The notes beneath the pieces were generated by a model. The model was not told where the DNA came from, did no database searches, and worked only from the letters and a program-made list of their open reading frames with translations. Below, piece by piece: positions 1 to 64,000 of a stretch of DNA of 64,000 nt (the first letter of the stretch is position 1; every line of letters starts with the position of its first letter). The DNA comes from Vitellaria paradoxa (lineage: Eukaryota; Streptophyta; Magnoliopsida; Ericales; Sapotaceae), in assembly GCA_019916065.1 (NCBI GenBank), contig CM034237.1, positions 40,096,485 to 40,160,484 of the forward strand. The letters are read 5' to 3'. A program made the translations under genes and the position numbers.

Positions 1-2340
1 ATGCTAAACAGCCACTTACCCAATTATTCCTCATTAAACAACCTCAATCTCCGAATACCAGGAGCCCCATCCTTTGCAGGTAAGACAAATTGAGCTCTAA
101 TCAACCAAATGATACTTAAACACATCCCCTTCCCCTCCCCATAAAATGTTTCTCAATTTTCTCAAGTCTGTTCACCACTAAATTGGCATAGTAAACAGAG
201 ACATGAACGAAGTCGGTAAATTGAACAAAGTGCTTTGAATAAGAGTGATCCTAGCGCTTTAAGATAAATAATTTCTCTTTCCACTTGATAACTGCTTTTG
301 AAAGCTTTCGATTGCTTCATCTCATACCATTTTGCCTTACAAGCAACACCTAAAGGAAGCTCTAGCTAAGAAGAGGAAAGAACCCCATTTCTATAACCCA
401 TTGCAGCAGTTGACTCCTCCATATCAATGACCTTCCCCATAGGAATCAACTTGGACTTCCTCAAATTTATCTCTCACTCTAGATACCGTTTCAAATCACA
501 ACAGCACGTCTTAAATGGCCCAATTGCAATGAATCTGCCCTAGGAAAACCAATAGAATCATCAACAAACAATGATGAGATACTTCCATTCTCGCCAGACC
601 ACCCAACCCTATACCAAAGACCTCAATGAAACCTCTCACAACTGCTTTCCCAACCAATCTACTGGAAGCTTCCATTACAATAATGAAGAGAATAGGCGAT
701 AGTGGGTTGCCTTCACCACAACCCTCTTGTAGAGCTAAAGAATCAAGCTGGGGTCCCATTTACTAAAACTGAGAATTTTATTGCTGACACATCAAAAGAT
801 TCTTTTTTCCTTCTCACAATAAAACTCACCTTTTCCATCGAATAGATACGGAAACCCAATTTACATGGTCATAGGCTTTCTCTAACAGGGCTGCAAATAG
901 GCCCTAATACTTCACTTATGAGTCTAGCATTCACCACTTTATTATCCACTAAGATTGCATCAAGAATTTGCCTCCTTTGCACAAAAGAATTATGAGATTC
1001 TAAAATAATGGATTTTATTACCAACTTTAGATGAGAAGCTAATACCTTGGCAATAATTTTGTAAATACTTCTAACCAAACTGATTGGTTTAAAATCTCGT
1101 ATGTCTTTTGCTCCACATTTCTTAGGAATTAAGGTGACAAAAGCCACATTAATGCTTTTAATTAAATCAAACCTTCATCACATTAACAACCTCCCAACAT
1201 CAATTGAAAATGCTATCATCATCCCACTGGGGCCAGGGGCTTTATGGCCATTCAATGACTTAACATCCTCCCATTCTCCCTGTTCAGAAAAAAACACATG
1301 TTCTAGCTTCTCACACTCACGAGTAGAAATTGCAAAGAACAGTAAAATCTTAAGCCGTGGTCTCCATTTCTCTTTTTCATTGAGTAGAGAAGTATCGAGA
1401 GCAACAATACTTCCACTACTTCCACTAATGAGCTCATCTTCCTCCATCATAGTGTTGTGAACTAACACTTTGCTTGTATGGTTTAAGCATCTATGAGCAT
1501 TATCCATCCAATGGAGAAATTTGGTGTTTTTGTCTCCTTACTTTGGCCATAAAGCCATTAACTTCTGTCACCCGTTTATTTTCTCTAACCTTGCAATCTT
1601 GCTGAACTCCTTATGTTTCTATTCTCTCAAAGATACCTTATTTGCTAGAAGTAGTCCCATTTCATCCTTCTATTCCAAACCTTTTTTTGTTGTCCATAAG
1701 CTTCACTTCACCAAAACAACTCTACCAAACTCCTCTCTATACCTAAAGACGTCACTTTTGATGTTTTTAATTTTCTTTGCAACAATATATTTTTATTACG
1801 CGACACTCATTATTACGCCACTAATCTGCCGTCTTCTCTTAGGTTTCTAAAAAACCATCAATTTTCAGCCACATATTTTCAATTTTGAACGTTGATGGGC
1901 CAACTTTGATGCCTTCGCAATCTAACATAAGAAGAAAATAGGTCTGACAATATCCATGGCATAATTTTTTGCACACACCTAACAAAGTGCTCCTCCCAGC
2001 TTGTGGAAATTAAAAAGCTATCTATTATTGTTTTACTCTTGGAACTAGACCTAGTGAATCTGCTTTCTAAAATAGTCAAATCAATTAAACCTAGCTCCTC
2101 AATAACATCAGAAAAGCTCTCCCCCATAAATTGTATCACACCCAATTCTCTCTGGAAATCTGATGATATTAAAATCCCCTGTCACACATCAAGGAAACTC
2201 CCATAAAATTATTGCAATATCTATCAACGAAAGCACCATTTTAGGACTAGCGTTAAATTATTACTTTTCAAAGCAACTGGACTAAGAACACTTGTAACTG
2301 TCCACGTAGTTGGTTCAACCGGATCAAATATCTGAGCTTT
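1..2340 (-). mobile_element. Decayed L1-type LINE (endonuclease + reverse transcriptase), cut by the window edge
   Basis: Read on the minus strand, the endonuclease end comes first: GDFN at about 2166-2180, then FSDVIEELGLIDL and a SxxxIDSFLIS-type stretch at 1879-2145. Reverse transcriptase follows in broken frames: NGHKAPGPSGM (about 1240), LIPKK...DIRDFKPISL (869-1147), EGCGEGNPLSPILFIIVMEA (about 650-730). The catalytic FVDD is near 560-575 but sits in a different frame from the preceding block, so a frameshift separates them. Typical downstream LINE blocks, with stops, continue to base 1. No single ORF survives, so this is a dead non-LTR retrotransposon. It lies antisense to the SIK1-like gene, probably in one of its introns, if that gene extends left. 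The poly(A) end is outside the window. Confidence 0.85.
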
Positions 2341-3154
2341 TTATTCATTATCTATTAGTATTACCTTAGTCATGGTCTTTGTTGGATGCTGGAACTAATT
2401 GTCTCTGGGCCAATTTGTTTTAAATGTTATTTTCTTCATTATTATTATTATTATTTTTTGGGTGGGGGGTGGATCTTCTAGGCACAACAAATGTTGTCTT
2501 GATGGTTCTCCACTTACCTGAAATATTTAACTCCGCGATTCTCAGTTCTATTTCTGCCTTGGAACTATTATTACTTTTTGATAAATAAATTTTTACTTAG
2601 AATTTTAAGGTGAAAATTCTCCAGTTTTTCTAAAAAGTAAAATATTATATCAATAGGCATCAAGGGAATGTCACTCAAGCACAAAAGAAAAATCCATAAA
2701 AAGAATAATTAGATGAAAAATTTCCAATTATTTGGTGAGTTTTTTTGAAGCTCTAGAACCACCTTTATTTCGGAATGGAAGACAGAAGATCTCAATAATT
2801 AATATAATGTTCTTGGGTGGTGTTAGGTGGCCTAGAGAATGAGACAAATTAACATTCTTAGACATATGCATAGAAGTTAATGGTTTAAACTGGAAGGAAT
2901 TCTTGTTGAGATGTTAATGGTTAATCTTTGGAGTTCTTAGAATTTGATTGTTAGTTTAGTCTAATCTCGAGGAGTGGTCAGTGAAAAGTTGGTGCATAAT
3001 CACCACCAACACTTGCATGATGCATTATCACATGCATCAATTCTTTATGGCTTCCTCCCCCCCCCCCCCTTCTTTACTCTCTCGAGTGCAGATCTGTTTT
3101 TGGCTAACCATAGTTTAATTCTAACTTGCATTTGTTGGCTGTCTTTGAAATCAG
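2341..3154. other. Non-coding stretch, probably intron of the SIK1-like gene
   Basis: No kinase-like exon was found in any frame. The stretch is AT-rich, with a short (ATT)n run near 2440 and a C-run at 3057-3069. It ends in a pyrimidine-rich acceptor (TTTGAAATCAG) at 3154. The exon encoding the end of the kinase domain before HKFIER must lie further left, beyond the LINE, if the gene is intact. Confidence 0.5.
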
Positions 3155-3289
3155 CACAAATTCATTGAAAGATGCCAATCTGGACCTTCTGTAATGTTGC
3201 CCAAGATTGAGAAGGCGAGGCAAATTAGAGCCTCAATGGTTTTCCAAGCACAAAATATCGCTTCGGGGACTATTGTTCCAGGAGAGAGT
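3155..3289 (+). CDS. SIK1: SIK1-like exon a (end of kinase domain)
   Basis: 45 codons in phase 0 after acceptor TCAG; donor is AGT|GTAAGT. It encodes HKFIERCQSGPSVMLPKIEK, where HKFIE is the usual end of STE20 kinase subdomain XI, followed by ARQIRASMVFQAQN. Boundaries are set by splice consensus and frame continuity. Confidence 0.8.
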
Positions 3290-6200
3290 GTAAGTCAAAG
3301 TTTCAAAACTTTCTTCTTAGCTCTCTGTGAAAAATTTTCTTATTTGCATTAAGCATTTCTTATATTTGCAGACACTGGGAGGTCTAAAAGTGAATAAAGA
3401 CTATGGATACACAGTTCCATCAATGCCTCATGATGTTGGACTCGAAGTTAGTGATGCAGTTACTGCCACGAGTGGAACGCAGAGGCAGCAACTTTCTGTT
3501 GCTGTGGAATTGGATGGAGAAGGTATTCATGCTCCGATTGCTTCTTGAATTGCATTGTTTGACTAGTGTTCACTTGGGGATGGGTGCTACATCATACAAT
3601 TTTGTTCTGGCTTTGACTGTTTGGCATATACATTCAGAACAGGTGTGGTGGCTGACTTGGTAGATGTGGTGACAATGCAATTCACTTGACGCTGAACCAT
3701 TGTATGGATTATAATGTGGAAATTTAATCACCAGATAGTTGTATTACTCTGGTTGGAAGGAAGAGGGGGGGGGGGGGCGCTTGAAAGACAGGATGTTCAC
3801 CAGGGATTGAAGTAGTTGAGCATGAATAGAGCTTTGTGATCCCCTTGCATTTGAGCCAAAAAAAACTGAGTGAAATTGTTGGAGTTAAATGAACTTTGGG
3901 CATTATTGTAGAATACAAAGCACCATATAAGCTAATATCAACATGTACTTTGGCTTTAGGCTATGTAGGTGTTTCCTTTCACCCTTGGCCCCAGGCTACT
4001 TGCCCAAAATGCACCAATTAATTTGCATCATGTTTCTGTTTCTGATGACTGATACTACATTGTCTTTTGTTTCTGTGATTGAAGTCCTCTCTCTCTCTCT
4101 CTCTCTCTCTCTTTTTGTGCGCGCGCGCGTGCGCATAGGATCTCTGTCTAGATGATTGAAGATCAAAATGGTCCAATGCCTCATTGATGAGTTTGCCATG
4201 GAACCTGGGCAACACTCATCTTCCACAAGCAGGAGGTTGGTAGGGATCAGTAGTTGTAGAACTAAACAAGTCTTCTACAAAGTGCCTGTGAATTTTCTAT
4301 ATGGTCTTCACATGAAGTTTTTAGTTTTTAGATGCCAAATTCTGTAAATATGACAATGATGACTTTTTGTGAGATATTTCATCATATTTATTTGATTTTC
4401 TCAGTTGAAAGTTTTTAACTCCTTCCAAATTCTGTCAATTTAGCTGCATGACCTTAGTGTGGAATTCTGCACCTATGGCATGGAAGCTTTGTACACAAAA
4501 AGTTTCACTTGTACATGTTTGTTGATTTGATCTTTCTGGGCTTGAGCTACTTCTTTTGTGATTACCTAAACTTCTATGCCTATAGGAGGAGATTATTTAA
4601 TGCAAGGTTGTGGTGAATAATTTGATATTTTGCTGAAGAATAATTGGAATTGTCATGATCTTGGAAAAAGAAAAGGAAAACAAATAACGGTAATTGATTT
4701 AAGTAAAATTGTATTACGGCAAAAGTAAGTTATTTGACTATGGCCCTCCTATTGCACATAAATGTTAATTTATCCTTGTAAAGATGTCTTTCATCTAAGG
4801 AAGGGAAAGAACTTCAAATTCTTGTGAGCTCAGTTAATAATTTATGTATTACTTTTGTGTTTATCAGGAGACTTTGGGACGGTAATTGTTCATGCTGGAG
4901 CTGGGAATGATAAAAAATCTACTCAAGCACCTGTGCCAAATGCAATAGGAGTCTCACCTGTTCCCTGGAATGTTGAAGGTTCTTCTGTCAGTGTTGCTGG
5001 AGATAAAATAACTGACCCCCGGTATTTTCTTTACAATATACATCCAAGTTTTTTGCACTGAGATATACTTGTTTGTTTCTTTTTGTTTGTTCATGCTTGT
5101 ATACGAACACTTGCATGTGCATATGCGTGTTTACATCTGCTCTTAGTTTTTTAGCAAATATTACACTAATAACATTGCATAATTTTGCGACTTTTCTTTT
5201 AGTGTTTGTCATTTAATTTTTATTGGGCCTCCCTGCCTCTAGTTTTGCTTTTTGAGTTCCCCTTTAATCGTAAGTTTATTAAGGAATTGCAATATTGTAA
5301 TTGTTGTGAATTTAATGACAGGCAAGCAGCACAATTTTGATGCACTTAATATTTTTTGTCCTGACATCTGTTTGTCATGGTAGATTTTATTCAAAAATAG
5401 TGTTACCTACCTATAGAAAGTTATCCAACTTGCTAATTTTGACCTTAATACATGGTTTCCAGATTGCGGATTTTGATGCATTTTTTCTTCATTTTATTTG
5501 TAAAGATCACAAATTGATAATTACGAAAGTATACCTTTAGTTCCAATTCTTTTTAGTAGTGAAGGCCCTAAGGTTACATTTGGTTGGGTAGAATAAGGAC
5601 AGAATGAACATCACTTCATTCTCTTGTTTGGTTACACTTTTGAAATGTAGAATGCCATGCTAATTCTACTCTCTATAGAAAAAGCCATTCTTCCCAAAAA
5701 CCATGGGAATGACTTAGTCTTCTATGGTGAGAATGGGCCTTGGTGAAACATTTATGGAATTACGCTCATTTTTATTGCTTGTTGGAAGGCTAGTTTTTTT
5801 TTTTTGGGTCTTTTTTCGGTTTTTTTTTTTTATTTATAGTAATATTGTTATTTAAAAATATTCTCATTTCATTATATGCTTTATTCTACCCTACCAAGCA
5901 TACACAACTCCTACTCTAAAGCTCATTTTCCATTCATACCAAATATGATTTATTTCTCATTTCTCACCCTCATACCCACTCTATTCACACCCTCAAGCTC
6001 ACCTTACGCTTGCCTGATTTCTACTATCAACAAAACTGCAGTTGTTGTAGGGTTAAAAATTAAGGGGGTTAGTGTTATGGGAGTAGTTGTTAACCTTTTA
6101 TTTCCGCAGCTTTTGATCATTTTTGCCCAACGTTTTGAAATTTTAGCATTTAATTGCTTAAAAGGGATTTAAATTTTTTATAAATCATATCGAACATAAT

Positions 6201-9200
6201 TAACAAGAGTGAAATTTTACAAAAGAAACATTTATCTACATCTAACTCCATGCCAAATGCACCCTTAGGAGGATAATAAACTTGCCCATATTCATAGTTG
6301 TTGAAGTCCCACTATGCACTGAGACAGTGAGGTCTCATGGAGCCCAAATGCAAGGTGCAAGGCAAGAGGAGCCAGCCAAACTGCAATAAGGCACATTTTG
6401 TACATAGATTCCAATGCTTATGTTACATAGATTTTGTATAATGTTCATGGGTTATTGTATCATTTCCACCCCTACGTGGCTCGCGACATCACCAGTAGCC
6501 TAAGAAGGACATGCATTGGCATGACGCATGACACGACACAGATGCGTGACTCAGCAATTTTCAAAAGATACAAGACATGATAGAGACATAGCAAAAGTAT
6601 ATATTCTTATTTCTTAGATATTATTATTTTATTAAAATATAATAGAAATAATGTAATTAGCTCTAGCTAAAATTAAAATCATGTATTTCATGACTTAAAA
6701 GTCAAGGAGATCACATGATGGTTACATTTCACCCAAAATGATGATAAACTTTATTCTATAGCTTATAAATGAACAAAGAAGTCACATAATAATTACATTT
6801 TATCTAAAATAATAACTAATACATCATTTTAGTGAAACATTGTTTCATGAATTCATAAACTAGAATATCATTACATTTTATCAAATCATCCAAATATAGA
6901 ATAACAAACAAAGGGCCTTTAACTTTTATTTTAGGGATAAATTTGGCCCAAAACACATGACCTGCCTTTAGTTTAAATGTCAACACATAATCCCTTCGCG
7001 ATTTAGATTGAAGTGTAAAATTGATGGAATTCTTTTTTGAGAAAAATAGAGACAGATTTGTCTATGGATTTTGTATTGAGTTCGTTTAAAAAATTAAAAT
7101 TGGGTAAAAAAGTACTTTTGTTCGTATTTTTTTGTGGCAATATTTTTCGTTCAACCAATTCTGAGTTGTGAGGCACAAATTTAGTTAAATTTAAAAGATC
7201 CTGTTGATTTAGCATTTCAATCCAAATCACAAGGGGTTATGTGTTAACTTTTAAAGTAAAGTTCATTTATTTTAGGTTAAACCCCCCGAAAGTGTAATTA
7301 TCCCCTTATTTTATAATATATTTTATTCAAGGTCGACCCTCACATAAATCTTTCACATATTTTAAACCTCTCTTATTCAAAACAAGTCAGCAAAGTGTCC
7401 AAGTCAAGTCTTTCATGTGTCAGTCTTTCGTTAGTCTGACTCAGATATGTTATACTTTGTTGGTTGAGAGGTGATGTGTACCCATGACTAAATTCCACAT
7501 GTTCCTCCTATACGCTTGAGCCATGCGGTTAAGGGTATTACATTTGGTGCCTCATCTTTAAGTCAAACCCTTAATTTACCTATCCCTTGCCTATCTTCTG
7601 TAGGTGCGCTTGAGACACAAGCCAAGGGACTTTCACTCAAGTGCTTCATCTCACCAACTCAAGCCATGCGCTCAACCACCCTTGACTCAAGCAAAAATCT
7701 CCTCCTCTAAGCTACATGTCTTTAGCTTTTCCAAGACTATGTCTTATGTGCTCTAAGGCAATCTTGAAGCACCCCTTGAAGCACCCCTTGAAGCAATGCC
7801 CTTCATATTTATACCATTTTTGTAAAAAACTCACCGTATCTTAGAAGGTAATGATTCGGGAAAAGGGGAATTTTAAATTCTTTATTCCTATCTCTTGTTG
7901 TCTCATTAAGAAGCAGCACTCTCCCATGCTGCTAAGATGAGTGTGTGGTAATACAAGAAAAGATAAGATAACAAATGAATGTATTCCAAAAAAAGTTGAG
8001 GTGGCACCAATAAAAGAGAAGTTGAGAGAATGTCGTTTAAGATGGTTGTCATATCCAACGTATACTTAGAGTCAGCAAGTAAGAGAAAGTCAGTAAATTC
8101 AAGTAGAAGAGATAATGAGGGAAAAATACAGATCTAAGATTACATGAGTTGAAATTGTTAAGAAAAACCTAATTTCAAATAACCTCATGGAAAAAATAAC
8201 CGATATGATACAAAGAAGAGTTTAAGCAAATAAAAGAAACAAAATAGTCAAGAAGGAGAAGAAATATCCAAGGGAAGAGGAGCACAGAGGGCGGTGTAGA
8301 AATTAAATCACAATCGTCATTTCATTATCACTTCTTTATACTCGATCGTGCCAATACAAGGAACAACCTTTGTCTTATATAGGTTACTACAAGGTTAGCC
8401 TAAGAGCTAGCTTGAAAAGACCAAGAGACAAATATTTGTAGGATAACCACAATTCAGCCACAAACGTAAATACAATACAGTGTATCCCTCCATGTATTAA
8501 TGGACCGCATTGAGTGGCAAATATATGCTGCCTTCTTACTATGGTGGTACATATGCGTGATGGGCGGTCTATAGGTGGTGTCCTTACCACTCTTCTACAG
8601 TGGAAAGAACTCAAGCTGGATGAGAGGAGATTCTGTTGATGGATATATATTTTTGTGAATTAAAAGGCCTTCCTGACCTTGGCAGCTAAGGACCAATAAA
8701 TGACAGTTTTATCATTCTATGTTTTGGGAAGTAGCAATTTCAACAGTTTAATCATTTTGTTGGTACGGACAAGTATTTTCAAATTGTCCGTATTTTCAAA
8801 TGAATACTATGCGAGAAGGATGAAGAATGAGTGGACCTCCTTTTTCATTCAAAACTTGTGCATTAATTTGCCAATTGTTTCTCAAAAGTTCACCATGCTG
8901 TCCTTACCTACTAGGCATTGAAGATAAGTCTCTCTAAGTTCATACATTTCTTCTGGACCTTCTAGCTGCCAAAATTATTCCCCACTGATGCTTTGTTGTC
9001 CGCCTTGAAATCAAAGCTGGCCTCAGCATTGAAAACCCTTTTAACCATTATGTTGGCCCCAGTGCTTACCCTAAAGCTGTTAATGCGTCTCATCATATGT
9101 TTCGTGGGTGATTGAAATTGAATATTTTCATTGTGTCGTCCTCCTCTCTCTTCATGTCTTGCTCATCATTGTCATAAAATTGACAGGATTAAAAGATTCT

Positions 9201-11139
9201 TAAAACTACTAATGTATTTCTGAGTGAACTGCTGTACCAATTAGCCCATTCCATTTTCCATTACCTGCATTGGCTGGATTGGAGCGGGATAATGGCCTTT
9301 ATCCAATATCCACTTCTTATTTATGCTCTATGAGCATTTAATTGCCCGTATTTTTGTGTATGCACCAATTCATTAGGATGTTGTTCCAGGGGCCAAAATA
9401 CAGTCACTGTTGATGCAGATAACTTTCGGAGTAGAGGAGCACAACCTGTTGCGCAGACCATCCAATCATCTTCTGCTTCGATGTTTGCCTCTCCTGAGGT
9501 GAATAGCATATCTCAACCACAGGTCGGAATTGTTGGTGGCATGAGTGGTGGCTCATTGAAGAATGAGACTGTCAGTCGGAAAGCATTGGATAAGGTAAAC
9601 TTTTTTATCTACCTGTAATTGCTTAATTGGTAGATGTCCATCATTTCATCTATTTTACCATAAACAAGGTTCAAATTTTAGCTTCCGATTAGCTGGTGGT
9701 AATCTAGTATTAGCTCATATTTCCCTAAGTTCTGAAATTTGACAAATTTTAAATGTAATATCGGTTTGAGGTGTAGATGAACTAAAATTTCAAACCTCAT
9801 GTTAACATTTAACTATGGATGTTCTGCTTAATAATTGTTTAAAAATTATGTACATCACTTGAATTGCTGAATGGTGCAATCAAAGTTCCTTGGTTATGCA
9901 TTAAAACTATCAAATGGGACAGTATCCTGAGTTGTCTCTAATCACTTGATTTTGGCTGAATTTCATTATCAAATTACCATTATTTTTAGGTAAATCTAGT
10001 TTGTAATATATGCCCAAATCGTTGGTTCATATTTGCAAAAATCAACTGAAATTCAACCTTATGTGTAAAACCTAAATGCAACCAGGTTGTGTTATGTATT
10101 TTGTAGCTTTCTCTATTCATCTGTTTAATCATGACCCCTTTTTTGTCTGAAGATTTTTCATTACCTTTTGTTATGGAGAAAAAGAAATTTTCGTAACTTT
10201 TTGTTTGTGAGTGCAACTTGCGAGTATTCTTACTTGTGATTTATTTTTATTGTAGCTTTGGTCTATATATGCTGCTGGTAATACAGTCCCAATCCCATTC
10301 TTGAGGGCAACGGATATATCACCAATTGCACTGTTATCTGACAACGTGCTTGGAGGATGGCAACGGGATAGCAGAGGAAACATAGCTGTGGAAGCAGTGC
10401 AGGAGCTTTTCACTGGTGATGGGCCATCCAAAAAGGGCAGAAGGGGACAGAATGAGGTTCTCTCTCTCTTGCTCTCCCCCCCCCCCCAAAAAAAAAAGAG
10501 GGGGGGCAGCATGTGTGTGTGTTTGTGTGTGTCCATCTGAACCCTTCTTCTGGGCTTACTTTCAACTACTTAATTTGATGCAGGTGCCCCTTCCTCCAAG
10601 TGTATACCAAAGACTCACTTCAAGTTCTACACTAATGAATCTCACACAAGCTTTGGCTTACCACAAAATGTATGACTTTCCAATTTGTCTATTCATAGTC
10701 ATAACTATAGTTTATGTCTTGTGGCATCTTTTGAGTCACCACTGTGGCTTATGGCTAGTGACCTATTTCTGAGTAACCTCAACCAACTCTCAACAATTAA
10801 AATCAGGAGCATGGTTTTGTTCTTATTGTTGTTTTTGGTTTTCATTATGAGAATTTTTGAAAATGAGAACAAAGGAAATTATGAAACATGGTCATCCTTG
10901 AGTTTTGAGCACTCCAAACACTATTTGAATTGGTTTCTTGAACTTTGGTCATTATCGGGAATTTTTCTGGCTTTAAAACTCTGCTACATTAATTGCTAGG
11001 ACTTTTGTAACTTGTTCCTCTATATTTTGTGTGTTGCAGGTGTTACGAAGAGATGCCACTCCAGGGAATGCAAGCAGCGCAAGAGCAACAAACCATGCAA
11101 AACCTTTGCGATACTCTTCGAACTATTCTTCGTTTGTAG
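3155..11139 (+). CDS. SIK1: SIK1-like STE20/Hippo-type Ser/Thr kinase, C-terminal part (7 exons)
   Basis: Exons join in frame at 3155-3289, 3372-3522, 4868-5021, 9390-9594, 10256-10456, 10584-10669 and 11040-11139, giving 343 residues plus stop. Every intron has GT..AG borders and the phases agree. The peptide starts at the end of the kinase fold (HKFIERCQSGPSVMLPKIEK), runs through a Ser/Gly/Val-rich linker, then a conserved tail (LWSIYAAGNTVPIPFL, LPPSVYQRLTSSSTLMNL, CYEEMPLQGMQAAQEQQT, NLCDTLRTILRL-stop). From memory this tail is diagnostic of Arabidopsis SIK1 (AT1G69220), the plant MST/Hippo-like kinase that works with MOB1 in growth control and acts in immune signalling. The kinase domain (about the first 500 residues) is not in view, so whether the gene is complete or a 3' fragment cannot be decided here. 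The tail itself has no premature stop. Confidence 0.85.
3372..3522 (+). CDS. SIK1: SIK1-like exon b (linker)
   Basis: Acceptor TTTGCAG, donor GAAG|GTATTC, 151 nt, leaving one base of a Gly codon. It encodes TLGGLKVNKDYGYTVPSMP and an acidic linker ending VAVELDGE. There is no catalytic motif. Confidence 0.8.
4086..4135 (+). repeat. CT and GC/GT microsatellite in a SIK1-like intron
   Basis: A CT run of about 13 units followed by a TTTTTGTGCGCGCGCGCGTGCGC tail-like stretch of alternating purine-pyrimidine. It lies in the intron between exons b and c. The short ORFs over it are artefacts. Confidence 0.75.
4868..5021 (+). CDS. SIK1: SIK1-like exon c (linker)
   Basis: Acceptor TTTATCAG, donor CCCCCG|GTATTT, 154 nt. 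It completes the split Gly codon and reads DFGTVIVHAGAGNDKKSTQ, then SPVPWNVEGSSVSVAGDK. The 'DFG' here is not the kinase Mg-binding DFG, because it lies after the catalytic domain. Confidence 0.8.
5566..6267. mobile_element. Putative MITE-like element with terminal inverted repeats, in intron
   Basis: The left end reads CCTAAGGTTACATTTGG. The reverse complement of the right end reads CCTAAGGGTGCATTTGGC. Just inside both ends are further complementary AATG/ATTC-rich stretches. No target duplication could be fixed, so the boundaries and family (hAT- or Harbinger-like) are uncertain. Confidence 0.45.
6934..7305. mobile_element. 372-bp MITE with long inverted repeats and 8-bp TSD
   Basis: Flanked by TTATTTTA at 6926-6933 and 7306-7313. 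The left arm starts GGGATAAATTTGG and the reverse-complemented right arm starts GGGGATAATTACAC. Both arms continue with related text (CACATGACC / CACATAACC, then GATTTAGATTGAA / GATTTGGATTGAA). An 8-bp TSD with long arms fits a hAT- or Mutator-related MITE. A relative lies at about 61008-61440. Confidence 0.75.
9390..9594 (+). CDS. SIK1: SIK1-like exon d
   Basis: Acceptor TTGTTCCAG, donor GATAAG|GTAAAC, 205 nt, ending in phase 0. It encodes RGQNTVTVDADNFRSRG and a Ser/Gln/Gly-rich region ending SRKALDK. It joins exon c and exon e without a frame break, so no exon need be missing between them. Confidence 0.8.
10256..10456 (+). CDS. SIK1: SIK1-like exon e (conserved tail)
   Basis: 67 codons, acceptor TTTATTGTAG, donor AATGAG|GTTCTC. 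It reads LWSIYAAGNTVPIPFLRATD, then ISPIALLSDNVLGG and EAVQELFTGDG...KKGRRGQNE. This is one of the most conserved blocks of plant SIK1 proteins outside the kinase domain. The following intron is only 127 bp and holds a CT/C/A/G/GT low-complexity run. Confidence 0.85.
10584..10669 (+). CDS. SIK1: SIK1-like exon f
   Basis: Acceptor GATGCAG, donor AAAAT|GTATGA, 86 nt ending inside the Met codon. It encodes VPLPPSVYQRLTSSSTLMNL and TQALAYHK. Confidence 0.85.
11040..11139 (+). CDS. SIK1: SIK1-like last exon and stop
   Basis: Acceptor GTGTTGCAG. The first base completes Met, then CYEEMPLQGMQAAQEQQTMQ and NLCDTLRTILRL end at TAG (11137-11139). The length and sequence of this C-terminus match the family end exactly as I remember it, so the stop is the natural one. 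Confidence 0.88.
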
Positions 11140-13608
11140 TCACTCATATTGAAGAAAAATGTAAATTTACAATCTTTATTTCACCCTTCTTCTATTATTG
11201 TGTTGTTGTCTAGCTTGTTTACAGCAATTTTGTAGAGAGGTCCTAAAAATAATATGGGGAGTTGCCCATGCTTGAAGGTGATAAATAGGAATCTTTCTTA
11301 CCTACTTCGTGTTTCAAGAACAGTGCTTCACATTTACACGGGGAAAGGGAACAAAATTGAGCAGTTGAAACAACAATGAATGAGAGATCTCATGATCGTA
11401 TTGTATTTGTTGCTGTTAAATGCACCATCTGGAAGAAGGTATGATTGTCTGACAGGAACAATGAAATGAAGGTTTTGTATTCAAATCTTTTGTAAACCTG
11501 GGAAGTTTGATGACACCTGAGGAGCAAGAATTGAGTTTGTCTGATGTCAGGGAATTTATAGTTTTTTCGGTTAAGTAATTGACAATCGTCTGTTTGTTTG
11601 TTTCCACGTTAATTTCTGATAAAGTTGACAATCCGGTTCCTTGATTCTACACTTAACCCATTGATGGTCTAGCTCTCCTATTGGTTCTTTCTCTAGGTGC
11701 TGGTTTGAAAGGTTGCAGGCTCTGCATCACTTAGGTTATTTGTGTTGGTTTATTATTATTATTATTATTGGGTCTGATGGAGAAAAAAAAAAAAAAAGAA
11801 AATTTGAGATCAATATTATTATACCATATTTATTAGGGCAAGATAAAGTGGATTAGTTTTTGTTTGGGGAGGAATTTAATCACGAATATTAGTTGCCCAT
11901 TGCTTTAGGCTAATACTTTTTTTTTTTTTGGTTGTTATTGTTATTATTTATTTATTTTTGGTCATGCAAAGATTTTTGGGGTCCACATGATGAAAAGTCC
12001 AATTAATACCCTCACCATGGTGTGATATCCCCAAAACTGCCGTTGGGATTCAAGCTTGGATCTTAAACTTTCTGGAAAAAAAAAATAAATAAATAAATTG
12101 TGCTCTAGTTTAATTTAATTATTTGAGGAGCTCATCTTAATTGAATTTTATTTGAATCAATCAAGCTAAGTGGCCGTTTGAAATTATAAAAGTTGAAATA
12201 AAATGTGACTTTATTTATTTTTTAATATTTACAGTGCTTTCAACAAACTACGAAAAGATAGAGATGAATAAGGAAAATTCATCCGAATGGTTTGTGGGAC
12301 ATGATGATTTGGAATAAAATCTTATGTCCAAATCGTTAACCATGGGCAAGGGTTTAAGAAATGAGTTTGATTTTATTGTTTTAAAAACAGAATTTCAGAA
12401 GTTGCCCAGCCCCAGCGCCCTTGCCCTGTTTGAAAAATAACAAGTCAGCGTCTCAACAACAGCAGGTGTTGGAATGCTGTCCAAATGCTATCAGGCGTTC
12501 GAACCATATTTGAATGGTTGCATTTTGGAACAAAAATCTGGTTCATGTTCATGCCAAATCCCAAACCCAAACACCCCAAAATCATTATTCCAGCCCACAA
12601 TCCCAAGAAATAATCATATCTAAACACGTAATAAACTCAAGAACATGTTTAACAACCACAAATTCAACAATTAATTCAAGGATTTCATGATTGCATAACA
12701 ACTATGCATATATAAAGATCAACACATTTACATATATACATCCTAGTATTGATCCGTGCAATGCACATAATTATATAATATTTTTTAATGATAAAAAATA
12801 ATTTTTAAATATTTTATAAAATATTTCAATAAAATTGTATAAATTAATAAAAAATAGTTATTGAGTTACTTTATTATATTTATATTTTTATTTGTGTTAA
12901 TTTTAGAGAGTTGATCAAAGTCAAACTTATATATGAATACTAAAAATTATATTTTATTAAATCTCGACCTAACCAGATCCTAAAAATCAATATTAGCTCT
13001 AAAATATATGTGAAATCTTGTACCTACCTATTTAGCCCGATCTCTTTTTAATTTTAGAATATTTGTTAATTTTAATATAATTTTTTTAATTTTTAAATTT
13101 TTACAAAATTAGCTTGAGTTAAAAATACTATTATTCTTAACTATATTAAAATAATTTTTTGATTGATTTTTTAAAATAACTCAAATTATAAATATTTTTT
13201 TATTAATCATACGTTGTACTTTATAAAAATAACTTAAATACTAAGTATTATTAATCTAGTTTTCAATGGGAAGATCGACATGATTAATTTAAATTTAAAA
13301 TTAAAATTTTAAAAAAATTTCCTAGGCTAATTAATATTTAGATACTCCCAAGCCTAATAAATAGTTGGCATTTTTCTTTGTATTTTTAAATTTAAAATAT
13401 ACTAAGAGTTGTCATTTTAAGAGAAGTTAGATTTTTTAATTTTAATTAATATTCATCCTTTTTAAAACCATTTTCAAAGTCTAGTTAATATTTAAATGTT
13501 TTTCTTTGTGTTTTTCAATTTAATTCCTAACATGTTTAAAATATGTAAATTTTATAATAATGGTGAGTGGGTTTATTTTAGAATTCGTTAGCTCACTACT
13601 CATTCTTA
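11140..13608. other. 3' UTR/flank of the SIK1-like gene, then AT-rich intergenic DNA
   Basis: 11140 to about 11650 is probably 3' UTR and flank: no ORF, ordinary composition, no clear AATAAA signal. Beyond it are A/T homopolymers (11788-11797, 11921-11929), a (TTA)n run near 11750 and very AT-rich sequence from 12700. I see no gene. Confidence 0.45.
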
Positions 13609-13765
13609 GGGCTTGTTTGGCCACACCAAAATTCACAAAAAGTCATCAACTTTAACTAATTTTTGTACTTTTCTCCAATCAAAAATTTTCATATATCACT
13701 TTTATGTCACATCTTTCTACTTTTATTGTACTTTTTTCTCCATTTTTTGTCTACCAAACAGGTTC
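13609..13765. mobile_element. Tourist-like (PIF/Harbinger) MITE, 157 bp
   Basis: TTA target duplication at 13606-13608 and 13766-13768. The left terminus is GGGCTTGTTTGGCC; the reverse-complemented right terminus is GAACCTGTTTGGTAGAC. The 3-bp TTA duplication with GG..TTTGG ends is the signature of Tourist MITEs. No coding capacity. Confidence 0.75.
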
Positions 13766-13768
13766 TTA

Positions 13769-14744
13769 AAATCACGTGCTACAACCCTAGTGGTTAAGTA
13801 AAAAAAAAAAATAAAGTTATGGTCATGTACCAATGTGAGACAAAAAAAGAAGTAAAATGAAAAAAAATTTTAATGAAAAAAATAGAAGAAAGAGAGGGTA
13901 TTTCATTCAAAAAAAATTTTTCTAAAAAAAGAAAGAAAATTAGAATGGTAAATAGGAAAAGTGCATATAAGATTTGATTTAATGAGAAAAAAGAAACAAT
14001 CACACAACTTAAGTATATATATAAATTTATAAAAATAATTAATATCTTGAGTATTATTAATCAGTTATAAATGGTCAACATAACTAATTTAAATTTAAAA
14101 TTAAAAATTTTCTGAAAAAGAAATTACTCTCAAGATTAATTAATATTTAGACATTTTTCTTTTTAAAGCAAAATAAGAGTTATTATTGTAAGAGAAAATA
14201 TATTTTTTAAATTCAATTAATATTTAATAATTTTTAAACCTTCTTCCAAATCGAAATAAATTTTTAAGTATTTTTCAATATTTTCAGTAGGTAGAGTGTA
14301 TTTAAGGAACCCGTGAGTTCATTTCGTTTTAAATGAAGAGTGAATTTTTTTTATTATTAGATATAGATTGGAAAAAAAAAATATGTTGTTGCTTCAAATT
14401 TCATTCAATTAGGCCTAGTTTGGAAGGAAAAAATAAAAATAAAAAAATTAGTTGTTTTGTAGTTGACTACTAGCCAATTAACTACTAAAAAATTAATCTT
14501 ATTTTGTGTTTGGAAAAGGAAAAAAAGTTAGATTTTTATTAATAGTTACCTTTTTGGTTTTGATATTTTTATCTTTTCCATAATTAAAAAAAAATTGAAA
14601 TATAAGAAGAAAAATTTGATATTTTTTAAAAAAATTATTTGACATTTTTATTTTTTTATAATTTAAAAAATTTCAAATATAAAAAAATAAATTTAATTAC
14701 TTTTAAAAAAAATAAAAAATTAAATAGTTGGAAGCTAAGACTTC
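13769..14744. other. AT-rich intergenic stretch
   Basis: Long A and T runs, no plausible gene. Around 14410 there is a GGCCTAGTTTGGAAGG end-like motif that could mark another degraded MITE, but I found no partner end. Confidence 0.4.
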
Positions 14745-14757
14745 CCAACATTCTTTT

Positions 14758-15015
14758 TTTTTTTTTGGTGACCCGGAACCCGGCCGGTTTATTACAGCCC
14801 TCAACGAGCCGTGCAGCCGACCGGTAAACCGGAGCCCACGAACACCCCACAAACCCGCCAAACCGCTTAAGTCACACGCTTGCACGTGTGGTGGGTGGCC
14901 CTTGGAATAACTCAATGAGACTAGATTTCACCAATGGAGACTCGAATCTTTGCGAGTTATTACCTCGACCCTCCACAATCAAAAGGTCACCCGCTGAGAT
15001 AGGCCCAAGAGTTTT
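14758..15015 (-). mobile_element. tRNA-derived SINE with poly(A) tail and 13-bp TSD
   Basis: Flanked by CCAACATTCTTTT at 14745-14757 and 15016-15028. Read on the minus strand, the head has a polymerase III A-box-like TATCTCAGCGGG (14990-15001 on +) and a B-box-like GATTCGAGTC (about 14939-14949). A GC-rich body follows (CCGGTTTACCGG, GGCCGGGTTCCGGGTC), then an A-run that appears as T-run 14758-14766 on the + strand. Length is about 258 bp. It is mobilised in trans by a LINE. GC content is far above the surrounding AT-rich DNA. Confidence 0.85.
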
Positions 15016-15028
15016 CCAACATTCTTTT

Positions 15029-16717
15029 AATTAAAGCTTCATGTGCTTGGAGCGCGATTGAAGCCTACTTATTAAGCATACCAAACCACGAGACTTGCCA
15101 TTAATTTTCTTGCAGTCACATACAATAAATGAACATTCAGAATTTGTCGGGGCCAATTTCACACAAGGTCAATGTATCAGTTCACAAATCTTATCCTCTA
15201 GTCACACCAAAAACATAGATGGTGGTTGGAATTCATTCGACTACAAAGTTTGTTGTAGTTTATGAAGTAGAATAGTACTTTGTGTTAAAGAAATATAAAA
15301 TATTTAGAATTACAAAAGTTGATATAAATTTATAAAAAATATAGTTTTGTAATTTGTGTAATAAATAAAAAATTTAAAATTTACAAAGTTTTATAAAATT
15401 TTATATAACTCCAAGTAAATAATATTAAATATTCTAAAACAAAAATATATTTTATCCTCTAGTTTTATGTCGACTTTCTATTCATATTCATTTTGTTTTC
15501 TTACTTTTTTATTTTTTACACAAATCTAAATTCCTCGCACACCCATTTTTAAATTTCAGTTCCCTTGAAAACTCTCAAGCAAGCAAGCATAATTTTAAGA
15601 GTTCAAAAACTAGAAGAAGTTGAGACTGTCAACTCACAATTTGAATAGAATAGAACTCATAGAAGTCATGCAGCCTATATTGGTTAACAAAAAGGACCGG
15701 CACAATGTGTTAATGATTGTTACTGACTTAACCTTATTAAGCTAAGGATTCTATGGAAAGCCACCGCACAAATTTAATGTAATTTGCATGGAGTTAAATC
15801 ATTAGTAATAAGAAATGAATATAGAAACTGAATTGGAATGTACATGCAGAATTCAGAAGAAAGAAAGAAGAATCTGCATCCAAAAAAAAAAAGAGGAAGT
15901 GTCCAAACATTTTTGGGAGGTCCCTTGGCTGGGGAATAGGGGAAGGTCCACACTACTGACGAGCAAAGCAAATGGACAATTCCAATTTCCATCCAATCAA
16001 ATGATTTGGACACTTCTCTCTGGGCTAATTGACAAAAAAATAATTAGTTGCCCCCCAAAAACCCATTATTTGAAAAGGGCATTTCAACAGTAGCTGGTGA
16101 GAGCATAATAGGGTCCCTTTCCACTGCCCACTGAAACAACTGAAATTTGTTGGCATCTAAAGGATGGTAACATGTGAGAGAACTTGGATGCATCGAAACA
16201 GTTCATGCAGCAAAGTGGACCACAAAATTAAGCACAAATATGAAAAACAACAAAAATTGACAAGTTATGCAAAGAAGGTAAAATATCTTCCCATGAGACG
16301 GGATGGGATCGATGTTTTGGCTTCAATATCAATGTTCTGAGCAATTTTCATTTTATTTTTTGAAGTAGCCTTTTCCAATCTCTTTTTTGAGTTTTTCCCA
16401 CTAAAGTTTGTTTTTTTTCTTCTGAGCCTTTTATTAGCTATGTTACTTTGAAGAAATCAAAAATTAAACAAAAATTTAAAAAGCTACTGACGAAAGCTAC
16501 ACACACACATATATACATTCAGCTAATTTTTTAAATATTTTTCACTAAGATTTTCTTTTGAAGATTGTTAAAAAGTGAATGGCATGCCTAAGAGTTCTCA
16601 AAAGAAAAAAAGGAAATCAAATTTGAGCTGCAAAAAATTAAAAAGAAAAAGAAAATGTAAAGTACGGTTGCACTAATAAGTGAGACCAAATTTCATTTTA
16701 GGATATGATATTTTAGT
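15029..16717. other. Intergenic, nothing recognised
   Basis: No protein-like ORF, no tandem array and no clear transposon ends were seen. 15240-15480 is very AT-rich; 15640-16250 has near-normal composition and could be old unique sequence. Confidence 0.35.
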
Positions 16718-17968
16718 TGTAACAACTAAGAATTTAAAATTTTAATTTACTATTAATCCTTTGTGAATTGATCTTATTAGTGAATTTCTTGTTAAATAGA
16801 TCATTTAGAGTTTAAAGAAATGATCATGTAGACATTTAAAATTTTAGGTTCTTATTTGCTATAATTAAAATATCAAACTCTAAAATAGTTAAAGGACTCA
16901 GGATGCTCAAAACTAGAATGTCTAGGACAAAAGGCATGTAAAAAAATGAAAATTAATTTGAATCGAAGTGAAACATAATTTAATATCTGCTCACTTCAAT
17001 GAACAGCGATCACACGTCAATATTCGAATCAACATGTATAGTATGTAACATACTATGGTATAAAGCTTTATCACATAGTTCTTTTTTCTCATATTAAAAT
17101 AATAAAATATAAACCAACAGTTTCCATTCAAGCAATTATCAAAATAAGGTATATCTAGTCACATTATCTCATACATCAGAACAAAACAATAATCTTTCGT
17201 AGTAAGCTTTACACAACATCATTTCAATAATAATAATAATAATAATATAAAGTTTTAAGTCTTGGAACTCACACTTTAGGTCACATAAATAAGTATAGAA
17301 TAAAGTAAAAGAGAAAGAGACCTCTCAGTCAAACCAACTGTTTCAAATAAGCTCCAAATGACCACTCTCATCTCTCCACATGTGATGTGAAAGAGATAAG
17401 CTTGACAACTCAGTAAGTAGAACAGTGCAGGTGTGCACAAATGTACATATATTTAATGGTACATAAAATATAACATATATCCATATTAACAGAACATAAA
17501 AATGAATAGGGATGCAAGCAATATAATTAGGTAACACTAATCTTCATTTACCTCTAATCTTATTCTAAGATAGGTAACGTTTCACAAAGTATGAGAGGTC
17601 ACTAATCACACTGTTTTAAATCAGAGTCAACAAATCAGGAGAGAATTAGTTTTGCATGTGAAGCCATTGGTCACATTGTTTTATCCAACAAATGACAAGC
17701 CAGTATCTTATGGATGTTCCTTAACCCTAAGGGATAATAAATCACATAGCTTCTCAATGGATCTTCTTCGATATCTCACAGTAAGCTTGCTTGCAAGCAT
17801 CAATTTGTATCCCGGTCAAATGAAAATCTTAATATGTGTCCCATCACCAATAAATCAACTAGTGATCATTCGATATTTTCAAAAACTCATTTATCATTTT
17901 AAATATCATTTTTTATCCTAAAATATTGTTCATGATCTAGGACTTTACTCTACATGTGTAAAGTTACA
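16718..17968 (-). mobile_element. Probable solo LTR (about 1.25 kb) with near-perfect 5-bp TSD
   Basis: The block starts TGTAACAACTAAG and ends GTAAAGTTACA, flanked by TTAGT (16713-16717) and TTAAT (17969-17973), one mismatch. On the minus strand it contains text typical of plant chromovirus LTRs (ACTTACTGAGTTGTCAAGC, and a GAGAGATGAGAGTGG motif). No internal retroviral domain is adjacent, so it is read as a recombined solo LTR. It contains a (TAA)n run near 17228. Confidence 0.55.
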
Positions 17969-17973
17969 TTAAT

Positions 17974-18599
17974 GTGTGTCCGTGTGAGCGCGCAAGCACG
18001 CACGTGTGAGTGAGTAAGTAAAAGAGAGAGTGGGAAGAGAGAGAGAGAGAGAGAGATGTTCAATTTGAGTTATATTCTTCAAAGACGATTGGTTGTTTGA
18101 TTTGTTGGATTTCTTTTGGTTAGACATTAGAAATAAAGAAATCACATTTTAGTCATATTCACCAATGAGAGATTATTTGGTTTTTTTAAAAGCTCATTTT
18201 ATTTTTTTCCATAAATATGATTTTACCCATGGTACATCAATACATCTGAAAATTCTTAATGTCTTACTAGTGATCCCAATCAAGCAATCGCACAAGAATG
18301 AAGAAGGTAGGATAAAAGGAACGAGGAAACCTCAAAAAACTTTCACTAAAAACAAACGTTGGTTACAAACTCAAACTGTCGATAGATTGGTTCCTTGACT
18401 TTATGCTTTGTTGACGTTTGCTTGAATCCTCGATGCACCAACTCCTTTAGCGAAAGCCCTTCGACTCCTCGAAGGCACGATACTGACTCCTCAGTAGCTT
18501 CGCTGAATCCTCAGCGTTCACAAACCTAGAACCCGAACTCCTTCGGATTGAACACGAAACATGTTGGCTAAGTAATTTAGAGAATAATTAAACTTTCAG
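17974..18599. other. Unclassified, possibly old LTR-type sequence
   Basis: Holds a GA microsatellite (about 18025-18055) and, from 18415, a CG-containing block with repeated GACTCCTC/GAATCCTC words. The sequence resumes after the inserted solo LTR at 20396 with a TATA-like CTATATATA (reverse complement of 20456-20464). 18400-18599 plus 20401-20660 may therefore be one older LTR, but I could not find its ends. Confidence 0.3.
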
Positions 18600-20395
18600 T
18601 GTCACACCATGGATTTCACAACCCGAGCATATGAACAAAAGAACACACAATACACCATTTAATAAATTTTCCTATCCCACATCAGAGCCACACACCACAC
18701 ACTTTGGAGCAAGGAATATAATAATAAATAAAACTAAACTTTGAATTTAAATAAATGCCACAGTTAAAATCCACTAGGCAACTAAGCTCCAAAACTAAAC
18801 CCAACCAATCTCCACAGAAATAAATAAATCAATAATTTATCTTCATCTCACAAACAGAGGTTTATCACAATTCACTAAAACTAATTTCCTAGAGTCTAAA
18901 ACAATTACATAAAAATAATAAATAAAATTTTAATTCCTATGCTCAGAAGGTCCAGCACGTGACTCAAATTCATTACCTGCATCACAAGCTGTAAGGGGTT
19001 TAGCACTAATACCATGTGTACTCGGAACCCTAATAATAATAATATAATGCAGTATACCCTAGCATGCTATTAAGTGAAACAATTATGCACAAGTAGCAGT
19101 TTCAAACAGGAACTTGAATTTATTATCAATCTATCTTCGTTACAATTTAATTGTGTTTTAGCACCACACAACATAACAACAAAAAATAATTTAATTTCAA
19201 GGTACTGCTGTTTGGTTGTCTCGTAGAAATCAGACCCAACCAATATATATCATTTTTTGATGTCTGCTTGGTTGTTCCATAGCAACAGGACCCAACCAAT
19301 ATACACCATCCTTCGGTGTCTGCTTCCTAGGCCGAATCCTTAGGAATATAATATGCCACCCTTAGGCATCTGCTCTTTTGTAGGTTACTAGCCTACTAGA
19401 ATCGATAACCAACCCCCGCGCGGGTTTCGGGACTTTCAACCCTTGGGTACGTATACCCGATATTTTTTGTACCTCTAAACCCAAACCAAACACACCAAAT
19501 TTCATTTTAAATTCACATTAAATAAGTTCTTTTTAATGGAAGTTTTAAACCCTGCTAACCATCAATTTATGTACATAGTTAACACAACCTTTAATCCCAT
19601 TAAACAAGTAATCTCATGGTAATAACCACAGTGCATATATATATATATTTGTATATATATATATATACTCAATTGACCACTTGGATTTCAAAAGTCATGT
19701 TTAGATGAATCGTTCTCAGGGGTTTATGAAAAAAAAATAAAAATAAAAAAAATCTGTTGAATCAAATGTCCTGAGACAATTTATTCACATGACATAATGT
19801 GTACATATATATATATACCTAATTATACGTTTGACCCAAAAGTGTCCTGAGAGCGACCATTGTATAAAGGCAAAGTGTATTATATATATAAAAATCAATC
19901 TTCCAGCATTCCATTTTGAACCACATACTTGTGCACATAAAGACAAAAACACATAAAGACAAAAAAACTTGTCATCAAACAAGTTTAACATGCCACTGTC
20001 AAACAAACCGAAAAGGTATATATATATATATATATACACAAATTAGTAAGTAGGATGCTACCCTTTACCTCATCGAAAACACAATTCAGCAATCAGAGGA
20101 AACACAATAAAATCCAAAAATCCAGCCGCCATTCTTCTACTTCTTCTCCTTCTCATTTTCTTTCTCTCTCTAAGGTTTTATTTTTTATTTTTTACCAAAA
20201 ATAAATACAACTTTATAAATTTATAGTAACAGTGTTTAAACCCTAATCAACTTAATTACTTTCCTATTCCCCATAGGTTTAGAAAAATTACACATTTTTC
20301 CTAAAATTAAAAAAAATCCTTTCAAATATAACCCAAAATTAATTATATATATATATATATATAAACTAAATTAAATAAAAATTCGGGTCATTACA
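18600..20395 (-). mobile_element. Solo LTR of a Tekay/Del-type Ty3/Gypsy element, TSD TTCAG
   Basis: Perfect 5-bp duplication TTCAG at 18595-18599 and 20396-20400. The + strand text starts TGTCACACCATGG and ends CGGGTCATTACA, so on the minus strand it starts TGTAATGACCCG as chromovirus LTRs do. It shares a diagnostic patch with the LTRs at 41539-43407 and 49297-52958: GGCTACTAACCTACTA-type text followed by a GCGGGTT word, here at 19383-19430. Several TA microsatellites (19637-19668, 19805-19817, 20018-20035, 20345-20362) lie inside. There is no internal region, so unequal LTR recombination has removed it. Confidence 0.85.
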
Positions 20396-20400
20396 TTCAG

Positions 20401-22106
20401 GCTCTCAATTTGATGTGTATTCTCTCTGTGTATTAACCCTAGATACGTCCATAGGATATATATAGCAAAACTTGGGACATTTAGGATTTAGGAAACAAAG
20501 CTATAGTGTGCTAGAGATTGTCCATCGTGGGAAGGTCACACTCGCGCCTAACCCGCGGCCTTCCCACCGGGATCCCGTGAATCAATGCAGGCTTCCCACA
20601 TGGCTAAGTTCCTAAATTCTGCTCTCGACTTTATCTTGCGAGTACCAGCGGCCTTCCAGTAGTCTTCTTGCGTTATACTACTTTAGCATTGTTTGGCTTT
20701 TTTCAAACTTTGAATATTATGCAAACATAGCTTTCTTGAGGCCTTTATACTTCTACTTGACTCAAAACTATAGTGCCTTGTTCTACACTAAGTCTCAAAG
20801 TTACAGAACACTTAATTTGATCATGGATTTGCCAATTTACAATTTTAGTCTTAACAACATCAATATGACCTTCTCGGTCAACCACAATAATTGGAAGATA
20901 TACCTTCATCCATATCATAAGATATGCTCAATCGTTGTAGCATCGATAGTGTAACTTCTCATCATAGCATATCCAAACTCAAGAACATGGTATAATTAAA
21001 CCACAAAGATTTGTAGGGTGACTTGACGAATTACGATATAACATATACTATAACAATACTTAAGTGAAGGGGTTTAATTTCTCAAGACATAGATTTTTAT
21101 AAAAAAATTCAAATCTGTTCATATTTGTTGGAATATCCCAAAGGATCATTTGAACACACTCCCAAGAACCACTTAGCAAGGGCCAATTCCTCTAGCTTAG
21201 GACTGAGCCATTCAAATGCACCCTATTGAGTCTTTCGAATAGATCATACGAAATCTAAACCTAGGTTCGTCCTTTACCCAAAAAGGAATCCCAAGCACTC
21301 TAACAATTCACAAGTCTTAAATCCAACAGCACACAAGCAATAGCATGTAAATAATTTACCTACATGCCCACTCACCAATTAAATCATGAATTTAATAAGA
21401 AATTCTAACATTTCTCACATATATAAATATCTATAATTTACCATATAACTCAAAATCAAATGCATAATTCTACTCTAGGATATGCTAAAGTACATAATAA
21501 ACAATCAAAAGGTTTCACTGCCTCTGATTCTGGAAAAAAAAATTCAAGAAAAATAAAGAAATCCACTGAAACATCCAAACCTCTTAGGCTTATATCTCTT
21601 ACTTTGGTCAGAATCTCTAAAAACCATTACCACCATGATAATCACCATGTTGCAAGGTCAAAACCCCCATACTTTTGTAACCCAACTCTACCTTTTCTCG
21701 CCTCACTCTCTTTTCTTTCTCTCTAACCAACTGCAGAAAGAAGAAAAAGAGAGTTGTGTGGAGAAGGAAAGAGAAATGATGAAAGAAAATCGAGTGGACC
21801 CTTATCCCACTTCCAAGGCCCAAACCCAATTTGTGTTCAACCTAACTTAGAAAAATAAAATAAACACCATCAATTGGATCAAATCTTAAATCTAAAGATT
21901 AAGATGATAAAAAATCTTGAATAAAGATAAAAAATAAATGATGAGTATTATATATAAATTGCAATTTGCACTAAAATATTAAACAAAAATGCTATTTGTG
22001 AACGATTCATGTAATTTTTCTTATTTCCCCTTCCTATTAAGATTAGCAATGTAAATATACAGAGATGAGTCAAGCCAATTCCTACACTTTTCAAATGACT
22101 CATTTA
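20401..22106. other. Unclassified, transposon-like intergenic DNA
   Basis: No convincing ORF. 20480-20660 is GC-richer, with CCTAACCCGCGGCCTTCCC-type text. 21600-21850 looks like an LTR promoter/leader in composition (CT- and GA-rich strands). No target duplication was located. Confidence 0.3.
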
Positions 22107-22229
22107 GGGTCCATTAGCAACTTTTGTAACTTTTAGCATTTTTTTAGTAATTTTTTTTTTTTACTTATTTTAACAACTTTTTACCAAATGATACTAAAAG
22201 TTTCAAAAAATTAGTGTGCCAATGGGATC
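22107..22229. mobile_element. Tourist-like MITE, 123 bp
   Basis: TTA duplication at 22104-22106 and 22230-22232. The left end is GGGTCCATTAGCAAC and the reverse-complemented right end is GATCCCATTGGCACAC. The interior is AT-rich and can fold on itself. No coding capacity. Confidence 0.65.
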
Positions 22230-22232
22230 TTA

Positions 22233-22719
22233 TTGCAAAATTCTAGATTTTATGTTCAAATTCAACTCATTTAATAAATGAATGAGCATAATAAATGAGT
22301 TTAAATTTTGTATTCAAACTCAACTCATTTACTGAGTGAATAATCTTCTCCAAGCATGATTTATTTAAGAAAAAAATATTTATCTATAGCTCTACAAGAG
22401 GTATTCTTCATATCTCCAATCAGGTAAAGGAAATAAATGTAATTTACCAATGCGTTATTTGTACTACTTTAATGTTCTAATAACATTAAATCAATTAGGT
22501 AATATTAAGAAATTTTAAATCTTTTAAATTAAATTGTGTCATAGTTCAAATATAAACTTCTTGATTGTGGGTTACAATAATTCAAAGAGTAATTGCTACT
22601 ATCCAAATGCTTTGGCTAAAATTAAGCAAATTGTAATGTAACTTTTAGAATAAAAAATATGATGTTTCTACAAATACAATGCACTAAATATATTAAAATA
22701 TTAGGTAAGATAGATAAAT
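22233..22719. other. Short intergenic stretch, nothing recognised
   Basis: AT-rich with short direct repeats (AACTCATTTA/AATGAGT words at 22262-22340). No ORF or transposon ends seen. Confidence 0.35.
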
Positions 22720-24714
22720 CATAACACCCGGTATTTTATTTTTGCTAATTATTTGATATTTTGGGCCAATTAAATATTCGGATCGAGGTTTGGTTTGGAT
22801 AATTGAGTTTATTTTATTTTTCCCGAGCCGAGTTTAGCCTAGAGTTGTATTGGGTTGGAAAATTGTTCCAAGGGCCTAGTCTTTTTTTTTCTTTTCTTCA
22901 TTTACTCTTTTTTTTTTCTTTTTTCATTTTTCTTATTTTTGTTTGGTTTTCTTGAAGCAGCTCTGCAAGAGTGAGATGAGAGAGAGAAAGTAGAGTTTGG
23001 AGAGGAAACTGAATGGATCAGGTTAGTGTTCGATGCCATGATTGCCGTGGTAGTGACCATTCTTGGTGATTTGGCTTGAAGTAAGAGAAATCAGTTTCGG
23101 AAGCTTGGAAGCCAAACCCAGTTTGTTTTCACTTTTTTTCTTCTTTCTTCGAATTTGGGGTAAGTGAGACTTATATACATGTTTATATCTGTTGTTAGCA
23201 TGATCTTGATATGTTATTTGTTTGATTTGGTTGAGTACTAGCTGATTTATGGAGATATGTAGATATGTGTATATAGTTATTTATATATATGCATATATAT
23301 GTTAAAATCTTACATTCTTTTAAGCTATTGTTGAAATAAATGTTAGATAACCGTATATTGATATATCTACATGTTTATATGTGATTGATTGTTGAACATG
23401 TGGCTTGAATGGAAGATTTAGGGAATTGTGGTTTGGGGGTTTTATGCTAAAGATGAACCTAGAATGGGCTTTTAGGTACTATCGTGTGGACAAGGGTTCG
23501 AATAACCCGTCTAGGGCTCTTATTCAGAAAGGGGATCGGAGGACAAAATGATGTTTTTTCCCCTAAAAATACAAAATTTTGGACTTTTAAGCATAATTCG
23601 GTGCCTAAAATCATTAGTTATTGATTCTTAATGGTTATAAAGACCCCAGGTCATCCTCAAGCCTAATGGGAATATATTTTTATATTGAAATAATATTTAT
23701 TTACAAGATTGATCATATCATGTGCGTTAGGTTGTGGTTGCATCATATGGTTTGATATTATGATTATTGATTGGCCGAGAGTGTCATCTTTTTTTAATAT
23801 ATTATTGATGTGCTGAGGCATAGGTCATGTATATGGTCGGGATCTTTAATTTTGAGAAAAATCTTAAAATGAGATTTTGAAAATATCAGATGATCCCTGG
23901 TTCATATATATATGACTAGAGCTTAGTCATTAGAGTTGGAATTTTAATCTTGAGATATTGTTATAAGATTTTCTCCAGACTGCAACCAGACCATACTTGA
24001 GCTAACCATATGCCTAACTATGGGTGTAACTCGGTTCACTAGCAAAAGAGCTAGGGAGTGTAACTTCATTCCTTATTTGTGATATATATTGAGAGATACG
24101 TTCGTTGTAAGTGTAAATGGTGTAGTTGGTGGTCCAACGTACTTTGCTGAGTGTCACCCGTTCCAAGATAAATTGGGAGTAGATGGAGATTAGAGAATAC
24201 ATTGGCCATTGTATTGCATTATACTTGCATTATCATATTATCTTTTATAAAGATTGTTGTGAATTATATTATATGTTGGATTATTATTCTCTCGTACACA
24301 CTTGCACGGTCTACCTACTTGACAATGGTGCTCACCCCATCCTTATTATTGGTGATCCTATGAGGTGGCGGAGTAGTCACCTCGAGTTGAGCTGAGACTG
24401 ATGGATTGACCTAACACTTTAGTTTATTTTATTATTAGATGACTGTACTCTTATTTGTGCGACCCGACGTATGGGTCCTAGACTTATTTATATTTTGAGA
24501 TTGTATTATTATGAAGTCATTATGGCTGTGTAAGTCTTAGATTATGTCACTAGGATGTGACGTTAGATTTTATTATTATAATGTCATTTTGTAATCTTAA
24601 TATGGGCATGAGGGCCGATGTCAGAGGCTCTGATTGTTATTATTATCTTATGACTTAACCTTAGTACAGGTTTTTATTTATTTTATTAAGTACCCATGTT
24701 CACATGTTGTTCGT
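22720..24714 (+). mobile_element. Old LTR-like block (Ty3/Gypsy type), interrupted by the Athila element
   Basis: Starts CATAACACCCGGTATTTT, which resembles the usual chromovirus start TGTAACACCCGG after C/T changes. It then shows LTR-like organisation: leader text with GAGAGAGAAAG (22980), GTACTATCGTGTGGAC, a GAGTTGAGCTGAGACTGATGG block at 24384, and GCGACCCGACGTATGGGTCC at 24459. Its right end is obscured by the Athila insertion at 24715, and no target duplication was confirmed. No protein domain. Classification rests on composition and the start motif only. Confidence 0.4.
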
Positions 24715-26237
24715 TGATTGGACATCAATTGATACATATTTATACATTCAAATTACACTTGCACACATCATAAAAAGACATAAAATCTATGTTTTGTGCA
24801 GATTTCATCTCCATATCTCCAAAGTGGATTGTGTGTTGATTTCCATCACAAGAACAAGAAATTAAGCTACATTGAGGATGTTGAGAAGAAAGCATGCTGC
24901 ACAACACATCAAAGGATTGAAGCTATTTCAGAAGAAGAAGAAAATTCAGTTGAAATCAGTACAAAGAAATCAGAATCACTATTCTGGAAATTTCTGCAGC
25001 AGGGGATCGTATTCGAATATGGGTTTACTGTATTCGAATATGAGCTTCTTCACAGCAACGAATTCCATGTGACCCCAACTTCCCCACGTGATGTAATCTG
25101 CAATCCAGGGAGGGCAAATCAGGAAAAGATATAGGAGAGAGAAGAAGCCATCATGAAGGGAACATTCGGTTAGAGGAGAGAGAAAAGATATAGGAGAGAG
25201 AAGGAAGAAAGAAGGGAGAGGAGACCCACACGACAGAAGATACAGAGGGCATTCGGCTAAGAAATTCAGATTTGAGGAGGAGAGTTTTTTAGAGTTTTTT
25301 CATTGAGAGTTCAGAGTTTTATATTGGAATTTTAATTCAGCATTGGAGTTTTTGGAGATTTACACATTGAATTCATTCCAATTTCTGTAATCAGATTTTG
25401 AAGTCTAAATCCATTTAACTTTCAATTTCAGATTGCAATGTCTTCTAATCAGATTTCCATTTCTGTTTTTCTTCATTTCAACATGCTCGGCTAAGTTTTC
25501 TTGAGCCAAGGCAAGGGTAATGCCCTTCCAATGAATCTCAAGTGGCCGAACTTCATGAATTTACCTTGAGTTTTTATGGTTATCAAATCAATTTGCAGCT
25601 GGGTGTCTTAGAACTCATTGATTCAAGACCCGATTAATCCAACTTTGTATATCCTATTGATGAGTTCATAGGTGTTGCTTAACTTAGAACTCTCATGACA
25701 TTGTTGTATGTGGGTTGCTAGAATTAGAACTCCTATTGTCCTTAAAATAGGTTATGCACATTGAGTGTTTAATCCATGGTTTGTTTCAATTGAAATTAAT
25801 TTTCTCAAAAATCAGTACAAATTGATTTGGTAAATTTATAAGCTCTTGGCACTTGAAATTCATTTGGATTGGTATTAAACTTGCCTTGCTCAACCTTTTT
25901 ATCATTTAATCTTTAGTTTAAATTCACTTTGCTTTTGGAAAGTTAGTTCAAAATCATCAACCAACCAAATCAGATTTTAATTTTCTATTTTACATTTTTC
26001 TGTGAGTTGTGTTTTGCCAAATTAATCTCCATTAGAGTCATTCACTTCATTACTCCCTAGATCCCTGTGGAAATGACCTGGGACTTACCAGTTATTTTGT
26101 GCTTCAACCACACCTTGCACTGGGGGAAAACTTGTCTTGACTTACCTCACTTAACATTTTCTTTAACTTTGAATTTATAATCTGAATTTTTATTTGAGCT
26201 TTTATCTTGAAGTGAGGTAATTAAACAAGAACAAGCA
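24715..26237 (+). repeat. Athila element 5' LTR
   Basis: 1523 bp, TG...CA. It contains two exact ATTCGAAT palindromes (25011-25018 and 25032-25039) and a GAGAGAGAAG-rich stretch (25130-25215). The 112-codon ORF inside it recurs in the other LTR and is not taken as a gene. Confidence 0.92.
25011..25039. repeat. ATTCGAAT pair, 21 bp apart (5' LTR)
   Basis: Exact palindromes at 25011-25018 and 25032-25039, both extending to TATTCGAATA with the flanking T and A. As RNA the two copies could form a 10-bp stem with an 11-nt loop. See the findings for the whole series. Confidence 0.8.
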
Positions 26238-26245
26238 CAAATTTA

Positions 26246-26263
26246 TGGCGCCGTTGCCGGGGA
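26246..26263 (+). promoter_or_regulatory. Primer binding site (tRNA-Asp)
   Basis: TGGCGCCGTTGCCGGGGA lies 8 nt after the 5' LTR. It is complementary to the 3' end of plant tRNA-Asp including CCA, the usual primer for Athila/Tat elements. Minus-strand cDNA synthesis would start here. Confidence 0.92.
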
Positions 26264-26449
26264 TCTTTGAGAAGCAATGGTGTTTTGAGCCTTTGGAGCA
26301 TTGACTGGCAGTACATCTCACCATCATCTTCAACAACAGAGCTGCTTAACTTGTTGAGTAACTTTGTTTCATCTCTATTTCTATTTCTTTTATAGTTTTA
26401 GTTGTTAGTTTAGTTTTAGAACTGCTTGCATCTGAATCCTGAAATTCTG

Positions 26450-26479
26450 ATTCGAATCTGTTTCATCTGATATTCGAAT
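26450..26479. repeat. ATTCGAAT pair, 22 bp apart (leader)
   Basis: Exact copies at 26450-26457 and 26472-26479, in the untranslated leader before gag. A related ATCTGAAT lies 20 bp upstream at 26430. Confidence 0.75.
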
Positions 26480-26568
26480 ACGGCTGCATTTCTTTGCTGA
26501 GAGCTGTAGTTGCAATTCTCTGTGAATCAGTAGATGAAATTGTGAAGTTAGGAGTTTAGATTGGAGTT

Positions 26569-29500
26569 TTGTTTCAGTCTGAAATTCTGTTTATGCTTTT
26601 AAGGTCTGGTAAACTTGTTGGAAACAGATTTGAATTGCATTCTCCATCTTCTCTTGCTGAATTGATTGAATTTTCTGCACTACATTCCCAATCTGAATTT
26701 TCTGTTGCACATATGGATCCACCACCACCTGTTCTGCCGGAAGGAAGTGTTCAAGGAGAGAATGATCAAATGGATCAAAACATCCTTAGACCTCTCCGGG
26801 AATACCTTTATCCAGCTAGACAAACCACTCCATCTTGCATTGTTCTTCCAAATGGACATCAGAATTTTTATCTTAAACCTGGAACAATTCAGCTGTTACC
26901 AACTTTTCATGGCATGGACTCAGAAAATCCTTATATGCATATGAAAGAATTTGAAGATGTTTGTGGAACTTGCATGGATAGGAATGTTAATGAGGACATG
27001 GTTAGGCTTAAATTATTTCCATTTTCATTGAAAGACAAGGCAAAAATGTGGTTGAATTCACTTGAGCCTAGATCAATAGGTACTTGGAGAGACATGCAAA
27101 CAAAATTTTTGAAGAAGTATTTTCCTGCAAATAGAACTGTGATTCTTCAACAGCAAATAATGAATTTTGTGTGTAAATCCAATGAAACATTTGCTCAAGC
27201 ATGGGAAAGATTCAAGGAATTATTGCAAGCATGTCCACATCATGGTTTTGAATCTTGGAGAATTGTTAATTTTTTCCATAATGCATTAACTCCAAATCTG
27301 AAAATGTTGGTTGCCACCATGTGTAATGGTGAATTCTATGACAAAACTGCTGAAGAGGCTTTACATTTCTTTGATGCTTTAGCTGAAAACACTAAACAGT
27401 GGGAGGTAGTCTCCCCATTTTGTTCTGAATTTTCTGACAGATCAAATGATAGAGGAAAGCTCCATCTCAATGAGGCAGATGATGTTGGAGCTAGGCTGGC
27501 TGCATTGTCAAGAAAGATTGAATTGATGGAGCAAAAGAAGCAAACATTGAAGGAGAGTGAAGTTAAGTGTGTGATGTGTGAAACCGCAGACCACAGGACT
27601 GATGATTGCCCAACACTTCCAGCCTTTAAGGAAGTTCTCTATGGTCAAGCAAATCCCACACAAGCTGCAAGACCCTTCAATCAAAATCAGGGGATGAACA
27701 CATATTCGCAAGGCCATAGTCCATATTCGAATAGCTACAACCCTGGCTACAGAAATCATCCAAACCTTTCTTGGAAAGCAGAAGCACAGAACCAACAATA
27801 CCAACCTCAACAAAATGTACAACCCCAACCATTTCCTCCTCAGCCTTTTCAACCTCAGCAGAATTCAAATTTTTATCAGCCACCTCACAAAAGATCTTTG
27901 GAAGACACCTTGCAACAATTTATGCAAGGGCAGATTGGAACCAACAATCAGAATTCCAAGTTTCAAGAGCAGACAAACAGGGCCATGGAAGACATCCGAA
28001 GTCAATTGTCAAAGCTAACTCAAGCTTTAACTATCAGAGAATCAGGAAAGCTTCCATCTCAGCCAAGACCAAATCCTACAAGCCAAGTTCATTTCAGTGA
28101 ATCATCTTCATCTGCTGCAAATGAAAATCTGGAGCATGTACAAGCTGTTTCAACATTGAGAAGTGGTAAGCAAATTGTCAAGCCAGATTACAAACCACCT
28201 GCTGAAGAAATTGAGGAAGAAAATGAGCAAGAAATCATGAAAAATGAAGAAGAGGTGCAGCTGAAACAGAAATTGGACAGCAAAACAGAAAGTGAACAGA
28301 AACAGAAATTTAGCACTTCTGAGAAAGAAGACATGTTTCAGAATGAAGAGCAAGAATTGAAGCAAAATGAAAGACTAATTGGGAACAACAAGTTGGACAG
28401 ACAATTTGAGGAAAAGCAGAATCTGAACCAACAAAATCAGGAAATTCTGATGCAGCCAGAGGGATATTCGAATACCAGCAAGCAACATTCGAATAGCAGT
28501 AAGCAGCAAATCAGAATCCAGAGAACAGAGCAGGTAAATTCTGAAAATAAAGAGGAAATTTCTGACAATAAGAAAATAATTTCTGAAGAAAATCAGTTTG
28601 AAAAGAGTGAGAAAGATTTTGAAAATAAAGAAATTTTGAATAAAACCAATTTGGACAAATCTGAATTTTTTCCAAAACTTCCATTTCCACAAAGATTGAA
28701 CAAAGCCAAGAAAGAGAATTTGGATTCTGACATCTATGAATTGTTCAAACAAGTCAGAATCAATATTCCCTTACTTGATGCAATTAAACAAAATCCATCA
28801 TATGGAAAATTTTTGAAAGATTTGTGCACTGTCAAGAGGAAAATGAATGTGAAAGAAAGAGCATTTTTGACTGAACAAGTGAGCTCCATTTTGCAATTTA
28901 AAACTCCTCCCAAATATAAAGATCCAGGTTGCCCCACCATAGCCTGCTTAATTGGGAATCAAAGGGTAGATCAAGCTTTGCTAGATTTAGGTGCAAGTGT
29001 CAACCTCTTACCATTCACTGTTTACAAACAGCTGGGGTTGGGAGAACTTAGACCTACAAGGGTGACATTACAACTTGCTGATAGGTCAGTTAAAGTCCCT
29101 AGGGGTGTGGTTGAGGATGTCTTGATTCAAGTGGATCATTTTTACTTTCCAGTGGACTTCATAGTATTAGACACTCAGCCCATTCAAGGGAACCAACCAG
29201 TTGTACCTGTTATCCTAGGAAGACCATTTTTGGCCACCTCAAATGCCTTGATCAATTGTAGAACTGGAGTTATCAAGCTCTCCTTTGGAAACATGACAAT
29301 TGAGAAAAACATCTTTAAGGTGACCAAGCAGCCGAGTGATTATGAGGAGGTAGAGGAAGTTGATTGGATTCAAACAACCACTCAAGATCACTTTGATAGA
29401 GAGTATTTTGATGACCCTTTGGAGAAAGCTTTAGTGAATAATGAGCAAGTAGATTTCCTAGCTGATTTTGACTTGGAGAATTGTGAGGGAGGAGAATTTG

Positions 29501-32500
29501 AGGAAATGAAAAATTCAGTGCTGATGATGAATCAGTGGAGACCAACTGTTGAGTCTTTAGAGCTGCCCATAGCCAAGCCTTTGTCATTTTTGGACCAGCC
29601 ACCAAAACCTGAGAGAAAACCTTTGCCAAGTGACTTGAAATATGTATTTTTAGGTGAGGGAGAGTCCTATCCAGCTGTCATTTCATCTCAGCTGAGTTTG
29701 GACCAAGAAAATAGACTTGTGGAAGTCTTGAGGAAGCATAGAGGAGCTTTGGGCTGGACCATAGCAGACCTGCAAGGAATCAGTCCACTGATTTGCACCT
29801 ATAGAATATTCTTGGAGGAAGAGGCCAAGCCTATTAGGCAAATGCAAAGGAGACTCAATCCCAACATGAAAGAGGTTGTTAGAGGGGAGGTAATCAAGCT
29901 TTTGGATGCTGGAATTATCTACCCCATCTCAGATTCTAAGTGGGTAAGTCCAACTCAGGTAGTGCCTAAGAAATCTGGAGTGACTGTGATTAAGAATGAA
30001 AAAGAGGAATTAGTTCCAATGCGCATCCAAACAGGATGGCGCATGTGCATAGATTATAGAAAGTTGAATGCAGTCACAAGGAAAGATCATTTCCCTCTTC
30101 CATTCCTAGATCAGGTATTGGAAAGAGTGGCAGGGCATGCATTTTACTGTTTCTTGGATGGTTACTCTGGGTATAATCAGATTGAGATTGCATTGGAAGA
30201 TCAAGAAAAGACCACATTCACTTGCCCATTTGGCACATTTGCATATAGGCGTATGCCTTTTGGTCTTTGCAATGCTCCTGCAACATTTCAGAGATGTATG
30301 ATGAGTCTGTTTAGTGATTTTGTAGAGAGATTCCTTGAAGTTTTTATGGATGACTTTTCAGTATATGGCAGTGACTTTGATACATGTTTGGGAAACTTAG
30401 AGAAGGTTTTGATTAGATGTGAGGAGAAAAACTTGGTTTTGAATTGGGAAAAATGCCACTTTATGGTAACTCATGGAATTGTCCTTGGCCACATAGTGTC
30501 TTCTAGGGGGATAGAAGTAGACAAAGCTAAAGTGGAAATTATTCAAAAACTTCCTACCCCTAGATGTGTTAAGGATATCAGATCATTTCTTGGCCATGCT
30601 GGGTTTTATAGAAGGTTTATTGCATCATTCAGTGCCATTGCTAGACCTTTGTGCAACCTTCTATCCCAGGATGTCCCCTTTGATTGGACACCAGAGTGTC
30701 AGGCCTCATTTGATAGACTTAAGAGTTTGCTCACCTCAGCTCCCATTATGCAGCCACCAGACTGGACTTTACCATTTGAGATCATGTGTGATGCTAGTGA
30801 TTGTGCCATTGGTGCAGTGCTAGGACAGAGGAGGGATAGGAGACCACATGTGTTGTACTATGCTAGCAAAACCCTTAGTGAAGCACAAAGGAATTACACT
30901 ACTACTGAGAAGGAGTTGCTAGCAGTAGTATATGCCTTGGACAAGTTCAGATCATACCTGGTAGGTTCTCATGTCATAGTATACACTGACCATGCTGCTT
31001 TGAAGTATCTCTTGACCAAACCTGATGCTAAGCCTAGACTTATTAGATGGATTCTTTTGCTTCAAGAATTTGATTTAGAAATCAAGGACAAAAAGGGAGT
31101 TGAAAATGTAGTTGCTGATCACCTTTCTAGACTCCCACATCAAGATTTAGCATCCTTTGATTCTCCCATCAATGAGACATTCCCTGATGAGCAGTTGTTC
31201 CACATAGACTCTTCTGAGGTACCTTGGTTTGCAGATATAGCCAACTACCTAGCTTCAGGTATTGTGCCTTCTCACTGGACCATGTTGGATAGAAGAAAGT
31301 TCTTTAGGAATGTGAGACACTTTTTCTGGGATGACCCTTATTTGTTTAAGTATTGCTCAGATCAAGTCATAAGGAGATGCATACCCGAGAGTGAAGTACA
31401 GAGTGTCATTAGTTTTTGTCATACTCTTGCATGTGGAGGTCATTTTTCAGCTAGGAAGACAGTGGCAAAGATTTTACAGAGTGGATTATTTTGGCCTACC
31501 ATGTTTAGGGATGTGCATGCCTTTTGTGTTGCTTGTGATAGGTGTCAAAGGCTTGGTAAGATCACTAGGAGAAACATGATGCCACTTCACCCCATTTATG
31601 TGCTTGATATCTTTGATTGTTGGGGTATGGATTTTATGGGACCATTTGTGAATTCATTTGGCAATGAGTATATCTTAGTGGCAGTGGATTATGTTTCAAA
31701 GTGGATAGAAGCTATACCAACTAAGACCAATGACCACAAGGTAGTGATAAAATTTTTGAAGGAAAATGTGTTTTCAAGATTTGGAATGCCAAAGGCCATG
31801 ATAAGTGATAGGGGAACACATTTTTGCAATAGACATGTTGGTCTTTTGATGAAGAAGTATGGGGTGTTACATAAGGTTGGAACATCTTACCATCCCCAAA
31901 CAAGTGGACAAGCCGAGTTGGCCAATAGAGAGATCAAGAGAATCATTGAAAAAACAGTGAATCCCACAAGGAAAGATTGGTCTTTGAAATTGGTTGATGC
32001 ACTTTGGGCTTATAGGACTGCCTACAAGACTATCCTAGGCATGTCTCCTTATAGGTTAGTGTATGGAAAAGCTTGTCATCTTCCTGTGGAACTTGAACAC
32101 AAGGCTTTTTGGGCAGTGAGACACTTTAATGAGAGCATCACTGAATCTGGTTTTCAAAGAAAATTGCAACTAAATGAGCTTGAGGAGATTAGAAATGATG
32201 CATATGAGAATGCTAAGATCACCAAGGATAGAGTGAAGAAATGGCATGATACACATATTCTCAAAAGAGAGTTGTTTGTGGGTCAAAAGGTCTTGTTATA
32301 TGACTCAAGGTTACACTTGTTTCCCGGGAAATTGAAGTCCAGATGGAGTGGTCCATATGTGATTCAGAATATCACTGAGTTTGGGGCTGTTGACATTCAA
32401 AATCCAACCTCCAAAAATGTTTTTAGAGTGAATGGACAGAGATTGAAAGAGTATAATGAGAATTTTGTTGCTGAAGTGGAGAGTTGGGATCTTGAAGATC

Positions 32501-32517
32501 CCCCAAATTCTGTTTGA
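26569..32517 (+). CDS. gag-pol: Athila gag-pol polyprotein, uninterrupted
   Basis: 1982 codons from the first ATG. The ATG at 26713 ([11 protein letters not shown]) is the likelier gag start, because the conserved opening [10 protein letters not shown] follows. Gag core [18 protein letters not shown] lies near residue 148, and a CCHC knuckle at C334-C337-H342-C347. A Gln/Glu/Lys-rich linker runs about 350-720. Protease has DLGAS at 806-810 (Leu in place of Thr, usual in Athila). Reverse transcriptase has FMDD at 1259-1262; RNase H begins near D1408. Integrase has H1618, H1625, C1653, C1656, then D1688, D1747, E1783 (D-35-E). The C-terminus ends after the [20 protein letters not shown] module, and there is no chromodomain. 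All catalytic residues are present, so the enzyme set looks functional. Gag and pol share one frame. Four ATTCGAAT-type motifs lie in gag and the linker. Confidence 0.95.
27704..27732. repeat. Degenerate ATTCGAAT pair in gag, 21 bp apart
   Basis: ATTCGCAA (27704-27711) and exact ATTCGAAT (27725-27732). Both read YS(Q/N) in the gag frame. Confidence 0.6.
28466..28494. repeat. ATTCGAAT pair in the gag-pol linker, 21 bp apart
   Basis: Exact copies at 28466-28473 and 28487-28494, coding YSN and HSN in a low-complexity linker. Confidence 0.75.
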
Positions 32518-33207
32518 ATGGAGGAAGAATTCTGATTTTGTATCATAGTAGTGTAGGTTCTGTTATGTTTTTGATTTTCTGTTTTCTTTGGTTTTTGTAA
32601 TTTTCTTTCTTTCATCTAAAAAAAAAAAAAAAAAAAAATTTTTCAGTTTGCAAGTTTTAACACATTGGTTTCAGCAAGTTCATGAAGAATTGAGAATTTC
32701 TGCTTTATGTTTTACTGATATGTGAATCTTCAAAGGTTGGAACTGACATGTGCTATTTGAGGTAGCAACATCACTTGTGGTGGACCTACTTGAGAGTCAA
32801 GTGGAATAAATGCATTGGCTTGATGTGTTTTGGGAGTATAATGCATTAACCAAAGTGGGTAGCACATGTTTTCAAAGTGTTTCAGAATGCAGCTAAAGAA
32901 TTTCAATTGAGCAAGCTTCATTAAGGATCAAGTCACATCAGCAGGTGCAACAAAAACTGATCAAATCTGGTACTGCTATTAAGTCCAAATCATCTCATTT
33001 GAATAGCTGAATAGTCATTTGAATAGGCCATCTGAGCACAAAATCTCATCTGTGAACAGCAACCCATCTTGCATACTTACTGATTTCCTGCATCTTGGTT
33101 GTTTGTGATGCTTGGCAAAACCTCATTGATCTTTAATTACACTCACCCCAGTTTGTGTTGTTTTGGTTCTACTGATTTGCATTTTCTTTGAGAATATTGC
33201 ATTGAAC

Positions 33208-33220
33208 AAGTTGGGGGGAG
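33208..33220 (+). promoter_or_regulatory. Internal polypurine-tract-like G run 1
   Basis: AAGTTGGGGGGAG resembles the 3' polypurine tract of the same element (GTAGTTGGGGGGTGTG) and could prime internal plus-strand DNA synthesis. Assignment is by similarity only. Confidence 0.45.
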
Positions 33221-33363
33221 CAATTGTTTTGGTAATACCTTGGAGTTTCAGCTGGTCTACATCACTCAAACATGTTAACCTTAAACTCAGCAGGTACCCT
33301 TTTTCCCTTTGCACTTTATTCCAGATTGATTGACTTGTTTGTGCATTGAGGACAATGCTTGTT

Positions 33364-33378
33364 TTAGTTGGGGGGGGA
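33364..33378 (+). promoter_or_regulatory. Internal polypurine-tract-like G run 2
   Basis: TTAGTTGGGGGGGGACA is the second GTTGGGGGG tract in the spacer, about 155 bp after the first. The same AGTTGGGGGG core stands directly before the 3' LTR. Confidence 0.45.
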
Positions 33379-33724
33379 CACAATCTGAGTTTGTGAATGT
33401 GAATAATTTTGCTGAAATTTGCTGAATTGGGTGATTGGATATGATCAGAATGTTTTGAATATGATTTGGAATTGCTTGAATTGAATTAAGATCATGCTTA
33501 TGTCAGTTTGAGTTTGCATATGTTGAAAATTTGAAAAAAAAAAAAAAAAAAAAAATTTTTTTGAAACTGTGGAAAAATTGCAAAACTTCTTCTTGAATTA
33601 GTTGTTCTTTTGAAATAATTTTCTAATCTTAGCTGTTGGCAAAACTTAATTTGAGTATTCTTAAGAAATGGAGAAGAATTTCTGGTTTTCTGGACACTGG
33701 AATTGCAAAGTGCTGATAACCCGT

Positions 33725-33820
33725 ATTCGAATATGGGTATGGGTATTCGAATATGATGTCAGTTTTAAATCCTGTATATACCCGTAAGTGGCCCCATTTA
33801 AGGTCCTGTTCTATTCGAAT
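33725..33820. repeat. ATTCGAAT pair (20 bp apart) plus a single copy before ORF2
   Basis: Exact copies at 33725-33732, 33745-33752 and 33813-33820, all within TATTCGAATA, 195-290 bp upstream of the ORF2 start. Confidence 0.75.
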
Positions 33821-34014
33821 ACGAGCCCTGGTGCCCACAACCCTGAAACCTTCACCATTCCACATCTTCTTCCAGCCTTTTACTTTCAGATTATCTGAGT
33901 GAGATTTTGAGTTGACATTGAAGGGAAGATTCAGATACAGAGCTGCGATTGAAGAAGCTAGGGTTTACAGCTTGGAGAATTTCTGATAAAGGGTGGAAAA
34001 TCAACTGAAGCAAA

Positions 34015-35394
34015 ATGCCACCAAAGAGGATGAAGAAGATGGCTTACAAAGGAAAGGCTAAGAGAAGGAGCATGAGGATTTTGAGCCAACATGGTAAGGG
34101 TTCTTCACTTGTTGTTCAGGAACCCATAACTTATGAACTGTCATCCTCTAAATCAGACCGTAGGTCTTCTTCTAGAACAGAATCATTCCATTCTGTAGGC
34201 AATGAGAGTTTGAGTGAGAGACATGAAACTCATGTCTCTAATGTTGAAAAGGAAAACTCTGTTGGAGTTCCTGAGAATGTGCCGATTGAGGAACACACCT
34301 CTGCTCCTGAGGATGAGGTCCACACCTCTGAAAAGGTTCCTGAAGATGAACCTGAAGCACAACCTGGCCATGATCAGTTTGATGAGGGTTCTTTTGATAA
34401 TTTGAGGTTTTCCAACAAAGCTTCAAAGCTGAAATTTGATGAGAATTACAGCAAGAGAGCTGTGTTGACTGAAAGAGGAATTAAATTGGAGGATTACAAT
34501 GAACCACCCTATGAATTGTTAGAGTTATTTGAGCAAAGGGGCTGGATACATTGGGTTACAACCAGTAGGAGGGCTGTGGTACCATATGTGAGGGAATTTT
34601 ACTCAAATGCTGAAATAGGTATGATTCATGGGAGACCTGAGATAAACTCTAAGGTTAGAGGGAAGAGAATTAGTTTGAATCTTGAGAAGATTTCCTTCAT
34701 AGGTCATTTGCCTGTTGAAAGAATACCCGAATCCACACCTAAACAAAAAGCAAAATGGGAGAAGCAATTGCATAAGGACAATTTGGCTAGGCTCTTCACA
34801 GCCAACCCTCGAGCTAAATGGACCACTTCTAGGATGTCCAAGTCAGGAATTACTCCCAAAAGTAATATCCTTCACATGCTGGTCTGTTCTTTATTTCTGC
34901 CCCATGCTTACAAGTCAACCATCACTCTTGAACAAGCCATGATTATGGGAAAGATGTTGTTAGGCATTCCCATGGATTTACCTTACCACATTTGGTTGGT
35001 TATTTCTCATGTGGTAGAGAAACCAGAATCCACTGCTGGGCTGCCTTTTGGAGGTTTAATTACAGAGATAATTGAGCACTTTTTGGGAATAGAGGAAGAG
35101 GCAGGAATGGCCATTGTGAAAGCTGCTCCTTTGATAGACAAAATATCCATGAATCGAAGTCGAGGGCAATTGAAGAAGGCTACTTCACCTGCAGTTGAGA
35201 ACAATCAGCAGCAGCCAGCAGAGGATGAGGCAACTGAAGCAGCCCCCATGAGCACAGAGGAGAAGTTGAAATTAATCCAGAAAAATCAAGAAGTGCTGAT
35301 GAGGGAAGTGAGTGAGCTGAGACAGGGGCAGCAGAAGCTTATTCGAATGGTGGAAAGCATATTCGAATGGAGTCAAGAAGGGAGAAATGCTTAA
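34015..35394 (+). CDS. Athila second ORF (459 aa), plant-transposon-protein-like
   Basis: Uninterrupted. The basic N-terminus MPPKRMKKMAYKGKAKRRSM could be a nuclear or nucleolar signal. Residues about 40-130 are acidic, Ser/Glu-rich and low complexity. A folded part from about 135 to 375 has KRAVLTERGI, RGWIHWVTTSRRAVVPYVRE and FYSNAEIGMIHG, then a V-RGKRISLN stretch and SNILHMLVCSLFLP. The C-terminus (about 410-455) is a predicted coiled coil of KLKLIQKNQEVLMREVSEL type. From memory this matches the plant-specific domain called 'putative plant transposon protein' in protein databases. It sits where Athila elements carry their env-like ORF, but I see no signal peptide or clear membrane anchor, so I do not call it an envelope. 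It probably needs a spliced or internally initiated mRNA. Function unknown. Confidence 0.7.
   Translation: MPPKRMKKMAYKGKAKRRSMRILSQHGKGSSLVVQEPITYELSSSKSDRRSSSRTESFHSVGNESLSERHETHVSNVEKENSVGVPENVPIEEHTSAPEDEVHTSEKVPEDEPEAQPGHDQFDEGSFDNLRFSNKASKLKFDENYSKRAVLTERGIKLEDYNEPPYELLELFEQRGWIHWVTTSRRAVVPYVREFYSNAEIGMIHGRPEINSKVRGKRISLNLEKISFIGHLPVERIPESTPKQKAKWEKQLHKDNLARLFTANPRAKWTTSRMSKSGITPKSNILHMLVCSLFLPHAYKSTITLEQAMIMGKMLLGIPMDLPYHIWLVISHVVEKPESTAGLPFGGLITEIIEHFLGIEEEAGMAIVKAAPLIDKISMNRSRGQLKKATSPAVENNQQQPAEDEATEAAPMSTEEKLKLIQKNQEVLMREVSELRQGQQKLIRMVESIFEWSQEGRNA
35341..35368. repeat. ATTCGAAT pair at the end of ORF2, 20 bp apart
   Basis: Exact copies at 35341-35348 and 35361-35368, read in two different codon phases (IRM and IFEW). 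Protein-level selection therefore cannot explain both. Confidence 0.75.
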
Positions 35395-36379
35395 TTTCAG
35401 TACTTCAGCCATGATCCAGACTCTTTTGTCCTTGAAACCAGATTTTTGACAACAAATCTTTAGAATATTTCAAATATGTTTTGTCAACAATAGGATTTGA
35501 ATTAATGTTCCTGCTGTTTGTTTCTTTTGATTAGGATTAAGTTGTTTTGTTTTACTTTTGCTACTTAGGACTTTGAACTTTCAACTTGGAATGAATGAAA
35601 CTTCTGTTTTCTTGGAATTAGTAATGTCATTTGCATAATTTGGATTGAGCTGAGTTGAAGTATGAAATTTTAAAGAGTTGTTGTGATTGCCATGTGTTTT
35701 TAAGTTGAAAAGTGTGTGAATGGATTTAGTTTGAGGATTGTTGATCTAACATTTGTCTTGAAGAATGAATTTATGAATGAATAATGTGTTTTATGGATTT
35801 CCAGATATAGTGGAGACTTAAAACCTGAAGTGAGATATTTGAGCCTTAAACTTTGTCATGAGAGACTTCATTTACTCTAAGGGCTTTCCAAAAGCTCAAG
35901 CTTTTTTGCACTTCAAATTACTTCAATAACTCCACTTATATTATTTTGCTTTGGGTGTTTGTGAAGTGATGGATGAATGGAACTAGACTTCTGATTCTTA
36001 ACTTTTATGGTTGAATAGAAATGAAATCATAGAAATGATATTAGGCCATTTTTCTTAACATTTGAGCTTGGAATGCCTTTCTTTGATGAACATCATCCTT
36101 GGAGCCAAGTTTGAGCTTTATTAGAGCATTCATACTTCTTTATTCTTACCACATCATACCTTTAACCATTATGAATGCTCTTTAGCCTTCCCTAACAGAT
36201 TGGAATACACTGAAAATATTAAGGAAGAGAAATGAACAACACTTTGGGATTTTGAGGTGAGAAGAAAGAAAATGAATGGAATGAGGAAAAGAAAATGTTA
36301 AGGGAAATTCTTGATAAAAAGAAAATCAAAAAGGTGGAAACTGTTTTACTTTTGAAAAACATTCACTTGAGGTTAATTT

Positions 36380-36425
<46 letters not shown>

Positions 36426-37114
36426 AGAAGAAGAATTGGAGAAGGGTAGAAGAAAGTTTATTTCAGTGTTCCAAATCAGTTTTTGAATTCTTTATCCTTC
36501 CCTTCTATTACCTTATTAAACCTCATGGCCCCATTACAACCCATTGCAAGTCCTAATTGATCTTTGAAAGAATTCTCATTCAATTGTGAAATTTAGGAAT
36601 TAAGGAATCATGGTGAAAATTCTGAAATTATTTTGCTACATCATTCCTTCATGGAGTTATGCCAAGTCTAATTCTTTCTTGAATACATCGTTTTTTGACT
36701 TGTTGATGCCACCTTCTAGAATTTGATGAACATTTACTCTTAATAGGGGCATCTTGAGTGAAACCTTGTGTGCTCTATTTTCTTTGGAGTGAATTCCAAG
36801 GTGAGATTTGAAGTCAAAACTTGGGAATGAAATGGAATGCAAAGTTCAGGATTAAATGAAGTTCTAAAAGATGTATGTCAAGATTGATAGAGTTAAAAGC
36901 TGCTATTCATTCACATTCATTTCACACATTTGGCAAGTTTCACATCTCTTATAAAATTTTAAATTTTAAACTTTGCTCATGAAAATTTTTGCTCATGGTG
37001 TTAACTAATTCCATATGAATAGCTGAAATATCATTCGAAATTGAAATGAAATTAATGCTTTTGTATTTCTCTCCTATTTCTTCTATTTAGAAGCATTACT
37101 AGGGACTAGTAATG
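35395..37114 (+). other. Spacer between Athila ORF2 and 3' LTR
   Basis: About 1.7 kb, non-coding. It has a pure A run of about 45 at 36379-36423 followed by GAAGAAGAAGAA. A degenerate motif pair (ATATGAAT 37013, ATTCGAAA 37033) lies about 100 bp before the LTR. No ORF has recognisable similarity. Confidence 0.6.
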
Positions 37115-37132
37115 TTGTAGTTGGGGGGTGTG
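37115..37132 (+). promoter_or_regulatory. 3' polypurine tract of the Athila element
   Basis: TTGTAGTTGGGGGGTGTG directly abuts the 3' LTR start TGATTGG. It is the expected primer for plus-strand DNA synthesis. Confidence 0.8.
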
Positions 37133-38656
37133 TGATTGGACATCAATTGATACATATTTATACATTCAAATTACACTTGCACACATCATAAAAAGACATA
37201 AAATCTATGTTTTGTGCAGATTTCATCTCCATATCTCCAAAGTGGATTGTGTGTTGATTTCCATCACAAGAACAAGAAATTAAGCTACATTGAGGATGTT
37301 GAGAAGAAAGCATGCTGCACAACACATCAAAGGATTGAAGCTATTTCAGAAGAAGAAGAAAATTCAGTTGAAATCAGTGCAAAGAAATCAGAATCACTAT
37401 TCTGGAAATTTCTGCAGCAGGGGATCGTATTCGAATATGGGTTTACTGTATTCGAATATGAGCTTCTTCACAGCAACGAATTCCATGTGACCCCAACTTC
37501 CCCACGTGATGTAATCTGCAATCCAGGGAGGGCAAATCAGGAAAAGATATAGGAGAGAGAAGAAGCCATCATGAAGGGAACATTCGGTTAGAGGAGAGAG
37601 AAAAGATATAGGAGAGAGAAGGAAGAAAGAAGGGAGAGGAGACCCACACGACAGAAGATACAGAGGGCATTCGGCTAGAGAATTTCAGATTTCGTAGAGG
37701 AGAGTTTTTAGAGTTTTTCATTGAGAGTTCAGAGTTTTATATTGGAATTTTAATTCAGCATTGGAGTTTTGGAGATTTACACATTGAATTCATTCCAATT
37801 TCTGTAATCAGATTTTGAAGTCTAAATCCATTTAACTTTCAATTTCAGATTGCAATGTCTTCCTAATCAGATTTCCATTTCTGTTTTTCTTCATTTCAAC
37901 ATGCTCGGCTAAGTTTTCTTGAGCCAAGGCAAGGGTAATGCCCTTCCAATGAATCTCAAGTGGCCGAACTTCATGAATTTACCTTGAGTTTTTATGGTTA
38001 TCAAATCAATTTGCAGCTGGGTGTCTTAGAACTCATTGATTCAAGACCCGATTAATCCAACTTTGTATATCCTATTGATGAGTTCATAGGTGTTGCTTAA
38101 CTTAGAACTCTCATGACATTGTTGTATGTGGGTTGCTAGAATTAGAACTCCTATTGTCCTTAAAATAGGTTATGCACATTGAGTGTTTAATCCATGGTTT
38201 GTTTCAATTGAAATTAGTTTTCTCAAAAATCAGTACAAATTGATTTGGTAAATTTATAAGCTCTTGGCACTTGAAATTCATTTGGATTGGTATTAAACTT
38301 GCCTTGCTCAACCTTTTTATCATTTAATCTTTAGTTTAAATTCACTTTGCTTTTGGAAAGTTAGTTCAAAATCATCAACCAACCAAATCAGATTTTAATT
38401 TTCTATTTTACATTTTTCTGTGAGTTGTGTTTTGCCAAATTAATCTCCATTAGAGTCATTCACTTCATTACTCCCTAGATCCCTGTGGAAATGACCTGGG
38501 ACTTACCAGTTATTTTGTGCTTCAACCACACCTTGCACTTGGGGGAAAACTTGTCTTGACTTACCTCACTTAACATTTTCTTTAACTTTGAATTTATAAT
38601 CTGAATTTTTATTTGAGCTTTTATCTTGAAGTGAGGTAATTAAACAAGAACAAGCA
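37133..38656 (+). repeat. Athila element 3' LTR
   Basis: 1524 bp, almost identical to the 5' copy. Differences include one transition at about 37379, a cluster at about 37676-37715 (AAGAAATTC versus AGAGAATTTC and neighbouring indels) and single-base indels. It retains both ATTCGAAT palindromes (37429-37436, 37450-37457). Confidence 0.92.
37429..37457. repeat. ATTCGAAT pair, 21 bp apart (3' LTR)
   Basis: Same arrangement as in the 5' LTR, with no change in either octamer or in the spacing. Confidence 0.8.
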
Positions 38657-38860
38657 CTCGTCCCGGACTATGAGATTAGGAGCATAACACTTATAATTTA
38701 TACCTGGTCTCACTTTAGTCTATTTTGTTTTAATTATGGTAGTCTAATTTCGGTTAAGATACAATTGGGTTCTTCTGCCAAATATCATTTATTGCTAGTC
38801 ATTAGAATGAGGGTAATTTGGTCAATTTGCATTTGAAACTAGGGAGACAGTTAAAGTGGA
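38657..38860 (+). mobile_element. Fragment of a Mutator-like terminal repeat
   Basis: GGTCTCACTTTAGTC, TTTTAATTATGGTAGTC, TTAGAATGAGGGTAA and neighbouring text align with the left inverted repeat of the element at 59044-60134. No opposite end was found, and the Athila LTR abuts its left side, so this is a truncated or split relative. Confidence 0.5.
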
Positions 38861-39350
38861 CCAGGAGAATGCTTGACCGCTATGAGGTGGTTGGCTAAAA
38901 TCTTTTATTTCCCCCAAAACTCCCCATGCCTAGCACATTCCCTCATCTCTCTCTCTCTCTCTCTTTTTACTCCTTGGTGGCTTTCTCCTCTCTGCATCAG
39001 CCTCACCGCTCTTGCCACTTGTGAGGTAAGGCTTTCCTTCTTTCTCTCCCTGCCTTCATTTCACTCTTTGACACTATCTCTCTCTCTTTCTCTCTAGCCC
39101 TTACGTCTCTTCCTATTCACTGGCAACCATGGTTCTAATAAAAAGGTTCCATCTTTTTTCCTTGCAGCTACCAATTCATTCTCTTGTAACAAATTTCAAG
39201 TTCAATTTTCTTTTTTTTTAAAATTTAGAAGACAGTGTTGGTAAAATTGAAAATGGGTGTTAGGTTTTGTTGTGATTAATGAAAATTTTGATGTTTTGTT
39301 GAGTGCTAATGGTGTGGCATTGGAAATCTAATGGGGTTTGTTGATTTTTT
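38861..39350. other. CT-rich stretch, no gene recognised
   Basis: Contains CT microsatellites (38945-38965, 39075-39097) around a short GC-richer segment (GCCTCACCGCTCTTGCC). It could be captured or flanking gene sequence but has no recognisable coding content. Confidence 0.3.
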
Positions 39351-39359
39351 TCTGATTTT

Positions 39360-39800
39360 TTCGTATAAGTTTGTTTGTTTTAGTTTTCGATATATTAATT
39401 TGTTAATTTTATTAGTTTGTTTGATATAGGTTTTTATTTTGTTAAATTGTTAATTTTATTAATTAGTTTGTTGAATTGTAATTAAATTGTATTAGGTTGT
39501 TAAATTGTATTAGTTTGTTAAATTGTAATAAAGTGATTAATTTATTAGGTTGTTAGTTTGTTAATTATAAATTCTTAGGTTGTTAATTACAAAATATAAT
39601 TTATGTGTGTGTTAATTTGTTAATTATGATGTCTTGATTTGTTAATGCATGTTTATTTGTAATTAATTTATTATTTTGCTTAATTGTTAATTTTTAGCTT
39701 ATTAATTTGTTAAATTGAATACTAGTTTATTGAATTGATAATTTGTTAAGTTGTTTATATATTAGTTTGTTAATTTGGTGACATGTAGGTTGTTAATTAA
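39360..39800. repeat. AT-rich minisatellite (TTGTTAATT-type words)
   Basis: Dense irregular repetition of TTAGTTTGTTAA, TTGTTAATTTGTTA and TTAAATTGTA words over about 440 bp. Non-coding. Confidence 0.6.
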
Positions 39801-39814
39801 TTTGTTATATTTTA

Positions 39815-40382
39815 TATTACAAATACAAAAAATAAGACAATAATCTCATAAATTAAATTTTGTTAGACAAAATTTAAATAAAATGGTCAACAAATTAATA
39901 TATATAAATATTAATTTAAAAGCCAAAAAATAAATTCGTACAAATAATTGATAATTTTAAAATCATTCAACTCCCAAATGTATAATTTATAATGAAAATA
40001 TAAAAAAAAATAAAATAATAAACCTATTACTATTAATCCTATTATTAATTATTTTAAAATTAATTTAGGGTAAATTTAGTATGGGCAAAATTTAGAGACG
40101 GGTTAATATTAATTATTTGAAATTTGAATTAAGGTTAAAATTCAACAATGAATTTTATGATTAATTAAGATTATTATTAATTATTTTAAAATTAAAGTTA
40201 GGCTTAATTTAGTTATAGGTAAAATTCAGTTAGGGCTAAAATTAATTATTTTCAAATTAAATTAGGGTTAGTTGTTAATTTGTTACATTTTATATTTAAA
40301 ATACTAAAAAAATATGACAATAATCCTATCAATGCTTGACTTTCATTAGACAAAATTTAAATAAAATGATCAACAAATATAT
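39815..40382. repeat. Tandemly duplicated AT-rich segment; its continuation is at 54869-55290
   Basis: 39830-39950 (AAAATAAGACAATAATC, then TTAGACAAAATTTAAATAAA and CAACAAAT) recurs at 40307-40380 and continues, after the inserted solo LTR, at 54869 (ATTAATTAAAAACCAAAAAA). Words of the type TTAGGGTTAAA and AAATTCAATTAGGG recur through both units. The unit is about 480 bp. Confidence 0.6.
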
Positions 40383-41231
40383 TGTGAATACCCGGATTTT
40401 TTTTAAAATATATTTATTTATATTTTGTTTTATTTATATTTAAAGATTCATATTTCTTTTATTTTATTTAAATTTCTATTTCATTTAAGTTATTTTTGTG
40501 TGACATGCCTAATAATTTATTCTATGTTCATATATATAGTTATGCTTGTGTAATTATATATGTGTGTGCTGGGTGTATTTTCAGTCAAGCGGGAGGTGAG
40601 TTTCCAGTGGTCAGGAGATGAGGTACTTATATCTCTATTGGTTAAGAAGGGACGTGGCTTCTCCCATTGGTTGAGTGGGTGGCAAATATAGCTGTGTGGA
40701 TGAGGCCAAAGAGTGAAGCTTGTGTGGCAAGTTTTTGTGTAAGTTTATAAAAGCCCCCTCCACACTTAGTTTTCAATTTTCCCCTAACACAAATCTGATA
40801 TTTAGAGAGAGGGATGTGCACATATAGTTGTTGAGTTTGTTTTTAGAACGCCGTGTAAGAAAGAAGATGAGATCCTCCCATGGTCTTTTACGGTGTGTAT
40901 TCGTTTCATTTTCGTGAGCAGCTCAAAGTGAGGTCGTCAAATTTTCTAGAAGGAAAACCAAACTTGAGTTGGTGTTTTATGCTTTATATATTGCTCATCT
41001 ACGTGTATCATGAGATAGGTGGGGTTTAGCATATATGTTTATGTTACTTTCATGCCTTTGCCCAAATATATATATATATATATATATATGTTTGATTTTA
41101 TATATATATATATATGTGTGTGTGCATAAGTTGAAAGCCTGATCCATATATTGAATTTTGTTATATGAAATTATGAAATTCTTACACTAGAACTAGCATG
41201 CTATTTTTATATAAAAATTATACCTAGATAT

Positions 41232-41533
41232 TGTAACGACCCGCATCTACATAATATAATATTATCTGCTTTGGGTTTGATAAGCTGCTTCCCAAGAGGT
41301 CACGCATCCCGGTACTGCCCCGAGCACGCTTAACCCGGGAGTTCCCACTAAATCTAGTGCCCTCACGGCTTTAAAACGCGTTGTTGTATATGAATATCAA
41401 ATATTACATATATGCTACTTCTTTTCACTACCCAGGCGATGTGAGATGGAAGGTATTGCTTCTCTGTTTCACCTCTGGCTTCACTCTCTCGCCGGCAAAG
41501 TCCTTCACAAGCAAGTCCCTCATAGTCCTCACA
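41232..41533 (-). mobile_element. Cassandra-like LTR with embedded 5S rRNA-derived sequence
   Basis: On the minus strand the block starts TGTGAGGACTATGAGGG, contains CATCTCACATCGCCTGGG, and ends GGGTCGTTACA. A 5S-like core lies at 41285-41348 (+): its reverse complement has GGTTAAGCGTGCTCGGGG (5S A-box), GTACCGGGATGCGTGACC (intermediate element) and TTGGGAAGC (C-box). Cassandra TRIMs are known to carry such 5S promoters in their LTRs. Only one LTR is seen, with no second copy or internal region. Its 3' end touches the GATAT repeat of the outer target site. Confidence 0.75.
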
Positions 41534-41538
41534 ATACC

Positions 41539-42769
41539 TATCACGCCCTGAATTTTAAACCCCGGGGAGTGAGTGAAGGATGTTATGAATTCTAATGTAA
41601 AAGCCACAATTACCGTGGAGCATTGTTTATACTAATTATCCCATTGCGACATAATAGTACAATAACTTCAAGTTGAATCTTAATATAAATATATATAACT
41701 TGACCTTAAGGCCTTACATACCAAGCTAGTGATTTAAAATAATATTACAATTTTAGTGTCTGAATAAAAGGTAATAAGGGCTTGCTTAAATAGCTAATTA
41801 GAAAATAAACGTGCCATCGCGATCCACTTAAGATTCAGGAGCTGCACCTGCATTACAATCTTTAGGGACATGAGCACCAACCACTTGTGCCCATTATGCA
41901 CAATACCCATATATATAACATGTAATAAAATTAACATATGCGTTACTTATCTGATTCAGTTAGATGATCACATGTCAATGACTTATCAAATGAATACGTC
42001 ATAGAAAATATCAATATCCTGGCTATTTTATCAGTGATAGATGAGTTATTAGGGTTTATTGAACTTCCTCACCATTATGAGGCCTTTGATAATAAATTAT
42101 GGGGTGAATACTGATAGCGTCGTATTTATGGTTTTCTACCATGGGCCACGATAAGCCAAATCCTTAATCGTTATGTTGTAGGCTACTAACCTACTATCAT
42201 GAATACCAATTCCTGTGCGGGTTCTGGATCTATCAACCCAAGAGTAGTCTTTATACCCTTCCTATTTTCTTTTTCTAGTATCTGCTATCCCCACATTTAT
42301 ATTATCGAGATGAAATTATAATTGCCACGAATTTTGGGGTTGATTATGTAATTATCCAAACTTTTACAATTATCCAACCTTGGGGTAGTCATTATGCAGT
42401 TATTTAAACTTTGGGGGGGTCATTATATAATTATTTACACTTCGGGGGTCAATTTTGAAATTATCTAAAATTTTGGAGGTCATTTCATAATTATTCAAAA
42501 ACTGTGGGGGTCAAAGTGGAAATTTAAAAAAAAAAACATTTTGGGGTTGGTGTATACTTATAAGAAATTACTGGGGTCATATTATAATTTTGCGAACCTT
42601 TTTGTCTTTTTCCTAGGCTATAATTCTAGCAAGTACTCAGCATGTTTGCTTTTATATATTATAAGCATATATACATGGATGCATAACTAACTTTAACGTG
42701 GGAACGTTTCTGTTTACATAAGGAAACATGGGAAATAACGAAGCAAGCAAAATATCATACTATTTTGCT

Positions 42770-42813
<44 letters not shown>

Positions 42814-43407
42814 ACATCATACATACAAATAGAATGCATTTAAATCCCTACCTCAATATCCTAGCGTAGTATACGAACCACTTAGGATTGGCTAGTATTT
42901 CCTTGTACTCTCAGAATTATTGGTCTTAATATTACGCAGCCTTTGTTACTCCTGAGTTGCCCAGATCTTCATTAGATAGTGCTCCCTTTTTCTCTCTTTT
43001 TTTTTTCTCTGGTTTCTTGCTTACAAACCCTGGCATGCTTCTATTTATATACCCTCAGCCGTAACACGTGGAGCTCCCTGGATTCTTCAAGCTGCCACCA
43101 GCCAAGGCTACATGGCCACTCACCAAGGCTATCCCATTTGCTGGCAATAAGGAAAGGCAAGGGGTGGCTTGGCTATGCCTTGCCTGCCAAGTCTATTTCC
43201 CCTAGGCTAGTTCAAGCAAGTGAGGCAAAGCCTCAACAGCCACGTGTGTGTGTGTGTGTGTATTTTTAACCTTATTTATGTATAAAAGTTTATAACTCAA
43301 AACTTAGAGATGAAGGCTAAACTGAATAAAATAAAATAATAAATAAATAAATAAAATGGAAGAAAATTTAAGAAGTTATAATTTACAAAAAAATTGAAAT
43401 TATTACA
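41539..43407 (-). repeat. Chromovirus 3' LTR
   Basis: About 1.87 kb. The + strand starts TATCACGCCCTGAATT (expected TGTCACGCCC; the terminal CA of the minus strand has changed to TA) and ends TATTACA. It aligns along its whole length with 49297-52958 minus the nested insertion. Contains an (ATT)n run at 42772-42811 and a GT run near 43243. Confidence 0.88.
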
Positions 43408-43425
43408 TTCTCCCCTCCTTAAAAA
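43408..43425 (-). promoter_or_regulatory. Chromovirus polypurine tract
   Basis: The reverse complement reads AAGGAGGGGAGAA directly before the 3' LTR start TGTAATAATTTC. Confidence 0.85.
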
Positions 43426-43439
43426 ATTTCATCCTCGAA

Positions 43440-44780
43440 ATTTCTAGATAATGATTACAACCACCAATTACAAAAACAATTGTGGATATCGCTTTCTTAT
43501 TTCAGATTCTCGTTCCCAAGTAGACTCTTCCACGCTGTGATGTTTCCATAACACTTGGACTAAATGAATCATTTTTTCTCGTAGCACTTGATCTCAAGAA
43601 TTCAAAATTTGGACTGGTTTAACCTCGTATATCACATCAGGATCCACTTCCAGTTCGGTCCAATCTAACACGTGCGTCGAGTCTGGAATTTACTTTCGAA
43701 GCATAGATACGTGAAATACCTCATGTACTCTCGATAGTTGTGGTGGTAGTGCCAACCGATAAGCCACCTCTCCAACTCTTACCAAAACCTCAAAAGGTCC
43801 AATATATCTGGGTGGCAACTTACCTCGTTGGCCGAATCGAAACTGTCATTTTCGAGGTGAAACCTTTAAGAACACATGATCTCTTACTTGAAATTCCAAT
43901 GGTCTACGCCTTTGATCTGCATAACTCTTTTGATGGCTGCGTGCCGTCTCCAATCTTTGCTTAATAATTTAACCTTCTCATTAGTCTCTTGAACTAACTT
44001 TGGCCCAACTATTGCTGTCTCCCCAACTTGACTCCAACAAACTGGTGACCAACACGGCCTACTGTACAGCATTTCAAAGGGTGCCATTCTAATGCTGGCT
44101 TGGTAACTATTGTTGTAGGCAAACTCTACCAGTGGTAGATGAGCCTCCCAACTACCCCCAAAGTCAAGCACATATGCTCAAAGCATATCTTCCAGAACTT
44201 GAATTGTATGCTCAGATTGCCCATCTAATCAGGGATGATAAGCAGTGCTGAAGCATAATTTCGTTCCTTTGGCTAACTAAAAACTTTGCTAGAATCTAGA
44301 GATAAAATGAGAATCCCGATCTGAAATGATGGAAACCAAAGTCCCTGTGGAGTTTCACAATCTCTTGGATGTACAACCTGGCTAGAGTGTCCATTGTGTC
44401 TGTCCTTCGTATTGGCAAGAAATGCGCTAACTTCGTTAGTCGATCCACAATCACCCATATTGCTTCATAACTCTTCCTGGTTTTTGGCAATCCTGCCACA
44501 AAATCCATAGTCACATTCTCCCATTTCCACTCGGATACGGTAACAGTTACAATAATCCTACTGGCCTTTGATGTTCTGCCTTAACTTGCTGACAAGTCAA
44601 ACACTTATTGACGAAGTCTCCCACTTCTTTCTTTATTTTAGGCCAATAAAATTGCCGCTTCATATCGTGATATCTTCGTGCCTCCTGGATGTACTGTTAA
44701 TCTGGAGTGATGAAATTCCTTTAACACCTCCGCCCAAATAGATAATGGTACAAAGATTTTCCATTGGTATATTAACACGT
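43440..44780 (-). pseudogene. Chromovirus integrase with chromodomain-like tail (broken)
   Basis: On the minus strand: zinc-binding KCLTCQQVKAEHQ (about 44590), VTMDFVAGLPKTRKS with the first catalytic Asp (about 44505), IISDRDSHFISRF (second Asp, about 44310) followed at once by a stop, and LDGQSEHTIQVLEDM with the Glu (about 44200), preceded by a stop. Then VEFAYNNSYQASIRMAPFE, and a tail HVLDWTELEVDPDVIYEV...STWERESE (43500-43680) typical of the Tekay C-terminus, with another stop. Non-functional. Confidence 0.85.
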
Positions 44781-44796
44781 CATTATTATCTATGGT

Positions 44797-45411
44797 CTAT
44801 CTCGGCATAGCCACTGCATCATGTATTCTTACTTGCACTTCTTCTGCCACTCTATCTGACTTTTGAGCTTCAATTACCTTGCTACCTAACACAGGCTGAA
44901 TAACCGAAGTATACAAAATAGCTTGTTCACCATCTTCTTTAACCTCCAAGTCAAACTCCCCTAAATCCCTCATCATATCCCACTTCTTAATAACAAAACT
45001 TGCTAGAGTACAACGAGTCTTCCTGCTAAATGCGTCTGCCACTACATTAGCCTTTCTTGGGTGGTACTGTAAGTCAAAATTATAATCCTCCATGTATTCC
45101 ATCCATCTCCTTTGTCTCAAGTTCAACTCATTCTGTGTAAATATGTATTTCAGACTCTTGTGGTTAGAAAACACCTCAAAATTTTCACCATATAGGTAAT
45201 GCCTCCAACTTTTTAGGGCAAAAATTACTGCTGCTAGCTCTAAGTCATGAACTGGATAATTCTGCTCATGTATCTTTAATTGTCTTGACCTATATGCTAC
45301 CATTCTACCATTTTGCATCAAAACACATCCTAATCCTTCTCTAGACATATCACAATACACTGAATAGGCTGCCCCTCTTTCTGGAATGATTAATACTGGC
45401 GCAGTAGTCAA
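44797..45411 (-). pseudogene. Chromovirus RNase H region
   Basis: 204-codon open segment: [20 protein letters not shown] (first Asp), then the Glu region [34 protein letters not shown] (the third Asp replaced by Asn), and [12 protein letters not shown]. It is open, but isolated from RT by a stop. Confidence 0.85.
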
Positions 45412-45438
45412 TTTTCTCTTTATTTCTTCGAAAGATCT

Positions 45439-46450
45439 TTAACATGCTTCATCCCACGCAAATCTAACTCCCTTTCGGGTTAGCCTGGTCAAAAGAGCGG
45501 CCAACCTAGAGAAGTCAAGCACAAACCTCCGATAATATCCCGCCAATCCCATGAAACTACGAATCTCAAACACCGTCTTTGGTCTTGACCATTCAAGGAC
45601 AGCTTCAACTTTAGATGGGTCTACCACAACCCTTTCCACGTGTCCCAAAAATTTCAGCTCCCCTAACCAGAATTCACACTTGCTCAGCTTAGCATATAGT
45701 TGGTGATCTTTTAAGGTTTGCAATACTGTCCTCAAATGCCCTTAATGTTCTTCCTCTAATTTCAAATAAACCAGCATATCATCAATAAACACCACCACAA
45801 ACTTATCGAAATAGTCTCTAAACACCCTATTAAATCCATAAATGCTGCAGGGGCATTAGTCAACCCAAATGGTATAATTAGGAATTCGTAGTGACCATAC
45901 TGAGTCCTAAATGCTATCTTAGGAACATTCTCTTGTTTAACTCGTAGTTGGTGGTATCCTGATCTCAAATCAATCGTAGAGAATACAGATGACCCCTTTA
46001 ACTAATCGAATAAAATCATCGATCCTTGGTAGTGAGCATCTATTCTTAATAGTAACCCTATTCAATTTCCTATAATCAATATACATCCTTAATATTCCTT
46101 ATTTCTTTGCCACGAATAGTGCCGGTGAACCCCAAGGTGAGGTACTTAGCCTAATAAACCCCTTAGTCTGCGATTCCTCTAACAACTTCTTCAATTCTAT
46201 CAATTCCGTCGGTGCCATTCTGTATGGGAGAATAGATATGGGTTCCGTACCTGGTACTAGGTTAATACTAAATTCTATCTCTCGCTTAAGCGGTAAACCA
46301 GCAATTTCTTCTGGAAACACTTCTGGGAATTCACAGCCAACCCTGGGCAATCCTACCTCATTCTTAATGTCTTCCCCGTCTACCAACCTACAAGTAAACA
46401 TACTACACAAAGCCATTCGTTCTTGTCCATCCAAATACGGCAAGGTAGGT
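45439..46450 (-). pseudogene. Chromovirus reverse transcriptase region (broken)
   Basis: SPWGSPALFVAKK (about 46110), [20 protein letters not shown] and [20 protein letters not shown] (45850-45970), FIDD catalytic core near 45785 in another frame, then [14 protein letters not shown] and [14 protein letters not shown] (45439-45735). Stops and frameshifts separate the pieces. Confidence 0.85.
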
Positions 46451-46810
46451 GCCCCATACTGGTCAGCAAGGAAGCGGATCCGATCTCCTTCTAGGGTAAA
46501 CAAAGTTACTTGCCTCTTAGCGCAATCAATTATTGCTTGGTATGTTTTAAGCCAATCCATACCTAGAATGACATCAAAGCTTCGCATTTCTAGTAAAATC
46601 AAATCAACCACTGAGTGATACTCCTGACCATCGATACTATCAGTAATCACCAACTCACATTCTTTACATACGTTGGTCAACAAAGATCGCCCTGCTATCG
46701 GTGTTTCAACACTTAAGGGTATAACCAGGTCATGTAATTTCAATCCTAACGCAGACACAAAGGATACAGCAATAAAAGAATATGATGCTCCAGTATCAAT
46801 AAGTACTGTA
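46451..46810 (-). pseudogene. Chromovirus retropepsin
   Basis: VLIDTGASYSFIAVSFVSAL gives an intact DTGA active site (about 46775-46800), followed by the second conserved patch RSFDVILGMDWLKTY. This stretch is open in one frame into the RT start. Confidence 0.85.
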
Positions 46811-47099
46811 GCACTAGTAGCATAAACACGGAAAGTACCTCTAGTTATGATGGGCTCTACGGGTTCGTCCTACTGCACCACTGCAAACACTCTTCCCCGC
46901 GTTGGTGTATTAGCTGGTCTCCCTGTCTTCTGTGTCTGCTGAGCTGCTTCTTGCGTTTGCCGGTGTTAGACCCCACTTTGCACGCTGTTTTGGGGTATGA
47001 TTCTCGATTGTTGTGGTGGCTGAACTGATTGGGAAATTGATGGACGGTTATTCTGAACCGATTGAGTACTCTGCGGCATTCTCCCATCTGTGCTAATTG

Positions 47100-47934
47100 G
47101 TCTATTTAGACAGAACCATTGAATGCGCCCTACCTGACCACAAGTGTAACAAACCTTCACTTTCTTGCTTGCTCCACCACTGGCTGTCGTACGCTGCCTT
47201 TACCGATTCTTTCTTTTGGGACACTCTAAACTTCGGTGCCCTGGTTGCCTGCAATTATAACATACTATGAACCCCTGTAACGATCCCGTAAGCACTCTAG
47301 ACTGGGTAGGTTCCGGACCACTTTGTCATGAGTAGTAGGCAGGTGGTGTAGATAAGGTATTTCTCTGTCTCTTTTTGTTCCCACTTTCTTGCTACATCCC
47401 CATTCCCTTACCAGGTCTTCCCTCTTGTATGCTTCGAGTTTCTATCATATCTTTCTCTACTGTCATTGCCCTATTAACTAAGACCCCATAATCTTCTAAT
47501 CCTAGTAACACCATTCAGCCTCTCAATGCTAGCCTCAAAGCTCGTTTGAACCTCCTGCATTTGAGATGGGTAGTCGAGACCAACTCTAGTGCAAATTTTG
47601 ATAAATCTGAAAACTTCCTTTCGTATTCTAGCACTAACATAGATCCTTGAATCAGATTGGAGAATTCCTCCCATTTCGCATCCCTCAGGGATTGTGGGAA
47701 AAACTGGTCTCGAAACCTTTCTTTAATTAGGTCCCATGTAAGCCTAGTTGATTCCCCAGAATTTCGCATACTATCCCACCAATTGGATGCATGCCCTGTC
47801 AATTGAAAGGTGGTGAAAGCAATCCTGGTTGAAGGTTCTGATATTTCCATAGCTATTAGGAGTTTTTCACATCCCGTAAGAAAATCCTCTGCTAACTCAA
47901 CATCTGGGGTACCGTCATAAGAGGGAGGTTTCAT
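47100..47934 (-). pseudogene. Chromovirus gag with two zinc knuckles
   Basis: MKPPSYDGTPDVELAEDFL, LTGHASNWWDSMRNSGE and LTWDLIKERFRDQFFPQSL form the retrotransposon gag domain. Downstream, CYNCRQPGHRSLEC (about 47235-47270) is an intact CCHC knuckle, and CYTCGQVGRIQWFC (about 47110-47155) has lost its His (Arg instead). Frameshifts fall between them. Confidence 0.85.
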
Positions 47935-49281
47935 TCTCTGGAATTTTTTCAGTGCACTTGCTCCAATCTACATTCGATTGGGAAGCTCTATTCTAGTGCC
48001 ATTTGTTAACATTACTACAGCCTCAGCCAACTACTGTAGTGCTGCTCCGGTATTCACTACCGTTGTCTGTGGTTCTTAGGGCGCCGGTGGAGGTCTTTCC
48101 TCATTGCTTCCTGGTACTGATTGAACTTCAGTTGCGATACTATGCTGAACTCTTTGTTCCTATTAGGCAGGTTCATCTTTTTGTTCTCTTACCCTGCCTC
48201 AACCCCTACCTCGACCTTGGTCTCCTCCCCAGCCTCTACCTTGACCTTGTCCCAGTATTCTACGTGGCGGTATGTTCTAACACACATAAAATCATTTTTC
48301 AATATATTAAGAGTTAACACCCTATTAGTAACTTGAGAGTGCATCGTGTGTAAGGCTTAAGATTTTACAAAGTAACATAATACCTTTTAGAACTTATATT
48401 TCATATATTTATGAACAATCTTTATATTACAAAAGAAGTATGAGTTCTTAGACTTATATACAGTACAAAATTTGTCTCGAGTACCTTGATGAAACTTATC
48501 TCACAAGCTGACTAGAGAGAGGGAAGTATACAAGCAACAAAATTTCCTCTCCCATGTACTTAGCCCTTTTTTTTTTGCCATATATTAATACTCATTTCCC
48601 CACCCTCTTCAGGGTCTTTGCTTACTTCTTTGGGCATAGCTAACTAATATGGCCGCATTGGCCACAAGAAAAACATTGCTTAAGGCACTGGGACTGTTTA
48701 TGTCCCAGCTTATGGCAACCAAAGCAGACAGGGGGTCCCTTTCTCGGACCACGCGTCGTCCCATCCATGCTAGAGCCAGCAAGATTCACCCCTCTCCCCC
48801 GAACCAATTCTAGTGATGCTTAGAATTGGCTGGATGATAACAATAGGCTGAAGCACTGTAGGTTGGGGTGGTATTGGTACTTTCAGATGTACAAGTTCAT
48901 TTCCCAAAAAAGGCTCGTACGGTATCTCTGGTGCTGCGAGGACTAGGGTGCTCGGGGAATAATTGGATCCTCCGGAATATTCGATCCTGGTGCCTAGATA
49001 GGTCATGTAAGGGACTTCAGGCAAGGTGAAGATATTGTCATCTGACCAAGTTATTTCAAGTCCTCGCGAAACGTTGACTTGGCTAGGTTACCCTCGTTCC
49101 CATACCTTGGTGGGACTCAATGTTGTCATATTTCCTAACAAAAATTTCAAAGTTAGATCTCGCCTATATAAATATTGAATAAATCTTTAAAATAAGCTTT
49201 GTGCAATGAATTTCCTTTGTATGTAATAGCCTGTGGCTGTAATTGCAACACCCATTGTCCCTAGGTATTCTATAAGCCTAA
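47935..49281 (-). other. Chromovirus 5' leader
   Basis: About 1.35 kb between primer site and gag. Apart from the zinc-knuckle remnant it holds an 84-codon Pro-rich open stretch at 48770-49024 with no recognised similarity, and Arg/Gly/Pro-coding text around 48190-48260 that may be the gag N-terminus. Confidence 0.5.
48610..48745 (-). pseudogene. Extra double zinc-knuckle remnant in the chromovirus leader
   Basis: On the minus strand the frame reads CFGCHKLGHKQSQC, then KQCFSCGQCGHIS-stop-LCPKK: two CCHC knuckles 3 residues apart. They lie about 0.7 kb upstream of the gag domain, between it and the primer site. Chromovirus gags normally carry their knuckles after the gag domain, and this element already has those. 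The origin is unknown: a remnant of another gag or a leader ORF. Confidence 0.65.
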
Positions 49282-49293
49282 GCTCTGATACCA
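49282..49293 (-). promoter_or_regulatory. Chromovirus primer binding site (tRNA-iMet)
   Basis: The reverse complement is TGGTATCAGAGC, complementary to the 3' end of plant initiator tRNA-Met. It lies 3 nt inside the 5' LTR end (TGACA). Confidence 0.9.
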
Positions 49294-50042
49294 ACCTGTC
49301 ACGCCCCGAATTTCAAACCCCGGGAAGTGAGTGAAGGATGTTATGAATTCTAATGTAAAAGCCACAATTACCGTGGAGCACTGTTTATGCTAATTATCCC
49401 ATTGCGACATAATAGTACAATAACTTCAAGTAAAATCTTAATATAAATATATATAACTTGACCTTAAGGCCTTACAGACCAAGCTAGTGATTTAAAATAA
49501 TATTACAATTGTAGCGTCTGAATAAAAGGTAATAAGGGCTTGCTTAAATAGCTAATCAGAAAATAAACGTGCCGTCGCAATCCACTTAAGATTCAGGAGC
49601 TGCACCTATATTACAATAAGTAGGGACATGAGCACCAACCACTTGTCCCCATGATGCACATACCCATATATATAACATGTAATAAAATTAACATATGCAT
49701 TACTTATCTAATTCAGTTAGATGATCACATGTTAATGACTTATCAAGTGAATACGTCACAGAAAATATCAATATCCTGGCTATTTTATCAGTGATAGATG
49801 AGTTATCAGGGTTTATTAAACTTTCTCACTATTATGAGGCCTTTGACAATAAATTATGGGTTGAATATTGACAGCGTTGTATTTATGGTTTTCTACCATG
49901 GGCCACGATAATCAAAATCCTTAATCGTCATGTTGTAGGCTACTAACCTACTATCATGAATATCAATCCCTGCGCAGGTTCTGAGTATTTCGACCCAATG
50001 GTAGTCTCTGTACCTTTCCTATTTTCTTTTCTAGTATCCGCT

Positions 50043-51811
50043 CTTGACCGCTCGTAAATAGTGCAGTGCTAATTAATCCTCAAGTGCAAGGGTGTGCGGT
50101 GTAGTTTTAATCTCGGTGAGTCCGAGGTCGAATCCACAGGGAGCCTATATGTTTCAGTTTCTAAGTTCAAATATGAATTTTAGGTTTAAACGTGAATTGA
50201 GATATCAATTGAATTAAATTGGATTTAAGAGAATTGCAAATTGAAGGATTAAACAAGATACAAACTAATTAAAGGGATATTTAAACTAGAATGAAAACTA
50301 CTTTGAAATAACTTAGCAATTTAAAGTTATTGAACTTAAATGTAAAGAGAAATGTATAGTTTCAAATTAAAAGCTATTCTAATTTAGAACTTGCAATGCA
50401 ATCAATTCAAACAAAAGTGATTTAACTTAAGATAATAATATTTAAAAGAGTTCTTGATTCAACTTTCACAATTCCAGGTAATTCGTTATTTTGCCAAGGG
50501 ATGATTTAAAATACAATCTATAGTTCACGTCAAAGGATCTATAGATTGGGAAATATTTTCAATACATTCCAAAATTTCTCGATACACAGTTTTAAACTCA
50601 CGTTTCATTATGGAAAATAAAACTGGAAATATTTTATGATAAAAACATTCGAGTTCAAATCTGATTTAGGAGTGAATAGATTCCAAAATTTCTCGATACA
50701 CAGTTTTAAACTCACGTTTCATTATGGAAAATAAAACTGGAAATATTTTATGATAAAAACATTCGAGTTAAAAAGTTTTCTAAACAAACAAATCAGATTT
50801 GAAAATTGTAGATCACTTCACATAGGTTTTCAAAACCCATGCGAAGGATCTACGTTCATCCCTCAACTTATAACGAATCACCCTTCATTGATTCAGTGAA
50901 TTAAGAACTAGGGTTTCTACTCTAGCATGATTTTAAACGAAACAAAAGCATTAATTGAAATGTAAACATTCAACACGAACATGCTTTAAAGATTTAAGAA
51001 AGCGACTAAAACAATCTTATTGAATATAAAATTAATCAAACAATGTTTAAACACGAATGTAGATTGGAAACGAAATATTAACTTATGTAAAAACAAACTT
51101 CAAAATTAAAACCTGAATTGCAATAGCTGAGACGAACGTCTTTAACACTTCAAAAACTTGTAGAAACATTCACGAACATTCAATAACCAATCTCCCAACT
51201 CTCAAAAAAATAATGAAAAATAATCTAAAACAAAACCCTAAAGAAGCAGAAGAAGAAGTATTCTGTCCCCCCCTAATCGGCTGCAAAGTGGGGTATTTAT
51301 AAGCAAACCCAAAAACCCTAATGTGTAAAGAACGGATCAATGTTTTCCCGCACATGGGGGTCCGGACCATCCCATAGGGGGTCCGGACCACAGTGTATAT
51401 GAAATCCTCTTTAACAGCTCCAGCTTTCTGTGGTCGGGACATCAAGGAGGGGGTCCGGACCACAGTGTATAGTTTTCTTCTTTGGCTGGGCTTCAACTTT
51501 CTGTGGTCGGGACCATCAAAGAGAGGGTCTGGACCACAGTGTATAGGTTTCTTCAATGTTTGCTCCTCCATCTAAGCCAACTCTTGGGGAAGCTTGAACC
51601 ATTGTTGACACGCTTTGTTCTCCTTTGTTTCCTTCCTCCTTGGAGTTGTCAAAATCACTGTCTTCTTCGTTGAATTCACCATTTTCCCTGCAATTGACAA
51701 AATGGCTTACGTAAGTGATAAAATAGTGATAAATCATGAGGAAAACGTAGTAAAACATGTAAATGAGTGTGCAAAAGTGTCGTTTGTAATTACACTTTTC
51801 GGGTGTAATCA
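50043..51811. mobile_element. 1.77 kb unidentified insertion within the chromovirus 5' LTR
   Basis: The other LTR (42276-42300) shows the empty site GTATCTGCTATCCCC. Here the same text is opened between GCT (50040-50042) and GCT (51812-51814). The insert starts CTTGACCGCTCG, has GGTGAGTCCGAGGTCGAATC and CACAGGGAGCC near its left end, and ends CGGGTGTAATCA. A direct repeat of about 85 bp occurs at about 50566-50650 and 50683-50768. The right part holds the GGTCCGGACC repeats. A 3-bp duplication is compatible with CACTA or Harbinger elements, but the ends match neither, so I leave the family open. Confidence 0.65.
51350..51560. repeat. GGTCCGGACC-containing tandem repeats
   Basis: GGGGGTCCGGACCA occurs three times (about 51357, 51378, 51454), with a fourth variant GAGGGTCTGGACCA (about 51523). 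They alternate with TTTCTGTGGTCGGGAC and ACCACAGTGTATA words. The unit is about 75 bp. The repeat makes an apparent ORF on the minus strand (51170-51571) that I do not regard as a gene. Confidence 0.6.
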
Positions 51812-52296
51812 GCTATCCCCACATTTATATTATCGAGATGAAATTATAATTTTCACGAATTTTGGGGTTGATTATGTAATTATCCAAACTTTTATAATTA
51901 TCCAACCTTAGGGTGGTGTCATTATGCAGTTATTTAAACTTTGGAAGGGTCATTATATAATTATTTACACTTCGGGGGTCAATTTTGAAATTATCTAAAA
52001 TTTTGGAGGTCATTTCATAATTATTGAAAAACTGTGAGGGTCAAAGTGGAAATTTAAAAAAAACATTTTGGAGTTGGTGTATACTTATAAGAAATTACTA
52101 GGGTCTTATTATAATTTTGCTAACCTTTTTGTCTGTTTCCTAAGCTACAATTCTAGCAAGTACCCAGCATGTTTGCTTTTATATATTATAAGCATATATA
52201 CATGGATGCATACTAACTTTAATGTGGGAACATTTCTGTTTACATAAGGAAACACGGGAAATAACGAAGCAAGCAAAACATCATACTGTTTTGTTG

Positions 52297-52342
<46 letters not shown>

Positions 52343-53009
52343 ACATCATACATATAAATAGAATGCATTTAAATCCCTACCTCAATATCCTAGCGTAGTA
52401 TACGAACCACTTGGGATTGGCTAGTATTTCCTCGTACTCTTAGAATTATTGGTCTTGATATTACGCAGCCTTTGTTACTCCCGAGTTGCCTCGATTCTCG
52501 TCGAACAGTGCCCCCTTTCCCTCTATTTTTTTTTTCTTTGGTTTCTTGCTTACAGACTCGGGCATGCTTCTATTTATATACCCTCAGCCGTAACATGTGG
52601 AGCTCTCTGGATTCTTCAAGCTGCCACCAGCCAAGGCTACATGGCCACTCACCAAGGCTATCCCATTTGCTGGTAGCAGGGAAATGCAATGGGTGGCTTG
52701 GCTATACCTTGCCCACCAAGTCTATTTCCCCTAGAATAGTTCATGTAAGTAAGGCAAAGCCTCAATAGCCACATGTGTGTGTGTGTGTGTGTGTGTGTAT
52801 TTATAACCTTATTTATGTATAAAAGTTTATAACTCAAAACTTACGGATGAAGGCTAAACTGCAATAAAATAAAATAATAAATAATTAATTAAATGGAAGA
52901 AAATTTAAGAAGTTAAAATTTACAAAGTTAGAATTTAAAAAAAATTAAAATTATTACAGATGTTGAATTAATTTTGGATATTTTTACCCGTACAACTAGA
53001 CATGTAAAG

Positions 53010-53600
53010 GAGTATCCAATAAAAATTTCATTATTTTTAGAGTTAAAATGAATTTTATAAAAATAGTTAAACTTGACTGTTTGGTTAGGATTTTTACATT
53101 AGAACTAGTAAGTTGTTTTTATATAAAATTCATACTTAGAAATTGAACTAATTTCCAATATTTTATGTGTGAGAGTATATATCCAAAATAGTCTCTAGTA
53201 AAAATTCCATTATTTTTCTAGTTATAATGAATTTTATAAAAATTGTGAAAATTAACTATTTGGTTTAAATTGGTACGCTAGCACCAGTCCAGTTTTTAGT
53301 ATAAAAGACACACATTTACGGATAAAACTAAGCATGTTAAGAGTCTATACAAAAAAATATATATATATAATTTTTAGAGTAAAAATGAATTTTATAAAAA
53401 TAGTAAAATTGACTATTTGGCTTGTATTGCTAACTAACACTAGTCCAGTTTTTAGTATAAAAGGTATACGTTGAATTTGATTTAATTTTTAAAATTTTTA
53501 AATATTAAACTAGACAAATGAATAAGTCTCTTGTCAAAGTTTTACAATTTTTGAATTGAAAATGAATTTTATAAAAATGGTGAAAATAGATATTTTATAT
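53010..53600. repeat. Tandem repeats (about 160-180 bp, 4 units) inside the outer solo LTR
   Basis: AATGAATTTTATAAAAAT recurs at about 53047, 53226, 53383 and 53561, each followed by a GACTATTTGG-like and a CTAGTCCAGTTTTTAGTATA-like word. Part of a further unit lies at 41160-41231, left of the inserted elements. Confidence 0.65.
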
Positions 53601-54229
53601 GATCCTAGATAGAAATGCCCATTTGGTTTTCTTAAAATTTGTATCAATTAGCTACATAAATAAATTCTAAATTTTGTTTTTATGAAACTAAGGTTAATTC
53701 TAAGCATTTTTGGCTTTTGAATTAATTGAAAATGTTTTATTTTTTATTTTACTTGAATTATCAAAGTTTATATCCAAAATTTATTTTTGTCAAGACATGT
53801 TTGATATTAAATTTTATTTATCAAATTAGTTGTATATATTTTTGAATATGGTTGCATGAGATTTAATTTGATGCATTTGTATTAAGGGACAACATGAAAC
53901 TTAGATCCAAATGAACATCTTTTTTCATAAGACTTTTAAAGTAAAGGATGAACACAAGGAAGCTAATTCAAGGATAATCTTATGTATGATGTGCCATTGT
54001 TAAAGGAAATTGTTTAAAATTGATTTTTGATATTGAGGTCATTAAGAGTACTAAAAAGAGTGGATTCTAAAGCTCAAGGGTCGAAAGTTGCAAAATTTTT
54101 TCAGGGTGGTTTAGCATAACCAGTAGGCTAGTACGGCTTATACTAGCGTATATTAGTACCGGAACTGTGGGATCGGTTTGCCTACTAAGGCAAGATTAGA
54201 TGAACTGGGATTGTGGGACTAGGGGCATG

Positions 54230-54400
54230 AGATTGATGAGCACATTTGGGATTGCAAGACCAATTGTACCCCTTGGCTTTAGTTTGGGGATTCGATGAGT
54301 ACCTCTAAAACTGCGAGACCAGCTGTACCTCACAACTTAGGCCTGGGGATTTAATGAATACATCTAAGACTGCGGTACTAGTTGTCCCCTACGGCTTAAC
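54230..54400. repeat. Short tandem repeats (about 59 bp, 3 units) near the end of the outer solo LTR
   Basis: Three units with GATGAGCACATTTGGGATT / GATGAGTACCTCTAAAACT / ATGAATACATCTAAGACT, each followed by GCxxxACCAxxTGTACC-like text. Confidence 0.55.
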
Positions 54401-54868
54401 TGTCTATTTAGAATAGTATGAATTAATGTGAAAATTGTGACATTATATTGAAATTAGTGTGATTTTATTTAATTAATATTGATTAAGTGTTGAACACTTT
54501 GCGTGATTAAGAAACATATTCTTATATGCATATTTTGAGCACATATGATTTAGTGCTCGCCCCTATAGTTGATCTTACAAGAGTAGACACTCGTGATGGA
54601 TCGTAAGTTAAATTAGCTGGTCATGGCCTATTTTGTATTCATTTTAATAGTTGAATTATGTTATATATTAGTTTGGTTTTTGGCCTAGTTTTGAGGCATT
54701 TGGTTTTGTAGCCCTTTGGTGGCATCTTTGAGACATTGGAATATTCATTTTTGAATATTAAATTGATTATTTCGCTTCCACTCTGATTTAGTATTTCTTG
54801 ACGAGTTTTGATGCGTATTAGTGGGTTTTGTCCCTACGCCCCTTGGTTGTGGACTTCGAGGCGTGACA

Positions 54869-55290
54869 TATATATTATTAATTAAAAACCAAAAAATAGA
54901 TTGGTATAAATATATCCATAACTTATAATTTAAATTAGGGTTAAATTTTATTAGGTATAAAATTCAACTAGGATTAAATTTGATCTCACTCAAACTTAAT
55001 TGAAAATTTAATTTTAATAAAATTTAATTAGGGATAAAATCCAATTAGGGTTCAAGTTCATTAAAGGTTAAAAGTAATTATGTCAACATTAAATTAGCTT
55101 TATTTTAATTAGGGAAAAATTCTTTAAGGGTTAAGATGAATTTTTTCAAAATTAGATCCGAGTTAACTTTAACTAGGGATAAAATTCAACTAGGGCTAAA
55201 TTTTCCTAAGGGTTATAATTATTTTGAAATTAAATTATGAGTGAATTTTAAATTGGGATAAGATCCAATTAGGGTTAATATTTAATATTC
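54869..55290. repeat. Second part of the duplicated AT-rich segment
   Basis: Continues the unit that begins at 40307. Rich in AATTAGGG(A/T)TAAAATTCAA words. Despite TTAGGGTTA words it is not a telomeric array: the period is irregular and TTTAGGG is not tandem. Confidence 0.55.
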
Positions 55291-56103
55291 GTAATTTTTT
55301 TAAGCAATTCATCCTCATTTCAAACGTAATGACAAACTTTTAACTTCACCTTTAATAGTTTCAACATTCCAAACACAATATAGGGCTTGTTTTGAGCTCT
55401 TAAAATCTAAATAAAATATCTACATATCTTTACAAATCCTGAATATCGAAAATATCTATTAAATCTCTAAAAATCCCAATAACTGCCCACAAATCTCCAA
55501 AAAGTTCTCAACAACATATCAAACATCTCCTATTAGAATCCATTAAGTTATCATTTTCATGCATGTGCATACATTTATGTTTTAGAAACTTATAAACTTA
55601 GACCCATTCAAGAATGATATCACGATAGTCGATTTGGTTATCCTTGATGTGACAAGCTAAATTTTTTTAGACCTAATTCGTTCCTTTGATGAGGATGCAC
55701 AAATCGAGGTATGCGATTCTTGAATTGTCTAGTTCGGACAGTTTAGGAATGCATTGTTCCATCTTGTACTCAATTCCACTGCAGATGCTAGGTCTATGTT
55801 GGGTGTTTTTTTGTATAGCTACTCCTGTTGCTCTCTGCGTACATACATAAGTGCATGTTTGTCGTGTACTTGGAGAACTACACAGAGATGCTGCCGAAAT
55901 TTCGTTGGACAAAATTACCAAAAGTTAAAAGAAATTTCGTTGGACAATAGAATTGAGCATTAGAGGTGTTGAGTAGAAGTTGGATCGTGCATTCTCAAAT
56001 GGGATAAAACGAACCACCCTTTAGTGAGAAGCTTTTGGGTGTCTTCAAAACAACATACTCGTATGCCGTTTAGTGGTAAATTACTTAAACACATTTCATC
56101 TAC
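55291..56103. other. Flank of the CACTA remnant, nothing firm
   Basis: No clear domain. Short ORFs at 55673-55963 on both strands show no similarity I recognise. The left CACTA terminus was searched for by eye and not found. Confidence 0.35.
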
Positions 56104-56473
56104 TTGTTTAGTATGTTTGACAACATCGGACTTGAATGGATGAATAAGACCTGGATTGACTTGCCGGATAGGTTGCCATCCCAATATGTACAAAGGATTA
56201 AAGATTTCATTGCGTACACCCATATGTTGGATCAACAATTGATCAATTGCTTTGCAGAAAGTATATTAATCGATACATTTCACACGAAAAGTGGTAAGGG
56301 ACCATCTGCTGAGACACGAGTTCCTAAAGACTCATAAAAATTGGACAAAGTATGGAGAGACTTATGTTTCGTTGTGGCAATGTGAGGAAAGACTACAATT
56401 ATATGACAATATTGTGCCTGGGGATCAAATAATAGAAATATTGCAGGAGATCACAACTAGAATGCGGTTGTGA
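56104..56473 (+). pseudogene. CACTA (En/Spm) transposase-associated domain, frameshifted
   Basis: NKTWIDLPDRLPSQYVQRIK and DFIAYTHM in one frame (56104-56337), then VRDHLLRHEFLKTHKNWTKY and GET in another (56291-56473). Together they match the N-terminal transposase-associated module of plant CACTA elements (WxxLPR..EY..G...F..FA, then HL...GF...Y..W..HGE). The Cys cluster normally between the halves is absent and a frameshift splits them. The protein is dead; the rest of TNPD/TNPA was not found. Confidence 0.6.
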
Positions 56474-57139
56474 AACCAAGAACTGAGGCTGATAAAGTAT
56501 GTGGCAGTAATTTGAGGTCAGGAGCCAACGAGAATTTATTAAGGTTTTTTTGAATTCTCGATGATGCAAACACCGAATTGTATTCCGGTTGTTAGAACTG
56601 TAGTCAGTTGTCTTTCATTGTCGAGGTGTTGCACTTAAAAGTTTTGAATCAGTAGATCAACAGCTCGTTCGACATGTTACTAGAGTTGTTGAGAAAGATC
56701 CTACTGGAAGGTGTAAAGGTTTGTGATTCTCACTACCAAGCCTGTAAATTGACTGAAGACTTAGGCTTCATGTATGAGACATAATATGCATGCCTGGAAA
56801 GTTGTAAGTTGTTCCACAATGAGCATACAAACCTTAACAAAATCTATTTATAAATGCTACGGGCAAAATTTCATGTCTTAACATCCCACTGAGGTAATAT
56901 TTAGATAATTTATAAATGTTTATAAATTCTTGTATTGTTTTGTTTTAACAACTGCTCGAAAAATAAAATATTAAACTATTAATTATAGGATATCGATCAT
57001 AACACTGGGCCACGCCACCCTCCAAGATGTAGAGATGATCATGATAAAGTATAATTTTATTATTTCTGACTGCATAAATATATTATAGTTGTTTAAATTC
57101 AATTACTGCTTATAATTTATAATGTAGAGTTAAACATCA
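56474..57139. other. Internal part of the CACTA remnant, unrecognised
   Basis: No open frame over 60 codons with recognisable content. Broken peptide fragments on + suggest decayed coding sequence, but I cannot assign them. Confidence 0.3.
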
Positions 57140-57149
57140 ACATTGACTT

Positions 57150-57850
57150 TCTGTTCATAGAATCAAAATGTAAAGTCGGGTATAGAAACTTGAAATATAA
57201 GATTCCCAAAGTAGAAGTTGAACATAGACACTTATAAGTGACTTGCAGGAACGAACCTCGTGGGATTTCAAGCGTTGGATTGCTCGGAATGACCCCGGGT
57301 AGTTTCTAGTTGAAACTTGAAACTTAAAATGTGTCACGTAGGAGTCAACCACTCAAACTAAGCATACGGCTTCCGATATGAATGGAACTTGACGTGTAGT
57401 GAGTTCTAAACATTTAGGACTTACAGGAATAAACTGTGCAGGATTCCGAGCATCACATTACTTAGAATAGCCCCGGGTAGTTTCTAGTTAAAACTTAAGA
57501 CTTCAAATGCGCCACATAGGAGTCAACTGCTTAAAATGAACATACAGCATTCGATTTCATTAGAACTTGACATATATCAAGTTCTAGTCATTTAGAACTT
57601 ACAAGCATGGGATTCCGAGTGTCGGATCGCTCGAAATGGTCCCAAAAATTTATTAATTAAAACTTGAAACTTAGAATGTGCCACGTAGAAGTCAACTGCT
57701 CAAACTGATCTTACAGCATCCGATGTCAATAGAACTTGATATTTAGCAAATTCTAGACATTTAAGACTTGCAAGAACAAACTGCACAGGATTTTGACCTT
57801 CGAATTGCTTGGAATGGCCCTGAGAAATTTATACTTTTAAGTTGATTAAA
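57150..57850. repeat. Tandem array, about 175-bp unit, 4 partial copies
   Basis: Anchors GTAGTTTCTAGTTGAAACTT (about 57299), GTAGTTTCTAGTTAAAACTT (57477), a TTATTAATTAAAACTTG variant (about 57650) and a decayed fourth (about 57824). Each unit also has GCCACGTAGGAGTCAAC-like and GGATTCCGAGCxTC-like words. Non-coding. Such arrays are common inside CACTA elements. Confidence 0.7.
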
Positions 57851-58219
57851 TTTAAAGTTTTACAAGTTATGCTTAAAGTTAAATTCAATTATATAATAAT
57901 TTCTATCAGCGTTTAATTTAATTATTTTTAAATCTTCCATTTCAGGTTTGATGGATTCGCCTGGAATTTTAAGTTTTTTCTTCACTCGAAGACATTTTTT
58001 TTTTTTTTTTGTCTTCTTTGCAAATTCATTTAGTTAAGGATAATGTAATAAATATTTTACGTTTTATTTTATCAATATTTACCATTACATGTTGGGTAAT
58101 TTAATTTTGTCATGGTATATGTTGACACGGGGTATATAAATGTGTAGGTGTTGTTTATGTTATTACAAGTTTTCTTGATTTTGAAAAATCAACTAAATTT
58201 TTTGAGAAAAAAAAATACT

Positions 58220-58531
58220 AAGGACAACCGCTTAGTTGTTTAAAGTTTATACGTCTCAACTTAGGTGACTGCCTTAAAGCAATTGTCTATTCCCAATAGA
58301 CGACCGCCTCAAGGCGGTCATCTAAAAGGTTCAGCACAATTATAGCTCAATTGTTTTTAGTGGTCAAAAGCATTCACTACCGCTTTAAGCGGTTGTCTAT
58401 TCTCATTCTCGACCTCCTATCCACGTTTGCCTCGAAGCGGCCATCAAGCGATTGTCTAAAGTATAGATGACTACTTTAAGGACTTTAGACGATTGCCTGA
58501 TGCCGTCGAGCATCCTTCTTACCTTGTAGTG
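58220..58531. mobile_element. CACTA right end: subterminal repeats and terminus
   Basis: Ends ACCTTGTAGTG at 58531, the reverse complement of CACTACAAGGT. Over the 310 bp before it the words GACGACCGCCTCAAGGCGG, GCTTTAAGCGGTTGTCTA, GAAGCGGCCATCAAGCG and TTTAGACGATTGCC recur in both orientations, as expected of transposase-binding subterminal repeats. The matching left end is not visible, so the element is truncated. Confidence 0.75.
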
Positions 58532-59034
58532 ATTCTTCTTTTCCAACACCCAGTTAAACTAATGTTTGGGTGTGCAATGGAAGTATTGAATAGTGAATTC
58601 GAATGTATTATAGGTGTTCGATTTTTATTTTTGATTTTAAGTAAGTTTTGATTTTTAATTTGTTGTTAACCTTTTGTGTTAATAAAAAATGAAAATAGAA
58701 TCAATTTACTTAGATTTTTGGATTTAAAAGATTTCAGAAGCTAAACAGTGAATTCAAATAGCATATATATATATTTGCATGATATATTTGTATATATATA
58801 TATTTATATATTATAAGAGATAAAAGTCAAAGCATATTCACTAGATTAGAAACCTCAATTTGCTTTTATGTCTTTAGATTTAATGGGGTTGTGAGAAACT
58901 TTTCTCAATTGGTTACAGAGATAAAGTGTTATCTTTGCGAGAATTATTTTGTTTTAATTAGACGTTTATTCATTCAAAATTAATTCTTTTAAGGTTTAAT
59001 CTTTTAATGCTTAACTTTACGCTTGATCCCAAAA
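58532..59034. other. AT-rich intergenic stretch
   Basis: No gene; TA runs at 58762-58806. Nothing else recognised. Confidence 0.35.
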
Positions 59035-59043
59035 TAAATTTTT

Positions 59044-60134
59044 GGGTAAAGTACAAAAACTACTCCTACACTTTACTCTTGATCTCACTTTGGTCCCATT
59101 AGTTTTAATTATGACAGTCAAATCCTCGCACTTTCGGTCAAATAGTAATGTAGTCTTTCTGTTTGTTGCTCATTAATTGCAACTATTAGGATGAGGGTAA
59201 AACCGTCATCTCTCTAAAAATTTTCCTCTCTTAACTTTTTTCATTGTTCTTCATTTTTTGATGACTTTTCTAGTGCCTTTCGACTCTTTTCAGCGATGCC
59301 ACCAGACCTCATACTCGTTGGCTTCTCTCCTTCAATCTTAGGTGGTTAGGCTTGATTTTCCTGTTATCTAGTAGCCACTATGGCTACTAAGAACCTCTAG
59401 ATCTACCACCCAATATTCTGAATGATGTGGGTGTATCTTCCAGCCATGTTTTGGCCATTTTTAATTATCTCATAGTGAGTCCAGCACTCTTCTATGTGAA
59501 CATTGATTTGACCACTTCTTCGCCTTCTGTGGTTGCAACTCAAGTGAACCCTAACTCTGTTTATGCTGCTAGTAAAGAAACTAGGATTCGTCTTTGATTG
59601 GTTCATGTCCATTCAAATTAAGATGAAATTTCCTCTAATTTTTTCAATTTCAATCGAATTTTTTCAATAATTCATACTAAGGTTGAAGAGATACTCTCTG
59701 TTTTTGTTCAATTGGCATTAAGAAATAATCTCCAAGCTACCGGTGTTATTCCGACAAACTTTTAAGTAGATTTGGCCCCAAAAAATCCTCTAATCAGCCT
59801 CCAAAACTTTGACCTTGTCCCTCCATTGTTTTTTTGGTGGTTTTGGTGACCCAATGACCCTTGTTCAGCTTCCGATGCTGGTGTCGACACTGCCATGGCA
59901 GCTGGCTAGTAGCCTTATAGTTCTTTAGCTACCAGCCCCTTTCCTTCAACCCCTAATCCTGTGGGAAAATGATGGTTTTACCCTCACACTAACGGTTGTA
60001 ATTAACGAACAATAGACAGAATGATTACATTGCTGCTTGATCGGAAGTGTAAGAAATTAACTGTCATAATTGAAAATAGTGGAATCAAAGTAAGATTGAG
60101 GGTAAAGTGTAAATATAGTTTTTGTACTTTACCC
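59044..60134. mobile_element. Non-autonomous Mutator-like element (possible Pack-MULE), 1.09 kb
   Basis: Perfect 9-bp TSD TAAATTTTT at 59035-59043 and 60135-60143. Inverted repeats of about 180 bp: the left starts GGGTAAAGTACAAAAACT and the reverse-complemented right starts GGGTAAAGTACAAAAACT. Both continue with ACTTT(A/G)CCCTC-like text, AATTATGACAGT and GAGGGTAAAACC. The interior (59230-59950) is GC-richer, with gene-like composition but no intact ORF, which suggests captured host sequence. No transposase. A relative of its left repeat lies at 38657-38860. Confidence 0.85.
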
Positions 60135-60143
60135 TAAATTTTT

Positions 60144-61007
60144 ACATCATTTGATATTTTGATTGTATGACATAATAGGTTTTTGTCTTGGGTAAAATTC
60201 TAGGTTTGTCCCCATTAGGTTAACAAGAAATTGTAGGAAAAGAAAACTGTAGGATAAATTATTATTTTTATCTTATTAATCATTTTTCTTCACATTACCC
60301 TTCCCAAATTATTTTCTAAATTTATTATTTTCAATTCCATTCAATAATCCAACATTATTTACTTAAAATTATATATCTTCTCCTACCCTTAAAATTATCA
60401 ACCAATATGTATATATATATATACACCGTATGTATACGAATTCAATGGAGGCTTTGGTTGAGGAAGAAGAAGGAAATCATGCTTAGGTTTGGTTCAAAGA
60501 GTGGTTGTGCATAGTGTTTACTGAAATAGTGGCTATGCTATATATATGTATATATATGTATAAACCTTTAACATTGATTTAATTAAGTGCTGGAGAAGAT
60601 AAATACAAATTGACAAATTCTCCCTCATTCTAATGGCTGGGTATAGATGGCGTTGGATAAAAGAATCCAGTCACATTTTAACCAAAGCTATAGGGTTTAG
60701 ATTGTACAATTAAAATAAGAGGGACTAAACCAAGACTCGGTATAAACTATAGGAATGGGTTTCCATACTTTACCCCAAAATATTTTGTGTATTATTTAAT
60801 TATATATATATAAATTTAAACAAAATTGATATAGGAATGAGTCAAATCAAGTAATGTTCAAATTCAACTCATTTAATAATTATCTACCTTTTCTATTCAA
60901 AATTGACTCGTTTATGAAATGTTCATAAACAAATCGAATTGAACTTATAACCAAAAAAAAAAAAAAAAAGCCGAGTATGTTAATAAATAATTTGATTTGG
61001 GTGTAAT
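60144..61007. other. Intergenic; possible degraded inverted-repeat element
   Basis: GGGTAAAATTCTAGGTTTG at 60190 faces CATACTTTACCCC at 60761-60773 in reverse complement, hinting at another TIR element of about 0.6 kb, but no TSD was found. TA/ATG microsatellites at 60404-60424 and 60538-60560. Confidence 0.3.
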
Positions 61008-61440
61008 TATACTTTCCCTTCTAAGTATTAGATCTAAAACCACATGACCCACCTTTAGTTTAAAAATGAACACATAACCTTTTTACGATTTAGAGTAAAA
61101 TGTAAATTTTGCTGAATTTGTAAAATTTGATTAGATTTATGCTTCGTGGTAAAAATTTATTGAGAAAAATACTTTTTCACAAAAATTAATAAATTAAAGT
61201 ATACTTATATCTATTTTTATTCTAAAATAAAACATTATTTTATTTTTTAAATTGTTTTTATTTTTTTATAATATTTTTTGACGATGATATATGAGTTTAT
61301 ATGGTATATGTGAAATAAATTGAGTTATATTGAATTATTATTATTATTTTTTTTTTTGATAATTTTACACTTTGATCTAAGTCGCATGTGTAAACTTCTA
61401 AATTAGAGGGGAATCGCATTATTTTTTGTCCAAATAATAT
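61008..61440. mobile_element. Relative of the 6934-7305 MITE
   Basis: The left part has CCACATGACCCACCTTTAG, TTAAAAATGAACACATAACC and ACGATTTAGAGTAAAATG. The right part, reverse-complemented, has AAGTTTACACATGCGAC and TTAGATCAAAGTGTAAAATT. The same word order occurs in both arms of the intronic MITE. Boundaries are approximate. Confidence 0.5.
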
Positions 61441-62645
61441 CGAGGTAAAGCGTTACCCCTTTAATTTATTTGCATCTTTGTAAAGTGTTTGGAGATTTAT
61501 ACGTACATCCACAGGACGGGGGAATTTAGAAGAAGAAGAGAGGCACTGATATGACAGTTGAATAATTAGAAAAACAGATCACATATAATTGCCAGAGATA
61601 GAGTAGCCAGCTAGATAACTGTGGTGGATTTGGACAAGGAAAGCCTTTGCCTAAGAAGCTAGCCAACATGAAGGTGAAAAAGTACAATAATTAAATAGCA
61701 TTGCTTGTCGTTGTTAAACTCTGTTACTATTAACCCTAGTCTCAATGATTTGAGTTCCAAAACATAGAAGAAAAACTCATAATGAAAAAGGAATCGTGGC
61801 TATGATTATTGTTACAACAGCAGGAAAAGCAATGCATGGCAACTTATGTTAATTTCTTTTTTTTTGGGGGAATAAGTTTTGTTAATTTTATTAGTTTTTA
61901 GGCGTTAGTTTTATCTCGTTTTTATCTTATTTTTTGTCACTCCAAACGGACTTTAAAAATCTAAATTATAGTTATTAGAATTCATTATAATATTTGTAGA
62001 TTATTTTTTTAGTATACATATCTCGAAATATGGGATACTAACATTCCAAGTATTGAACTTAGGGATACGAATAAACATAATTTACCTAAAACAGAACAAG
62101 AAAAATGAGAAATGAAAAAAATGAAAAAAAAAAAAAAGTAAAAAATGTCACGTCTTGATGGTAATGGGGACCTCCATTGGTTGCTAGCCTTGCGTTACTT
62201 GAAAATATTGCAACAAATTATCAATTGATTAAGATGTTGTCTTTCCCATTTCAATTGTTACTAATTAGGTTGTGAAAAGACGTGTTGGTATGATTGTTAT
62301 TTTGATCAAACTCAGTGCCATCATTAGTAACTTTTTCCCCTTTAAAAAATTTGTTTCCTATATGAAAATTGACCTGCATTATGTTTCAAAGTTAACCCCA
62401 AAGACAAGAAAAAGGGATTGGCTTCCAAAGCAAAGGAGGGAGGTGGGCCTGATATTAATGCTTGGTGTTTCAAGCATTAATTGGGGGGGGGGGGTGTTCG
62501 TTTATTCATTTAATTAGATTACAAGACAAAAATATGAATTTTAGTGATAATTACTTTTTATTACATGCCAATAGAAAAAAGAATTGTTTAATGATACATA
62601 TTTTTGTCACGAAATTATCATAATAAATGCAATATTAAAATTATA
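61441..62645. other. Intergenic, nothing recognised
   Basis: No gene or transposon ends seen; A/T and G homopolymers (for example G-run 62484-62494). Confidence 0.35.
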
Positions 62646-63160
62646 AAGTAATAATAATAATTATTTTTTTGTCACAAATTCTAATATGTTTGGTGACCAC
62701 ATTAATTCTCCATCACTAAAAATATTAGACTCATTGATAAAATTATTACCAATGAAGTACATATGATTCATTATTAAGGTGGTGCTTGGATGACAAAAAA
62801 ATTACAAAAAGTTGGTGTAGATTATAAAAATATCATGAGATGAATTTTGAACGAAGGAAGTTAGTAAAAGTTTTTAATTTTTGATGGATTTTGACATGCC
62901 AAACACCATCTAAAATTATAATTTAGTGATGAAATAAAATATTTTTTATCGTAAAATATTTTTAAATTAAATCGGATATTGCGGGGAGTATGTTATATAG
63001 CTAAAATTACATCAAGAGATAAAATTCGTCTTATGTTTTAATTTTTCTAAAATTCTAATTTCCTTTTAGTGATTCTTACGTTGACTTTGTTTCTTTTCTT
63101 TTTTTGGCTTTTGGGACAAGGTAAAAAAATAGAGGAAGCAATGTATCCATCCTTTCAAAT
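62646..63160 (+). repeat. Direct repeat copy 1 (contains a MITE)
   Basis: GTCACAAATTCTAATATG, ATTATTACCAATGAAGT, AATTTAGTGATGAAATAA and TTTGTTTCTTTTCTTTTT recur in the same order at 63585-63900. Copy 1 is longer because of the 133-bp MITE. Confidence 0.7.
62778..62910. mobile_element. Tourist-like MITE, 133 bp, with empty site in the sister repeat
   Basis: TAA duplication at 62775-62777 and 62911-62913. Ends GGTGGTGCTTGG and (reverse complement) GATGGTGTTTGGC. Removing the element plus one TAA gives ATTATTAAAATTATAATTT, matching the uninterrupted second copy near 63697-63712. Confidence 0.85.
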
Positions 63161-63584
63161 GTTCTCTTCCCAAGTTGCTCGGCCCATGAACGTTGCAGGA
63201 GTGTTCTCAACTTTGATCACGTAAAGTAGCTTAATTTGTGTTTTATTCCCCCTTTATTTTTCTCATGAATGAACAAATTTTTTTGCCATCTAATTCAAAT
63301 TCATAATATCTTGATTGTATAATTTGTATTAATCCCAATAACTCATGCAATGAGTAGATTTTGTTCATCATATATAGAACTAAACCTTATAAAGTAAGGG
63401 TGTGAAAATAATCCGTAATTCAAAATAATTTAATAATTTTTTTTAATAAATTAGGTTAAGAGTGTTATGTAAATAGATTGGATTGATTTATTCCATTAAA
63501 AAAAAAACAAATTTTGAGTTTTGGTCCCCTATTCTATAAATTTTGGAGTTATTTATCTCTTAAATTCTACTTTATGTAACTATA

Positions 63585-63900
63585 AAGTAATAATAATTAT
63601 TTCTTGTCACAAATTCTAATATGTTTAGTGACTACACCAATTCTCCAATTCGAATTATAGATAAAATTATTACCGATGAAGTCTATATAATTTAATATTA
63701 AAATTATAATTTAGTGATGAAATAAGATAATTTTATCATAAAATACTTTTAAATTAAATTAGCTAGCGTGAGATAAAATATATTTATCTTGTGGTTGATT
63801 TTTTTCTAAAAATTCTAATTTCTTGTAGTGTTTCTTAAGTTGATTTTGTTTCTTTTCTTTTTGGGTTTTTTTTTTTTGAAAAAAAAAATAGAAGAAATGC
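63585..63900 (+). repeat. Direct repeat copy 2 (no MITE)
   Basis: Same word order as copy 1 with about 85% identity by eye and no insertion. The pair is a local duplication about 0.9 kb apart; function unknown. Confidence 0.7.
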
Positions 63901-64000
63901 ATCCAACAACTCATACAATGAGTAATTTTATTCATAATATAGGTGTGATTGATGTACTGGTTTTTATTGAAAATCTCTGAAAATTTTTAAAAATAATTTA

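Follow-up and report, generated by a model that had tools for sequence, protein, structure and literature searches.

A CpG-centered palindrome kept in two-turn pairs along an Athila retrotransposon: a putative protein-binding array

Motif arrays in transposable elements

The insect retroelement gypsy carries an array of sites for a host factor, Su(Hw), much as we propose below for a plant element, but that array is confined to the leader, unlike the element-wide one described here. In the VANDAL transposons, silencing is countered by VANC, an element-encoded protein that recognizes a motif and strips DNA methylation. The short motifs to which VANC proteins bind have multiplied in tandem inside the proteins' own elements (PMC5735166), and these targets, the non-palindromic YAGTATTAY or AGTTGT(C/A)C, are described as noncoding and as differing between related VANDALs (PMC5735166, PMC10398659). 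The repeated motifs of Sireviruses (Ty1/copia) are CpG-containing palindromes, present in 8 to 32 copies per element and found both in the LTR and ahead of the ENV-like gene; one of them, Tnd-1, reads ACAATCGATTGT (PMC2829016). Athila elements have an additional 3' ORF with PF20167, the same layout and ORF family as here, and the descriptions of that ORF do not mention a motif array (PMC11728184, PMC7264820). It has been asked in print, as an open question, whether elements of the Athila type code for proteins that act on the methylation of the elements themselves (PMC12844716). The octamer array that we describe offers an exact DNA target for this question. Its family is rich in near-identical copies, and the array comes in natural variants, spacing classes, and decayed examples.

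The sequence-only reading of this locus knew of no described system like it, a statement that needs tempering, the Sirevirus palindromes (PMC2829016) and the VANC motifs (PMC5735166) being close precedents. As in Sireviruses, a multi-copy palindromic box lies in the LTR and upstream of an ENV-like ORF. The Sirevirus motifs, as described, occupy the LTR and linker, apart from a few where ENV begins, have a CGG-CCG core (except Tnd-1), form CpG islands, and vary between elements, whereas our octamers lie also in gag and ORF2, share a TTCGAA core within a CpG-purged Ty3/gypsy element, and are paired at a fixed two-turn spacing that is not part of the motif description in PMC2829016. As with VANC and VANDAL, short exact motifs have been amplified as tandem repeats in one transposon group. 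Unlike the VANDAL motifs, the octamer is palindromic, partly coding, and constant across families, and its binder is only putative; VANC motifs vary between families with the encoded protein, yet this octamer stays constant where ORF2 drops to 38–45% identity over matched parts (L019, L023, L025).

The element and its octamers

The window, the whole 64,000-nucleotide stretch of Vitellaria paradoxa DNA that was analyzed, contains an element (Table 1) whose two LTRs differ by 5 mismatches and 7 gaps over 1528 alignment columns. Gag, RT, RNaseH, and integrase give Pfam matches over the cut-off in gag-pol, and protease falls marginally under it (24.2 bits against 24.3). The domain order gag-protease-RT-RNaseH-integrase, with an extra sense ORF between pol and the 3' LTR, is that of Athila, and together with the PF20167 match of ORF2, as in sunflower Athila, it supports placing the element in this Ty3/gypsy lineage. 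We take the primer binding site to be complementary to tRNA-Asp. The TATATA ahead of ORF2 is a possible internal promoter; at this position, a second group of copies has TTTAAATA.

Table 1. Features of the element and its octamer array (window coordinates; spacings are start to start, in bp)
Feature	Position	Strand	Remark
5' LTR, one exact pair inside	24715..26238	+	99.2% identity with 3' LTR
LTR pair 25011 / 25032, spacing 21	25011..25039		exact octamers
Primer binding site TGGCGCCGTTGCCGGGGATC	26246..26265	+	contains 3 of 37 non-octamer CpGs
Leader pair 26450 / 26472, spacing 22	26450..26479		exact octamers
gag-pol	26569..32517	+	single unbroken ORF, 1982 codons
gag site 27725, degenerate partner ATTCGCAA at 27704	27704..27732		27725 exact in 9/9 gag pieces
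gag linker pair 28466 / 28487, spacing 21	28466..28494		21-bp tandem repeat
Degenerate pair ATTTGAAT, twice, spacing 20	32997..33024		mismatch-tolerant pair count
Spacer pair 33725 / 33745, spacing 20	33725..33752		exact in 40/40 motif-blind copies
TATATA	33775..33780	+	22 bp past spacer pair; 240 bp ahead of ORF2 ATG
Lone octamer	33813..33820		exact in 38/40 motif-blind copies
ORF2	34015..35394	+	459 aa; PF20167 (Transposase_32)
ORF2 3'-end pair 35341 / 35361, spacing 20	35341..35368		the two octamers differ in reading frame
Degenerate pair ATATGAAT / ATTCGAAA, spacing 20	37013..37040		mismatch-tolerant pair count
3' LTR	37133..38657	+	octamer pair 37429 / 37450, spacing 21

The octamer ATTCGAAT occurs 14 times in exact form, 12 with the LTR counted once, and ranks first among the 8-mer dyads of the element. 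All 14 coordinates given in the sequence-only reading proved exact on recount, as did three more beyond the element (17022, 58597, and 63648). A first-order Markov model predicts 0.09 copies; 500 dinucleotide shuffles gave a mean of 0.062, a maximum of 1, and no pairs, against 12 copies and five exact pairs in the real element. These five, again with the LTR counted once, are spaced 20–22 bp. The six spacings first reported (21, 22, 21, 20, 20, and 21) are correct as values, but the two LTR pairs among them are one duplicated pair. Nor are the LTR and spacer pairs independent, since they have long identical flanks in common. The lone octamer begins 68 bp downstream of where the second site of the spacer pair starts, and no exact octamer lies in pol or in the 3' untranslated part. 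One-mismatch octamers are not enriched (13 per 13.9 kb inside the element, 48 per 50 kb outside), and the site is therefore all-or-none. Three degenerate pairs reported earlier are present, with weaker support, as other spacings also yield degenerate pairs: with up to three mismatches in total allowed, 10 pairs fall at 20–22 bp (five exact, five degenerate; mean 0.27 and maximum 2 in 300 shuffles), and the remaining spacings across 9–45 bp give 0 to 4 degenerate pairs apiece.

Conservation of the array

Forty copies were fetched through the neighboring ORF2 gene, blind to the motif. The spacer pair is exact in every one, and 118 of the 120 octamers are exact. Pairwise diversity is 0.004 in the octamers and 0.141 in the flanks, about 35-fold lower in the octamers, with variable columns numbering 2 of 24 and 63 of 127, respectively. 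CpG positions within the octamers read CG 122 times and TG/CA never (plus one CC), against 120 CG to 149 TG/CA in flanking columns having any CG. CpG is scarce in the element (49 in 12.4 kb, observed/expected 0.11), and 12 of the 49 fall within octamers, a retention in CpG-purged sequence with an odds ratio of 104 (p 2e-16). In diverged pieces, the gag-region octamer is unchanged in five of five, with flanks 71–77% identical, and the spacers of L017 and L021 keep all 24 octamer bases where flanks are 64% identical. Because octamers are kept in the motif-blind copies while flanks diverge, and their CpGs have not decayed, the array is judged to be under strong purifying selection at the level of nucleic acid. 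The sequence-only reading had asked whether other copies would lack the pairs or show no excess conservation or spacing bias. They keep pairs, conservation, and spacing alike, which favors the array, and under shuffled-codon and dinucleotide controls, neither codon use nor composition explains it.

The same signal can be followed into coding sequence. Of the 127 Ser codons in gag-pol, four are TCG, and all four coincide with octamers, counting the degenerate site at 27704. Out of 5000 synonymous shuffles, none matched the three sites of gag-pol and 18 matched the two of ORF2. Five of nine gag pieces have a second octamer 33 bp further on, which turns HPN into HSN. The Pro of HPN is invariant in a Gag alignment of 11 rows; an invariant Asn two residues ahead of it is likewise changed in the five HSN pieces, so protein constraint may be relaxed there. 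A repeat at the level of peptide was rejected, as the coding octamers occupy all three reading phases. Among 121 homologous proteins, made up of the ORF2 homologue P0001 and the 120 best of 1499 gag matches, none encodes paired octamer peptides at 20–22 nt and two do so at 27 nt; P0001, from another plant, has residues IRLLEGMSN, which are unable to encode the ORF2-end octamers. The array also shows a nucleic-acid signal being maintained within coding sequence, under selection that can withstand CpG decay.

Copies, families, and turnover

The Vitellaria paradoxa genome holds 2,529 octamer pairs, against 16 for a reversed control pattern, and 49 of the 50 pairs listed are spaced 20–22 bp in a search that allowed 18–26 bp. 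ORF2 has 92 scored genome copies at 94–100% identity. From copy to copy and from family to family the array holds its place, with gains and losses at some positions, and 17 distinct pair cassettes were found. The LTR pair is exact in three of four close-family 5' LTRs fetched (L026, L030, and L032), the second site having decayed in L028. Two exact pairs each, spaced 21–22 bp, occur in the LTRs of L015, L016, L018, and L020, largely in sequence that cannot be aligned to the window's LTR. Among nine leader pieces, whose diverged rows align poorly, the second site is exact in five and both sites in one, the first having decayed in most; the leader of L016 has a separate 22-bp pair of its own. 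Eight pieces were tried for the ORF2 3' end and five aligned, the second site exact in all five, the first in two and gone in three. The spacer pair is missing from two of nine pieces; that of L019, missed by piece alignment, was exact on separate inspection. All six LTR-only anchors tested on C1 look like solo LTRs, since of their 15 flanking pieces six align at the LTR end only and nine nowhere. No DNA relatives were confirmed among IMG/VR and GTDB contigs. Part of the earlier reading of an element-specific binding array stands: the sites are dispersed, spaced at two turns, selected, and kept by other copies. "Element-specific" was too narrow, as the array extends across diverged Athila-like families and paired sites also occur in a MITE-like element with inverted repeats in the same genome.

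What might bind the octamers

We consider this to be, probably, a selected protein-binding array. As dyad-symmetric DNA sites, mostly paired with their centers two helical turns apart, the octamers could seat two protein dimers side by side on the same face of the DNA, the binder presumably being a sequence-specific nuclear protein. New pairs would form when about 21 bp is duplicated locally in tandem, and would then be retained. We picture the protein serving the entire element: it would open or activate both the LTR promoter and a probable internal one ahead of ORF2, and perhaps also resist silencing. More tentatively, an element purged of CpG save for its CpG-centered palindromes might have recruited a protein, its own or captured from the host, that keeps it open against CG methylation, in an anti-silencing or chromatin-opening role.

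Whose protein this might be is where the readings part. It is quite possible that the element captured the sites of a conserved host dimer, chiefly for promoter or enhancer function. The octamer is unchanged over diverged families and recurs in a second, unrelated-looking repeat, with pairs in the LTR and just ahead of the TATATA before ORF2, though sites within gag and the ORF2 end are atypical of promoter arrays. A heat-shock element, of the form TTCnnGAA, fits poorly, TTC directly adjoining GAA in the octamer. The sole named candidate examined, a CXC/LIN54-type (DREAM, CHR) factor, also fits badly and was rejected as a likely binder: the site is strictly TTCGAA, TTTGAA is unenriched (28 against 23–25 expected), and human LIN54 is optimal on TTYRAA if Y = T or R = A, excluding TTCGAA (PMC4974476). 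That a protein of the element (ORF2, Gag, or integrase, most likely ORF2) binds the array and prevents silencing of the whole element, as VANC does, strikes us as slightly less likely. ORF2 has a basic N-terminus and a C-terminal helix, and a nuclear signal is predicted in a sunflower Athila ORF of its PF20167 family (PMC11728184); VANC target motifs were gained as tandem repeats (PMC5735166), the mode of gain seen here; and sites are spread across the element, with pairs upstream of ORF2 in each of two different spacer-ORF2 modules. Yet VANC motifs vary between related elements where this octamer is fixed, paired sites occur in the MITE-like element, and two elements 99% alike across 700 bp of gag are joined to ORF2 modules 42% and 70% identical to the window's (L018/L019, L020/L021). 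ORF2 matches no PDB sequence up to E 1, its one homologue in the protein database is P0001, and its structure model, from an alignment of two sequences, is poor (mean pLDDT 34.8, the C-terminal helix partly 55–68); no DNA-binding fold is apparent from that search or the low-confidence model. On balance, we lean slightly toward a recruited host factor rather than a protein of the element, given an octamer that does not change where ORF2 diverges so far.

Outside protein binding, paired octamers might form stems in the genomic RNA, as hairpins or palindromic contacts for packaging or dimerization, a reading that we judge improbable. Ty3 RNA dimerization does use a short palindrome (PMC11381356), and cross-site complementarity at ±1 exceeds permutation (17/34, p 0.006). 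Folding of the eight exact or degenerate pair regions gave z scores of −4.87 for the LTR, −3.22 for gag, and −2.82 for the spacer, but −1.21 to +1.02 for the other five; against octamer-fixed controls, the LTR (−3.27) and spacer (−3.35) held, but the leader, gag, and ORF2 pairs had no extra stem (0.52, −0.39, and −0.37). A hairpin, moreover, needs neither palindromic arms nor one sequence common to all pairs, and the lone octamer persists without a partner. Far less probable again, and already close to refuted, is a neutral by-product of tandem duplication or slippage with codon and composition bias. The diversity contrast, the undecayed CpGs, the uniform spacing, and the synonymous shuffles all oppose it, even though flanks are more alike within than between pairs (p about 0.01–0.03) and duplication is plain to see in L067, where a 20-bp duplication comes with three octamers.

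The element and its octamers

The element is a young LTR retrotransposon of the Athila-like Ty3/gypsy kind, with LTRs that are 99.2% identical (5 mismatches and 7 gaps over 1528 aligned columns). Its protease match falls narrowly below the Pfam cut-off. An ORF of the same family as ORF2, the extra reading frame, is also present in sunflower Athila according to excerpts of PMC11728184, and the best named relatives of gag in the protein database include Diospyros, Vitis, Salix, Fagus, Olea and Populus. Antisense to gag coding lies an Rfam match of 47.9 bits (cut-off 40), that family possibly catching Athila gag too.

Features of the element and the window (positions along the window)
Feature	Position	Detail
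LTR retrotransposon	24715-38657	
Primer site		TGGCGCCGTTGCC, 3' of the 5' LTR
gag-pol		single unbroken ORF, 1982 codons
ORF2		459 aa, PF20167 family; follows pol, ahead of the 3' LTR
Exact octamer pairs	25011/25032, 26450/26472, 28466/28487, 33725/33745, 35341/35361	LTR counted once
Single octamers	27725, 33813	
CATTCGGYTA-type motifs	25164, 25251, 25486	LTR; two copies plus related CTCGGCTAA
RF00097 (plant snoR71) match	27142-27248 (-)	
PPT-like TTGGGGGG runs	33211-33218, 33368-33377, 37121-37128	two in the spacer, one at the 3' LTR
Ty3-like pol remnant	44797-46758 (-)	broken; judged from ORFs

The sequence-only reading had counted 14 copies of the palindromic octamer ATTCGAAT inside the element and three elsewhere in the window, and every coordinate was borne out. 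Taking the LTR only once leaves 12, forming five exact pairs and two singles; 500 dinucleotide shuffles of the element gave a mean of 0.062 octamers, a maximum of 1 and not a single pair. The octamer ranks first among the element's 8-mer dyads, 12 of the 13 TTCGAA words (LTR again counted once) belong to full octamers, and one-mismatch octamers show no excess in the element over the rest of the window. Flanks resemble each other more within a pair than between pairs (3 to 12 flanking bases, permutation p 0.009-0.028), which fits the birth of pairs through a local duplication of roughly 21 bp. Long identical flanks are common to the LTR pair and the spacer pair, and so these two are to be counted as related.

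CpG retention and the level of constraint

The element has lost most of its CpG. It holds 49 in 12,418 bp, an observed/expected ratio of 0.11 (0.046 in pol), against 0.43 and 0.60 in the window on either side of it and 0.55 in the Ty3-like remnant; arginine in gag-pol is written AGA/AGG 101 times and CGN 5 times. Twelve of the 49 fall within octamers, and CG/(CG+TG+CA) is 0.025 for the element and 12/18 in octamer context (odds ratio 104, p 2e-16). Only 4 of the 127 serine codons in gag-pol are TCG, all four at octamers or at 27704, the degenerate partner of a gag octamer. Synonymous shuffling matched the three octamer sites of gag-pol in 0/5000 trials and the two of ORF2 in 18/5000, and coding octamers occupy all three reading phases. 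The constraint therefore acts on nucleic acid, DNA or RNA, and not on peptide. A second LTR motif, CATTCGGYTA, also keeps its CpG. Over the young intact element (24715-37132) CG has been purged, yet CAG is 2.2 times and CTG 1.7 times as frequent as outside it: these CHG sites are retained.

Copies elsewhere in the genome

The genome searched measures 667 Mb in 71 contigs, and the window is its C5:40096485-40160484. Paired octamers with a gap of 10-18 bases occur at 2,529 places, whereas the reversed pattern gives 16; in the 50 distinct matches listed, every one of them from contig C1, the spacing is 20 (n=10), 21 (n=34), 22 (n=5) or 25 (n=1). Of 15 loci cut from pair matches, some overlapping, 13 align to the window element at 66-89% over parts, and L002 and L003 do not. 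These two carry a short MITE-like inverted-repeat element (L002 1404-1633, L003 1331-1633) whose arms hold AAAACGACG- and ACTTAAGT-type words, with CATATTCGAATA-type sites at spacings of 20, 35 and 53.

Among element pieces picked on C1 through motif matches (L016-L035), families about 74-79% identical over aligned parts have an array that is both conserved in position and turned over. Two exact pairs, 21-22 bp in spacing and about 70 bp apart, stand in the LTRs of L015, L016, L018 and L020, and one pair in those of L007, L022, L034 and L035; some LTRs hold decayed sites. The gag octamer at 27725 is exact in 9/9 gag pieces, with flanks only 71-77% identical in five of them. In 5/9 a second octamer lies 33 bp downstream, about three turns, and changes HPN, invariant in an 11-row Gag alignment, to HSN; the same five rows also alter an invariant Asn two residues before, which makes relaxed protein constraint a fair alternative. 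The spacer pair is exact in 7/9 pieces, the exceptions being L031 (aligned over 339 bases only) and L025, from an element that retains its LTR and gag sites in L024. At the ORF2 end the second octamer is exact in all five pieces that aligned, of eight tried, and the first in 2/5. In the leader, where diverged rows align poorly, both octamers are exact in 1/9 and the second in 5/9; the first shows C-to-T in 3/9, two of these with a further change. Families exchange modules: in L018/L019 and L020/L021, LTR-gag parts that match at 99% over 700 bp of gag lead into very different spacer-ORF2 modules.

A sample blind to the motif was reached through ORF2. The window ORF2 gave 2881 first-look candidates, 92 of them scored, at 94-100% identity, the top score being common to nine rows including the window's own. 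P0001, a protein of another plant and the only database homologue found for ORF2 (51%), gave 2909 candidates and 99 scored rows overlapping the first list. From those 92 and 99 rows we drew 20 + 20 short pieces immediately upstream of ORF2, the first 20 from plus-strand rows mostly in the lower half of the ORF2 list, the second from several ORF2 subtypes. The 20-bp spacer pair is exact in 40/40 and the third octamer in 38/40 (L061 has ATTCCAAT, L073 ATTCGAGT); L067 has three octamers spaced 20/20, a tandem duplication. Across 41 rows including the window, pairwise diversity is 0.004 in octamers (24 columns) and 0.141 in flanks (127 columns), and variable columns number 2/24 and 63/127. The near group of 31 rows has 1/24 and 24/127, the second group of 10 rows 1/24 and 13/127; the contrast points the same way overall and in both groups, though shared descent makes Fisher p values only indicative and the within-group contrasts amount to few changes. 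Octamer CpGs in these rows are 122 CG, no TG/CA and 1 CC, while flank columns with any CG hold 120 CG and 149 TG/CA. Other copies keep pairs, as the sequence-only reading required of its array, both in motif-chosen C1 pieces and, at the spacer, in all 40 fetched through ORF2, within one genome, with long pieces from one contig and a motif-blind sample of mostly close relatives.

DNA sites, RNA hairpins and candidate binders

We think it probable, and the best reading, that the octamers form a selected array of dyad-symmetric protein-binding sites; each pair would take up two dimers, both facing the same side of the helix. For the bases at +-1 in 17 distinct pair cassettes, complementarity holds in 25/34 cases inside a site (19.6 on average in permutations, p 0.014) and in 17/34 between the two sites (10.0 on average, p 0.006), which does not separate a DNA dyad from an RNA hairpin. 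Folding lies well below shuffles in three of eight exact or degenerate pair regions (LTR z -4.87, gag -3.22, spacer -2.82) but not in the other five; when only the sequence outside the octamers is shuffled, the LTR (z -3.27) and spacer (z -3.35) pairs still fold better than controls, unlike the pairs of leader, gag and ORF2. Since a hairpin requires neither self-palindromic arms nor one common sequence, and exact single octamers persist, we regard paired octamers acting as RNA hairpins as improbable.

If the sites bind protein, its source could be the element or the host. A putative element-encoded binder would suit octamers distributed across the whole element and pairs that precede two different ORF2 modules, and the sunflower Athila member of the ORF2 family is predicted to carry a nuclear signal (excerpts of PMC11728184). 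VANC motifs offer a model: short, spread by tandem repetition and bound by the element's own protein, as described in parts of PMC5735166 and PMC10398659. The array shares their mode of growth but lacks one of their defining features, a motif that varies with its protein. The octamer stays constant though ORF2 identity over matched parts drops to 42% in L019, 45% in L023 and 38% in L025; L018 and L020, 99% alike in gag (700 bp), go with ORF2 modules 42% and 70% identical to the window's; and the MITE-like element, at both its places, also has paired CATATTCGAATA-type sites. The ORF2 predicted model is poor, and sequence gave no solved structural relative of it. An element-encoded binder seems rather doubtful; a putative host protein is a tentative possibility toward which we lean slightly, the two together making up the probability given to binding sites. 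Whether Athila ORFs shape methylation is left open in the available part of PMC12844716.

Known systems and reach

Among the matches listed in the open-licence literature, judged on titles and abstract openings, we found no recognisable prior description of the octamer array. The residues of P0001, the ORF2 of another plant, are incompatible with octamers at the ORF2 end, so the array may not extend to other plants. In form the array resembles the repeated palindromes (RMs) of Sireviruses, which, in the portions of PMC2829016 available, lie in LTRs and ahead of ENV with a CGG-CCG core except in Tnd-1; it lacks that core with CpG islands, a defining feature there. More than one PPT is also described for Sireviruses in those portions (PMC2829016), and the window element has three PPT-like runs.
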